Below, piece after piece: positions 1-40,704 of a DNA stretch of 40,704 bases. Source of the stretch: Planctomycetales bacterium (GTDB lineage: Bacteria > Planctomycetota > Planctomycetia > Isosphaerales > Isosphaeraceae); the NCBI GenBank assembly GCA_027449865.1, contig DAIDKV010000157.1, forward strand, positions 1 through 40,704. Direction: 5' to 3'. A program made the translations under genes and the position numbers. The notes beneath the pieces are model-generated. The model was not told the origin of the DNA, did not search any database, and saw nothing but the letters and a program-made list of their open reading frames with translations. How positions within the stretch are numbered: position 1 is the stretch's first letter; each line of letters begins with the position of its first letter.

Positions 1-476
1 AGATACTTGAGCCCCTGGAGCTTACATCCAGCGAGCGGGTTATCGTGGGACGGCTTCGCCATGCGAGGACTCCGCCAGAATGGCAGTCACTTTGCCTGGC
101 AGAGCCGATCGCGCAAATTTTGTGCCGAACAGACGTGGGGACGTACATCCTTTTGGTCGGAATTGCTCCGGTCCACCCGATTAACTTGCAAATAAAGGAT
201 GTGTGTCCCCTTTTCCGCATTCGTCCAAATCCATCTGATCCCTTGCGACGAACTGGGAAATTGCGGATAATTCTCTGAAGTCCACGCGATTATACGGAAA
301 ATCAGACGTACATCAACACGGCCGTTCACCGGCCGAGTTCTTGTTAGCCGCTATGGATGGGTCGTTCGACGGCGGCCCCATCGGCGTGCAGGCCGCCTCG
401 CGATGCCGGCACCGAATCGTTCCAGCCAGGATGACGGCGGCAGATCCCGCCTATGCGAGAGACCGGATGGTGAAGC
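1..476. other. Left-edge non-coding stretch
   Basis: I see no convincing gene here. Short open frames exist on both strands, but they overlap each other, lack recognisable motifs and look like chance readings of GC-rich DNA. Positions roughly 170-310 are visibly more AT-rich than the surroundings, which would suit an upstream regulatory region for the secreted protein that starts at 477. No clear pair of -35 and -10 boxes could be assigned. Confidence 0.5.
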
Positions 477-1415
477 ATGCGAATGCAGCGAGGCGCGCAT
501 CGGTCTGGGCTGATACTGTTTCTCTCGCTGGCAGTGGCCCTATCCGCCCCCTGGTGCACTCACGGAGCGGAGCCATCGGAAATCGTCGGTGCGGCCTATC
601 GGGCCTCATCCCAGGGGCTGAAGTCCGGCATCGGGAAAGGTCGATATCGTCGGTATCAAGCGACCCCCGGCGGCGACTGGGAACTCAGAGTCGATGCGGA
701 AGTCTCGACGTACTTCGACGGGAACAAGTATCACATCGACCTCACCTTCGTCCGTGATAGCCTCAGACATAACACCGCAGCACATATCGTGTACGATGGC
801 CGGCTGGTCATGATGACATGGTTCTCGCCTAATATCCGTCCCGTCGGGGCACACACGATCGTAGAGGTGCCGAACGATTACGGTGACATGCTTCGCCGGC
901 CCGACGATGGGACGTTCCCCTGGGACGTCGCTCAACTCTCCGGGCATGTGTGGAACGGCGAACGATTGATCGGCGATGTCGCTGCGGGGAAGCTGATGTT
1001 CACGGAGACGCCGGCCGGAGATCTCGTCGGGACGAATCCGATCGTGATCAATCGGTCCCGGACTCGGATCGAATGTCCGCGTCGGTTCGCCTTCAACATC
1101 GCCAAGGCCGAATTCTCCGTCATGGGCGAGGATCGCCCACGTACCGAGTATCTCCTTCAGTGGAAGCAGGAGCCGGGCGGCCTTTGGTATGTGACGGTCG
1201 TTCAGAAGACATCGGAATTTCGGACGCCCGCGGACAAGGTCTTCAGGCTCGACCGCAAAGTCCTCATGTACTCCCGGTTCGAGCCGAACGCCAAAGTGGA
1301 CCAAGGTCTGTTCACCGAAGAGTCGCTGCAGATGCCAGACGGATGTCGGATTATGGAGAATCGGCGAGGAGAGGCGACCAGAGTGCGGATTTACCGGAAG
1401 CCCGGCGTCCAATGA
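477..1415 (+). CDS. Secreted protein of unknown function, 312 aa
   Basis: I do not recognise this family. The N-terminus has a basic stretch (MRMQRGAHRSG), then a hydrophobic core (LILFLSLAVALSA) and a probable signal peptidase site near THGA-EP, so the protein is likely exported. The mature part is rich in beta-strand-like patterns and aromatic residues (WELRVDAE, YHIDLTF, HIVYDGRLVMM), with a charged C-terminus (RVRIYRKPGVQ). This pattern vaguely resembles secreted LolA-like or beta-sandwich proteins, but no motif proves it. The start at 477 puts the signal peptide at the very N-terminus; a second ATG two codons on is equally possible, and no strong ribosome binding site is visible. It stands alone, followed by the repeat patch. 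Confidence 0.75.
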   Translation: MRMQRGAHRSGLILFLSLAVALSAPWCTHGAEPSEIVGAAYRASSQGLKSGIGKGRYRRYQATPGGDWELRVDAEVSTYFDGNKYHIDLTFVRDSLRHNTAAHIVYDGRLVMMTWFSPNIRPVGAHTIVEVPNDYGDMLRRPDDGTFPWDVAQLSGHVWNGERLIGDVAAGKLMFTETPAGDLVGTNPIVINRSRTRIECPRRFAFNIAKAEFSVMGEDRPRTEYLLQWKQEPGGLWYVTVVQKTSEFRTPADKVFRLDRKVLMYSRFEPNAKVDQGLFTEESLQMPDGCRIMENRRGEATRVRIYRKPGVQ

Positions 1416-1535
1416 TCGCCGCGTAGGTGAACAGGGGCAGCGGGCCCCGTGGTATGATGGAATGCGGCCGGAAGCCGAAGTGTAATACGCCTATTCACAA
1501 GAAAGTCGAAAGCCAGATAGACAAATGAATCGGGC

Positions 1536-1828
1536 TAACGATCATGGATTGGAGTCGGCGCAGCCTGACCTCCAATCCCCTGTTCAAGAAGCCCGGCCGA
1601 CTCGCCATCGGCCTCATCTTTAGGGGAACGCTTCGCGGTGATCATCGGCGATCACTGTCGTCGGCGACCGTCAGTCGGCTCCGGCGCGACCTGTGTCACG
1701 TCGCGACCCGCTCGCAAGGGGTGCCAGCGGCCTTCGCTCGGCCCACCGATCGGCCCGCGGGGCCATGCTGACCGGCCGTTCGCCGGACCCGGCGCGCACC
1801 TCGATCGGCACCCGGCCTCGCCGCCGGG
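1536..1828. repeat. Direct repeat, copy A (~293 bp)
   Basis: This segment recurs in the same orientation at 3243-3536. Both copies begin with taacgatcatggattgga and end with ggcctcgccgccggg. By eye they are about 85% identical with only one- or two-base indels. Conserved blocks include cctgttcaagaagcccggc, aacgcttcgcggtgatcatc and cggccgttcgccgga. Short open frames cross both copies but are not conserved as proteins. The copies bracket recombinase and transposase fragments and a toxin-antitoxin pair. It may be a dispersed genomic repeat or an old element end. Confidence 0.85.
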
Positions 1829-1869
1829 CTCGTGAGCCACTCCGGTCGTGAGAGTTGGATCTCATCGGG

Positions 1870-2237
1870 CTAACTCGTGTCGAAGGCCATCGGGCTCAGG
1901 GCCGGCTCGATCCCCAGCCACTCCAGACGACCGCCGCACGTCGGGCATCTCGGACCTTCGGCGGTGTCCCGCTGCGGTCCACACCGGACGAAACGCAACA
2001 CGTACGTCGCGCCCGATCGGATCGCAATCAGCCACCGCAACAGCTCCAGCGATATCGCCGCCGATGGGCTCAGGAACCCATAATGCCGGAGCTTCGCGAA
2101 CCCCGGCGGCAGCACGTGCTCCAGGAACCGTCGCAGGAACTCCATCGCGTTCAGCGTCATCTTACGCGACCGGTTCGAGCCCACCTTTCGATACGTGAAC
2201 ATCACCCGTCTGCTCTCGCACGACACGATCCAGCAGT
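1870..2237 (-). pseudogene. IS91-type transposase, C-terminal fragment
   Basis: Read on the minus strand, the frame contains VMFTYRKVGSNRSRK, MTLNAMEFLRRFLEHV and LPPGFAKLRHYGFLSP, which is the conserved C-terminal block of IS91/IS801-type (Y2, HUH) transposases. The reading continues upstream of the first ATG (2226) as NDCWIVSCESRR. The N-terminal zinc-binding and HUH/Y2 catalytic parts are missing, so it cannot be active. After the conserved block it reads CPTCGGRLEWLGIEP before the stop, a cysteine pair also seen near the C-terminus of these transposases. The upstream side runs straight into a tyrosine-recombinase fragment in another frame, showing a deletion scar near 2238. Confidence 0.75.
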
Positions 2238-2411
2238 CGTTTTGAGGTGAAGGAGATCATCACGGACCTGGTGTTCGGAGAGGTGGTCGGGAGGCGACTG
2301 GAAGTGGTCGGCGAGCCCGCGGACGGCCCGGAGGTAAGCGTCCTGAGTGGAGTCGGAGAGGCCAGCGAGTTGGAGGTCCTGGGTCATGCGGCGACGGAGC
2401 GAAGTAGACAT
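2238..2411 (-). pseudogene. Tyrosine recombinase, N-terminal fragment
   Basis: The 58-codon reading begins MSTSLRRRMTQDLQLAGLSD and continues STQDAYLRAVRGLADHF and LSEHQVRDDLLHLKT. This is the SAM-like core-binding N-terminal domain of phage-type integrases, with the usual 'L..RM..DL.L.GLS..TQ.AY...V' pattern. The whole catalytic domain (R..HxxR..Y) is absent. Such integrases commonly sit next to IS91-type transposases in bacterial genomes, so the two fragments are probably remains of one element that lost the integrase C-terminus and the transposase N-terminus in a single deletion. It is non-functional as an integrase. Confidence 0.7.
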
Positions 2412-2780
2412 GGGACGGTCCTTTCACAGAGGGGTGAGGAAACAGCCTCTGCGCAGGACGTTGAGCGATCGGGGCGTCGAATGCGAGGGATCGATGGAAG
2501 TGGTGAGGATCCGCGTGACCGAACGCGTCTCTCAGGGTACACTGAACGAGGTCAGAGAGACCGCCGCGCTAGCGGCTTACTTGAACCTGTCGCTGCGGCG
2601 GACCCCGCACCGACGCGGCGCCCCGGGTATCATCCACATCAGCTCGCCGGTGCGGGCCTGCTGAGCCTGGGCGTTCGGAGGCATTGGCATAGGTCTCGGT
2701 GAATGCGACCCGTTGCCGAGTTGGGGAAGCAGGTGTTACGCTGATTGGGGTCTTCTTCTTTCGTTGAACCTGGGTCGCCG
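2412..2780. other. Gap between element remnant and toxin-antitoxin pair
   Basis: I see no supported gene in this stretch. It lies just upstream of the integrase fragment, so it may hold the former left end and promoter of the decayed element as well as the promoter of the toxin-antitoxin operon. A small palindrome (ccgcgctagcgg) occurs near 2560-2575. No confident promoter boxes were found. Confidence 0.4.
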
Positions 2781-2981
2781 ATGAGCACAGTCGAAGAGAT
2801 CACCGCCGCGATCGAACAGCTCTCGCCCGATGACGTGGCCCGCGTCCGGGACTGGCTGGTCGAGTTCGCCGAGCGTCGCTGGGACGCGCAGATCGAGCGA
2901 GATGAGCGAGCTGGCCGACTCGACGCTTTGATTGACAAGGCGCTGGAAGCGCACCGAGCCGGTCGGACTCGCCCGCTGTGA
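2781..2981 (+). CDS. Type II antitoxin, 66 aa
   Basis: The protein begins MSTVEEITAAIEQLSPDDVA and continues with RDWLVEFAERRWDAQIE, ending in GRLDALIDKALEAHRAGRT. This matches the small acidic-to-neutral antitoxins found upstream of RelE/ParE-type toxins: a short helical N-terminus, a W-D-x-Q-I-E segment, and a C-terminal tail that usually wraps the toxin. The start at 2781 was chosen because family members begin with M-S-T-V-E-E-I; an upstream in-frame ATG at 2745 would add a non-conserved leader. It overlaps the toxin start by 4 bp (GTGA), so the two are translationally coupled. By analogy it neutralises the toxin and may autorepress the operon. Confidence 0.85.
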   Translation: MSTVEEITAAIEQLSPDDVARVRDWLVEFAERRWDAQIERDERAGRLDALIDKALEAHRAGRTRPL

Positions 2982-3238
2982 ATCACCACACCACCGACGA
3001 CTTCTGGGCCTGTTATGCCCGGCTGCCCGAGGCGGTGCAGCGCGTGGCCGACCGCCATTATGCCCTGCTGCGAGCGGACCCGCGGCATCCGTCTCTGCAC
3101 TTCAAGAAGGTCGGGCGGCTATGGTCCGTGCGGGTGGGTTCCGGGTATCGGGCCCTGGCCGCCGAGGCTCCGGATGGCTTGGTCTGGTTCTGGATCGGCC
3201 CCCACGACGAATATGAACGCCTGCTGGGTGGTGTATGA
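2978..3238 (+). CDS. RelE/ParE-fold toxin, 86 aa
   Basis: The small protein contains FWACYARLPEAVQRVADR, then HPSLHFKKVG, WSVRVGSGYRALA and a C-terminal FWIGPHDEYERLL. This order (helical start, strand with K-K, R-V-G-x-x-Y-R-A, terminal H-x-E-Y-x-x-L) is the RelE/ParE toxin pattern. The start is GTG at 2978, which overlaps the antitoxin stop as GTGA. Whether it is an mRNA interferase or a gyrase poison cannot be told from sequence. It appears intact although it sits beside decayed mobile-element genes and between two direct-repeat copies, which is typical of accessory toxin-antitoxin modules. Confidence 0.85.
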   Translation: MNHHTTDDFWACYARLPEAVQRVADRHYALLRADPRHPSLHFKKVGRLWSVRVGSGYRALAAEAPDGLVWFWIGPHDEYERLLGGV

Positions 3239-3242
3239 GTCC

Positions 3243-3536
3243 TAACGATCATGGATTGGAGGTCGGCGCAGCCCGATTTCCCATCCCCTGTTCAAGAAGC
3301 CCGGCCGACTCGCCATGAGTCTCATCCGTAGGGTAACGCTTCGCGGTGATCATCGGCGCTCACCGCCGACGACGACCGTCAGCCGGCTCCGGCGCGACCG
3401 GCGCCGGGTCGCGACCCGCTCGGGAGGAGAGCCAGCGGCCTTCGCTGAGTCCACCGATCGGCCCGCGGTGCCACGTCGACCGGCCGTTCGCCGGACTCGG
3501 CGCGCACCCCGATCGGTCCCCGGCCTCGCCGCCGGG
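3243..3536. repeat. Direct repeat, copy B (~294 bp)
   Basis: This is the second copy of the repeat at 1536-1828, in the same orientation. It starts 5 bp after the toxin stop codon and differs from copy A by scattered substitutions and one- or two-base indels rather than one large change. The open frames through it are frameshifted relative to copy A, which argues against a conserved protein. Confidence 0.85.
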
Positions 3537-3562
3537 ATTTTGGAGGGGCGGATAAAGGGTCA

Positions 3563-3619
3563 GGAGGGCGAGGCTTCCGCCGAGCCTGGGTGCGCGGCTC
3601 GGACGGAGCCTCGCCCTCC
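3563..3619. repeat. REP-like inverted repeat
   Basis: Two 24-nt arms (3563-3586 and 3596-3619) are complementary at about 21 of 24 positions around a 9-nt loop. The left arm begins ggagggcgaggct and the right arm ends agcctcgccctcc. The transcript would form a strong hairpin. It lies between direct-repeat copy B and the convergent end of the gamma-glutamyltransferase-like gene. It could act as a terminator or be a dispersed REP/MITE-like element. Confidence 0.7.
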
Positions 3620-3771
3620 CAAAGAACCGGACAACAGCCGCAGGCATGTGAATGAGAGCCCCGGTCGGTCTCGCCGTCTCTCGTGGAGGTTGGCACAGGA
3701 CCGGCCCATCCGGCAATCGGACGGGCCGGTCGGGAGTGCGAGGCGTCAGTCGTTCGCCGGAAGCCGGCCGA

Positions 3772-5526
3772 TCAGTCGATCGCCGCCGCGTGACGTCGGG
3801 TGCGGGGGTCGCCGGCGGCGTCATAGGTGATGCCGCTGGTCAGTCGGGCGAATACCAGGATGCAGGGCGCCGCGGCCAGCGGGCCGGGTCGGACCACCAG
3901 CTTGTGCCCTATCGTCTTCAGGGCTTCGAGCGTCTCCGATCCCAGCTCGGGATTGATCCGGAGCTGGCCCAGGCCCGGCGGCGGCGTCTGGCCGAACGAG
4001 CTGATGAAGTGGTCGGTCATGAATCGGGGCGCGTTGACCGACTGCTCAGGGAACAGGTCGAAGTCAATCAAATCGACCAGGGCCTGCAACGTCATCTGAT
4101 CCTGGTTGTCGCCGCCGGCGACGCTGACGGCGATCTCAGGCCGGCGCTGGGCGTCGAGGACGATCGTCGGCGAGAGTGTGATCCGGGGACGCTTGCCGGG
4201 CTCGATGACGTTCGGATGGCCCTCCCAGGTGTTGAAGCTCTGGAGCCGGCTTCCCAGCCAGACGCCCGTGTCGCCCGCGACCACGCCCGACCATCCGCTC
4301 GGCGTCGCGGCGACGACGTTGCCCGCCTTATCCGCGACGAGGCAGGTCGTGGTGTCGTGCGGGTCGGACCTGGCTCGCTCCGGACGATTGGCGGCCGGAT
4401 CGGCGGCGGGGTCGAGCATGGGCTTGCCGTGGCGAGGGTCGCCGGGGCGACGCTCCCTCGACGCCGACTTCGGGTCGATCAACGCCCTGCGCTTTGTTGC
4501 GTACTCGGGCGCGAGCAACTCGTCGATCGGGACGTCCACGAAGAGAGGATCGGCGTAATAGGTGTCGCGGTCGGCCAGGGCGAGTTCCATCGCCTCGGCC
4601 ATCGTGTGGATCGCCTCGGGACTGCCTCGGCCCATCGATTTGAGGTCGAAGCCTTCGAGGATTTGCAGAGCTTCGAGCAGACAGGGGCCCTGCGTCCAGG
4701 CGCCACACTTGTAGACGGTCCGGCCGCGATAGGTCGCCGAGACCGGCTCCTCGATCCGGGTGACGTGGCTGGCGAGGTCGGAATAGCGGATCAGGCCGCC
4801 GTTGGCCCGCGACCAGGCGTCGATCCGCCGCGCGATCGGGCCTCGATAGAAGGCATCGGCGACGAGCCGGAGCCCGCGCGATCGGTCGCGAGGCGTCGTG
4901 TCGTCGGCCATCGCCTCGGCCGCGACGAGGGTATCCAGCGTCCGGCCAAGGTCGTCGTGCCAGGGCTCGCGCCGGGGCGGATGGGCGAGCAGCCGACGCG
5001 TCGGGGCGATCGCCTGGGCGAAGGTCATCGTGCCGAAGCGGTCGAGGAGGACCAGGCAGGCGTCGAGCGCCGCCGGAACCGTCGCCGCGGTGATCCCATT
5101 CAGCGGGATCCCGCCGCGCTTCGCGAACGCCTCGCGGGTCGCGAGCCGAGGCGCGGCCCCCTGGCCGGCGATCACGGTAACGCCCCGCGTCTTCGCGTCG
5201 TAGACCAGGATCGGAACCTCGCCGCCAAAGCAGAAAAGCCGGGAATCCGTGACGCTCAGAGCGAAGATGGTGGCCGCGGCGGCGTCGGCGGCGTTGCCGC
5301 CCCGGACCAGGATCTCCCGTCCGGCCTGGGTCGCCTCTCGACCACCCGCGGCCACGGCGCCCGAGGAACCTCTGGCGTGCCAGTCATTTTCGAGCGGCGC
5401 GGTCGGCCGCGGTCGAGTTCCCTCGGCGCGGGCGGTCGGCTCCTGCGGCGTCGCCCGCGACCCGCTCAGGATAAAGAACACAAACGTTAACATCCCCCAG
5501 GCGACGATCGATGCGCGCAACTTCAT
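3772..5526 (-). CDS. Gamma-glutamyltransferase-family protein, exported
   Basis: This 584-aa protein looks like an N-terminal nucleophile hydrolase of the gamma-glutamyltransferase family, which is made as a precursor and cleaves itself before a catalytic threonine. The start at 5526 gives a clear signal peptide (MKLRASIVAWGMLTFVFFIL); an upstream ATG at 5613 would add a proline-rich leader. Family landmarks are GREILVRGGNAADAAAA near the N-terminus, the autocleavage site DPHDTTTCLVAD with Thr near residue 392, and GKRPRITLSPTIV further on. The oxyanion-side region is unusual: the family's R-E-(T/M)-A-P substrate-binding block reads GQGAAP, and the early glycine loop reads FGGEVP. The gene may therefore act on a substrate other than glutathione. 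It is probably periplasmic and is divergent from the protease gene at 5774. Confidence 0.85.
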   Translation of the reverse strand: MKLRASIVAWGMLTFVFFILSGSRATPQEPTARAEGTRPRPTAPLENDWHARGSSGAVAAGGREATQAGREILVRGGNAADAAAATIFALSVTDSRLFCFGGEVPILVYDAKTRGVTVIAGQGAAPRLATREAFAKRGGIPLNGITAATVPAALDACLVLLDRFGTMTFAQAIAPTRRLLAHPPRREPWHDDLGRTLDTLVAAEAMADDTTPRDRSRGLRLVADAFYRGPIARRIDAWSRANGGLIRYSDLASHVTRIEEPVSATYRGRTVYKCGAWTQGPCLLEALQILEGFDLKSMGRGSPEAIHTMAEAMELALADRDTYYADPLFVDVPIDELLAPEYATKRRALIDPKSASRERRPGDPRHGKPMLDPAADPAANRPERARSDPHDTTTCLVADKAGNVVAATPSGWSGVVAGDTGVWLGSRLQSFNTWEGHPNVIEPGKRPRITLSPTIVLDAQRRPEIAVSVAGGDNQDQMTLQALVDLIDFDLFPEQSVNAPRFMTDHFISSFGQTPPPGLGQLRINPELGSETLEALKTIGHKLVVRPGPLAAAPCILVFARLTSGITYDAAGDPRTRRHAAAID

Positions 5527-5773
5527 CGCGAATGGCTCCGGGAGAGGAGGAAACGGCGGGAAGGGAAGGCCCGGATCGCCCAGGCCCGGCGATCGCAATC
5601 GGCGATTCCTCACTATCTCAACTGGGAGGCGGGATCGCCAGAGCCCACCACCCCCGGATTCTCATCCTCGACCACGGAGCCATCCAGACGCTTTGCGAGC
5701 GGGCGCCGGGTGGATAAGATGGGACGATTCTCTGAACCGCACAGGACGCCCGGCAAAGGAGCGAGTCCCCGCG

Positions 5774-7303
5774 ATGATCACGACACGGATGATTTCGGTT
5801 GGGCGGATGGCCGCGACGGTTGCGGCAATGGCCTCGGCGATGCTCGCGCTCCCCGCCCAGGCGGCTGCGCCGGATGAAGCCGCCGCGGAGGCCCGAATCC
5901 GAGATGCCGTAGTGAAGATCACCGCCACCATGCGCCCGCCTGACCTCACCAAACCCTGGGCCAAGCAGAGCCCCGCCGAGGCCAGCGGAACCGGCGTCGT
6001 CATCGAGGGAAAGCGCATCCTTACGAATGCGCATGTCGTGACCTATGCCAGCCAGCTCTTCGTCGAGGGAGGCCAGTCGAGTGAAAAGTTGCCCGCGAAA
6101 GTTCTCGCGGTCAGCCCGGGGATCGACCTGGCCGTGCTTACCCTCGATGACGAATCGTTCTTCGAGAAACGGGCCCCCATGCCCCGCACGACGGCCCTGC
6201 CCGAGGTGAAGGCATCGGTCCTCGCCTACGGATATCCGCAGGGCGGCACAACGCTCTCCATCACCAAGGGGATTGTCTCTCGGATCGAGTACACCGGATA
6301 CGGCGACGACACCGCCGGCGTTCGGGTGCAAATCGACGCCGCCATCAACCCGGGGAACAGCGGCGGACCTGCCCTGATCGACGGCAAGATGATCGGCGTC
6401 GTCTTCAGCAAGGTCGCCATGGCCGACAACATCGGCTACATCATCCCGAGCGAGGAAGTAGACCTCTTCCTCAAGGACGTCGCCGATGGCCATTACGATG
6501 GCAAACCGGCCATGCACGAACCCCTTCAGACGCTCGAGAACGACGCTCTCCGAGCCTTTCTCGGCGTCGACCGCAAGACCCAGGGCATGGTCGTCCAGTC
6601 GCCCAACCCCGCGGATCCCTCCGACCCGCTCAAGCACTTCGATCTCATCACGAAAATCGGTGACTATCCGATCGACAACACCGGCATGGTCACCTTCAAC
6701 GGTCAGTTGCGGCTCCGGTTCCAGTACCTCGTCCAGAAACTGGCGAAAGACGGCAAGGTCCGGCTGACGGTCATCCGCCAGGGGAAGACCATCCCCATCG
6801 ATCTGCCGGTCAAGTCGCATTACCCCCGCCTGATCGAACCCCTGCGCGGCACGTACCCCTCGTACTTCATTTACGGTCCGCTGGTCTTCTCGCCGGTTCA
6901 CAGCGAGTTGGCCTCGGCGCTCGGGCGGGTCTCGTCGACCCTCGCCCTCATCGGTAGCCCGCTGGTCACCCGTCGCGGTGACTACCCAAAGGTCGAGGGT
7001 GAGCAGCTTGTGATCGTCGCGGCCCCGATGTTCCCTCACCGGATCGCCAAGGGGTACGATAACCCCAGCTACAAGGTCGTCAAGGAAATCAACGGCGTTC
7101 ACGTCAAGAATCTCAAGCACATGGTGGAACTCCTCCGCGACTCGAAGGAGAAATTCACCACCATCAGCTTCGACGACCACGCCAGCGAGACCATCGTCTT
7201 CAACCACAAGGAAGCCCTCGCCGCCACCGAAGAGGTCCTCTCCGACAACGGCATCCGCGAGCGTGCCTCCGACGACATGCTCTCCGTCTGGAAGAGTCAT
7301 TAG
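5774..7303 (+). CDS. S1C serine protease with DEG9-like PDZ tail
   Basis: This is a 509-aa trypsin-like protease. The start at 5774 is preceded by AAGGAG at 5757-5762 and gives a signal peptide ending in ALPAQAAAP. The catalytic triad is intact: His87 in ILTNAHVV, Asp118 in GIDLAVL and Ser196 in NPGNSGGPAL. After the protease domain comes a PDZ domain (FDLITKIGDYPIDN, then RFQYLVQKL and VRLTVIRQGK). The last ~170 residues (SYFIYGPLVFSPV, EQLVIVAAPMFPH, VVKEINGVHVKNLKHMV, ASDDML) resemble the C-terminal half of plant DEG9-type proteases as I remember them, rather than bacterial DegP. Its likely role is protein quality control outside the cytoplasm. The next gene is separated by heptamer repeats that begin immediately after this stop codon. 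Confidence 0.9.
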   Translation: MITTRMISVGRMAATVAAMASAMLALPAQAAAPDEAAAEARIRDAVVKITATMRPPDLTKPWAKQSPAEASGTGVVIEGKRILTNAHVVTYASQLFVEGGQSSEKLPAKVLAVSPGIDLAVLTLDDESFFEKRAPMPRTTALPEVKASVLAYGYPQGGTTLSITKGIVSRIEYTGYGDDTAGVRVQIDAAINPGNSGGPALIDGKMIGVVFSKVAMADNIGYIIPSEEVDLFLKDVADGHYDGKPAMHEPLQTLENDALRAFLGVDRKTQGMVVQSPNPADPSDPLKHFDLITKIGDYPIDNTGMVTFNGQLRLRFQYLVQKLAKDGKVRLTVIRQGKTIPIDLPVKSHYPRLIEPLRGTYPSYFIYGPLVFSPVHSELASALGRVSSTLALIGSPLVTRRGDYPKVEGEQLVIVAAPMFPHRIAKGYDNPSYKVVKEINGVHVKNLKHMVELLRDSKEKFTTISFDDHASETIVFNHKEALAATEEVLSDNGIRERASDDMLSVWKSH

Positions 7304-7443
7304 TTCCTGGTAATTGGTAATTGGTGTCTGCAGGTGAGCGGTCACTCATCTTCGCGCGAACGATAATCGCCCGCGCCGCCATGCCCAGCCGGAAGCAACT
7401 ACCAATTACCAATTACAAAGAACAAAAAACAAAGAACAAACGA
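7304..7443. repeat. Inverted 7-bp repeat arrays (TAATTGG / CCAATTA)
   Basis: Immediately after the protease stop come three 7-bp units, ttcctgg taattgg taattgg (7304-7324). At 7402-7443 come six more: ccaatta twice, the inverse of the first array, then four units of the type caaagaa, caaaaaa, caaagaa, caaacga. A 77-bp GC-rich spacer separates them. The period is exactly seven bases throughout. The right array runs to one base before the next gene's ATG, leaving no room for a Shine-Dalgarno site. AT-rich and unlike the surroundings, this looks inserted or expanded between the genes. Confidence 0.85.
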
Positions 7444-7444
7444 A

Positions 7445-8335
7445 ATGAAAATCTCCGCCTTCCCTAAATGCTACATCGACCGGATTGCGGGCGACCGTAG
7501 CATGTCGGTGTTCGAGTGGATCGAGATGGCCCGGTCGCTCGACGCTGACGGGCTGGAGATGTACGACGGCTTCTTCGAGAGCCTGGAGCCGGGCTACATC
7601 GATCGGGTTGGCGACGCGATCCGGTCGGCGGGATTCGCGATGCCGATGCTCTGCTGCTCGCCCGACTTCACCAACCCCAACCCCGACGCCCGCAAGCGGG
7701 CCGTCGATCGGGAGGTGGAACTCGTCGCGGTATCGCGACGGCTGGGAGGGCCTCGGACAGTCTGCCGGGTCTTGTCGGGACAGCGATACCCGGAGGTCGG
7801 CCGCGAACAGGGGCTCGAATGGGTCGTCGAGTGCATTGAAGAGGTGCTGCCCGAGGCCCGATCGCACGACATCGTCCTTGGCCTGGAAAACCATTACAAG
7901 GACGGCTTCTGGACCTACCCCGAGTTTGCCCAGAAGCAGGACGTCTTTCTCGAACTGGTCGCGGCGATCGCCGACCGCGACCACTTCGGCGTCCAGTACG
8001 ACCCCTCGAACGCGATCGTCGCGGGCGACGACCCGATCGAACTGTTAAAGGCGGTCGCTGACCGAGTCGTTAGCATGCACGCCAGCGACCGATTTCTCGC
8101 CGAGGGGACGACGCTCGACGAGCTTCGGCAGGCCGACGGCACCCTCGGCTACTCGGCCAACCTCCGGCACGGCGTCACCGGGAAGGGGCTGAACGATTAC
8201 GAGACCATCTTCCGCATCCTCGCCGAGCACAACTATCGAGGGTGGGTCAGCATCGAGGATGGGATGAACGGGATGGAAGAAATGGCCGAATCGCTGGCCT
8301 TCCTCCGACGGATGGCCGCGAAATACTTCCCCTGA
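7445..8335 (+). CDS. Sugar phosphate isomerase/epimerase-like TIM barrel
   Basis: The 296-aa protein fits the xylose-isomerase-like TIM-barrel family (AP_endonuc_2 fold). Candidate metal ligands appear in order: Glu in IVLGLENHYKD, Asp in GVQYDPSN, His in VVSMHASD and Glu in GWVSIEDGM. No signal peptide is present, so it is probably cytoplasmic. The family includes epimerases and isomerases of free sugars, inosose-type cyclitols and keto sugars; the substrate cannot be assigned. The ATG at 7445 is the first codon after an AT-rich heptamer array and lacks a Shine-Dalgarno sequence, but the conserved reading starts at once (MKISAFPKCYID). It lies between a secreted protease and a secreted leucine-rich-repeat protein with no obvious pathway partner. 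Confidence 0.85.
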   Translation: MKISAFPKCYIDRIAGDRSMSVFEWIEMARSLDADGLEMYDGFFESLEPGYIDRVGDAIRSAGFAMPMLCCSPDFTNPNPDARKRAVDREVELVAVSRRLGGPRTVCRVLSGQRYPEVGREQGLEWVVECIEEVLPEARSHDIVLGLENHYKDGFWTYPEFAQKQDVFLELVAAIADRDHFGVQYDPSNAIVAGDDPIELLKAVADRVVSMHASDRFLAEGTTLDELRQADGTLGYSANLRHGVTGKGLNDYETIFRILAEHNYRGWVSIEDGMNGMEEMAESLAFLRRMAAKYFP

Positions 8336-8474
8336 CCGGCCCGACCGCTCGACGCACGCGCCTCTTTCCTCGGACCGGGGCTCCTCGTATGCTCGAAACG
8401 ATCGCGGCCGACGACCGGCCGCCCCGGATCGACCTGATCCCGGTTTGATCGATTACCCGCCGGAGGAACCCGCC

Positions 8475-9305
8475 ATGATCCGACCCGCCCGTCGGCCGAT
8501 CGCCGTCGCGACGGCTCTCGCCCTGATGGCCATTGCCCCCGCCGCCCGCGCTGCCTCGCCCTTCCCGGACAGGAACCTCGAGGCTGCCATTCGCGACGTC
8601 CTCAAGCATGAACCCAAGGTCGAGCTGACCGACGAGAAGCTGCAAAACGTCTATTTCCTGGAAGCGACCGGCAAGGAGATCAAGGATCTCACCGGCCTGG
8701 AGAAATGCAAGAACCTGGCGCAGCTCAAGCTCGACCGGAACAAGATCAGCGACCTGAAGCCGCTGAAGGACCTCACCAACCTGCAATGGCTCGACCTCTC
8801 GGAAAACCAGATTCAGGACATCGCCCCGCTCGCGAACCTGAAGGGCCTGCAATACCTGGAACTCTCGGGAAACAAGGTCGAGAAGCTCGACGCGCTCGCC
8901 GGCCTGGCGAGCCTCAACTCGCTCTATCTGGGCAAGAACGCGATCGTCGACCTCGCCCCATTGGCCTCGCTCTCGAAGCTCTGGACGCTCTCCGTCCCCG
9001 GCAACCGGGTGAAGGATGTTAAGGTTGTGGCGAAGCTAACGAAGCTGTCGACGCTCGACCTCGGCGAGAACCAGGTCGAGGACCTCGCCCCGCTCGGAAA
9101 GCTGACCGAACTGAAGATCCTGATCCTCTGGCGCAACAAGATCAAGGATTTGAAGCCGCTCGCCGAGGCCGTGAAGGCTGACGCCGCCGGCCCGAAGCTC
9201 TTCGCGCCGTACTTGCGGCTCTACATCGATGGAAACCCGCTCAACGACGCCTCGAAGGGCCAGCTCGACGCGATGAAGAAGGCCGGCGTCCGGATTGAGG
9301 GGTGA
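8475..9305 (+). CDS. Secreted leucine-rich-repeat protein, 276 aa
   Basis: The start at 8475 follows GGAGG at the proper distance (8462-8466) and gives a signal peptide (IAVATALALMAIAPAARA). An ATG ten codons upstream would bury the signal. The mature protein opens with FPDRNLEAAIRDVLK, a segment common at the front of internalin-like LRR proteins. About seven 22-residue repeats follow, such as LTNLQWLDLSENQIQDIAPL and LKGLQYLELSGNKVEKLDAL. The repeats follow the L..L.L..N.I.DL.PL pattern of the SDS22/internalin type and form a curved protein-binding surface. There is no LPXTG or other anchor. It probably mediates protein contact outside the cytoplasm; the partner is unknown. Confidence 0.9.
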   Translation: MIRPARRPIAVATALALMAIAPAARAASPFPDRNLEAAIRDVLKHEPKVELTDEKLQNVYFLEATGKEIKDLTGLEKCKNLAQLKLDRNKISDLKPLKDLTNLQWLDLSENQIQDIAPLANLKGLQYLELSGNKVEKLDALAGLASLNSLYLGKNAIVDLAPLASLSKLWTLSVPGNRVKDVKVVAKLTKLSTLDLGENQVEDLAPLGKLTELKILILWRNKIKDLKPLAEAVKADAAGPKLFAPYLRLYIDGNPLNDASKGQLDAMKKAGVRIEG

Positions 9306-9519
9306 TCGACGGGACGAGCCGATCCTGGCGAACTCTCGTTGGAGCCGCCAAGAGCTGCTATCCTGGATCGAACGGGGAGCGACCAGGGACGAGCGCCCCG
9401 TTCCGCCCTTTGCATTCCCGTCTGTTCGGGGCCCATGGTCGAATCTCGGCCAAGGGCCGTCGACGTGGATGATACGTGCCTTGCCAGGGCTTAGACAGGC
9501 AAGGTGGAGCTGGATTCTG

Positions 9520-10704
9520 ATGAATCAATCGGAACTTGAGAAGTGGCTCTTGGATGTGGAGTCGGATCGTACTGAGCGTACCATCTCGCTGAAGGATACC
9601 GATAAATTCGCGGAAGCCATCTGCTCCTTCGCCAATGATCTGGCGAACACCGGGAAGCCCGGCTATCTCTTTGTTGGGGCAACGCCCGATGGCCGGGCCA
9701 GCGGTGCAACCATCTCAGACGACTTACTCCAGCGCCTTGCCGCGATCCGATCGGATGGAAACATCCAGCCCTTGCCGACCATGAACGTCGAGAAATGGGA
9801 TCTCGGCGGCGGCGAGATGGCCGTGGTGGAGGTTTTTCCGTCCGACATGCCCCCCGTCCGGTATCGTGGGCGAACTTGCATCCGAGTGGGCCCTCGTCGT
9901 GGCCACGCGACCCCGACCGAGGAGCGAATTCTCTCCGAGCGCCGGGTCGATCGGGCCCGGACATGGGATGCCCGCGCCTGCCGGGAAGCGTCGCTGGAGG
10001 ATCTTGCTCTCGATCTCTTTTCCCTCACCTACCGACGGAGCGCGGTTGCCTACGATGTCATTGAGGAGAACGATCGAACGCTGGATCTTCAACTGGCCTC
10101 GCTCCGATTCTACGATCTAAGGACCGGCTGCCCCACGAATGCGGGTGTCCTGCTCTTTGGCAGGGATCCGCTCTCATTTTTCCCGGGCGCCTACGTACAA
10201 TACGTTCAGTACGCCGGCGAATCCCAGGCCGACGAGGTCCTGCAAGAACGGAGGATCGTGGGCGATTTGCTGGACGTGATGCGTGACCTCAGCCGGCTCA
10301 CGTTGGAGATCGCCGAGGAGAGGCCGCTCCAGCGCTCCGATCTCTCCGAAACGGCGATCTTTGATTATCCGCCCCGGGGGATGCGGGAACTCTTCATGAA
10401 CGCGGTGATTCACCGGAATTATGAGGAATCCACCACGCCTGTCCTGATCAACCACTATCGCAATCGGATCGAGATTCAGAATCCGGGTGGGCTCTTCGGC
10501 GATCTTACCCCCGAACAGTTCCCGGACGGGACCGCCTATCGCAACCCGGTCCTTGCGGAGGCCGGCAAGATCCTTGGGTTCGTGAATCGCTTCGGGCGGG
10601 GTATCAAGGTCGTTCAGAGAGAACTCCAGCAGAATGGTTCGCCGCCAGCGATCTTCGATCCCCGCCCCAATTTTTTCCTGGCGACGGTCCCGAGGCGTCC
10701 ATGA
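9520..10704 (+). CDS. AlbA_2 (Schlafen-like) plus GHKL-type ATPase protein
   Basis: This 394-aa protein has an N-terminal AlbA_2 domain (residues ~15-130): TISLKDTDKFAEAICSFAND, GYLFVGATPDGRASG, then PPVRYRGRTCIRVGPRR, the typical ending of that domain. The C-terminal half resembles the HATPase_c_4 domain found in the same proteins, with YPPRGMRELFMNAVIHRNY (N-box-like) and EIQNPGGLFG (ATP-lid-like). Such proteins are often labelled RecG-like helicases or transcriptional regulators, but there are no helicase motifs here. ATG at 9520 follows a purine-rich GGTGGAG; the longer upstream reading lacks conservation. Its stop overlaps the ATG of the ParA-like gene by 4 bp, so the two are almost certainly co-translated. 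Confidence 0.88.
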   Translation: MNQSELEKWLLDVESDRTERTISLKDTDKFAEAICSFANDLANTGKPGYLFVGATPDGRASGATISDDLLQRLAAIRSDGNIQPLPTMNVEKWDLGGGEMAVVEVFPSDMPPVRYRGRTCIRVGPRRGHATPTEERILSERRVDRARTWDARACREASLEDLALDLFSLTYRRSAVAYDVIEENDRTLDLQLASLRFYDLRTGCPTNAGVLLFGRDPLSFFPGAYVQYVQYAGESQADEVLQERRIVGDLLDVMRDLSRLTLEIAEERPLQRSDLSETAIFDYPPRGMRELFMNAVIHRNYEESTTPVLINHYRNRIEIQNPGGLFGDLTPEQFPDGTAYRNPVLAEAGKILGFVNRFGRGIKVVQRELQQNGSPPAIFDPRPNFFLATVPRRP

Positions 10705-11738
10705 AAACGCTGGTCTTCTTCAATAACAAGAGTGGAGTCGGCAAGACCTCGCTCGTTTACCATCTAAGCTGGATGTTCGCCGAGCTGGGCGTCAACGTGG
10801 TGGCGATCGATCTGGATCCGCAGTCCAATTTAACGTCATCCTTCCTGGACGATGAGCAACGGATTGAGTTGTGGGAGAGCGAGCATTCGACTCGAACGAT
10901 CCGCGGCTTGATTCAGCCGGTCCTCGAGAAACTCGGTGACATCAGTCCGCCCGAACCCATCGAGATCGATTCCCGCATCGGTCTGGTCCCGGGCGATCTT
11001 GGCCTGAGCCTCTTCGAGGATCGCCTGTCGGAGACCTGGGGGCGTTGCTTCGATGACAATACCGCCAACGCTTCAGACGCTTTCCGGGTCACGACGGCTT
11101 TCTATCGGATCATGGAAATGGCGGCGATCCAGCGTGGAGCCGAACTCGTCCTGATCGATGTCGGACCAGATCTTGGCGCGATGAACCGGGCGGTTCTGGT
11201 TTCCGCCGATCATGTGGTGATCCCACTCGCGGCTGACCTCTTCTCGCTCCAGGGCCTACGCAATCTCGGTCCGACCCTTCGCTCCTGGCGTTCCGGTTGG
11301 GCACGCCGCAAGGAGCATCGGAGCCAACGACTTCCGGAACTTCAAATCACTATCCCAACGGGGGATATGAATCCGGTCGGTTATGTTGTGATGCAACCTT
11401 CCGTGCGAGAGAACTACCCCGTCGCCGCCTATCGTCGGTGGATCGAACGTATCCCGAGGGTCTATTACAGGGAAGTGCTCGGACGCCCGGATTCGGAGGA
11501 GATTCCGGATCCAGATCCGATGGCCCTCGCGATTCTGAAGAACTATCGAAGCCTCGCGCCAATGGCCCAGGAAGCTCACAAGCCGATGTTTGCACTCAAG
11601 CCGGCAGACGGGGCGATCGGCGGGCATGCCGCCGCTGTTCAGGCCAGCCACCGCGCGTTCCGAGAACTCTCGGAGCGGATTGCGTCGGCCTGCGGCTTTT
11701 CACTCCCCAATCGTTCGAAAGGTCCAGCGCGGGAGTAG
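10701..11738 (+). CDS. ParA/MinD-type ATPase
   Basis: The 345-aa product begins MKTLVFFNNKSGVGKTSLVY, a deviant Walker A motif (KSGVGKTS) at residues ~9-16. It continues with VAIDLDPQSNLTSSFL (Walker A' region) and LVLIDVGPDLGAMNRAVL (Walker B region). These are hallmarks of ParA-family P-loop ATPases that dimerise on DNA or membranes. No ParB gene or parS-like cluster is visible nearby, so this is not a standard chromosome-partition locus. The partner is instead the AlbA_2 protein directly upstream (ATGA overlap). An insertion of mixed charge (residues ~190-270, including PTGDMNPVGYVVMQPS and YYREVLGRPDSEEIPDP) lies before the C-terminus. Its role could be positioning, regulation or defence; context alone does not settle it. 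Confidence 0.87.
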   Translation: MKTLVFFNNKSGVGKTSLVYHLSWMFAELGVNVVAIDLDPQSNLTSSFLDDEQRIELWESEHSTRTIRGLIQPVLEKLGDISPPEPIEIDSRIGLVPGDLGLSLFEDRLSETWGRCFDDNTANASDAFRVTTAFYRIMEMAAIQRGAELVLIDVGPDLGAMNRAVLVSADHVVIPLAADLFSLQGLRNLGPTLRSWRSGWARRKEHRSQRLPELQITIPTGDMNPVGYVVMQPSVRENYPVAAYRRWIERIPRVYYREVLGRPDSEEIPDPDPMALAILKNYRSLAPMAQEAHKPMFALKPADGAIGGHAAAVQASHRAFRELSERIASACGFSLPNRSKGPARE

Positions 11739-11827
11739 CGCCACGGGGCCGGTACTTCAGGGCGAGGGACATTGAAGCCGGGCCATTGAGAAGAGACGTT
11801 GGTTTCCTAAAAAACACGGGCGACCAA

Positions 11828-11855
11828 TTCACCGGAGAGCCGAAAAAGATAATAT
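11828..11855 (+). promoter_or_regulatory. Possible promoter for the small gene at 11963
   Basis: TTCACC (11828-11833) and TAATAT (11850-11855) are separated by 16 bp, in one of the few AT-rich patches nearby. Each box matches the sigma-70 consensus at four of six positions. It lies about 110 bp upstream of the small unknown gene. The match is weak. Confidence 0.3.
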
Positions 11856-11962
11856 TAGAGGAGGGCGATACGACGCTTTCTCTCGGCATCGCCGATGGAT
11901 GGCGTCCGTCGCCCATCGAAGGTTGCTGTCATCGCGATGATCTCAGGTCGATGGAGGATCCG

Positions 11963-12241
11963 ATGGATCACTTCGTCAAGCTGGACCGTCTGCCGGATGG
12001 CTACGAGATCCCGACCGGCCTCCGGGAGAAGCTGCAATTCGACGCCGAGGGACATCGCCTTGTGTTCCACGGCTATATGAGCAAGACCGAATTCGACTCG
12101 ATCTGCGAACCCACCCGAGACTGGGCCTTCCGCCGATCGGTCGAGGAACTGTTCTTCAAGACCGTTCACGAGCTGGACGCACCCGGGACCGGCAAGAATC
12201 GGATACTGGGTCTGCTGTCGCGGCTCCTGCCACGGCATTGA
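11963..12241 (+). CDS. Small conserved-looking protein, 92 aa
   Basis: I cannot name this family. The protein reads MDHFVKLDRLPDGYEIPTGL, then LQFDAEGHRLVFHGYMSK and FDSICEPTRDWAFRRSVEEL. The core resembles small planctomycete proteins of unknown function with an IP.-L.-.-.-FDAE...L.F.G.MSK pattern, as far as I can recall. It has no signal peptide or membrane segment and is probably cytoplasmic. GGAGG at 11953-11957 supports the ATG at 11963; an in-frame ATG at 11951 overlaps that site and is less likely. It follows the ParA-like gene by 224 bp, so it is probably transcribed separately. The longer open reading upstream of 11951 overlaps ParA and is a shadow. Confidence 0.65.
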   Translation: MDHFVKLDRLPDGYEIPTGLREKLQFDAEGHRLVFHGYMSKTEFDSICEPTRDWAFRRSVEELFFKTVHELDAPGTGKNRILGLLSRLLPRH

Positions 12242-12494
12242 CCAGGCGTTGGTCCCGCATCGACTTCGGGGGGTGCGCCGGTTGCGCCATCTCGGCCCCC
12301 GGCCATACTTTCCCACTGATGCTGCGCGCGAATGGGACGTCCATACCTATCGTCAACAGGATCTCGCTCCTGTCGATCACCCGCATGATACGGTCCCCGC
12401 TGGTTCCCCGACGCCCTGACCGTTATCTTACGATCAGGCCCTCCCCGGGTCGCGAGGTTGGTCGTGCGGTTCGAGCCGAGAGGAGCCAGGCGAG

Positions 12495-15400
12495 ATGATC
12501 TTGGAAGATGCGCGCAGGATCGGCTGGGTGGCCATGTCGCTGATGATCGGGATGATCTTGCGGCCGGCCGGGGCGGGCGAGCCCTCGAAGGTGCCGGCAT
12601 CGCCGGCCGAGGCTGTCAACCTGTTGACCTTGCCCCCCGGCTTCAAGGCCACCCTTTGCGCCGCCGAACCTGACGTCGTCCAGCCGATCGCGATGGCCCT
12701 CGACGCTCGCGGCCGGCTCTGGGTTGTCGAGAACCGTGCCTATCCGATCTGGCTCGGCGGCCCGACCGGGCAAGACCGCATCCTTATCTTCGAGGATTCC
12801 AACGGCGATGGCCGGTTCGATCGCCGGACCGTCTTCTTCGACAAGGGGACCAACTACACCGGGATCGAACTCGGATTCGGCGGCGTCTGGGTTTGCGCCA
12901 CGCCGAACCTGCTGTTCTTCCCCGACCGCGACGGCGACGACAGGCCCGATGGCCCACCGGTCGTCAAGCTCGACGGCTGGAACGTAAAGGCCCAGCACAA
13001 CCTCTTCAACGCCCTGAAATGGGGCCCCGACGGATGGCTCTGGGGTTGCCACGGCATCCTTTCGACGGCCCAGGTCGGCAAGCCCGGAACGCCCGACGCG
13101 AAGCGCGTGGCGATGAACTGCGGTGTCTGGCGATACCACCCGACCCGCGAGGTCTTCGAGGTCGTCGCGCACGGGACGACCAACCCCTGGGGCCTCGACT
13201 TCGACGACCGCGGCGAGGCGTTCATCACCAATTGCGTGATCGCGCACCTCTTCCGTGTGATTCCGGGCGCCCACTTCGATCGGATGTACGGCCAGGACTT
13301 CAACCCGCATCTTTACGAGTTGATGTCCACCTGTGCCGACCACCTCCACTGGGCGGGCGGCAAGTGGCAGGACGCCCGCGAGGGGAATGTTCTCAACGAG
13401 GACCTCGGCGGCGGTCACGCGCACGTCGGTGGGATGATTTACCTGGCCGACAACTGGCCCGCGAAGTATCGCGACACCCTCTTCACCGTCAACATCCACG
13501 GCCATCGCGTGAACAACGACCGCCTCGTCCGGCTCGACGACGGCGCCCGGATCGTTGGTCGTCACGAGCCCGATTTCCTCCGGTCGTCTGACTCGTGGTT
13601 CCGCGGCCTGGAACTGAAGTACGGTCCCGACGGCGGCGTCTACGTCACCGACTGGTCCGACATTGGCGAGTGCCACGAGAACGACGCCGACAACGCCCAT
13701 CGCGAGAACGGCCGGATCTTCAAGGTCACCCACGGCGATCCGAAGCCGGTAAAGGTCGACCTCGCGCTTCGCTCCGACAGGGAGCTGGCCGGATACCAGT
13801 CGCACCCGAACGAGTGGTATGTCCGGACGGCTCGCCGAATCCTCCAGGAGCGTCTGGCCGCGGGCCACGATCTCAGCCCGGCGCATCAGGTTCTTCGCGA
13901 GATGCTCGACAAGGATACCGACGTCCGCCACCGCCTCCGCGCTCTCTGGACCCTGCACGCGACCGGCGGACTCGACGAACCGGCTCGCCTGGAAAGGCTC
14001 GGCGACGAGAGCCCCGAGGTCCGTGCCTGGTCCGTCCGGCTCCTCGTCGACGAGGGAAAACCGTCGGACGCGGCGATACGTCGACTTTCGGAGATGACCT
14101 ACGAGGGCACGAACCGTGAGCGCAGTCCGCTCGTCCGGCTCTACCTCGCCTCGGCGATGCAGCGCATTCCTCTGGATGAGCGCTGGAAGATGGCCGCGGG
14201 CCTGTTCAACGGTGCCCCAGCCGACCTCGACGCCGATCAGACCCGGCTGATCTGGTATGGGGTTGAGCCCTTGGTCGCGCGTGATCCGTTCCGGGCGTGG
14301 GGCCGGTTGATGCATTCCCGGAACGCGAGGCTCCACCGTTTCCTTGCCCGACGAATGGTGGAGGCGGATCTCGGGGCCATGATGCCAGCGGTTCTGGGGG
14401 CAATCTCCGAGGCCCGTCTCGAATCCTCGCCGGAGATCCCGCGCGCGATTCTTGACGGCGTCTTGCAAGCGGTCGCCGGCCGGAAACGAGTCGAGATGCC
14501 GAAGTGGTGGCTGGAGATCCCCAAGGGGATGGTCGCCAGGGGAGATGCCGACATCCGCGCCAAACTCGCCGCGCTGGGGTTGCTGTTCGGCGATCCGGCC
14601 GCCGAGGTCGAGCTTCGAGCGGTGGTCGAGGATCGAGGCGCTCATGAGGGCTCCCGGCAATTCGCGCTGCGGAACCTGGTCGATCGCCGGGCCGGTGGAC
14701 TGCCGCCGGTTCTCTTCCGGCTGCTCGATAACGAGGCGATGCGGGCCCCGGCGATCCGGGCGCTGGCCGCCTTCAACGACGCGAAGACCCCCGCGACACT
14801 TCTGAAGCTTTATCCGAAGCTCACCACCGCCGAGCGAGACGAGGCGATCGCGACGCTGGCCTCGCGGCCGGCCTGGGCGCGCGCGATGATCGAGGCGATC
14901 GACTCGGGGACGATCCCCCGCCGCGATGTCAGCACGACGATCGCCCGTCAGGTGCAGGCGTTCGGCGATGGCAACCTCACCGGGGCGCTGGAGAAGGCGT
15001 GGGGATCGCTCCGGCCGACAGCTCGCGACAAGGCCCCACTGATCGCGAAATACCGCGCGATCCTGGCCGATCGCAACTTGCCGCCGGCCAACCTTGGCCG
15101 GGGCCAGGCGCTTTTTGGGCGGATGTGTGGTCAGTGCCACAAGCTGTACGGCGGGGGCGGCGATCTTGGCCCCGATCTCACCGGTTCCGATCGCGCCAAT
15201 CCTGATTACATCCTGCAAAACGTGCTCGACCCGAGCGCCACCGTCGGCAAGGATTACACGATGACGACCGTGGCGACGGTTGACGGCCGGCTGATCTCTG
15301 GAATCCTCCGTGAGCAAACGCCCGCCGGGCTGGTGATCCAGACAGCCACCGATCGAGTCACGATCTCGCGCGAGGATGTCGATGCGATCAAGCCGTCGAG

Positions 15401-15503
15401 TGTCTCGATGATGCCCGAGGGCCAGCTCGACCCGCTCACGCCCAGCGAGATCCGCGACCTGTTCGCCTACCTGGCGATCGCCCGGCCGCTACGTCGGGAT
15501 TGA
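12495..15503 (+). CDS. PVC-type CxxCH haem protein, 1002 aa
   Basis: This large exported protein has a signal peptide (VAMSLMIGMILRPAGAGEP) and then a beta-propeller-like glucose/sorbosone-dehydrogenase-type region (LPPGFKATLCAAEPDVVQP, MALDARGRLWVVENRAYP, WSDIGECHENDADNAH). The middle (residues ~440-830) is made of HEAT-like helical repeats. A C-terminal cytochrome c domain has the haem motif MCGQCHKLYG with Cys878, Cys881 and His882; a methionine in the following region would be the sixth ligand. This order matches the 'membrane-bound dehydrogenase domain / PVC-type haem-binding CxxCH' proteins expanded in planctomycetes, thought to oxidise carbohydrates in the periplasm. ATG at 12495 follows AGGAG. 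It is convergent with the NAD synthetase gene. Confidence 0.92.
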   Translation: MILEDARRIGWVAMSLMIGMILRPAGAGEPSKVPASPAEAVNLLTLPPGFKATLCAAEPDVVQPIAMALDARGRLWVVENRAYPIWLGGPTGQDRILIFEDSNGDGRFDRRTVFFDKGTNYTGIELGFGGVWVCATPNLLFFPDRDGDDRPDGPPVVKLDGWNVKAQHNLFNALKWGPDGWLWGCHGILSTAQVGKPGTPDAKRVAMNCGVWRYHPTREVFEVVAHGTTNPWGLDFDDRGEAFITNCVIAHLFRVIPGAHFDRMYGQDFNPHLYELMSTCADHLHWAGGKWQDAREGNVLNEDLGGGHAHVGGMIYLADNWPAKYRDTLFTVNIHGHRVNNDRLVRLDDGARIVGRHEPDFLRSSDSWFRGLELKYGPDGGVYVTDWSDIGECHENDADNAHRENGRIFKVTHGDPKPVKVDLALRSDRELAGYQSHPNEWYVRTARRILQERLAAGHDLSPAHQVLREMLDKDTDVRHRLRALWTLHATGGLDEPARLERLGDESPEVRAWSVRLLVDEGKPSDAAIRRLSEMTYEGTNRERSPLVRLYLASAMQRIPLDERWKMAAGLFNGAPADLDADQTRLIWYGVEPLVARDPFRAWGRLMHSRNARLHRFLARRMVEADLGAMMPAVLGAISEARLESSPEIPRAILDGVLQAVAGRKRVEMPKWWLEIPKGMVARGDADIRAKLAALGLLFGDPAAEVELRAVVEDRGAHEGSRQFALRNLVDRRAGGLPPVLFRLLDNEAMRAPAIRALAAFNDAKTPATLLKLYPKLTTAERDEAIATLASRPAWARAMIEAIDSGTIPRRDVSTTIARQVQAFGDGNLTGALEKAWGSLRPTARDKAPLIAKYRAILADRNLPPANLGRGQALFGRMCGQCHKLYGGGGDLGPDLTGSDRANPDYILQNVLDPSATVGKDYTMTTVATVDGRLISGILREQTPAGLVIQTATDRVTISREDVDAIKPSSVSMMPEGQLDPLTPSEIRDLFAYLAIARPLRRD

Positions 15504-15546
15504 TTCCCACGCTCAATGATGGTGTCCGACTGGTCTTCATGTCGGA

Positions 15547-15562
15547 GCCGGCTCCAGCCGGC
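15547..15562. terminator. Possible bidirectional terminator hairpin
   Basis: GCCGGC-tcca-GCCGGC forms a 6-bp GC stem with a 4-nt loop in the 69-bp gap between two convergent genes (ends at 15503 and 15573). There is no T-run on either side, so it may simply be a short REP-like palindrome. Confidence 0.35.
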
Positions 15563-15572
15563 GATCTTCGCG

Positions 15573-17570
15573 TCAGGAATCGCCCCACCGTAGCCATTCC
15601 GAGGGGTCGGCGTCGGAGGGCATTCGCCAGTCGCCGCGTGGCGAGAGGCTGACCGTTCCCACCTTCGGCCCGTCCGGAACGCACGACCGCTTGAATTGCT
15701 GCCGGAAGAAGCGATGGTAAAACGTCCGCATTGTCCGCTCGATCACCTCGCGCGAGTACTCGCGGGTGAACTTCGCGTGCTCGGCCAGGAAGAGTATTTT
15801 CTCCGGAGCGTGGCCGCAACGGACGGTGTTGTACAGGATAAAATCGTGCAACTCGTACGGTCCGAGCATCGCCTCGGTCGATTGCTCGATCTCCCCGGCC
15901 AGCGAGGCCGGTAAGAGTTCCGGCGAGATGGTCGTCTCCACGATCGAGAGCAGTGTCCGACGCGCCGGTCCCTCGGGGAACTGGTTCATCGCCACGTATC
16001 GCACCAGGAATTGCACCAGCGTCTTCGGGATCGAACAGTTCACATTGTACATGCTCATATGGTCGCCATTATAGGTAGACCATCCGAGCGCCAGTTCCGA
16101 GAGATCGCCGGTCCCGATCACGAAGCCCTTCGACATCAGCAGGAAGGTTCGCAGCCGGGCCTGGACGTTCTCGAAGACGAGGTCGGAGCGTGCCTCGGCC
16201 GGCACTCTTGCCAGCGCGGCGCGGAAGGCTTCCAGGCCCAAACCCTCGACGTCGATACCGAACGGCCGGTGGCCCATCTCGCGGAACGCCTCTAGTGAGA
16301 GCGGCCCGATGTCGATCGTCTCCGACGAGACGCCCAGGTGCGCCATCAGGTCCAGGGCGTTTGTCCGGGTGCGCTGGGTCGTGCCGAAGCCGGGCATCGT
16401 CAGGCCGTGAATCGTCCGACGGTCACGGCCGATCAGGTCGCAGGTTGTCACGGCGACGAGCAGGGCCAGTGTCGAGTCGAGTCCACCGGATATCCCGATG
16501 TTCAGCGGAAGTTCGGGGGGAAGCTGCTCGATCCGTCGTGCCAGTCCTGCGCACTGGATGCCGAAGATCTCGGCGCACCGGCGGTGCAGTTCCGTCCCGC
16601 CGGGAACGAACGGTGTTCCGCTGACGGCGCGCTTCAATCCTGGCATCTCGGGCGAGACAGCGAACGCGATCCGGCGAAACGGCCGCATGGCCGAGAGGCT
16701 GTCGTCGAAGCTGGTCATCACGCGGCGGTCGGTGCGCAGGCGAACGACATCGACATCGGCGGTGATCGTGTACGAGTCGCGTCGGATGGGTCCGCCGTCG
16801 CCGACGCGGGGCGATTCGGTCAGCAGCGCTCCGTTCTCGGCGATCAGGCAATGGCCGCCGAAAACGAGGTCGGTGGTCGACTCGGTCGGCCCGCAGCCGG
16901 CGAGTGCATACGCGGCGACGCAACGCCCCGACTGACCGACCACCAGGTCGGTCCGATACCGGCTCTTGCCGATGGTTTCGTTGCTGGCCGAGAGGTTCGC
17001 CAGCACCGTCGCGCCGGCCATCGCCTGCAAGGCGCTCGGCGGGATGGGCACCCAGAGATCCTCGCAGACCTCCACGCCAACGACCAGGCTCGTCCCGGGC
17101 GCTTCGAAAAGCAGGTCGATCCCGAATGGGACGCGGCGGCCGTCGAGATGGATCTCGGCCGGTTCCTTGCCGACCGCCGGGCTGAACCATCGGCTCTCGT
17201 AAAACTCCTTGTAATTGGGCAGGTACTGCTTGGGGACGATCCCCAGAACCTCGCCCCCGGCGATCGCGACGCCACAGTTGTACAGACTGTTCGCGACCGC
17301 GATCGGCGCACCCACCACGACGAGCTGCCGGCCCCCGGCCGTCGCCCGCGCGACCCGGCCAATCGCGGCTCGGGCGGCGTCGAGCAGGCGGGTCTGGCCG
17401 AAGAGATCCGCGCAGGTGTAACCGGTCAGGCTAAGCTCCGGGAAGACGACGACGTCACTCTCGGGGCAGGCCGCCAGAACGCGGACGACCTCGTCGGCGT
17501 TGGCGGTCGGATCAGCGATCGCGACCCGAATCGAGACGCAGGTGATCCGAGCGAATCCGTGCCGGTTCAT
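15573..17570 (-). CDS. nadE: NAD+ synthetase, glutamine-hydrolysing
   Basis: The 665-aa protein joins an N-terminal nitrilase-fold glutaminase to a C-terminal NAD synthetase. It would make NAD+ from nicotinic acid adenine dinucleotide, ATP and glutamine, with ammonia channelled between the domains. The glutaminase triad is visible: Glu45 in VVFPELSLTGYTC, Lys114 in IVPKQYLPNYKEFYE and Cys169 in VGVEVCEDLW. The synthetase PP-loop is NIGISGGLDSTLALL, followed by GFVIGTGDLSELALGWSTY, the NaAD/ATP-binding region. The length suits the long two-domain form (about 640-690 aa). The start at 17570 gives a normal N-terminus (MNRHGFARITCVSIRVAIAD). It is divergent from the aminopeptidase gene across 237 bp. 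Confidence 0.96.
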   Translation of the reverse strand: MNRHGFARITCVSIRVAIADPTANADEVVRVLAACPESDVVVFPELSLTGYTCADLFGQTRLLDAARAAIGRVARATAGGRQLVVVGAPIAVANSLYNCGVAIAGGEVLGIVPKQYLPNYKEFYESRWFSPAVGKEPAEIHLDGRRVPFGIDLLFEAPGTSLVVGVEVCEDLWVPIPPSALQAMAGATVLANLSASNETIGKSRYRTDLVVGQSGRCVAAYALAGCGPTESTTDLVFGGHCLIAENGALLTESPRVGDGGPIRRDSYTITADVDVVRLRTDRRVMTSFDDSLSAMRPFRRIAFAVSPEMPGLKRAVSGTPFVPGGTELHRRCAEIFGIQCAGLARRIEQLPPELPLNIGISGGLDSTLALLVAVTTCDLIGRDRRTIHGLTMPGFGTTQRTRTNALDLMAHLGVSSETIDIGPLSLEAFREMGHRPFGIDVEGLGLEAFRAALARVPAEARSDLVFENVQARLRTFLLMSKGFVIGTGDLSELALGWSTYNGDHMSMYNVNCSIPKTLVQFLVRYVAMNQFPEGPARRTLLSIVETTISPELLPASLAGEIEQSTEAMLGPYELHDFILYNTVRCGHAPEKILFLAEHAKFTREYSREVIERTMRTFYHRFFRQQFKRSCVPDGPKVGTVSLSPRGDWRMPSDADPSEWLRWGDS

Positions 17571-17730
17571 GGGCCGACCACCCCGCCCAGGTCGGGCCCC
17601 ACCGGGCGATGCACGGATCGTGCAAGCGGCCCTGGAATCCTCTGGAAGGAACGGTGATAATGCGTATCCATGCTGCCTCCCGATCGATCACGTCCGGACT
17701 CTCCCCCGGCGCCGACGGTGGCCGAGTGGC

Positions 17731-17773
17731 AAGCCCGAGGCCGAGGCGCCGGGATTGGAACCGGCGCGGGCTT
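17731..17773 (+). promoter_or_regulatory. Strong leader hairpin upstream of the aminopeptidase
   Basis: AAGCCC (17731-17736) pairs with GGGCTT (17768-17773), and inside it GCGCCGG (17746-17752) pairs perfectly with CCGGCGC (17761-17767) around an 8-nt loop; a 9-nt bulge lies on the left side. It ends 34 nt before the ATG at 17808. If transcribed it would be a stable element in the 5' leader. It matches no riboswitch I know. Confidence 0.45.
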
Positions 17774-17807
17774 CGTCTCCAACCGGTTTATTCTATCAGG
17801 AACCACC

Positions 17808-20510
17808 ATGTCCCACCCGTCCCGATGGATTCGGATCGCGGTCCTGGCCCTGTTTGCCGGTGTCTCGGTCGCGGCCGAAGCGCGTGCCCAGCGCCGAAGT
17901 AGCCTGCTCGCCGCCCCGGCCCGACGCCCGTTCGCCCCGGCCGACACACCCAGAAGGCCCGAGCGGCTCCGGTTCGTCGACGTCCAGCACATCAAGGCCG
18001 AGCTGACCATCGACCCGAAGGTCCACGAAGTCCGGGGCGTTGTCACGCACACTCTTCGTCCCTTGCACCCCTTCCTCAAGTCGGTTGAGCTCGATTGCGG
18101 CAAGGATCTGAAGGTGCAGCGCGTGACGATCGGCCCCAACCGCATCGTCGGGAACTTCCGCCGCGAGGGCGACAAGTTGATTGTCGACCTCGACCATCCC
18201 CGCGGGCCCGACGATTCGTTCGACCTCGCCGTGACGTACTCCGGCTCGCCCGAGAAGGGAATGAAGTTCATCGCGCACGATCCGGCCTATCCCGACCGGC
18301 CGACGGTCGTCTGGACCCAGGGCGAGGCCGAGGAGACCCACCACTGGCTCCCCTGTTACGACTACCCGAACGACCGGGCCACCACGGAGATGATCGTCAA
18401 CGTGCCAAGGCCCTTGAAGGTTGTCTCCAACGGTGTCCTCGTCGAATCCAGGGACGGTCCCGGTTCGACGGTCACCTACCACTGGAAGATGGACGCCCCG
18501 TTCGCCAGCTACCTGATCTCACTGGCCATCGGCGACTTCGCCGTTTACCACGACCGGATCGGCGACCTTCCGATCGACTACTACGTCGCCCGGGATGTCG
18601 ACGAGGCGACCGCCCGGCGATTCATGGGGAAGACGCCGAGGATGGTTGAGTTCTTCGGCCGGGTGATCGGACGGCCCTATCCCTACGCCAAATACGCCCA
18701 GGTCTGCGTTCCTGAGTTTGGCGGTGGCATGGAGAACATCACGGCGACGACGATGACCGACGAGGCCCTTCACGACGCCATCGCCGAACTGGAGCACAGC
18801 TCCGACGGCCTGGTCGCGCACGAACTGGCGCACCAGTGGTTCGGCGACCTGCTTACCTGCAAGGACTGGTCGCACATCTGGCTCAACGAGGGCTTTGCCT
18901 CCTACTTCGGCCCACTCTACACCGAGCACGCCCTCGGCGAGGAGGAATTCCGGATCGAGATGCACCGGGAGATGGAAGGCTATCTCCGCTCCGACCGCGA
19001 TTACCGACGAGCCATCGTCGAGCCCAGGTACACCACGCCTGATGATATGTTCGATGCCGTGACCTACAACAAGGGGGCGTGTGTCCTGCACATGCTCCGC
19101 GGGCTGATCGGCGACGAGGCCTGGTGGAAAGGCATCCGCGGCTACGTCGCGAACCATGCCTTCGACGTCGTCGAGACCGATGATTTCCGACGGGCCATGG
19201 AAGTGGCCTCGGGGAAGGACCTTAAATGGTTCTTTGATCAGTGGGTTTACAAGGCCGGCTATCCCGAGCTCAAGGTCCGCTGGCGTTACGAGGACGCCGA
19301 TCGGACGGTCCGGGTTCGCATCGAGCAGACACAAACGATCAATGAGCTCACTCCCCTGTTTCGGCTGCCGACCACCCTGGAAATCGCCGAGGCCCCCGGC
19401 CGGGTTCGCTCGATCCCAATCGTGATCGACAACGAGGTGCAGGAATTCGTGATTCCCGCAACGGAACGGCCCCGACTGGTCCAGGTGGATCCCGAGGGGC
19501 GTCTCATCAAGCAACTCGACTTCCCGAAAACCGACGCCGAGAGCATCCATCAACTGCAATATGCAAGTGCCGTTCTGTCGAGGCTCGAAGCCGCGCGGTC
19601 GCTCTCCGGCCGCTCGCGCGGTCGTTCGGCGATCGTTGAGGCCATGTCGGCCGCCTGGAAGCGGGAAAAGGCCCCGTCGGCCCGTCGCGAAATGGTCGAA
19701 CACATCGCCAACGGCGACGATGCCTTCCGCCCGGCACTCGTCGAGGCCGCACGCGATCCCGAGGCGAGGGTCCGCGTCGCCGCCGTCGAGGGTCTGGCGA
19801 AGCTGGGCCGCAATCCGGCCGCCGAGGCCATCCTCCGCGCTGTCTGGGCCGACCCGAAGGAAGCCTACGGCGCCCGCAACGCGGCCCTGCGCGGACTGGT
19901 TGCCTGGAAAGTCGACGACGACCTGACGCTCCTCGATGCCGCCCTCAAGGTCCCGTCCAACCGGAACACCATCGCCGCCGGGGCGCTCGCCATGATCCTC
20001 GACGGCCCGGCCTCGAAAGCCCGAGAGACGGCCGCTCTTTACTCCCGATACGGCCAGCCCTCGGCGCTCCGGACCACGGCCCTCAGCGCCTTCCCGCGAC
20101 TGGCCAGGAACGACCCGGCCTTGCAGGAGTTGCTGATCAGCCTGGTCGACGATCCTGACCTGTCGGTCCGCCTCCGGGCCGTCTCGGCGGTGGTTGACCT
20201 CAAGCTGACCCGCGCCCTCCCGGCGCTCCAGTCCCGGCTGGATCGCGAGAGCAGCGGCTTCAGTGCCGGCCCTCGCCGTCGGCTCCAATCCGCCATCGAC
20301 ACCCTGAAAGCGGCCAGTCCTCAGCCTGCCAAACGTCGCGCCAGGACCGCAACCGCCCTTGCGAATGATCTTCCCGTCATCCGCGAACTCGAGGCGCAGG
20401 CTGCCGACCTGGAAGCCCGGGCTCGCCAGCTTCGCAGCCGGATCGCCGAGCTGAACCGATCCAGGAAGCCGGCCGACGTCAAGACGCCGGCCCCAGCCGC
20501 GACACCATGA
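17808..20510 (+). CDS. Secreted M1-family aminopeptidase with HEAT-like tail
   Basis: The 900-aa protein starts at 17808 (MSHPSRWIRIAVLALFAG, signal peptide ending near AEARAQ); upstream in-frame starts would bury the signal. The M1 domain shows the exopeptidase motif GGMENIT and the zinc site HELAHQWFGD (His338, Glu339, His342), then Glu361 eighteen residues later in WLNEGFASYF. The transition-state tyrosine is probably in DAVTYNKGACVLHML. After the catalytic part (to ~residue 570), HEAT-like repeats follow (PEARVRVAAVEGLAKLG, DPDLSVRLRAVSAVVDL). The end is a coiled-coil stretch (IRELEAQAADLEARARQLRS). It would remove N-terminal residues from peptides outside the cytoplasm. Confidence 0.93.
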   Translation: MSHPSRWIRIAVLALFAGVSVAAEARAQRRSSLLAAPARRPFAPADTPRRPERLRFVDVQHIKAELTIDPKVHEVRGVVTHTLRPLHPFLKSVELDCGKDLKVQRVTIGPNRIVGNFRREGDKLIVDLDHPRGPDDSFDLAVTYSGSPEKGMKFIAHDPAYPDRPTVVWTQGEAEETHHWLPCYDYPNDRATTEMIVNVPRPLKVVSNGVLVESRDGPGSTVTYHWKMDAPFASYLISLAIGDFAVYHDRIGDLPIDYYVARDVDEATARRFMGKTPRMVEFFGRVIGRPYPYAKYAQVCVPEFGGGMENITATTMTDEALHDAIAELEHSSDGLVAHELAHQWFGDLLTCKDWSHIWLNEGFASYFGPLYTEHALGEEEFRIEMHREMEGYLRSDRDYRRAIVEPRYTTPDDMFDAVTYNKGACVLHMLRGLIGDEAWWKGIRGYVANHAFDVVETDDFRRAMEVASGKDLKWFFDQWVYKAGYPELKVRWRYEDADRTVRVRIEQTQTINELTPLFRLPTTLEIAEAPGRVRSIPIVIDNEVQEFVIPATERPRLVQVDPEGRLIKQLDFPKTDAESIHQLQYASAVLSRLEAARSLSGRSRGRSAIVEAMSAAWKREKAPSARREMVEHIANGDDAFRPALVEAARDPEARVRVAAVEGLAKLGRNPAAEAILRAVWADPKEAYGARNAALRGLVAWKVDDDLTLLDAALKVPSNRNTIAAGALAMILDGPASKARETAALYSRYGQPSALRTTALSAFPRLARNDPALQELLISLVDDPDLSVRLRAVSAVVDLKLTRALPALQSRLDRESSGFSAGPRRRLQSAIDTLKAASPQPAKRRARTATALANDLPVIRELEAQAADLEARARQLRSRIAELNRSRKPADVKTPAPAATP

Positions 20511-20520
20511 TCGGCAACCA

Positions 20521-21498
20521 TCAAAAGCCCAGATTTCCGCCCGATCGGGCCGGCACCTCGTTCCCCAGGATGGCGGGCCTGGGGTGCCGGTCCAGGACGG
20601 CCTGGGGGTTCCGGAAGAGCGGCGGACACAACCGGACGAGCCCCTCCCAGATCCCCCCCAGCTCGCGAACAGCCGATCCGGGATGAGCCCGGGCGCGATC
20701 AACGGCCCGGTCGATTTCCTTGCGGAGCGAGACCATCCGGATCGCGCTGATCCGTCGGCTGGCTGTCACTTCGAGCAACAGCGAGCGGGTCGAAGTCAGG
20801 GCCTCGCGCCAGCGTCGACGATCGACCCCGGGCAGATCCAGCGAGACCAACGGGTCGAGCCCCGGCGCGACGCGATCCTCACCATACGAGGGAAGAATCG
20901 TCGGTCGGGGATGTCGGTCGGCGTCGCCGGTTCGGGTGTCGCGGAGGAGGAACTCGCCACGCTCCCACATCGTGTCCCAGATCGTGGCAAGCTCGGCGAC
21001 CGCCCGAGTTGGGTTCGACCGGACCCGCGCCGAGGCCCGCTGGAGCTCGTCGCGAAGGTTGCGCAGATCGTCCATGTCGAGCACGTTCGCCGAGCCGACG
21101 GTCACCAGCATGGCCCGAGTCCGCGCGACGGCGTCTCGCCACGAGCCCGGATCAACGCCGGGCGGCGTTTGCTCGGCGAAGGCGAGAACCTCGGGCGCCA
21201 CCCGCTCGGTCCCATACGCGGCACGCGCACGATATCGCTCGCGCCAGTCGTGGAAGAACGCGTAGAGGACCAGCCAGAAAACCAGGACCGCCGCGACGCC
21301 CGCCATCACAAACCGGCGCCCGGATGCACCCGGCCTCGGATCAAGCTCGGGAACCAGAACAGCCGGCCCAGACGTGGACCGAGTCGGGCTCCCACGATCG
21401 ACCGGACGAGCCGGATCGATCCGCGGCGAAGGGTCGTAGCGCACGCGACGGATCGGGTCGACCCGGCCGTCGTGCCAGCCGTTCCTTGAGCTCAACAT
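20521..21498 (-). CDS. Membrane-anchored protein with an internal duplication
   Basis: I do not recognise this 325-aa family. A proline- and arginine-rich N-terminal segment (~60 aa) is followed by one membrane helix (VMAGVAAVLVFWLVLYAFF, ~residues 64-82). The outer part contains two copies of one unit: DPGSWRDAVARTRAMLVTV with DLRNLRDELQRASARV, AVAELATIWDTMWERG and DRHPRPTIL, and then DRRRWREALTSTRSLLLEV with SLRKEIDRAVDRARAH, AVRELGGIWEGLVRLC and DRHPRPAIL. Each unit is ~95-110 residues and mostly helical. The orientation is probably N-in with the repeats outside. It is convergent with the aminopeptidase gene (10 bp apart) and 73 bp downstream of the transporter gene on the same strand, so it may share that transcript. 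Confidence 0.78.
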   Translation of the reverse strand: MLSSRNGWHDGRVDPIRRVRYDPSPRIDPARPVDRGSPTRSTSGPAVLVPELDPRPGASGRRFVMAGVAAVLVFWLVLYAFFHDWRERYRARAAYGTERVAPEVLAFAEQTPPGVDPGSWRDAVARTRAMLVTVGSANVLDMDDLRNLRDELQRASARVRSNPTRAVAELATIWDTMWERGEFLLRDTRTGDADRHPRPTILPSYGEDRVAPGLDPLVSLDLPGVDRRRWREALTSTRSLLLEVTASRRISAIRMVSLRKEIDRAVDRARAHPGSAVRELGGIWEGLVRLCPPLFRNPQAVLDRHPRPAILGNEVPARSGGNLGF

Positions 21499-21571
21499 AT
21501 CCAGGCCCCCGTCCGTTCCGTTCCTCTTCTGGAAATGTATCCAGGGAACGAGGCCACGGGAAGGCGCCGGA

Positions 21572-22732
21572 TCACGCCGGCCGCAGCGCCGGCTCTCGGG
21601 GACCAGCCGCCGCCGCGTGAGGCGAGCCGACCATCGTCGGCCGCCTCACCTCGATCGGAGACGGGCCCCCGTCGCTCGGATCCGGCCGCCGGCCGATCAG
21701 CGCGTAGGCCCCACCCGCCACTAGATGCTGGACCAGCGTGTAGAAAATGATCGGCAGCATCACCTGCGGATGATCGGCCAGAGCCATCGAGGCGAGTACC
21801 AGGCCCGTCCCGTTGTTGTTCATCCCCAGGGCAAACATCAGCGCGACCTGCCGGTCTCGCCCCACACCCAGCATCCGGGCGATGCCCCACCCGATCGCGA
21901 ATGCCAGTATGCAAAGTGTCGTCACAATCGCCACGATCAACCCGAGGAAATCGTAGTCGGGGTGAGCGATGACCTTCGGTAGCGAGATCGACGCATTCGA
22001 ATAATTGAGGGCAATCAGGACAGCCGAATTCAAGACCTTCAACCACGGCTTGGCGAAGGCGACCCGGTTTCGGCCGAGCATCCGCCCGACCGATATCCCC
22101 AGCAGCGAAGGGACCAGCACCCCGATCGCGAGAAACGATTCGGTATGGCCGCCAGCCAGCTCATGCAGGTCTTCCGAATAGTCGCCGGTCGTCACAAACC
22201 CGACCGTGTGCAGGGCCATCGGCGTCACGAGCGGGCTGAGAAACGTCGAGCCGAGGACCAGAGCCAGGCTCAACGTCATGTCGCCGTCGGCATTCTGCGA
22301 CCAGGCCGTCGACGAACCGGCGATCGGCATTGAGGCCACCAGCGCCAGACCGACGAGAATGCACTGCGCCTCGTCGGAATTCGACCAGTGCGCCATCCAC
22401 CCCGACATCGCGAGGATGTAGAGGATCGGGAAGAAGATATTCGCCGAGAGCCCGGCGACCAGCGGTCGGGGGTGACGCAGGAACCCGCCGAGTTTTGAGG
22501 TGTCCACCGCCAGCCCGGCATTGAAGAGCAGGCAAGCCAGCATCAAAAACGGCACCGAGGCTTCGGTCCGGATCGAGCCGATCCCGACCTGCCCAAGCGT
22601 CAATCCTCGAATCCAGAGGCCAAGCCCCGGCACGAAGGCCGCGGCCAGGTACGAGCCGATCAGCAGGGCGAGGAAATATTTACCCAGAAAATGGGCCGCC
22701 CGCTCCATCGGTCGCTGCGTGATTTCCATCAA
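21572..22732 (-). CDS. Bile acid:sodium symporter-family transporter
   Basis: This 386-aa membrane protein has about nine or ten hydrophobic segments. Landmarks of the BASS fold are visible: FLMLACLLFNAGLAVD in the early helices, ASMPIAGSSTAWSQNADGD in the first crossover region, and ALMFALGMNNNGTGLVLASM in the second crossover, where the sodium sites lie. Members carry organic anions (bile acids, pyruvate, pantoate and others) or arsenite-type ions; the substrate cannot be read from sequence. The C-terminal ~40 residues are polar, proline-rich and probably disordered. The adjacent start codons at 22732 and 22729 are indistinguishable. It lies downstream of the bicupin gene on the same strand (152-bp gap with a hairpin), so a link to organic-acid transport is possible but unproved. 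Confidence 0.85.
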   Translation of the reverse strand: MMEITQRPMERAAHFLGKYFLALLIGSYLAAAFVPGLGLWIRGLTLGQVGIGSIRTEASVPFLMLACLLFNAGLAVDTSKLGGFLRHPRPLVAGLSANIFFPILYILAMSGWMAHWSNSDEAQCILVGLALVASMPIAGSSTAWSQNADGDMTLSLALVLGSTFLSPLVTPMALHTVGFVTTGDYSEDLHELAGGHTESFLAIGVLVPSLLGISVGRMLGRNRVAFAKPWLKVLNSAVLIALNYSNASISLPKVIAHPDYDFLGLIVAIVTTLCILAFAIGWGIARMLGVGRDRQVALMFALGMNNNGTGLVLASMALADHPQVMLPIIFYTLVQHLVAGGAYALIGRRPDPSDGGPSPIEVRRPTMVGSPHAAAAGPREPALRPA

Positions 22733-22845
22733 TCTTCTCCGTTTGCGGGATCCGGCCGGCAGAGCCCGGCCGATCCGATCTGTTCCGCTCGAGGACCCGA
22801 GGAGAGAGAGACTCGAAGTCCCCTAATTTATTCGTGAATGTGAGC

Positions 22846-22874
22846 GCGGCGGCGACGCCTTTCCTCGCCGCCGC
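22846..22874 (-). terminator. Hairpin downstream of the bicupin gene
   Basis: GCGGCGGCGA (22846-22855) and TCGCCGCCGC (22865-22874) form a perfect 10-bp stem with a 9-nt loop, 10 bp past the stop of the minus-strand bicupin gene. It is followed on that strand by moderately AT-rich sequence without a proper T-run, so it is a candidate terminator or processing site. Confidence 0.5.
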
Positions 22875-22884
22875 TTCCGGGGCG

Positions 22885-24045
22885 TCAGGTCCCCGGCCCG
22901 TCCTTCGAGGCGATGAAGACCCGCCGCCTTGGCAGGCGGGCCACCCATTCCTCGGGGATCTGGAAGTTGTCGGCGAGGACGGCCTCGGGGTTGGCCGCCA
23001 GCCAGGTCGACAGGCTGATCTCCTGGTAGTCTCCAGAGTTGAAGCCGATCAGTACCCGGAGCGGCTCCTCGCCAATGTTCTCGATGTAATGGCCGTAGCC
23101 CCGGGGGACGTAGCCAACATCGCCCGCCTTGAACTCCTCGGCGCGAGCACGACCCTCCGAGCCAAAAACGCCGATTCGGGCCTTGCCCCGGATGATGTAC
23201 TGCCACTCATCCGCGTTGGGGTGCCAGTGGGGCTCGCGGAGTCCGCCAGGCTTGAGGTCGAGCACGACGCCGGTCATGGTCGTGGAGATCGGGAATTCGC
23301 GGGCGCTGACCCGCCGTTCCTCGCCACCGGCGAACCGTGAGTGCGGCTCCTGCGCCAGCAGCGGGTAGCGGTGCGTGGCGCTCGTGAGCTTCTGTCCTCC
23401 CTGGTGCATCCGAGGGGGATCTTGCGGCGGGATTTGTCCCTGCGCGATGTAGACCTCCTTTTTCGGGAACTTCGCGAAGGCCGAGGCGGGCAGTCCCATG
23501 GACTTCGCCAGAACCTCCGGTGGCGTATGGTGCAGCCAGTCGGTCACGCTGAACGTCCCGAATTCTGAGAAGGCGCCGTCGTCGAAGATGAGAATGAAGT
23601 GGGCGTCGCCTGGCCCGAGGCCCTGGAGCATGTGCCCGTGGCCCCGGGGAAAATACCAGACGTCGCCCGGCTCGAAGTCGTTCATCTCCGAGGCACCATC
23701 GGGTGCGATCACGGTCGTCCGGACGCGTCCCTCAAGAACGAACGCCCATTCCGCGGCGATCGCGTGCCAGTGCAGTTCGCGGATGCCGCCGGGATGCAAC
23801 CGCATCGAGACCCCAGCCAGTCCCTTCGAGACCGGCAACTCCTTGATGGTCGCCTGCCGGGCCGAGCCGCCTTCGGTCCGGTGGCCGCCCTGGCTTTCCT
23901 CCAGCGCGAAGCGGAACGAGGGAAGCTCGCCGCCGCCCTTCTCGTGGCCGCCGTACTCGGGCTCCGCTCCGGCGGCGGTCACCCCCGCCGCACTCGCCGC
24001 CAATGTCGCCGATCCCAGGAAACCTCTGCGCGATAGCTCCGACAT
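22885..24045 (-). CDS. Tat-exported bicupin, oxalate decarboxylase-like
   Basis: The start at 24045 follows GGAGG at good spacing and gives a twin-arginine signal (MSELSRRGFLGSATLAASAA); the longer upstream reading is not needed. The 386-aa protein has two cupin domains. The first has RELHWHAIAAEW and PRGHGHMLQGL, the second REPHWHPNADEWQYII and PRGYGHYIENIG, so both keep the His-x-His...Glu...His set of the two manganese sites of oxalate decarboxylase. The lid loop of the first domain reads DDGAFSEFGTFSVTDWL; in Bacillus OxdC it is SENST, and the Glu used for decarboxylation is kept here (SEFGT). It would convert oxalate to formate and CO2 in the periplasm, though other organic acids cannot be ruled out. 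Confidence 0.88.
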   Translation of the reverse strand: MSELSRRGFLGSATLAASAAGVTAAGAEPEYGGHEKGGGELPSFRFALEESQGGHRTEGGSARQATIKELPVSKGLAGVSMRLHPGGIRELHWHAIAAEWAFVLEGRVRTTVIAPDGASEMNDFEPGDVWYFPRGHGHMLQGLGPGDAHFILIFDDGAFSEFGTFSVTDWLHHTPPEVLAKSMGLPASAFAKFPKKEVYIAQGQIPPQDPPRMHQGGQKLTSATHRYPLLAQEPHSRFAGGEERRVSAREFPISTTMTGVVLDLKPGGLREPHWHPNADEWQYIIRGKARIGVFGSEGRARAEEFKAGDVGYVPRGYGHYIENIGEEPLRVLIGFNSGDYQEISLSTWLAANPEAVLADNFQIPEEWVARLPRRRVFIASKDGPGT

Positions 24046-24402
24046 GGTCGCTTCCCTCCGGTATCCGGGCCAGCCCAACCAGCCCGTTGTGCCCATGCTA
24101 TCGCGCCCCTCATCCCGGCGCCGTGGCCCCTCTTCGGGACCGTCAAGAATCGCGGCAACCGGCCGGCATGTCGGGCGCCCTCGATCCTGGCGGATCAACG
24201 GCTTCCGCATGAATCCAGGCTCAGAAGAAGACCGTCGCCTCTCGTTCGACGACTTCTCTATCCTAGGGCAGGTTCATGAGACGGGCATGAGGGCTCGATA
24301 AGATCGCGTTCATGATGACAGAAGCCAACACGGAGCCCCCAGGTGCGAGTATCATATCGGCGGGGTGGCCTCGCCTGGGCGCCCGAGAGAGGATTCCATC
24401 TC
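24046..24402. other. Divergent intergenic region
   Basis: This 357-bp gap separates the bicupin gene (minus) from the small coiled-coil gene (plus). It must hold promoters in both directions, but I found no box pair better than chance. A short direct repeat, catgagacgggcatgaggg, lies near 24275-24293. No gene is supported here; the open frame running back from the bicupin start is an upstream extension without conserved residues. Confidence 0.4.
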
Positions 24403-24648
24403 ATGAACCAAGGATCACAAGATCCGCTCGGCGACGATCCCGAGGCCAGCGCCTTCCGCGAGGCCATCGAGAAGGCACGCCGACTCGTGGCGCTGGAACT
24501 CGACCTGGCCGAGACCCGGAGGCGGCTCGCCGAGGACAGTCTTCGCATCGCCGAGGCGCAGCTCGCGCTTGCCGAGGAGCGGATTCGAGACCTGGAGGAG
24601 AAGAACGATCGCCTTCAACGCGACCTCGAATCGGCCCGGCGCGAATGA
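24403..24648 (+). CDS. Small coiled-coil protein, 81 aa
   Basis: The start at 24403 is preceded by GAGAGGA; an upstream in-frame ATG at 24343 lacks such a site. The protein is almost wholly helical and charged: ASAFREAIEKARRLVALELD, ETRRRLAEDSLRIAEAQ, LEEKNDRLQRDLESARRE. The heptad pattern suggests a coiled coil of about 60 residues, probably an oligomer or scaffold. There is no signal peptide or membrane helix. Function is unknown. It is followed by a separate promoter for the YceI gene. Confidence 0.65.
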   Translation: MNQGSQDPLGDDPEASAFREAIEKARRLVALELDLAETRRRLAEDSLRIAEAQLALAEERIRDLEEKNDRLQRDLESARRE

Positions 24649-24676
24649 TCGGGTGTCTCCAGAAACGGCCGTCGGC

Positions 24677-24704
24677 TTGACAATCAGGCCCGTTCGTTTA
24701 GAAA
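24677..24704 (+). promoter_or_regulatory. Sigma-70-like promoter for the YceI gene
   Basis: TTGACA (24677-24682) matches the -35 consensus perfectly. TAGAAA (24699-24704) matches the -10 consensus at four of six positions after a 16-bp spacer. It lies about 95 bp upstream of the ATG at 24800 and 28 bp after the previous stop, so it probably drives the YceI gene alone. Confidence 0.6.
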
Positions 24705-24799
24705 GGTCATTCCGCGGGCGTGGCTGGAGAGTTGAGCGCACTGGAGCGTTTCGCTGCCGGGGCATCCCCGAGGCGCCCCGGACGACAAGGAGTTTCTCC

Positions 24800-25375
24800 A
24801 TGCGAAAGAACCTGATCGCGGCGGCGATGATCGCCTGTGTCCTGGCCGGAGCCGGCCTGGTCGCCGCGGGCGACGACTACAAGCTCGATCCCGTTCACTC
24901 GGGTGTGAATTTCCAGATCCGGCACCTCGACATCAGTTGGGTTCCCGGCCGGTTCAACGACTTCTCCGGCGAGTTCACCGTCGACGCCGCGGACCCGTCG
25001 AAATCGTCGTTCAAGATGACCATCATGGCCGACAGCCTCGACACCAACAACAAGCTCCGCGACGCCCACCTGAAGAGCCCCGAGTACCTCAACACCAAGC
25101 AATACCCGAAGATGGAGTTCGTCAGCACGTCGGTCGAGCCGATGGAGGGGGGCTACCGGGTCACCGGCAATCTCGACTTCCACGGCGAGGTCAAGCCGGT
25201 GACATTCGAACTGAAGGGCGGCAAGACCGCCGAGATGAAGGGGCAACAGCGGATCGGCTTCACCACGCGGTTCAAGGTCAAGCGAACCGATTTCGGCGTC
25301 GCGGCCAAGGTCCCCGCGCAGATGCTTGGCGACGACGTCTGGATGACGATCAGTTTCGAGGGAATCAAGAAATAA
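24800..25375 (+). CDS. YceI-family periplasmic protein, 191 aa
   Basis: The start at 24800 has AAGGAG just upstream (24787-24792) and a signal peptide (MIACVLAGAGLVAAG). The mature protein shows the YceI order: YKLDPVHSGVNFQIRHLDIS, FNDFSGEFTVD, a middle DTNNKLRDAHLKSPEYLNTK, and FHGEVKPVTFELKGG. The family folds as a lipocalin-like beta barrel that binds long polyisoprenoid or amide-type lipids. The gene has its own promoter at 24677-24704, and a perfect inverted repeat follows 29 bp after the stop. It is a stand-alone gene, convergent with the HD-domain gene. Confidence 0.93.
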   Translation: MRKNLIAAAMIACVLAGAGLVAAGDDYKLDPVHSGVNFQIRHLDISWVPGRFNDFSGEFTVDAADPSKSSFKMTIMADSLDTNNKLRDAHLKSPEYLNTKQYPKMEFVSTSVEPMEGGYRVTGNLDFHGEVKPVTFELKGGKTAEMKGQQRIGFTTRFKVKRTDFGVAAKVPAQMLGDDVWMTISFEGIKK

Positions 25376-25404
25376 CCCGTCTCGACGAACGCGGACAGGT
25401 CGAG

Positions 25405-25457
25405 CGAAACGGGGACCGGCTCCAGAGTGTCGCACGCGGGTGGCTCTCCCCGTTTCG
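25405..25457. terminator. Bidirectional terminator candidate
   Basis: CGAAACGGGGA (25405-25415) and TCCCCGTTTCG (25447-25457) are a perfect 11-bp inverted repeat separated by 31 bp. It lies between the convergent YceI (end 25375) and HD-domain (end 25465) genes, where a shared transcription stop is expected. There is no T-run, and the loop is long. Confidence 0.55.
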
Positions 25458-25464
25458 TCGGGGC

Positions 25465-26037
25465 CTAGCGGACCGAGGCGCCGGCAAGCCCCAGTTCGTC
25501 GGCCATCGGCCGAAGGGCGTCGATCACAAGCTGGATCTGCTCGTCGAGCGCGAGGCCCAGCCGCTCGGCGCCCTGATAGACGTCGTCTCGGTTGACCTTG
25601 GCCGCGAAGCCCCTGTCCTTGAGCTTTTTCTTGACGCTCGACGGAGCCAGCGAGTGGATGCCGTCGGGGCGGACGAGGCAGCAGGCCATCACAAAGCCGG
25701 TCAACTCGTCGCAGGCGAGCAGGGCCTTATCCATCAGCGAGAGCTCGGCGATGGCCGACGGGTCGAAATGGGCCTCGACGGCCTGCGCGATCGCTTCCTC
25801 ACCACGGTCGCGGAGCCAGGCGATGATCCGGCGCGGGTGGTCATTGGGCCATCGGTCGTAATCGGCGTCGTGGATCAAACCGGCGATCGCCCATCGGGTC
25901 GCCTCGTCCCCCTCGACGCCGTGATGCTCGGCCGACCGCCTCATCGATGCCTCGACGCCCCGCGCATGGTTGAGAAGAGCGGGGTTGTCCGTCCATTCGC
26001 GGACCAGTGCCGCCGCCTCGTCGTAGGTGATCGCCAT
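25465..26037 (-). CDS. HD-domain protein, probable metal-dependent hydrolase
   Basis: The 190-aa protein carries the HD pattern of metal-dependent phosphohydrolases: His24 in ALLNHARGVEASM and the His56-Asp57 pair in IAGLIHDADYDRWP. A further His lies in VEAHFDPSAI, and an acidic cluster in DKALLACDELTGF. This arrangement suits small single-domain HD proteins that act on nucleotides or other phosphates; many are annotated only as 'HDIG domain protein'. GGAGG lies 10 nt before the ATG at 26037 but only 1 nt before the ATG at 26046, so 26037 is preferred; a longer form from 26106 is unlikely. It is cytoplasmic and divergent from the channel-like gene. Confidence 0.82.
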   Translation of the reverse strand: MAITYDEAAALVREWTDNPALLNHARGVEASMRRSAEHHGVEGDEATRWAIAGLIHDADYDRWPNDHPRRIIAWLRDRGEEAIAQAVEAHFDPSAIAELSLMDKALLACDELTGFVMACCLVRPDGIHSLAPSSVKKKLKDRGFAAKVNRDDVYQGAERLGLALDEQIQLVIDALRPMADELGLAGASVR

Positions 26038-26218
26038 GCCGTCCATTCCTCCGTTGGCTCTGGCCCTGTGATTCTCCGAGGATGTTCTCTCGCTGGATCC
26101 TTCCATCTTCGAGGATCGGCCCGGCCGCGATCAAGGATCAAGGGGCGGCCGAGCATCGCCGTGCCTCGACCCGGTCGATGACCGTCGATGACATTTTCTG
26201 TTGATGAGGGGACTCGCG

Positions 26219-26968
26219 ATGACACCCGGGCGGCGATCGCGGCTGGTGGACGTGGCGAGGGGGAAGTTCGGCTTCCTGCTGGTTGCCCTGATCTCGTTAT
26301 TGATGAGCACTCCGGTGATGTCGGAGGGGCGGCTCTGGCGTTCGCTGATCATCCTCTTCGTCGCCGGGGTGCTCGTGGCGGGGCTCTACGCGGTCCGGCC
26401 GGGCCGGCGGTCGTTCCTTTTCGGGATCATCGTGGCGGCGGTCGAGTTCGCGATCGGCCGGGCGGCGATCGTCTACCCCACCTCCTGGCTCATCCTGACG
26501 CAGATCACCCTCTGGATCATCGCCTTGCTGTATGTGACCGTCGCGATCCTGGAATGGGTGCTCGACAGCACCGAGGTCTCGATCGAGACGCTCCAGGCGG
26601 CGTTCTGCGTCTACTTGCTGCTGGGACTACTCTGGGTTTACCTCTACGCCTTGACCGACCTGACCACCCCCGACTCGTTCCGTGTGCTCGACGGCCCGGC
26701 GTGCAACTGGCTCGACGAGCAATCGCGGCGGGTCGAGTACATGCGCCTCTTTGTCTTTAGCTACGCGACCCTGACCGGAACGGGGCTAGGGGGCATCGAG
26801 CCGGGCAACGGATTCTCGAACATTCTGGCCTCGCTGGAGGCGATGTCGGCGCAGGTGTACCTGGCGGTCGTGGTGGCGAGGCTGGTCGGCATGCAGGCCG
26901 GTCCACCTCCCTCGGCCCGGCGAGAGGACCATCCTCGGCCGCCTGGAACGGAGAGACCCGAGCCCTGA
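26219..26968 (+). CDS. Ion-channel-like membrane protein, odd selectivity filter
   Basis: This 249-aa protein has about four N-terminal hydrophobic segments (FGFLLVALISLLM, LIILFVAGVLVAGLY, TQITLWIIALLYVTVAILEW, FCVYLLLGLLWVYLYAL) and a C-terminal pore-like unit. In the pore region, FSYATLTGTGLGGIEPGNG stands where two-helix potassium channels have S-(F/Y)-x-T-L-T-T-(L/V)-G-Y-G-D. The following helix, LEAMSAQVYLAVVVARLVG, closely matches the usual channel inner helix of this family. The filter therefore reads T-G-T-G-L-G-G: the Tyr and Asp are replaced, so potassium selectivity is doubtful. ATG at 26219 is preferred with GAGG upstream; ATG at 26204 is also possible. It converges on the TPR lipoprotein gene. 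Confidence 0.78.
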   Translation: MTPGRRSRLVDVARGKFGFLLVALISLLMSTPVMSEGRLWRSLIILFVAGVLVAGLYAVRPGRRSFLFGIIVAAVEFAIGRAAIVYPTSWLILTQITLWIIALLYVTVAILEWVLDSTEVSIETLQAAFCVYLLLGLLWVYLYALTDLTTPDSFRVLDGPACNWLDEQSRRVEYMRLFVFSYATLTGTGLGGIEPGNGFSNILASLEAMSAQVYLAVVVARLVGMQAGPPPSARREDHPRPPGTERPEP

Positions 26969-26993
26969 CAGGGGCGGTATCTCCGATGGAACC

Positions 26994-28256
26994 TCACGGC
27001 TCAAGGGTTTTTTCGCCAGAAGCCTGGTCTCTCGGCTGGGCAGGGCGCTGGAGGCGAAACAGGGCTTGCTGGGCCTCGCGGTCGAGCGGGTCGCGCGCGG
27101 CCAGCAGCGCGAACCAGGCGCGGGCCTGGTCGATCCGCCCGGCGGCCTCGCAGGCGGCACCTAGCCGACGCCACGACTCGGGCGAGGCAGGCCCCTCGCG
27201 GGCCTCGGCCGAGAGCAGGAGGCTGTTCAGGGCGTCGGCGCGGGCAGCCGCATCAAGGTAAGGACGACCCTCTTCCAAATGCCCGGCGAGCGTGCAGGCT
27301 CGCCCAAGGTCGGTGAGCAGCTTGCGACGGCCCGGCTCCGCCGCCAGAGCCGCCCGAAGATGCCGGACCGCCGACGCACCGTCACCCCGAGCCAGGGCGA
27401 GCCGACCCCGCAACGCCTCCAGGCCGGCATGGCCCTCCGGTCCTCCGGCCAGCATGGAGGCAGCCTCGTCGACGCGTCCGCGCTCCAGGGCCAGGGCCGC
27501 CCGCGCGGCACGGGCGTCGGGATCCTCGTCGGCCATCGCGGCCAGCAGCGTTTGCGCCTCGTCCAGATGCCCAACCCGACGTTCGCTCTCCGCCAGCGCC
27601 AGGCGCGACCATCGGTCGTCGGGATCGTTCCCCAGAGCCTCTCTCAGAATCGGACCGTGCTCTCCGGGCGTCCACCAGGCCAGATCCGCGACCATCCCCC
27701 AGACCCAGACCTCCCTCGCCGTTAGCGTGCTTTGCCGGGAAAGCGCCTCGAATTCGCGAGCCAGCTCGCCGCGCCGGAGCTGGACCCCCAGGATGTAAAT
27801 CCATTCGCGGCGGGCCTCGACGAGCCCCGGGTCGCGAGCGAGAGCCAGGCGAAATTGCTCCTCGGCCGGCCGAAATCGCCGGCGCCTCAGCTCAAGCTGA
27901 CCGGCCCGCAGGTGCGCCCACGCCGAGAGCGGGTGATCCTCGGGCATGTGCCCGAGCGCTCCGAGGGCCTCGTCGACCTGCCCTCGGGCGATCGCCACGC
28001 GGGCGCGGAGACCCCAGTCGAGCGGCGTCGGCGATCGGAGCCGACCCAGCCTCTCCAGTGCCGCCCCAGCGGCGTCGAATCGGCCTGATTCGACCGCCGC
28101 CAGCGCCCGATCATAGACGTCTTCCGGCCCCTCCGCCGGTCCGCACCCCGACCAGGCCGCGACGACCAGCGCGGCCGCCAGCGCGCCGGGAATCACCCCG
28201 GCACGCCGATCCGGTCTCGCTGCTCCCCCGCCGACCCGATCAGTACGCGTCGGCAC
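26994..28256 (-). CDS. TPR-repeat lipoprotein, 420 aa
   Basis: The protein begins with an arginine-rich region and a hydrophobic stretch ending in a lipobox, [13 protein letters not shown], with lipidation expected at Cys38. The rest is a chain of TPR-like 34-residue units, for example [40 protein letters not shown] and [23 protein letters not shown] arrays bind proteins or peptides. The start is GTG at 28256, with GGAGG six bases upstream; it overlaps the end of the DUF1559 gene by 17 bp, so translation is coupled. Such pairs of a pseudopilin and a repeat lipoprotein occur in planctomycetes, which suggests a shared cell-surface role, though the exact function is unknown. Confidence 0.82.
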
Positions 28257-29334
28257 TGATGACCTCCCCGCCCGCGCGGGTGCCCAGGGCCCACCACATC
28301 TGCTGGGCCACCGAATTCTTGATGAACATCACATGTCCATCGGCCATGCAGCAATTCACGCCGCCCGGATGATAGCTGGTCGCACTCATGATGTGCGTAT
28401 TGTCGATTCCACACCCCGCGCAGCCGACCCGGCAGGCACTCCAGGGCTTCTGGTTCGGCGTCAGGATTGTGTTGAACATCGTCCAGCCATTGACGCCCAT
28501 CGACCATCGCGTTCCGATCGCATTCGGAAACGTTGCACCCTTGATCTGCCCGTTCCAGGCCTGATCGCAGACGCTGATCAGCGCAAACGCGGCGGTCGGG
28601 TTGGCCTGCACGTTGTACTCCTCGGAGCCCGACGGCGCCGCGACCCCGTCCATCCCCGTCTTCCGAATCACCTTGCCTCCGGACGGGCTCACCAGCGCCT
28701 CGGCGAAGGCGATGGTGTTCGAGGTTCCATCGGTGACGTCGCGAATTCCCCGGCTGAACGTGTACGAGAAAATCCCGGGCGTTCCCTGGCCGCTCACCTG
28801 ACCGAACTTGTTCACACTGCTGACGTTGTTCGACTGCGTGTTCGGCCCGATGCAGGCGAAATAGCTGTTGGTGTTGGGGTTCCCCGCATCGCCGTCGGAG
28901 GGGCACAGGAACGCATTCACCTTGGTATTGAAGACCGTCAGATTCGAGTAGTAGCCGATCGGCGTACGCCCCGAGTGCCAGACCGCCCAGTTGAAATTCG
29001 CGGCGTTATAAAGCGCGCTCTGCTCGACGAAGCCGAGCATCAGCGCCTGACAGCTCCAGTCGTTCCAGTTGAGCCACGGGTAGCCGCCCGTCTTCGCACC
29101 CGTCGGATCGCTCATGTTCAACGACGAACCCGGCGGAAACGTGTCGAAGCCTGAGTGGTAGTTGTGGAGCGCCAGACCGATTTGCTTAAGATTGTTCGTG
29201 CACTGTGCCCGCCGGGCGGCCTCGCGAGCGGCCTGCACGGCCGGCAAAAGCAGGGCGATCAAAACCGCGATGATCGCGATCACGACCAGCAGTTCGATCA
29301 GCGTGAAACCGGCTCGACGACGCGAGTCGGACAT
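28240..29334 (-). CDS. DUF1559 prepilin-like protein, 364 aa
   Basis: The N-terminus is a type IV pilin/pseudopilin signal: [20 protein letters not shown], with the prepilin peptidase cut expected after the Gly before FTLIE. It continues [20 protein letters not shown] and [20 protein letters not shown], the hallmark of DUF1559 proteins, which are hugely expanded in planctomycetes. The C-terminus has the usual [20 protein letters not shown] block. The gene has AGGAG before its ATG and overlaps the TPR lipoprotein gene by 17 bp. It is probably exported and assembled at, or anchored in, the membrane. It is divergent from the XylR-type regulator, which may control it. Confidence 0.95.
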
Positions 29335-29483
29335 CGTTGTTCTCCTTTCGGGGACGAGTGCGAAAACCCGAGGCGCGTACCGAGACCTCGGCGCGACCCG
29401 GACACTGGCAGCGACGGCCCGCGTGAAATGCGTTGAGACGACCCTGTTAACAAACGTGAATGGACCTCACACCATTAAAGGGA

Positions 29484-29549
29484 TTTGCCGGTCGCGGAAT
29501 CAACACTGGATTTGCGTCAATCCGGCGTGTAAATTTTGTTTTTGCGACA
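29484..29549. promoter_or_regulatory. Candidate operator with TTTGC direct repeats
   Basis: In the 250-bp gap between the divergent DUF1559 and regulator genes, TTTGCGTCA (29511-29519) and TTTGCGACA (29541-29549) are direct repeats exactly 30 bp apart, about three helical turns. A weaker TTTGCCGGT lies at 29484. The area is AT-rich (gtaaattttgtttttgcg). XylR-type AraC proteins bind direct repeats, so this is a plausible autoregulatory operator. Confidence 0.4.
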
Positions 29550-29584
29550 GCTTCGACCCGGGCGACGAGCGAAAGGAGATGGCC

Positions 29585-30751
29585 ATGAAGCGAGGCCGAG
29601 GGGTGCGGGTGGTTGTCCTCGCGGGCACGTCGATGGGCTGGCGCGAAAGTTTGATGCGAGGAATTCTGACCTACTCGCACGAGCACGGGCCCTGGCACGT
29701 CTACACCGCGCCCGAAGGATCGGAAGATTCCTTGTTCTTCACGCGAACCTATGCCTGGGATGGGGTCATCGCCCGGGTCACCAGCCTGCCGATGGCTCGA
29801 CGGATCGCCGCGCTGGGGGTTCCGGCCGTGAGCGTCGGATCCGTCCGGACGCCGGGTCGTCCGCTGCCTCGGGTGAAGGTCGATGACGAGGCCCTCAGCC
29901 GTCTGGCGTTGAAGCACCTTCTGGGTGCCGGGCTCCGGCGCTTCGCCTATTGCGGGCTGCTGGTCAGTCGGGCTCAGGAGGACCGTGGCGAGGCCTTCGC
30001 CCGGCTCTCCGCCGCCGAGGGGTGCCCGTGCGACGACTATCACCGCTTTAGTCGGCTGGCGCCGGCGGTCTCCTGGCAGGCCCGCCAGCGCGACCTGGTG
30101 CGTTGGGTCCGACAGCTCGACCGGCCGGTCGGAATTCTCGCCTGGAACCCCGACGTCGCCTGCCGGGTGGTAGAGGCTTGCCACGGCGCCGGGGTGGACA
30201 TCCCCGGCGAGGTCGCCGTCCTCAGCGCCGACGAGGACCGGGTGAAGTGTGAACTATCGCGGCCGAGCATCTCGACCATGGAGATCCCGGCCTTTCGGAT
30301 CGGATACGAGGCCGCCGCGTTGCTGGCCCGGCGGATCGCGGGCGAGCCGGCGCCGAGCGGGCCGGTCCTGATCCCGCCCTCGGGTCGAATCAACGCCCGA
30401 GAGTCGACCGCCCGAAAGGACCAGGCCGTGGCCGAGGTCCACCAGGCGGTCCGGTTCATCGGAGAGCACGCCGGTGAGCCGATGACCGTGGACGACGTCG
30501 CCGAGGCGGTGGCCGTCTCCCGTCGCTGGCTCGAACGGCAATTCCAGCGGGTTCTGGGCCATTCCCCCGGCGCCGAGTTGCGCAGGGCCCGACTGGAGCG
30601 AGCCAGGAAGCTTCTGATCGAGACCGACTGGGAGACCGCCCGGGTCGCCCGGGCGGCCGGACTCACCTCCGCGTCTTACCTCAACCAGGTCTTCCTCCGC
30701 GAGACCGGCCAGACTCCGGCCGCGTTCCGCAGGAGCAACCGGATGGCCTGA
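29585..30751 (+). CDS. XylR-type AraC-family transcriptional regulator
   Basis: The 388-aa protein joins an N-terminal LacI-like ligand-binding domain (residues ~8-275) to a C-terminal AraC helix-turn-helix pair. The sensor part contains VVVLAGTSMGWRESLMRGIL, WDGVIARVTSLPMARRIAAL and VDIPGEVAVLSADEDRVKCE. The DNA-binding part contains MTVDDVAEAVAVSRRWLERQ, then FQRVLGHSPG and ARAAGLTSASYLNQVF with the C-terminal RETGQTPAAFRR. This architecture matches XylR of E. coli, so a sugar is the likely ligand, but no sugar operon is adjacent. AAGGAG six bases upstream supports ATG 29585 over ATG 29579. It is divergent from the DUF1559-TPR pair. Confidence 0.92.
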   Translation: MKRGRGVRVVVLAGTSMGWRESLMRGILTYSHEHGPWHVYTAPEGSEDSLFFTRTYAWDGVIARVTSLPMARRIAALGVPAVSVGSVRTPGRPLPRVKVDDEALSRLALKHLLGAGLRRFAYCGLLVSRAQEDRGEAFARLSAAEGCPCDDYHRFSRLAPAVSWQARQRDLVRWVRQLDRPVGILAWNPDVACRVVEACHGAGVDIPGEVAVLSADEDRVKCELSRPSISTMEIPAFRIGYEAAALLARRIAGEPAPSGPVLIPPSGRINARESTARKDQAVAEVHQAVRFIGEHAGEPMTVDDVAEAVAVSRRWLERQFQRVLGHSPGAELRRARLERARKLLIETDWETARVARAAGLTSASYLNQVFLRETGQTPAAFRRSNRMA

Positions 30752-30800
30752 GCCCCGGCCCCGATACCCGGGGGAGCCGGGGCTCTCTTGCTTATTTTTT
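30751..30800 (+). terminator. Rho-independent terminator of the regulator gene
   Basis: AGCCCCGGC (30751-30759) pairs perfectly with GCCGGGGCT (30776-30784), and an inner CCCC/GGGG extends the stem. It is followed by ctcttgcttatttttt, an interrupted T-run. The stem begins at the last base of the regulator's stop codon. Confidence 0.75.
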
Positions 30801-30983
30801 GGTTTCCTTCTTCTGCATCTGTTCCATCAGAAAATTCGAGGACGCCTCGGCCTGCTTCTCCATCTCGGGAGTGACCGGGGCCTGCGCCGCATTTTTCTCC
30901 TCACCGCCGCAGCCCACCATTGAGGCCAGCCCCAGCGCCACCACTCCGGCCCCCAGGGCCGCCATTCGCCGACGATCGTTCAA
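30792..30983 (-). CDS. Small lipoprotein, 63 aa
   Basis: The protein has a basic start (NDRRRMAALG), a hydrophobic stretch (AGVVALGLASMVGCGG) with a lipobox cysteine, and a short charged tail ending in FLMEQMQKKETKK. It is probably a lipid-anchored peptide. The chosen start is TTG at 30983, because AGGAGGG lies about eight bases upstream; the alternative GTG at 31004 would place that Shine-Dalgarno sequence inside the gene. A first ATG at codon 7 would leave a poorer signal. Planctomycetes encode many such tiny lipoproteins, often downstream of DUF1559 genes; here it lies apart from one. Function is unknown. Confidence 0.7.
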   Translation of the reverse strand: MNDRRRMAALGAGVVALGLASMVGCGGEEKNAAQAPVTPEMEKQAEASSNFLMEQMQKKETKK

Positions 30984-31228
30984 CGGAATACCCTCCTGGG
31001 TCACGGCCAGCTTGGCCGGCCCATCCGACGTTCAGAGCCGCGGGGGCCTTGTCCCGGACGAGATGATTTCGATGTGAAGCGGAGGACTCGCCTCTCGCTG
31101 GCCCATGCACGGAAAGGCCCCCGGCCCGGCCGACCTTCGGCCCGACCGAGGGCGACCGTATCATCGTCGGCGCGGTATCGTCAACAATTGTGTCGACAAG
31201 AAAAACCCGAATCGTCTGTCCGCCGGCC

Positions 31229-32080
31229 TCACGGCTGGTCGTATCCCTTGATCTCGCGAACCCAGAGGTTCCGGAATCGGACGGGGTGGCCGTGGTCCTG
31301 AAGGACGATCGGGCCCCTGGGATCGTGTGCCTTGTAGGGGACCGTGTTTCGGTAGACCATCGGCCCGAAGTGTGCGGTGTGGTTGTGGACGACCACACCA
31401 TTGTGCAGCACTGTCGAGTAGGCCGGCGACTCCAGCGAGCCATCGGGCTTGAACCTCGGCGCCGTGAACAGGATGTCGTAGGTCTGCCACTGGCCGGGGG
31501 GGCGCGAGGCGTTGACCAGCGGCGGATACTGGCCGTAGATCGCGGCGGCCTGGCCGTCAGCGTAGGTCACATTCTTGAAACTATCGAGCACCTGGATCTC
31601 GTACCGGCCGAAGATGATCACGCCACTGTTCCCACAATCCTGGTCGCGGCCCCGAGGAGGATTGGGGCTGGCGAACTCGATGTGGATCTGGCAGTCGCCG
31701 AACTTGTCGCGGGTCCGGATCGCGCCGGCGCCTGGCTTTGCAACCATCGCGCCGTCCTGAACGGCCCATCGTGCCGGCTGGCCTCGTTCGGTTTCCCAGC
31801 GCGAGAGATCCTTGCCGTCGAACAGGACAACCGCATCCGAGGGCGCCTGACCGGGCTGATCCTGGGTGCTGCACGTTCCGGGCGTGACAGCGCGGGGCAG
31901 GGGGCGGTCGCTGTCGTGGACGTGCCAGCGCCCGCCGGGGAGCATCGGCGTATCCTTGTAGCCGTACCTGTGGCGGGCCTTGCCCTTGGCCTGGTCGTGG
32001 TCCTGACCGAGGCCGATCGCGGAGGCGGCGACCGTCGCGGCGATCGCGATCGGGAAGACGAGGGAGCGTCGTGAGATCAT
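31229..32080 (-). CDS. DUF1080 (3-keto-disaccharide hydrolase) protein
   Basis: The 283-aa exported protein has a signal peptide (RRSLVFPIAIAATVAASAIG). The DUF1080 concanavalin-like domain is marked by DAVVLFDGKDLSRWETERG, then FGDCQIHIEFASPNP, DCGNSGVIIFGRYEIQVLDS and the C-terminal GPIVLQDHGHPVRFRNLWVR. This family is listed as 3-keto-disaccharide hydrolase and is very abundant in planctomycetes, where it is linked to breakdown of oxidised glycosides outside the cytoplasm. An AAGGA sits about ten bases before the ATG at 32080. It stands alone on the minus strand between two intergenic gaps. Confidence 0.94.
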   Translation of the reverse strand: MISRRSLVFPIAIAATVAASAIGLGQDHDQAKGKARHRYGYKDTPMLPGGRWHVHDSDRPLPRAVTPGTCSTQDQPGQAPSDAVVLFDGKDLSRWETERGQPARWAVQDGAMVAKPGAGAIRTRDKFGDCQIHIEFASPNPPRGRDQDCGNSGVIIFGRYEIQVLDSFKNVTYADGQAAAIYGQYPPLVNASRPPGQWQTYDILFTAPRFKPDGSLESPAYSTVLHNGVVVHNHTAHFGPMVYRNTVPYKAHDPRGPIVLQDHGHPVRFRNLWVREIKGYDQP

Positions 32081-32464
32081 CGTCGTGGCATCCTTGGGTT
32101 GTCTGGTCGAGGGTGGGACGGACCGACGGCAGGGAGCCGCCAGCGGACGTGCCGCCCGGCCCGATGGCGAGTCTAACGGCCCCGATGGCGGCTCGCCAGG
32201 ACCGGCCGAGGGCCCATTCCGCGCGATTTTCCGGGAATCCAGGCGGATTCAGGTCCGATCGGCGCGGGGAAAAGCTATATAAGCCTTATGGAGCGATCGA
32301 TCGAGCGGCCCTGATGAGGGCGGGCGGCCGGTCGATCACGCCTTGACGGCGGCCCGCGCTGGGGCGAGCCGACAGTTTTCCTGGAGGAAAGCCCGCCGGA
32401 TCATCCCGGCCGCGGGAAATCACCGCGCGCCGCGCCGGTCCGACCAACCGGGGAGGGACGACGG
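32081..32464. other. Intergenic region between divergent genes
   Basis: I see no gene in this 384-bp stretch. It is GC-rich except for a short AT patch, gctatataagccttatgg (about 32273-32290), that could contain a -10 element for either direction; no matching -35 box is convincing. Open frames on the minus strand overlapping this stretch show no motifs. Confidence 0.4.
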
Positions 32465-32725
32465 ATGGACGCAACCAGGGCCCGGCGGACCCGAGATCGG
32501 GCGCGGCAAGGTTGGTACGCCCGACATCGGCAGTGGCGGTTCGCCCGCCACCTCGGCTTCGGCGACGGGATCGAGCCGCCGGCCGCCCGTCCGGAGTCGG
32601 GTCCGCCCGCGCGGCTCGGCCGATCGGCGATCGGGATTCGCACGGTGGCCGCGCTCGACGCCGTCGATTCGACGGTCGCCCCGAGTCTCTGCACGGCCCT
32701 CGGGCTGGCGATGGCCGGCCAGTAG
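32465..32725 (+). CDS. Possible small basic protein, 86 aa
   Basis: GGGAGG eight bases upstream supports the ATG at 32465. The reading starts with a strongly basic, aromatic segment (RARRTRDRARQGWYARHRQW), then FARHLGFGDGIEPPAAR, and ends ALDAVDSTVAPSLCTALG. Codon third positions are mostly G or C, as in real genes here. I do not recognise the family; there is no signal peptide. It ends 77 bp before the ATP-grasp-like gene. An overlapping minus-strand frame is less likely. It could be a false call in GC-rich DNA. Confidence 0.42.
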   Translation: MDATRARRTRDRARQGWYARHRQWRFARHLGFGDGIEPPAARPESGPPARLGRSAIGIRTVAALDAVDSTVAPSLCTALGLAMAGQ

Positions 32726-32802
32726 CGATACGGTGTCGGCATCGGTAGGCGGAACAGAGGCTCCAATGTAGAAGGGCCTGGGCATTTCGCTCGGAGGGCG
32801 AG

Positions 32803-33651
32803 ATGGACGCGGATTCGTGCGTCATCCTGAACGGCGGAGGCGGGGCGTGGGCCTTCGAGGGACTCGCCGAGCAACTCCGACGATCGCTCTGGCTCGATGT
32901 CGCCGACGAGCCGGGCGCATTCAGCTACCTGCTGAGCGCGGAGCATCTCACTCTGGACGAATGCGGGGAGCTGTTCATCCCGTTCCGGGGGATGCAGCTC
33001 GCGGCGGACAAGCGGCGGCTCGCGCAGGCGTTCGCGGAGAAAGACGTCCCGACGCCCGAGACCTGGCTGGTCGGGTCGCTGGCCGAGGCCGAGCGGATTC
33101 TCTCCGACGAACCGGGCCGCGAATGGTGCCTGAAGTTCCCGACCGGTTGCGGAGCGGCCGGGCATCGTCGCCTGGCCGCCGGGATGACACTGCCGGCGAG
33201 CTGGCCGCTTCCGCTGGTCGTGCAGGAGTTCATTCGGCTCGACCAGCCCGAGGTCTATCGTACGTATGCCGCGGGCGGCGAGTCGTTCGGGTGGGTGGTC
33301 CGCCGATTCCCCGACGGCGTCGAGCCCTCGCCCTGGGTCGCCCATGCGCGCGGAGCCCGGTACGAGGATGCGGGCGAGCCACCGGCCGAGGCCGCTGTCG
33401 CGGCGCGGGCGGCCCTTGACGCGGTCGGGCTCCTGAATTCCTTCGGGTGCGTGGATCTACTCCGACGACCGACCGGCGAGTGGCTCGTCCTGGAGGTTGG
33501 CACCGACGGTGTGTTCAACCACGTCGACCGGGACCTGGGCCTGCCGGCCGTGGAGCGGGAACTTCATCGACGCGTCGCCGAGGCGTTCTGGTCGCGGCTC
33601 GGCCGGTGGCGACCGTGGGGCGCCGGGGAGTGGCGGCCTCGCCCGTCCTGA
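32803..33651 (+). CDS. ATP-grasp-like protein, 282 aa
   Basis: The protein resembles the ATP-grasp superfamily, enzymes that join an acid to an amine through an acyl-phosphate. Evidence is the order of elements: KRRLAQAFAEKDVPTPETWL (pre-grasp helix with the usual D-V-P-T-P-x-T), EWCLKFPTGCGAAGH (first ATP lysine and glycine loop), LVVQEFIRLDQPEVYRTYAA (second lysine-side strand and RimK-like R-x-Y) and NSFGCVDLLRRPTGEWLVLE (magnesium-binding end). The last motif, usually E-x-N, reads LEVGTDGVFNHVDRD, so the metal-binding Asn is not in its usual place. There is no signal peptide; it is probably cytoplasmic. The substrate is unknown. Confidence 0.72.
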   Translation: MDADSCVILNGGGGAWAFEGLAEQLRRSLWLDVADEPGAFSYLLSAEHLTLDECGELFIPFRGMQLAADKRRLAQAFAEKDVPTPETWLVGSLAEAERILSDEPGREWCLKFPTGCGAAGHRRLAAGMTLPASWPLPLVVQEFIRLDQPEVYRTYAAGGESFGWVVRRFPDGVEPSPWVAHARGARYEDAGEPPAEAAVAARAALDAVGLLNSFGCVDLLRRPTGEWLVLEVGTDGVFNHVDRDLGLPAVERELHRRVAEAFWSRLGRWRPWGAGEWRPRPS

Positions 33652-33749
33652 ACGATCGAGCGAGATCGGCCCGCCCTTCCCGATCGTCGGCCTGTGCCCT
33701 ACATTGTCGCGGTGAGGTCTATTCGCCCTCAATCCGGGAGAAAACCGCC

Positions 33750-34067
33750 GTGAGCATCACCATCCGCGAGAAAAACTCGGGCGCCACGCTGGCCGAGGCC
33801 GAGGTCGGCCCGGGCCTGGCGAAGTACGAGGGGAACTGGTATTTCGACCCGTCCACCGTCCGGGCCGATGTTCTGAAGGTCACATCCCGCACCTACACCT
33901 GCCCGATCAAGGGAACCTGCAACTGGGTCGATTACGTCGGGCCGGATGGGACGATCGTCAAGGATGTGGCCTGGGTCTACCCCGAGGTCAAGTCGGGCCA
34001 CGAGGTCATCCGGGGTCGTTACGGCTTCTACGCGGGCAACCGAGGCGCGACCCGGGAGGAGGGCTGA
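33750..34067 (+). CDS. DUF427 domain protein, 105 aa
   Basis: The start is GTG at 33750, preceded by GGGAG at nine bases; the longer frame upstream overlaps the previous gene and is a shadow. The protein reads SITIREKNSGATLAEAEVG, then YFDPSTVRADVLKVTSRTY, TCPIKGTCNWVDYVG, and VAWVYPEVKSGHEVIRGRYG. This is the single-domain DUF427 fold (a small beta-barrel), with the typical C-P-x-K-G-x-(C/A)-x-(Y/W) centre. The biochemical role is not known; the cysteines may bind metal. It lies 98 bp after the ATP-grasp-like gene on the same strand. Confidence 0.9.
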   Translation: MSITIREKNSGATLAEAEVGPGLAKYEGNWYFDPSTVRADVLKVTSRTYTCPIKGTCNWVDYVGPDGTIVKDVAWVYPEVKSGHEVIRGRYGFYAGNRGATREEG

Positions 34068-34180
34068 TCGCCGCCCCGAGGGCGCGGGCACTTGAGTCGG
34101 CGGCGACATTATCCGACAATGCTGGGAATGTCTCTCCGGCGAAATTCGCCCCGGTGCCTGCCCCGCGGGAGCCGATCCCC

Positions 34181-36547
34181 ATGTATCCGCCCGCCCGACG
34201 TCTTGCCGTCTCGACGGCCCTGATCGTTCCCTTCCTGGTTGCCACCGCGATCGAGGCCGATGCTGGGGCGCCCCAGGTTGACTTCAACCGCGATGTCCGG
34301 CCGATCCTGGCGAAGAACTGCTTCGCCTGCCACGGCCAGGACGAGGCCAAGCGAGCGAAGGGCCTCCGGCTCGACATCCGCGACGCGGCGATCAAGCCGC
34401 TGAAGAACGGCGACGTGGCGATCGTTCCCGACGATCCCGACTCCAGCGAATTGATCGCCCGGCTCGAAACCGAGGACGAAACGCTTCGAATGCCCCCGCG
34501 CAAGGGGGGCAAGCGCCTGACATCGTCGGAGGTGGCGACACTTCGGCAATGGGTTGAGCAGGGAGCACCCTATGCCCGCCACTGGTCGCTGATCCCGCCC
34601 GAGGCCCGGCCGTTCCCCTCGGTGAAGAACTCGAAGTGGCCGCGGAACGGGATCGACTACTGGATCCTCGACCGGCTCGAACGCGAAGGGTGGACGCCCT
34701 CGCCCGAGGCCGATCGCCACACCCTGATCCGCCGCCTGAGTCTCGACCTTCGCGGCCTGCCGCCCTCGCCCGCCGAGGTCGATCGCTTCATCCACGACAC
34801 GGCTCCGGGAGCCTACGAGCGGGCCGTTGACCGGTTCCTTGACGATTCCGCCTTCGGCGAGCGCTGGGCACGCCTCTGGCTCGACCAGGCCCGGTACGCC
34901 GACTCGGCCGGATACGGCTCCGACCCCCTCCGCCCCGACATCTGGCCCTATCGCGACTGGGTCATCAACGCCTTCAACCGAAACCTGCCGTACGACCGCT
35001 TCACCCTCCTCCAGCTCGCCGGTGATCTTTTGCCGAACCCAGGCCTCGACGACCGGATCGCCACCGCGTTCCACCGGAACACGATGACCAACACCGAGGG
35101 CGGCACCGACGACGAGGAATTCCGGGTCGTCGCGATCAAGGACCGGGTCGACACCACGGTCCAGGTCTGGATGGGCCTGACCATGGGCTGTGCCAAATGC
35201 CATAGCCACAAGTTTGATCCCATCACCCAGGAAGAATATTATCGCTTCTACGCGATCTTCAACCAGACGGCCGACTCCGACCGCGGCGACGAGGCTCCAA
35301 CGGTCTCCTACGCCTCGCCCGAAGACGCCGCGAAGGCGCGCGAGATCGACGGTCAAATCGATAAACGGAAGGCAAAGCTAAAGAAGAAGCCCCCCGCCGA
35401 CGAGGCGAAGACGATCAAGGACGAGATCGCAAAGCTCCAGAAGTCGCGGCCGAGTGCGCCACAGGTCCCGGTGATGGTCGAGCTGCCGGCCGACAAAAAA
35501 CGGACGACGCACCTGCTTCGCAAGGGGAACTTCCTCGACCCGGGCCCAGCCGTCACGCCGGGTCTCCCCGCGGCGCTTCATCCGCTCCCGCGCGGCGCCT
35601 CGGCCGATCGGATGGGCCTGGCACGCTGGCTGGTCGACCCGAAGAACCCGCTGACGGCCCGCGTCGCCGTGAATCGGTTCTGGGCCCAGATCTTCGGCGT
35701 TGGTCTGGTTGACACCGAGGAAGACTTCGGGACGCAGGGCGATCTGCCTAGCCATCCCGAATTGCTCGACTGGCTGGCCGTCCAGTATCGCGATTCCGGC
35801 TGGGATACGAAGGCGCTGCTGAAGTGGATGGTCACGTCGTCGACGTATCGGCAGGCGTCACGAGTGCGGCCCGAGATGGTCGAAAAGGACCCGCGCAACC
35901 GGCTGCTCGGGCGGATGTCGCGAGTCCGGCTCGAAGCGGAGATGGTTCGCGACCAGGCTCTTGAACTGGCCGGGCTACTGAGCCGAAAGGTGGGCGGGCC
36001 GAGCGTCTTCCCGCCGCAGCCGGACGGCCTCTGGCAGGCGGCGTTCAACGGCCAGCGCAACTGGTCGACCAGCCAGGGCGAGGACCGATACCGGCGCGGG
36101 CTTTACATCTTCTGGCGGCGGACGGTCCCCTATCCGTCGATGTCGGCGTTCGACGCCCCGAGCCGCGAGATCTGCGCGATCCGGCGTGTCCGAACGAACA
36201 CGCCGCTGCAATCGTTCGTCACGTTGAATGATCCGGTCTACGTCGAGGCGGCGCAGGGGCTGGCGCGTCGGATCGTCCGCGAGGGCGGGTCGACCGTGGA
36301 GAGCCGGATCAAGTACGCGCTGGCGCTCTGCCAGTGCCGGCCAGCGCGTCCCGAGCAGATCGAGCCCCTGGCCTCGCTCCACGCCGCCGAGCTGGCCCGA
36401 TACCGAAAAGACCCGGCCGCCGCCGCCGCCCTCGCGACCGAGCCGATCGGCCCGCTCCCGGCCGGAATGGACGCGGCCGAGCTGGCCTCGTGGACGGCCG
36501 TGGCCAACGTCCTGCTGAACCTCGATAGCGTTCTGAGCAAGGGGTGA
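34181..36547 (+). CDS. DUF1549/DUF1553 planctomycete cytochrome-type protein
   Basis: The 788-aa exported protein has a signal peptide ([20 protein letters not shown]). Domain order is the planctomycete standard: a PSCyt1 cytochrome c-like domain with haem motif [23 protein letters not shown]1549 ([38 protein letters not shown]), a second CxxCH in [13 protein letters not shown], a lysine-rich helical linker (~residues 400-430), and DUF1553 ([19 protein letters not shown], [17 protein letters not shown] [10 protein letters not shown]). ATG at 34181 has GGGAG nine bases upstream; the GTG at 34154 adds nothing. It is followed 5 bp later by the DUF1501 gene, the usual partner, so the two form one operon, probably for oxidation of an extracellular polymer. 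Confidence 0.95.
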
Positions 36548-36552
36548 GCCCA

Positions 36553-38031
36553 ATGGACTTCCATCCGGATCGCGACCTGCCGCTCTCCTGGCAGCACGCC
36601 CGGGCGCTCACGCGCCGGCAGTTTCTCAAGCGGTCGCAAACGGGCCTGGGCGCCCTCGCGCTGGCCTCGATGCTCGGCCGAGATTCCCGGGCCGCGGAGC
36701 CCTCCGTCGACAACCCGATGATGCCCCGTCCGCCGCACTTCGCCCCGAAGGCGAAGCGAGTGATCTATCTGCACATGTCGGGCGGGCCGCCGCAGCAGGA
36801 GCTGCTGGACGAGAAGCCCGCGCTGGTCAAGCATCACATGCAGCCGTGCCCCGACGTGCTGCTGAAGGGCCAGAAATTCGCCTTCATCAAGGGGCATCCC
36901 AAGCTGCTCGGCTCGCCGTACAAGTTCACCCGGCACGGCCAGAGCGGCGCCTCGATCAGCGAGCTGTTGCCGAACCTCGGCACGATCGCCGATGACATCG
37001 CGATCGTCCGATCGATGTGGACCGACCAGTTCAACCACGCCCCGGCCGAGTTGTTTCTCTTCACCGGCTCGCAGCGAAACGGCGGGGCGGCGATGGGCTC
37101 GTGGATCACCTACGGGCTCGGGACCGAGAACCAGGATCTACCCGGCTTCGTCGTCCTGATCAGCGGCGGGACCGATCCGACGGGCGGCAAGGCTCTCTGG
37201 AGCACCGGCTTTCTGCCGAGCGTCTACCAGGGCGTCCAGTGCCGGACGGTCGGCGACCCGGTGCTTTACGTCGGTGATCCGAAGGGGATGGATCGGTCGG
37301 ACCGTCGTCGGACTCTCGATGCGCTCCGCCGGCTGAACGAGTACGAGCTTTCCGAGTTCGGCGACCCCGAGACGCTCACGCGGATCAGCCAGTACGAGCT
37401 GGCGTTCCGGATGCAGATGGCGGTCCCCGACGTGATGGAGATCCGCCAGGAGCCGGCCTCGATCCTCGAAGAATACGGCGCGACGTCGGGGGGCTCGTCG
37501 TTCGCGAACAACTGCCTGCTGGCGCGCCGGCTGGTGGAGCGGGGCGTGCGTTACGTGCAGCTCTTCGACTGGGGCTGGGACTGCCACGGGACGGGCGCCG
37601 GCGACGACATCGTCAAGCACCTCCCGATCAAGTGCCGTGAGATCGACCGCCCGATCGCGGCGCTGGTGAAGGATTTGAAGCGCCGGGGGATGCTCGACGA
37701 CACGTTGATCATCTGGGGCGGTGAGTTTGGTCGGACATCGATGAACGAGGCCCGAGGCGGCTCGAAGTTCCTCGGCCGCGATCATCACCCGCACTGCTTC
37801 TCGATCTGGATGGCGGGCGGCGGGATCAAGCCGGGGATCACCGTGGGAGCCACCGACGAGCTGGGCTACCAGATCGTCGACAATCCAATCGGCATTCACG
37901 ATCTCCAGGCGACGATCCTGCACCTGCTGGGCCTCGATCCCTGGAAGCTGACGTATCCCTCGCTGGGCCTCGACCAGAAGCTGATCGGCCCCGAGAACAC
38001 GGCGAAGATCCGCAAGGAGTTGCTGGCGTAG
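36553..38031 (+). CDS. DUF1501 protein with Tat signal
   Basis: The 492-aa protein starts with a twin-arginine signal: LTRRQFLKRSQTGLGALALA. It continues with AKRVIYLHMSGGPPQQELLD, the DUF1501 landmark, and shows later family blocks (GVRYVQLFDWGWDCHGTGA, LIIWGGEFGRTSMNEARGG, DHHPHCFSIWMAGGGIKPG). The fold is related to alkaline phosphatase/sulfatase enzymes, but the sulfatase Cys/Ser-x-Pro-x-Arg motif is absent. ATG at 36553 with AAGGGG upstream is preferred; GTG at 36544 would overlap the previous stop. Together with the DUF1549/1553 gene just upstream it forms the pair expanded in planctomycetes, probably acting in the periplasm. Confidence 0.94.
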   Translation: MDFHPDRDLPLSWQHARALTRRQFLKRSQTGLGALALASMLGRDSRAAEPSVDNPMMPRPPHFAPKAKRVIYLHMSGGPPQQELLDEKPALVKHHMQPCPDVLLKGQKFAFIKGHPKLLGSPYKFTRHGQSGASISELLPNLGTIADDIAIVRSMWTDQFNHAPAELFLFTGSQRNGGAAMGSWITYGLGTENQDLPGFVVLISGGTDPTGGKALWSTGFLPSVYQGVQCRTVGDPVLYVGDPKGMDRSDRRRTLDALRRLNEYELSEFGDPETLTRISQYELAFRMQMAVPDVMEIRQEPASILEEYGATSGGSSFANNCLLARRLVERGVRYVQLFDWGWDCHGTGAGDDIVKHLPIKCREIDRPIAALVKDLKRRGMLDDTLIIWGGEFGRTSMNEARGGSKFLGRDHHPHCFSIWMAGGGIKPGITVGATDELGYQIVDNPIGIHDLQATILHLLGLDPWKLTYPSLGLDQKLIGPENTAKIRKELLA

Positions 38032-38067
38032 GCGGGCTTGCCCCGTTCCTGGAAGGGCGTCGGAACC

Positions 38068-38931
38068 ATGAGTCTCGAAGCGAGCCTCGACCGCGCCGCG
38101 GCGGCGATTGCCGGGGCCGACGCGATCCTGATCGCCGCTGGCGCCGGGATGGGCGTCGACAGCGGACTCCCCGACTTCCGAGGCCCGCAGGGCTTCTGGC
38201 GGGCCTATCCGCCGTATGAGAAGCTCGGCCTTCAATTCGCCGCGATCGCCAACCCGCGATGGTTCGCCCAGGACCCCGAACTCGCCTGGGGCTTCTACGG
38301 CCACCGGATGGGCCTCTACCGACAGACCATCCCGCACGAGGGCTTCAACATCCTCCGGCGATGGGCCGACCGAATGCCGCGCGGCGGGTTCGTCTACACA
38401 TCGAACGTCGATGGCCACTTCCAGCGCGCGGGCTTCGATCCTGATCGAGTGGTCGAGGTCCACGGGACGATCACCGCGATGCAGTGTCTGATACATTGCG
38501 GCGTCGGGATCTTTCCGTCCGAACCCTACGAGGTGGAAATCGACGAATCGACCATGCGGGCCGTCCCGCCGCTTCCCGCCTGCCCGAAGTGCGGAGGCGC
38601 AACACGCCCCAATATCTTGATGTTTGGCGATGGTGGCTGGGATTCGTCGTACACCGACGCGCAACATCGCCGCCTGACCTCCTGGCTGCGCGCGCTCGAC
38701 GGCGCCTCGATCGTGATCGTCGAGATGGGCGCCGGCCTGGGCGTGCCGACGATCCGGCTCATGAGCGAGGACTTCGTCGACCAACTCGGCGCCACGCTGA
38801 TCCGGCTCAACACCCGAGAGCCCGAAGTCCCGGCTGGTCAGATCGGGCTACCAATGGGGGCGCTGGAGGCGCTTCGGGCCATCGACCAGCGCCAGGCGAA
38901 CCGCGGTCGAGAAAGCACGGCTCGGCGTTGA
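38068..38931 (+). CDS. Sir2-family NAD-dependent deacylase
   Basis: The 287-aa protein carries the sirtuin landmarks: LIAAGAGMGVDSGLPDFRGP (NAD-binding start), GFVYTSNVDGHFQRAGF (in place of TQNIDGLH) and VVEVHGTITAMQC, with catalytic His132. A zinc-binding set is given by MQCLIHCGVG and PACPKCGGATRP. A C-terminal NAD-binding segment reads IVIVEMGAGLGVPTIRLMSE. It would remove acyl groups from lysines using NAD. The NID-to-NVD and LH-to-HF changes, and MGVDSGLPDFRG rather than IS..SGIPDFRG, place it in a divergent bacterial subgroup. ATG at 38068 is chosen; an ATG ten codons upstream is non-conserved. It is 36 bp after the DUF1501 gene and 51 bp before the aldolase gene. Confidence 0.9.
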   Translation: MSLEASLDRAAAAIAGADAILIAAGAGMGVDSGLPDFRGPQGFWRAYPPYEKLGLQFAAIANPRWFAQDPELAWGFYGHRMGLYRQTIPHEGFNILRRWADRMPRGGFVYTSNVDGHFQRAGFDPDRVVEVHGTITAMQCLIHCGVGIFPSEPYEVEIDESTMRAVPPLPACPKCGGATRPNILMFGDGGWDSSYTDAQHRRLTSWLRALDGASIVIVEMGAGLGVPTIRLMSEDFVDQLGATLIRLNTREPEVPAGQIGLPMGALEALRAIDQRQANRGRESTARR

Positions 38932-38982
38932 TCGACGGACCGGGTTCCCGTGTAATGGCGAGAACCCAGGAGGACCACGCCG

Positions 38983-40281
38983 ATGTACGGGACTCGCGAC
39001 CTGATCCATCCGCGCGACGAGATTGTGCGGACCATGCAGCGCATCTATGGCTACCGAATGACCACCACGTCCGGTGGCAACCTCTCGATCCTCGACGACG
39101 ACGGATCGATCTGGATCACGCCGGCGCGGATCGACAAGGGGAGCCTCCGCCGCGAGGATGTCGTCCGCGTCCGCCCGGACGGGTCGGTCGAGGGGCCGCA
39201 TCGGCCGTCGTCGGAGTTTCCGTTCCACCGGGCGATCTACGAGGCCCGGCCCGATATCCGGTCGATCGTCCACGCCCATCCGGTCGCCCTCGTGGCATTC
39301 AGCATTTGCCGGCGCGTCCCCGATACCCGGTTGCTTCCCCAGTCGCGGCGGGTCTGCGGGCCTGTCGGGTTCGCTCCGTATGCCCTGCCGGGCAGTGAGA
39401 CGCTTGGCCGGAACATCGCCTCGGCGTTCGCCGAGGGCGCCCACTGCCTGGTCCTGGAAAACCACGGCGTTGTGACCGGGGGCGACACGCTGGCCCGAGC
39501 CTTCGAGCGGTTCGAGACGCTGGAGTTCGCCGCCAAGATCCTCATCAAGGCGAGCACCCTCGGGCCCGTCCACTACCTGACCGACGACGAGGCCGACCGA
39601 CCCCGCCCGCCCGCGGCTGGTCCCGAGGAGCCCCGGACCGGGCCGGTCACTAGCCGCGAGAAGGAACTCCGGGCGCAGCTCTGCGAGTTTGTCCTGAGGA
39701 GTTACCGCCAGCGGCTGATGATCAGCACGGTGGGAACCTTCTCCGCCCGACTCGACGCCGATTCGTTCCTCATCACGCCCCACCGGACCGATCGTTGCGA
39801 CCTCGGGCCGGGCGATATCGTTCTGGTGCGCCGCGGTCGCCCCGAGGAGGGGAAAACGCCGAGCAGTTCCGCCCGGGTCCACCGCGCCATCTATGAGGCT
39901 CACCCCGAGGCCCAGGCGATTGTCAACGCTTACCCCGTCAACGCGACCGCGTTCGCCGTTACCGGCAAGCCGATCGAGACGCGGACGATCCCCGAGAGCT
40001 ACGTCTTCCTCCGCGACGTCCCCCGCATCCCGTACGCCGACCGGTTCGGCGACGGAGCCGCGATCGCTGGTCAGATCTCGATGAAGTTCCCCGTCACGAT
40101 CCTGGAGAACGACGGCGTGCAGGTCGTCGGGACGAGCATCCTCGATGCCTTCGACCGCCTGGAAGTCCTCGAATCGACGGCCGAGGCGATGATCAACGGC
40201 CTCGCCCTGAACGCAGGCGTCATCCACCGAATGCCCGACGATGTCATCGCCGACCTCGAACGAGCGTTTGAGCTTTCATGA
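38983..40281 (+). CDS. Tandem class II aldolase/adducin protein, second half degenerate
   Basis: This 432-aa protein is two class II aldolase domains in a row, about 210 residues each. The first domain keeps the zinc ligands: His97 and His99 in IVHAHPVALVAF and His161 in LENHGVVTGGD, plus Glu78 in SSEFPFHRAIYEA, where the catalytic acid of fuculose-phosphate aldolase lies. The second has the same order but reads IVNAYPVNATAF, LENDGVQVVGTS and SSSARVHRAIYEA, so the two His, the third His and the Glu are all replaced. The family makes or breaks sugar phosphates, or acts as an epimerase or decarboxylase; the exact reaction is unclear. It is probably in an operon with the Sir2 gene 51 bp upstream. 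Confidence 0.9.
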   Translation: MYGTRDLIHPRDEIVRTMQRIYGYRMTTTSGGNLSILDDDGSIWITPARIDKGSLRREDVVRVRPDGSVEGPHRPSSEFPFHRAIYEARPDIRSIVHAHPVALVAFSICRRVPDTRLLPQSRRVCGPVGFAPYALPGSETLGRNIASAFAEGAHCLVLENHGVVTGGDTLARAFERFETLEFAAKILIKASTLGPVHYLTDDEADRPRPPAAGPEEPRTGPVTSREKELRAQLCEFVLRSYRQRLMISTVGTFSARLDADSFLITPHRTDRCDLGPGDIVLVRRGRPEEGKTPSSSARVHRAIYEAHPEAQAIVNAYPVNATAFAVTGKPIETRTIPESYVFLRDVPRIPYADRFGDGAAIAGQISMKFPVTILENDGVQVVGTSILDAFDRLEVLESTAEAMINGLALNAGVIHRMPDDVIADLERAFELS

Positions 40282-40565
40282 GTTTTCAGTTTTCAGTTTT
40301 CGGTTTTCAGTTTTCAGTTTTCGACTGCCGCAAGGCGATCGGCAGGAAGAAGCTTACCCGGCGACACCCACAGTTCGCCTGGTCCAGCGTCCTTCTTGGG
40401 TAGGGTTGCAGGAACCGGATGCCCAAGGAACGAAGCAACCCACGACATTGCCTTGGATTAGTCACGGTTACCGTCACTGCGGAACACCGAACCCTGAAAA
40501 CTGAAAACCGAAAACTGAAAACCGAAAACCGAAAACTGAAAACCGAAAACTGAAAACCGAAAACT
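40281..40565. repeat. Inverted 7-bp repeat arrays (AGTTTTC / GAAAACT)
   Basis: Starting on the last base of the aldolase stop codon, six 7-bp units run from 40281 to 40322 (agttttc five times, ggttttc once). From 40496 to 40565 ten units of gaaaact or gaaaacc run in the inverse orientation. A 173-bp spacer between them contains smaller stems (gggttgc/gcaaccc; agtcacggt/accgtcact with one mismatch). The arms could pair over about 42 bp. The short open frames read from these arrays are artefacts of the seven-base period. Confidence 0.9.
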
Positions 40566-40644
40566 GACGTTGCCGACAGAAGTGCGGCGAGGCCAACATT
40601 CGGCGCAAGCCTTTGAAAAATCACGGCTTGCATCTGTTTTTTTC

Positions 40645-40672
40645 TTGAATTCCCCTGACGCAGCTTTATACT
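40645..40672 (+). promoter_or_regulatory. Probable promoter for a gene past the right edge
   Basis: TTGAAT (40645-40650) and TATACT (40667-40672) are separated by 16 bp; the -10 matches the sigma-70 consensus at five of six positions and the -35 at four. A purine-rich gcagaggag (about 40687-40695) near the end could be a ribosome binding site. The gene itself is outside the window. Confidence 0.55.
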
Positions 40673-40704
40673 TAATCATAGACCAGCAGAGGAGTTGCGT
40701 CCGC

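Follow-up and report, generated by a model that had tools for sequence, protein, structure and literature searches.

A ParA-like ATPase gene coupled to an AlbA_2/GHKL gene in a planctomycete: a candidate toxin-antitoxin-like module

ParA-like ATPases position cargo. In the stretch of Planctomycetales DNA analysed here (contig DAIDKV010000157.1, 40,704 nucleotides, hereafter the window), the gene of such an ATPase overlaps the gene of an AlbA_2/GHKL protein. The question raised by the locus is what a ParA-like ATPase does beside such a partner.

The gene pair and its limits

The AlbA_2 (Schlafen-fold)/HATPase_c_4 protein, the proposed effector, is encoded at 9520-10704 on the forward strand (394 aa, counted from the chosen ATG), and the ParA-like ATPase, the proposed controller or sensor, at 10701-11738 on the same strand (345 aa); both were assigned by Pfam and by predicted models. 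The two genes, first AlbA_2/GHKL and then ParA, have the ATGA at forward-strand positions 10701-10704 in common, which confirms the 4-bp overlap reported in the initial annotation and probably couples their translation. The absence of ParB and replicon genes noted there was also found in the Pfam scan of 7 proteins at 5714-15500. Plasmid partition was rejected as an explanation, since neither these genes nor a repeat array was detected among the scanned neighbours; no parS-like repeats or ParB stood beside the ParA gene in these neighbours or in the two-gene cassette. No tRNA genes were present in the window, the NCBIfam search gave no family above the cut-off, and the promoter and terminator scan remained at chance level.

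A same-genus genome provided an empty site, where 20 nt stand in place of the whole cassette at 9308-11805 (no strand assigned). The cassette contains only the two genes, and no repeats of 8 or more bases were common to its ends. The unit had earlier been extended to 12241, which is too far, as the cassette ends near 11805. The 92-aa gene at 11963-12241, considered as a possible third component, was rejected because it lies outside the cassette and is still present where the pair is missing, at the empty site. It was present in 9 of the 21 genomes searched, its own included, and in none of the loci L002-L081.

Domains and predicted structures of the two proteins

In the first protein, Pfam detected SLFN_AlbA_2 at residues 14-128 (9559-9903, forward strand; 9.5e-11), with E14, E19 and D57, and HATPase_c_4 at residues 307-389 (10438-10686, forward strand; 5.3e-15). 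The previously described GHKL part was thus retained as a GHKL-type domain and specified as the HATPase_c_4 type, with ATP binding as a prediction. No HEPN match was found in this protein by Pfam. Its predicted structure (pLDDT 90.8, pTM 0.73) matched 3lmm (DIP2311), the SAMD9 tRNase domain, SLFN11/12/14 and kinase-type ATPase domains. The SAMD9 tRNase domain aligned with model residues 4-147 (Z 9.1, rmsd 3.6 over 137). The SLFN11/12/14 resemblance came from the Foldseek search; unlike Foldseek, the second structural comparison had no SLFN chain among the 50 matches listed. Together, profile and model point to an AlbA_2/Schlafen fold in the window protein.

E14 and E19 were invariant in 67 of 67 aligned AlbA_2 proteins. 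The spacings of E14/E19/D57, 5 and 38, are those of E205/E210/D248, given as the three-carboxylate site of rat SLFN13 in the available part of PMC5862951; the residues were equated by spacing alone. Two features speak against a toxin-antitoxin-like module: D57 is incompletely conserved (D in 38/67 and N in 21/67 proteins), and residue 21 is T in the window and mostly K in the relatives.

The 10701-11738 protein matched AAA_31 (5.2e-23) and CbiA (2.3e-12) in Pfam. Its Walker A motif is of the deviant type, NNKSGVGKT, with K10 and K15, and the residues N8, K10, K15, T16, D37, D39 and D153 were invariant in the 29 rows of ParA alignment A5. The predicted model (pLDDT 91.6) had 3pg5 (DIP2308) as its top PDB match.

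Linkage and distribution of the pair

The initial annotation had named rare adjacency in other genomes as an argument against a two-gene unit. The opposite was observed: the AlbA_2 gene was located directly upstream in 78 of the 80 genome loci retrieved with the ParA protein, and the identical 4-bp overlap occurred in 70 of them. The same geometry was determined for 121 of the 152 AlbA_2-partnered ParA ORF rows, a count that takes in broken genes and duplicate loci. On the ParA tree, from which 36 rows had been removed as short or duplicate, the AlbA_2-linked clade was paired in 126 of 130 rows. The reverse search with the AlbA_2 protein (at least 290 bits) returned 14 loci, the window's included; 12 adjoin a ParA gene and both others carry a damaged AlbA_2 gene. 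The AlbA_2 and ParA distances of 68 pairs correlated with an r of 0.71, compared with a maximum of 0.19 over 1000 permutations. The dN/dS values were about 0.09-0.21, dS being close to saturation in L003. AlbA_2 and ParA are a strict module, far beyond chance.

Intact pairs (n=68) were found in 16 named phyla, archaea among them. Within the phylum the distribution was patchy, with matches in 23 of 392 genomes at E<=1e-15 (mostly five candidates were scored per matched genome). The pair is old and mobile, and resembles a bacterial self-shutdown or anti-phage device.

Partners of related ParA-like ATPases

The initial annotation, which knew of no partner, was incomplete, as related ParA-like ATPases use SIR2, HEPN and RelA/SpoT-type partners. 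The sister clades were paired throughout: the SIR2-linked in 9 of 9 rows, the HEPN-linked in 21 of 21, and the one linked to RelA/SpoT-type synthetases in 2 of 2. The HEPN partners scanned scored as Pfam HEPN_RiboL-PSP, and the Rx4H motif was retained in 27/27. The SIR2 partners, resembling ThsA and DSR2, had NFD and HG in 27/29 each, and the synthetase motifs were present in the consensus of 19 rows. Judged by these retained motifs, the partners are predicted to be enzymes of toxin or defence type. Among the best 80 of 381 viral-contig loci, 47 were paired, with synthetase (20), SIR2 (19), HEPN (5), AlbA_2 (2) and cyclase-like (1) proteins; the other 33 had no detected partner, which speaks against a toxin-antitoxin-like module. 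The cyclase-like label of the L159 partner is a reading of its sequence; Pfam gave no match, and the PDB sequence search no convincing one.

It is conceivable, at somewhat under even chances, that a single ParA-like group provides a shared sensor or safety catch, a general immune platform hitherto not described as such. Each of at least four toxic enzymes unrelated to one another (Schlafen RNase, SIR2 NADase, HEPN RNase, RelA/SpoT-type synthetase and perhaps a cyclase-like one) would have joined it roughly once, and the combination would since have been passed on whole, whether stand-alone, in prophages or as a BREX-side fail-safe.

The exchange of effectors between ParA clades also bears on a partition or positioning role, where ParA would place the AlbA_2 protein as cargo in the cell, unrelated to conflict. 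Such a role would suit the positioning activity of ParA-like ATPases and the fold of the ParA model, which matches Soj, McdA and ParA. Besides the swapping, the two-gene cassette with neither ParB among its scanned neighbours nor a repeat array and the patchy distribution argue against it, and we regard it as improbable. A regulator pair is slightly less probable still. The AlbA_2/GHKL protein would then be a transcription regulator of the COG2865 kind, with ParA as its modulator. C-terminal HTH-type domains are indeed frequent in unpaired relatives, of which 5 of 6 had a C-terminal HTH or Fic-like domain at E<0.01 (three exceeded the Pfam cut-off). However, Pfam found no such domain, and no winged helix or HTH 3' of HATPase_c_4, in the paired form (the window protein and four relatives scanned), and NADase-, RNase- and synthetase-type enzymes are the partners in sister ParA clades.

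Defence-gene neighbourhoods

BREX or DUF1156/DUF499 genes were joined to the pair in 10 of 117 AlbA_2 loci and in one viral contig, L268, in which the pair sits between PglX and PglZ. In 8 loci, 7 of them scanned with Pfam, a DUF1156 gene overlapped the ParA stop, with DUF499 further downstream in L080, and BrxL followed the pair in L037 and L096. Against a defence-linked module, 107 of the 117 loci, the window's included, were not counted as joined to such genes, although four of them (L012, L095, L170, L171) had a DUF1156-like match nearby. No BREX or DUF499 gene was found among the 7 window proteins scanned. The PADLOC scan revealed no enrichment: 188 families were matched in 109 neighbours and 245 in 102 control proteins (25 families listed). 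The 109 were taken from 175 neighbour proteins of 48 loci, proteins longer than 900 aa being left out, and the controls came from 19 of 20 control regions. Of the earlier proposal, the conserved two-gene unit stands, and the defence-type role is supported by the junctions.

Gene breakage and the proposed mechanism

The AlbA_2 gene was broken or absent while ParA remained in one open frame at 14 loci (L002, L005, L025, L032, L053, L057, L062, L066, L069, L117, L140, L147, L148, L182); the reverse was observed once (L162). A ParA coverage of 0.95 or more and a split, shortened or absent AlbA_2 gene were required, contig ends were excluded, and duplicates were counted once. L247, where an insertion has taken out the C-terminus of AlbA_2 along with ParA, and L249, which has lost the AlbA_2 domain, were left out of both counts, and both genes were damaged in several loci, e.g. 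L007, L081, L111, L154, L156 and L174. The ParA P-loop was altered in 7 of the 14 AlbA_2-broken loci (L025, L053, L057, L062, L066, L117, L147) versus 8 of 111 with both genes intact. This suggests that the ATPase is retained because of the effector. With only open ParA genes with canonical P-loops counted, the asymmetry was 7 to 1. Sampling bias enters here, since most loci were retrieved by way of ParA and many come from metagenome assemblies.

Based on the linkage, the effector swap between sister clades, the defence junctions, the breakage asymmetry and the Schlafen triad spacing, the pair is read, at a little better than even chances, as a toxin-antitoxin-like and probably abortive-infection module, with the ParA-like ATPase controlling a Schlafen-fold RNase. 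The AlbA_2/GHKL protein would be the RNase, likely tRNA-directed, and would halt the cell. To restrain it, the co-translated ATPase would bind it when in one nucleotide state and would probably also sit on DNA, like ParA dimers. Phage takeover or the failure of a first line such as BREX would change the state of the ATPase and release the effector. We infer the RNase activity, the binding of the two proteins, ParA as inhibitor and not co-activator, the trigger and the phage protection. Against this reading stand the AlbA_2-first gene order, contrary to the antitoxin-first rule, the altered P-loops of three ParA genes of the clade that stand alone (L062, L066, L117), and those of the eight intact-gene pairs.

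A possible but clearly less probable explanation is that ParA is a co-effector or activator: the nucleoid-bound ATPase would recruit and switch on the effector, and both would be required for growth arrest. In an experimental precedent, the ParA and Shi of ICEclc arrest growth jointly, and mutations in the ATPase motif of ParA abolish the arrest, according to the available text of PMC6812849. The effector-first order in the AlbA_2 branch agrees with a co-effector, and the P-loop decay beside broken effectors is explained at least as well as by an antitoxin. The five paired AlbA_2 proteins scanned also showed no HTH/Fic-like C-terminus, present in 5/6 unpaired ones, as though DNA binding had passed to ParA. 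In contrast, the 14 to 1 breakage is easier to explain with a harmless ParA and a costly effector, within the limits of the strict count and the sampling bias given above. The P-loop recount slightly lowered our confidence in the toxin-antitoxin-like module and slightly raised that in the co-effector.

Relation to known systems

The pair had been proposed as undescribed. This was too broad, since a ParA/Soj-HEPN (MAE_18760) dyad was predicted as a toxin-antitoxin system in 2013 (PMC3710099, available part) and Schlafens in BREX operons have been published (PMC12839542, available part). The AlbA_2-ParA version was not found: our literature search, with one bacterial-Schlafen preprint outside its scope, gave no ParA dyad with AlbA_2, SIR2 or synthetase, and the available part of PMC3710099 does not mention an AlbA_2 or SIR2 protein with ParA. 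The 2013 dyad, as described there, likewise couples a ParA/Soj-like ATPase to a conflict-type RNase. However, its RNase is HEPN and lies downstream of the ATPase, whereas the AlbA_2/GHKL gene of the window is upstream and the ATPase second. The HEPN-linked ParA proteins are related in sequence and on the tree to the ParA of the window; the identity of the scanned HEPN partners with MAE_18760 is putative.

The available part of PMC12839542 describes a Schlafen RNase that carries a minimal histidine kinase and a wHTH and is associated with BREX as well as BREX-related systems. The window protein is similar in its AlbA_2 and GHKL-type ATPase domains, and its relatives in standing beside BREX and DUF1156/DUF499 genes. 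The paired form, in contrast, had no detected wHTH and is coupled to ParA; ParA (as a whole word), MinD and SIMIBI each occur 0 times in that text. The Schlafen and SAMD9 tRNase domains resemble the window protein in fold and triad spacing, but the latter is bacterial and short and carries a GHKL domain; its third acidic residue varies, and its RNase role is a prediction.

If the toxin-antitoxin-like reading is true, the scattered genes that are annotated as "ParA family protein" and lack a ParB would form an identifiable class of conflict systems, in which the controller is common and the toxins are interchangeable. The gating of an RNase by a DNA-positioning ATPase would become testable, and bacterial Schlafens would be tied to a specific protein controller.

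The synthetase-linked ParA proteins (20 of the best 80 of 381 viral loci) resemble toxSAS/CapRel, in the available part of the sources, in combining a toxic synthetase and a controlling partner on phage-related DNA; the controller here is a ParA-like ATPase, and the window has no synthetase. The ICEclc pair, likened by function alone, also joins a ParA-family ATPase to an overlapping-gene partner for joint growth arrest, but Shi is short (258-bp gene) and parB is adjacent (PMC6812849, available part). MinD/ParA-like domains, mostly predicted to be inactive, are effectors in NTP-dependent conflict systems in the available part of PMC7159879. The ParA-type fold is common to those systems and the window; there it lies inside larger effectors, whereas in the window it is encoded by a separate gene with intact motifs.

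Conservation of the AlbA_2-ParA pair

The AlbA_2-ParA pair was found to be a genuine mobile two-gene module across many phyla, and most likely it is a conflict system in which the ParA-like ATPase controls a predicted Schlafen-fold RNase. In the window, the AlbA_2 gene (9520-10704, + strand; SLFN_AlbA_2 and HATPase_c_4 domains) and the ParA-like gene (10701-11738, + strand; AAA_31/CbiA) have the ATGA of the stop/start overlap in common. The G+C content at 10-12 kb, 0.58-0.60, was at the low end of the window's range. Within the source genome (8.48 Mb, 278 contigs), the ParA protein had one match at the search threshold.

The homologue search with the window ParA protein resulted in 80 kept loci. 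The AlbA_2 gene was immediately 5' of ParA in 78 of them, with the exact 4-bp overlap in 70/80. The two exceptions were L062, where ParA is cut at a junction, and L066, a lone ParA. In six more distant ParA loci of the same genomes (L126-L131), the AlbA_2 gene was absent from the stretch fetched. The reverse search with AlbA_2 gave matches in 33/294 genomes of Planctomycetota. At 290 bits or above, ParA was present in 12 of the 14 returned loci (the window counted; one ParA cut by a contig end), and the AlbA_2 gene was damaged in both of the others, L247 and L249. Among the 16 lower-scoring loci, ParA was detected only in L254, as part of a damaged copy of the pair; one of these loci, L251, stops near the AlbA_2 gene and the presence of ParA is not readable there.

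Cassette boundaries and distribution

The corresponding locus of a same-genus genome (L360 of G1285) aligned to the window at 7986-9307 and 11806-13493, and the two aligned parts are only 20 nt apart in L360. As the alignment breaks there, the cassette was set to 9308-11805, which holds the two genes and nothing else. In L003, a more distant relative, the pair lies beside the same LRR gene, which makes clean loss from G1285 no less probable than acquisition by the window genome. The 92-aa gene (11963-12241), initially considered as a possible third member, persists at the empty site of G1285 without the pair; it therefore lies outside the cassette and was ruled out as part of the unit. This gene was found in 9/21 genomes searched, had no Pfam match and precedes a cytochrome gene, also where the pair is missing.

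At the thresholds used and with centre genomes counted, ParA relatives were detected in 23/392 genomes of Planctomycetota, 29/398 of Pseudomonadota, 18/296 of Bacteroidota and 26/194 of cyanobacteria, the phylum names being taken from the loci serving as centres. The hits of the last three surveys are of mixed partner types, because the query was a SIR2-linked ParA. The 68 intact pairs compared covered 16 named phyla including archaea (Methanobacteriota, 3 rows). On their ParA tree, 7 changes were needed for Planctomycetota alone, and the AlbA_2 and ParA distances were correlated with r 0.71 (permutation maximum 0.19, n=1000). Owing to these tree changes and the correlation, the pair seems to travel between phyla as one unit.

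Protein features

The AlbA_2 model (pLDDT 90.8, pTM 0.73) matched 3lmm (DIP2311) with a Z of 22.9; the rmsd of 13.4 over 355 indicates that the domains are set differently. Further matches were the SAMD9 tRNase domain (Z 9.1), GHKL-type kinase domains and, by Foldseek, human SLFN11/12/14. E14 and E19 were invariant in 67/67 AlbA_2 proteins. The E14/E19/D57 spacing equals that of the SLFN13 triad, D57 being D in just 38/67. No C-terminal HTH or Fic-like domain was found in the paired AlbA_2 proteins scanned (the window and four others); such a domain was present in 5/6 unpaired relatives at E<0.01, and in three of these five it also passed the Pfam cut-off. The ParA model (pLDDT 91.6) matched first 3pg5 (DIP2308), then Soj and ParA. 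According to the PDB titles, the closest solved structures, 3lmm and 3pg5, belong to a single species and their tags differ by three; DIP2311 and DIP2308 may be a related neighbouring pair.

Breakage of the pair

The AlbA_2 gene was broken or absent with ParA in one open frame at 14 distinct loci, and the converse, a broken ParA with an intact AlbA_2, was detected at 1 locus. The P-loop (ParA residues 8-16) was altered in 7 of the 14 effector-broken loci (L025, L053, L057, L062, L066, L117, L147) compared with 8/111 loci having both genes intact (p 1.8e-4 by Fisher's test, on rows that are not independent). If these 7 are discounted, the ratio by the strict count becomes 7 to 1. The decay of the ATPase motif after effector loss argues that ParA works for the effector. 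The pattern fits a costly effector with its controller and, equally, a co-effector role of ParA; the asymmetry is to be read as suggestive because the loci were mostly found via ParA and many are metagenome assemblies. In the closest relative fetched (L002, DNA identity 91-94%), AlbA_2 is split into two open segments, and ParA retains its open frame and a canonical P-loop.

Other effectors coupled to ParA

More distant plasmid ParA relatives had a SIR2 partner (L083, L084, L086, L092, L093) or a HEPN partner (L087, L091), and no partner of ParA was detected in the plasmid loci L082, L085 and L088-L090. The homologue of the SIR2 partner, which is similar to ThsA and DSR2, adjoins this ParA in 8/8 plasmid records having one. 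The genome surveys added synthetase partners in L144 (RelA_SpoT 2.7e-14) and L175 (RelA_SpoT 5.3e-17) and one cyclase-like partner, assigned by eye, in L159. Among the best 80 of 381 viral-contig loci, the partners were synthetase (20), SIR2 (19), HEPN (5), AlbA_2 (2), cyclase-like (1) and none (33); many loci were placed in prophages by eye from adjacent ORFs. The catalytic motifs of the partner proteins were mostly preserved. AlbA_2 lies 5' of ParA and the other effectors lie 3'.

Of the ParA rows, 36 were dropped and 183 distinct ones entered a FastTree, on which the partner label required 9 changes versus 54.6 in shuffles. The AlbA_2-linked clade held 126/130 rows; the SIR2 (9), HEPN (21) and synthetase (2) rows each formed one side of a branch, and 24 rows had no detected partner. 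From this label pattern, each partner type seems to have joined ParA about once and then been retained.

At the viral synthetase loci (L280, L283, L288, L290, L291, L295-L300, L302, L307-L309, L315-L318, L330), the RelA/SpoT-type gene lies shortly 3' of the ParA-like gene (20/80 by HMM). At L144 917-1468 and L175 882-1463, genes that resemble each other by eye (about 190 aa; no Pfam match) were situated 5' of ParA and synthetase, which suggests a three-gene operon in two phyla. The cyclase-like protein (by eye) is encoded 3 bp 3' of the ParA-like gene at L159 2536-3270 (also L216 7217-7951), and an OLD-type nuclease gene (PADLOC Old, 191 bits) lies about 2.5 kb from these L159 genes.

Defence-gene neighbourhoods and known systems

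The viral-collection contig L268 has the order PglX (1339.6 bits), pair, PglZ (933.8 bits) and BrxL (840.9 bits). BrxL homologues were also located 3' of the pair in L037 (5.3e-102) and L096 (6.3e-20); the genes between pair and BrxL are PglZ-like by eye, the one scanned in L037 having no Pfam match. In L008, L011, L029, L033, L041, L076, L080 and L098, the end of ParA shares 4-11 bp with a DUF1156 gene (assigned by Pfam on seven of the eight), and L080 additionally has DUF499. The 13 ORFs of at least 100 aa overlapping ParA by 4 or 1 bp comprised 7 of the DUF1156 kind (L106 by eye), 2 preceding BrxL (L037 and its duplicate L101) and 4 other or spurious ones. L037, L096 and the eight loci with a DUF1156 overlap make up 10 of the 117 AlbA_2 loci that extend 300 bp or more beyond ParA, leaving out L012, L095, L170 and L171, which have a DUF1156-like hit nearby. 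The proximity to phage-defence genes considered initially holds for these 10 loci and L268, but not for the general scan of neighbour genes, in which no PADLOC enrichment over control regions was detected. The majority of loci, the window's pair among them, are solitary.

These junctions agree with PMC12839542, in which Schlafen RNases are named as back-up effectors of BREX and DUF499-centred systems; ParA is unmentioned there. Among the literature matches listed for ParA with Schlafen/AlbA_2, SIR2, HEPN or synthetase, the sole closely similar pair was the ParA/Soj-HEPN pair predicted in 2013 (PMC3710099). As a kind, the AlbA_2-ParA module extends this predicted dyad, and the new part is the breadth of effectors coupled to a ParA-like ATPase. 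Other conflict systems are known to contain MinD/ParA-like domains, which are predicted to be inactive (PMC7159879).

ParA-like genes with no detected effector (L082, L136, L180, L269-L275) were observed, several amid phage-like or recombinase-rich genes; L082, L136 and L180 form the sister clade to the AlbA_2-linked ParA, and the E. coli prophage copy L094 also had no detected partner. Orphan antitoxins or counter-defence are possible roles of such genes. In several E. coli and Klebsiella plasmid records of H143-H163, a 'TrlF family AAA-like ATPase' gene overlaps with or lies next to other AlbA_2/HATPase relatives, a further way in which this type of effector occurs in a two-gene arrangement.
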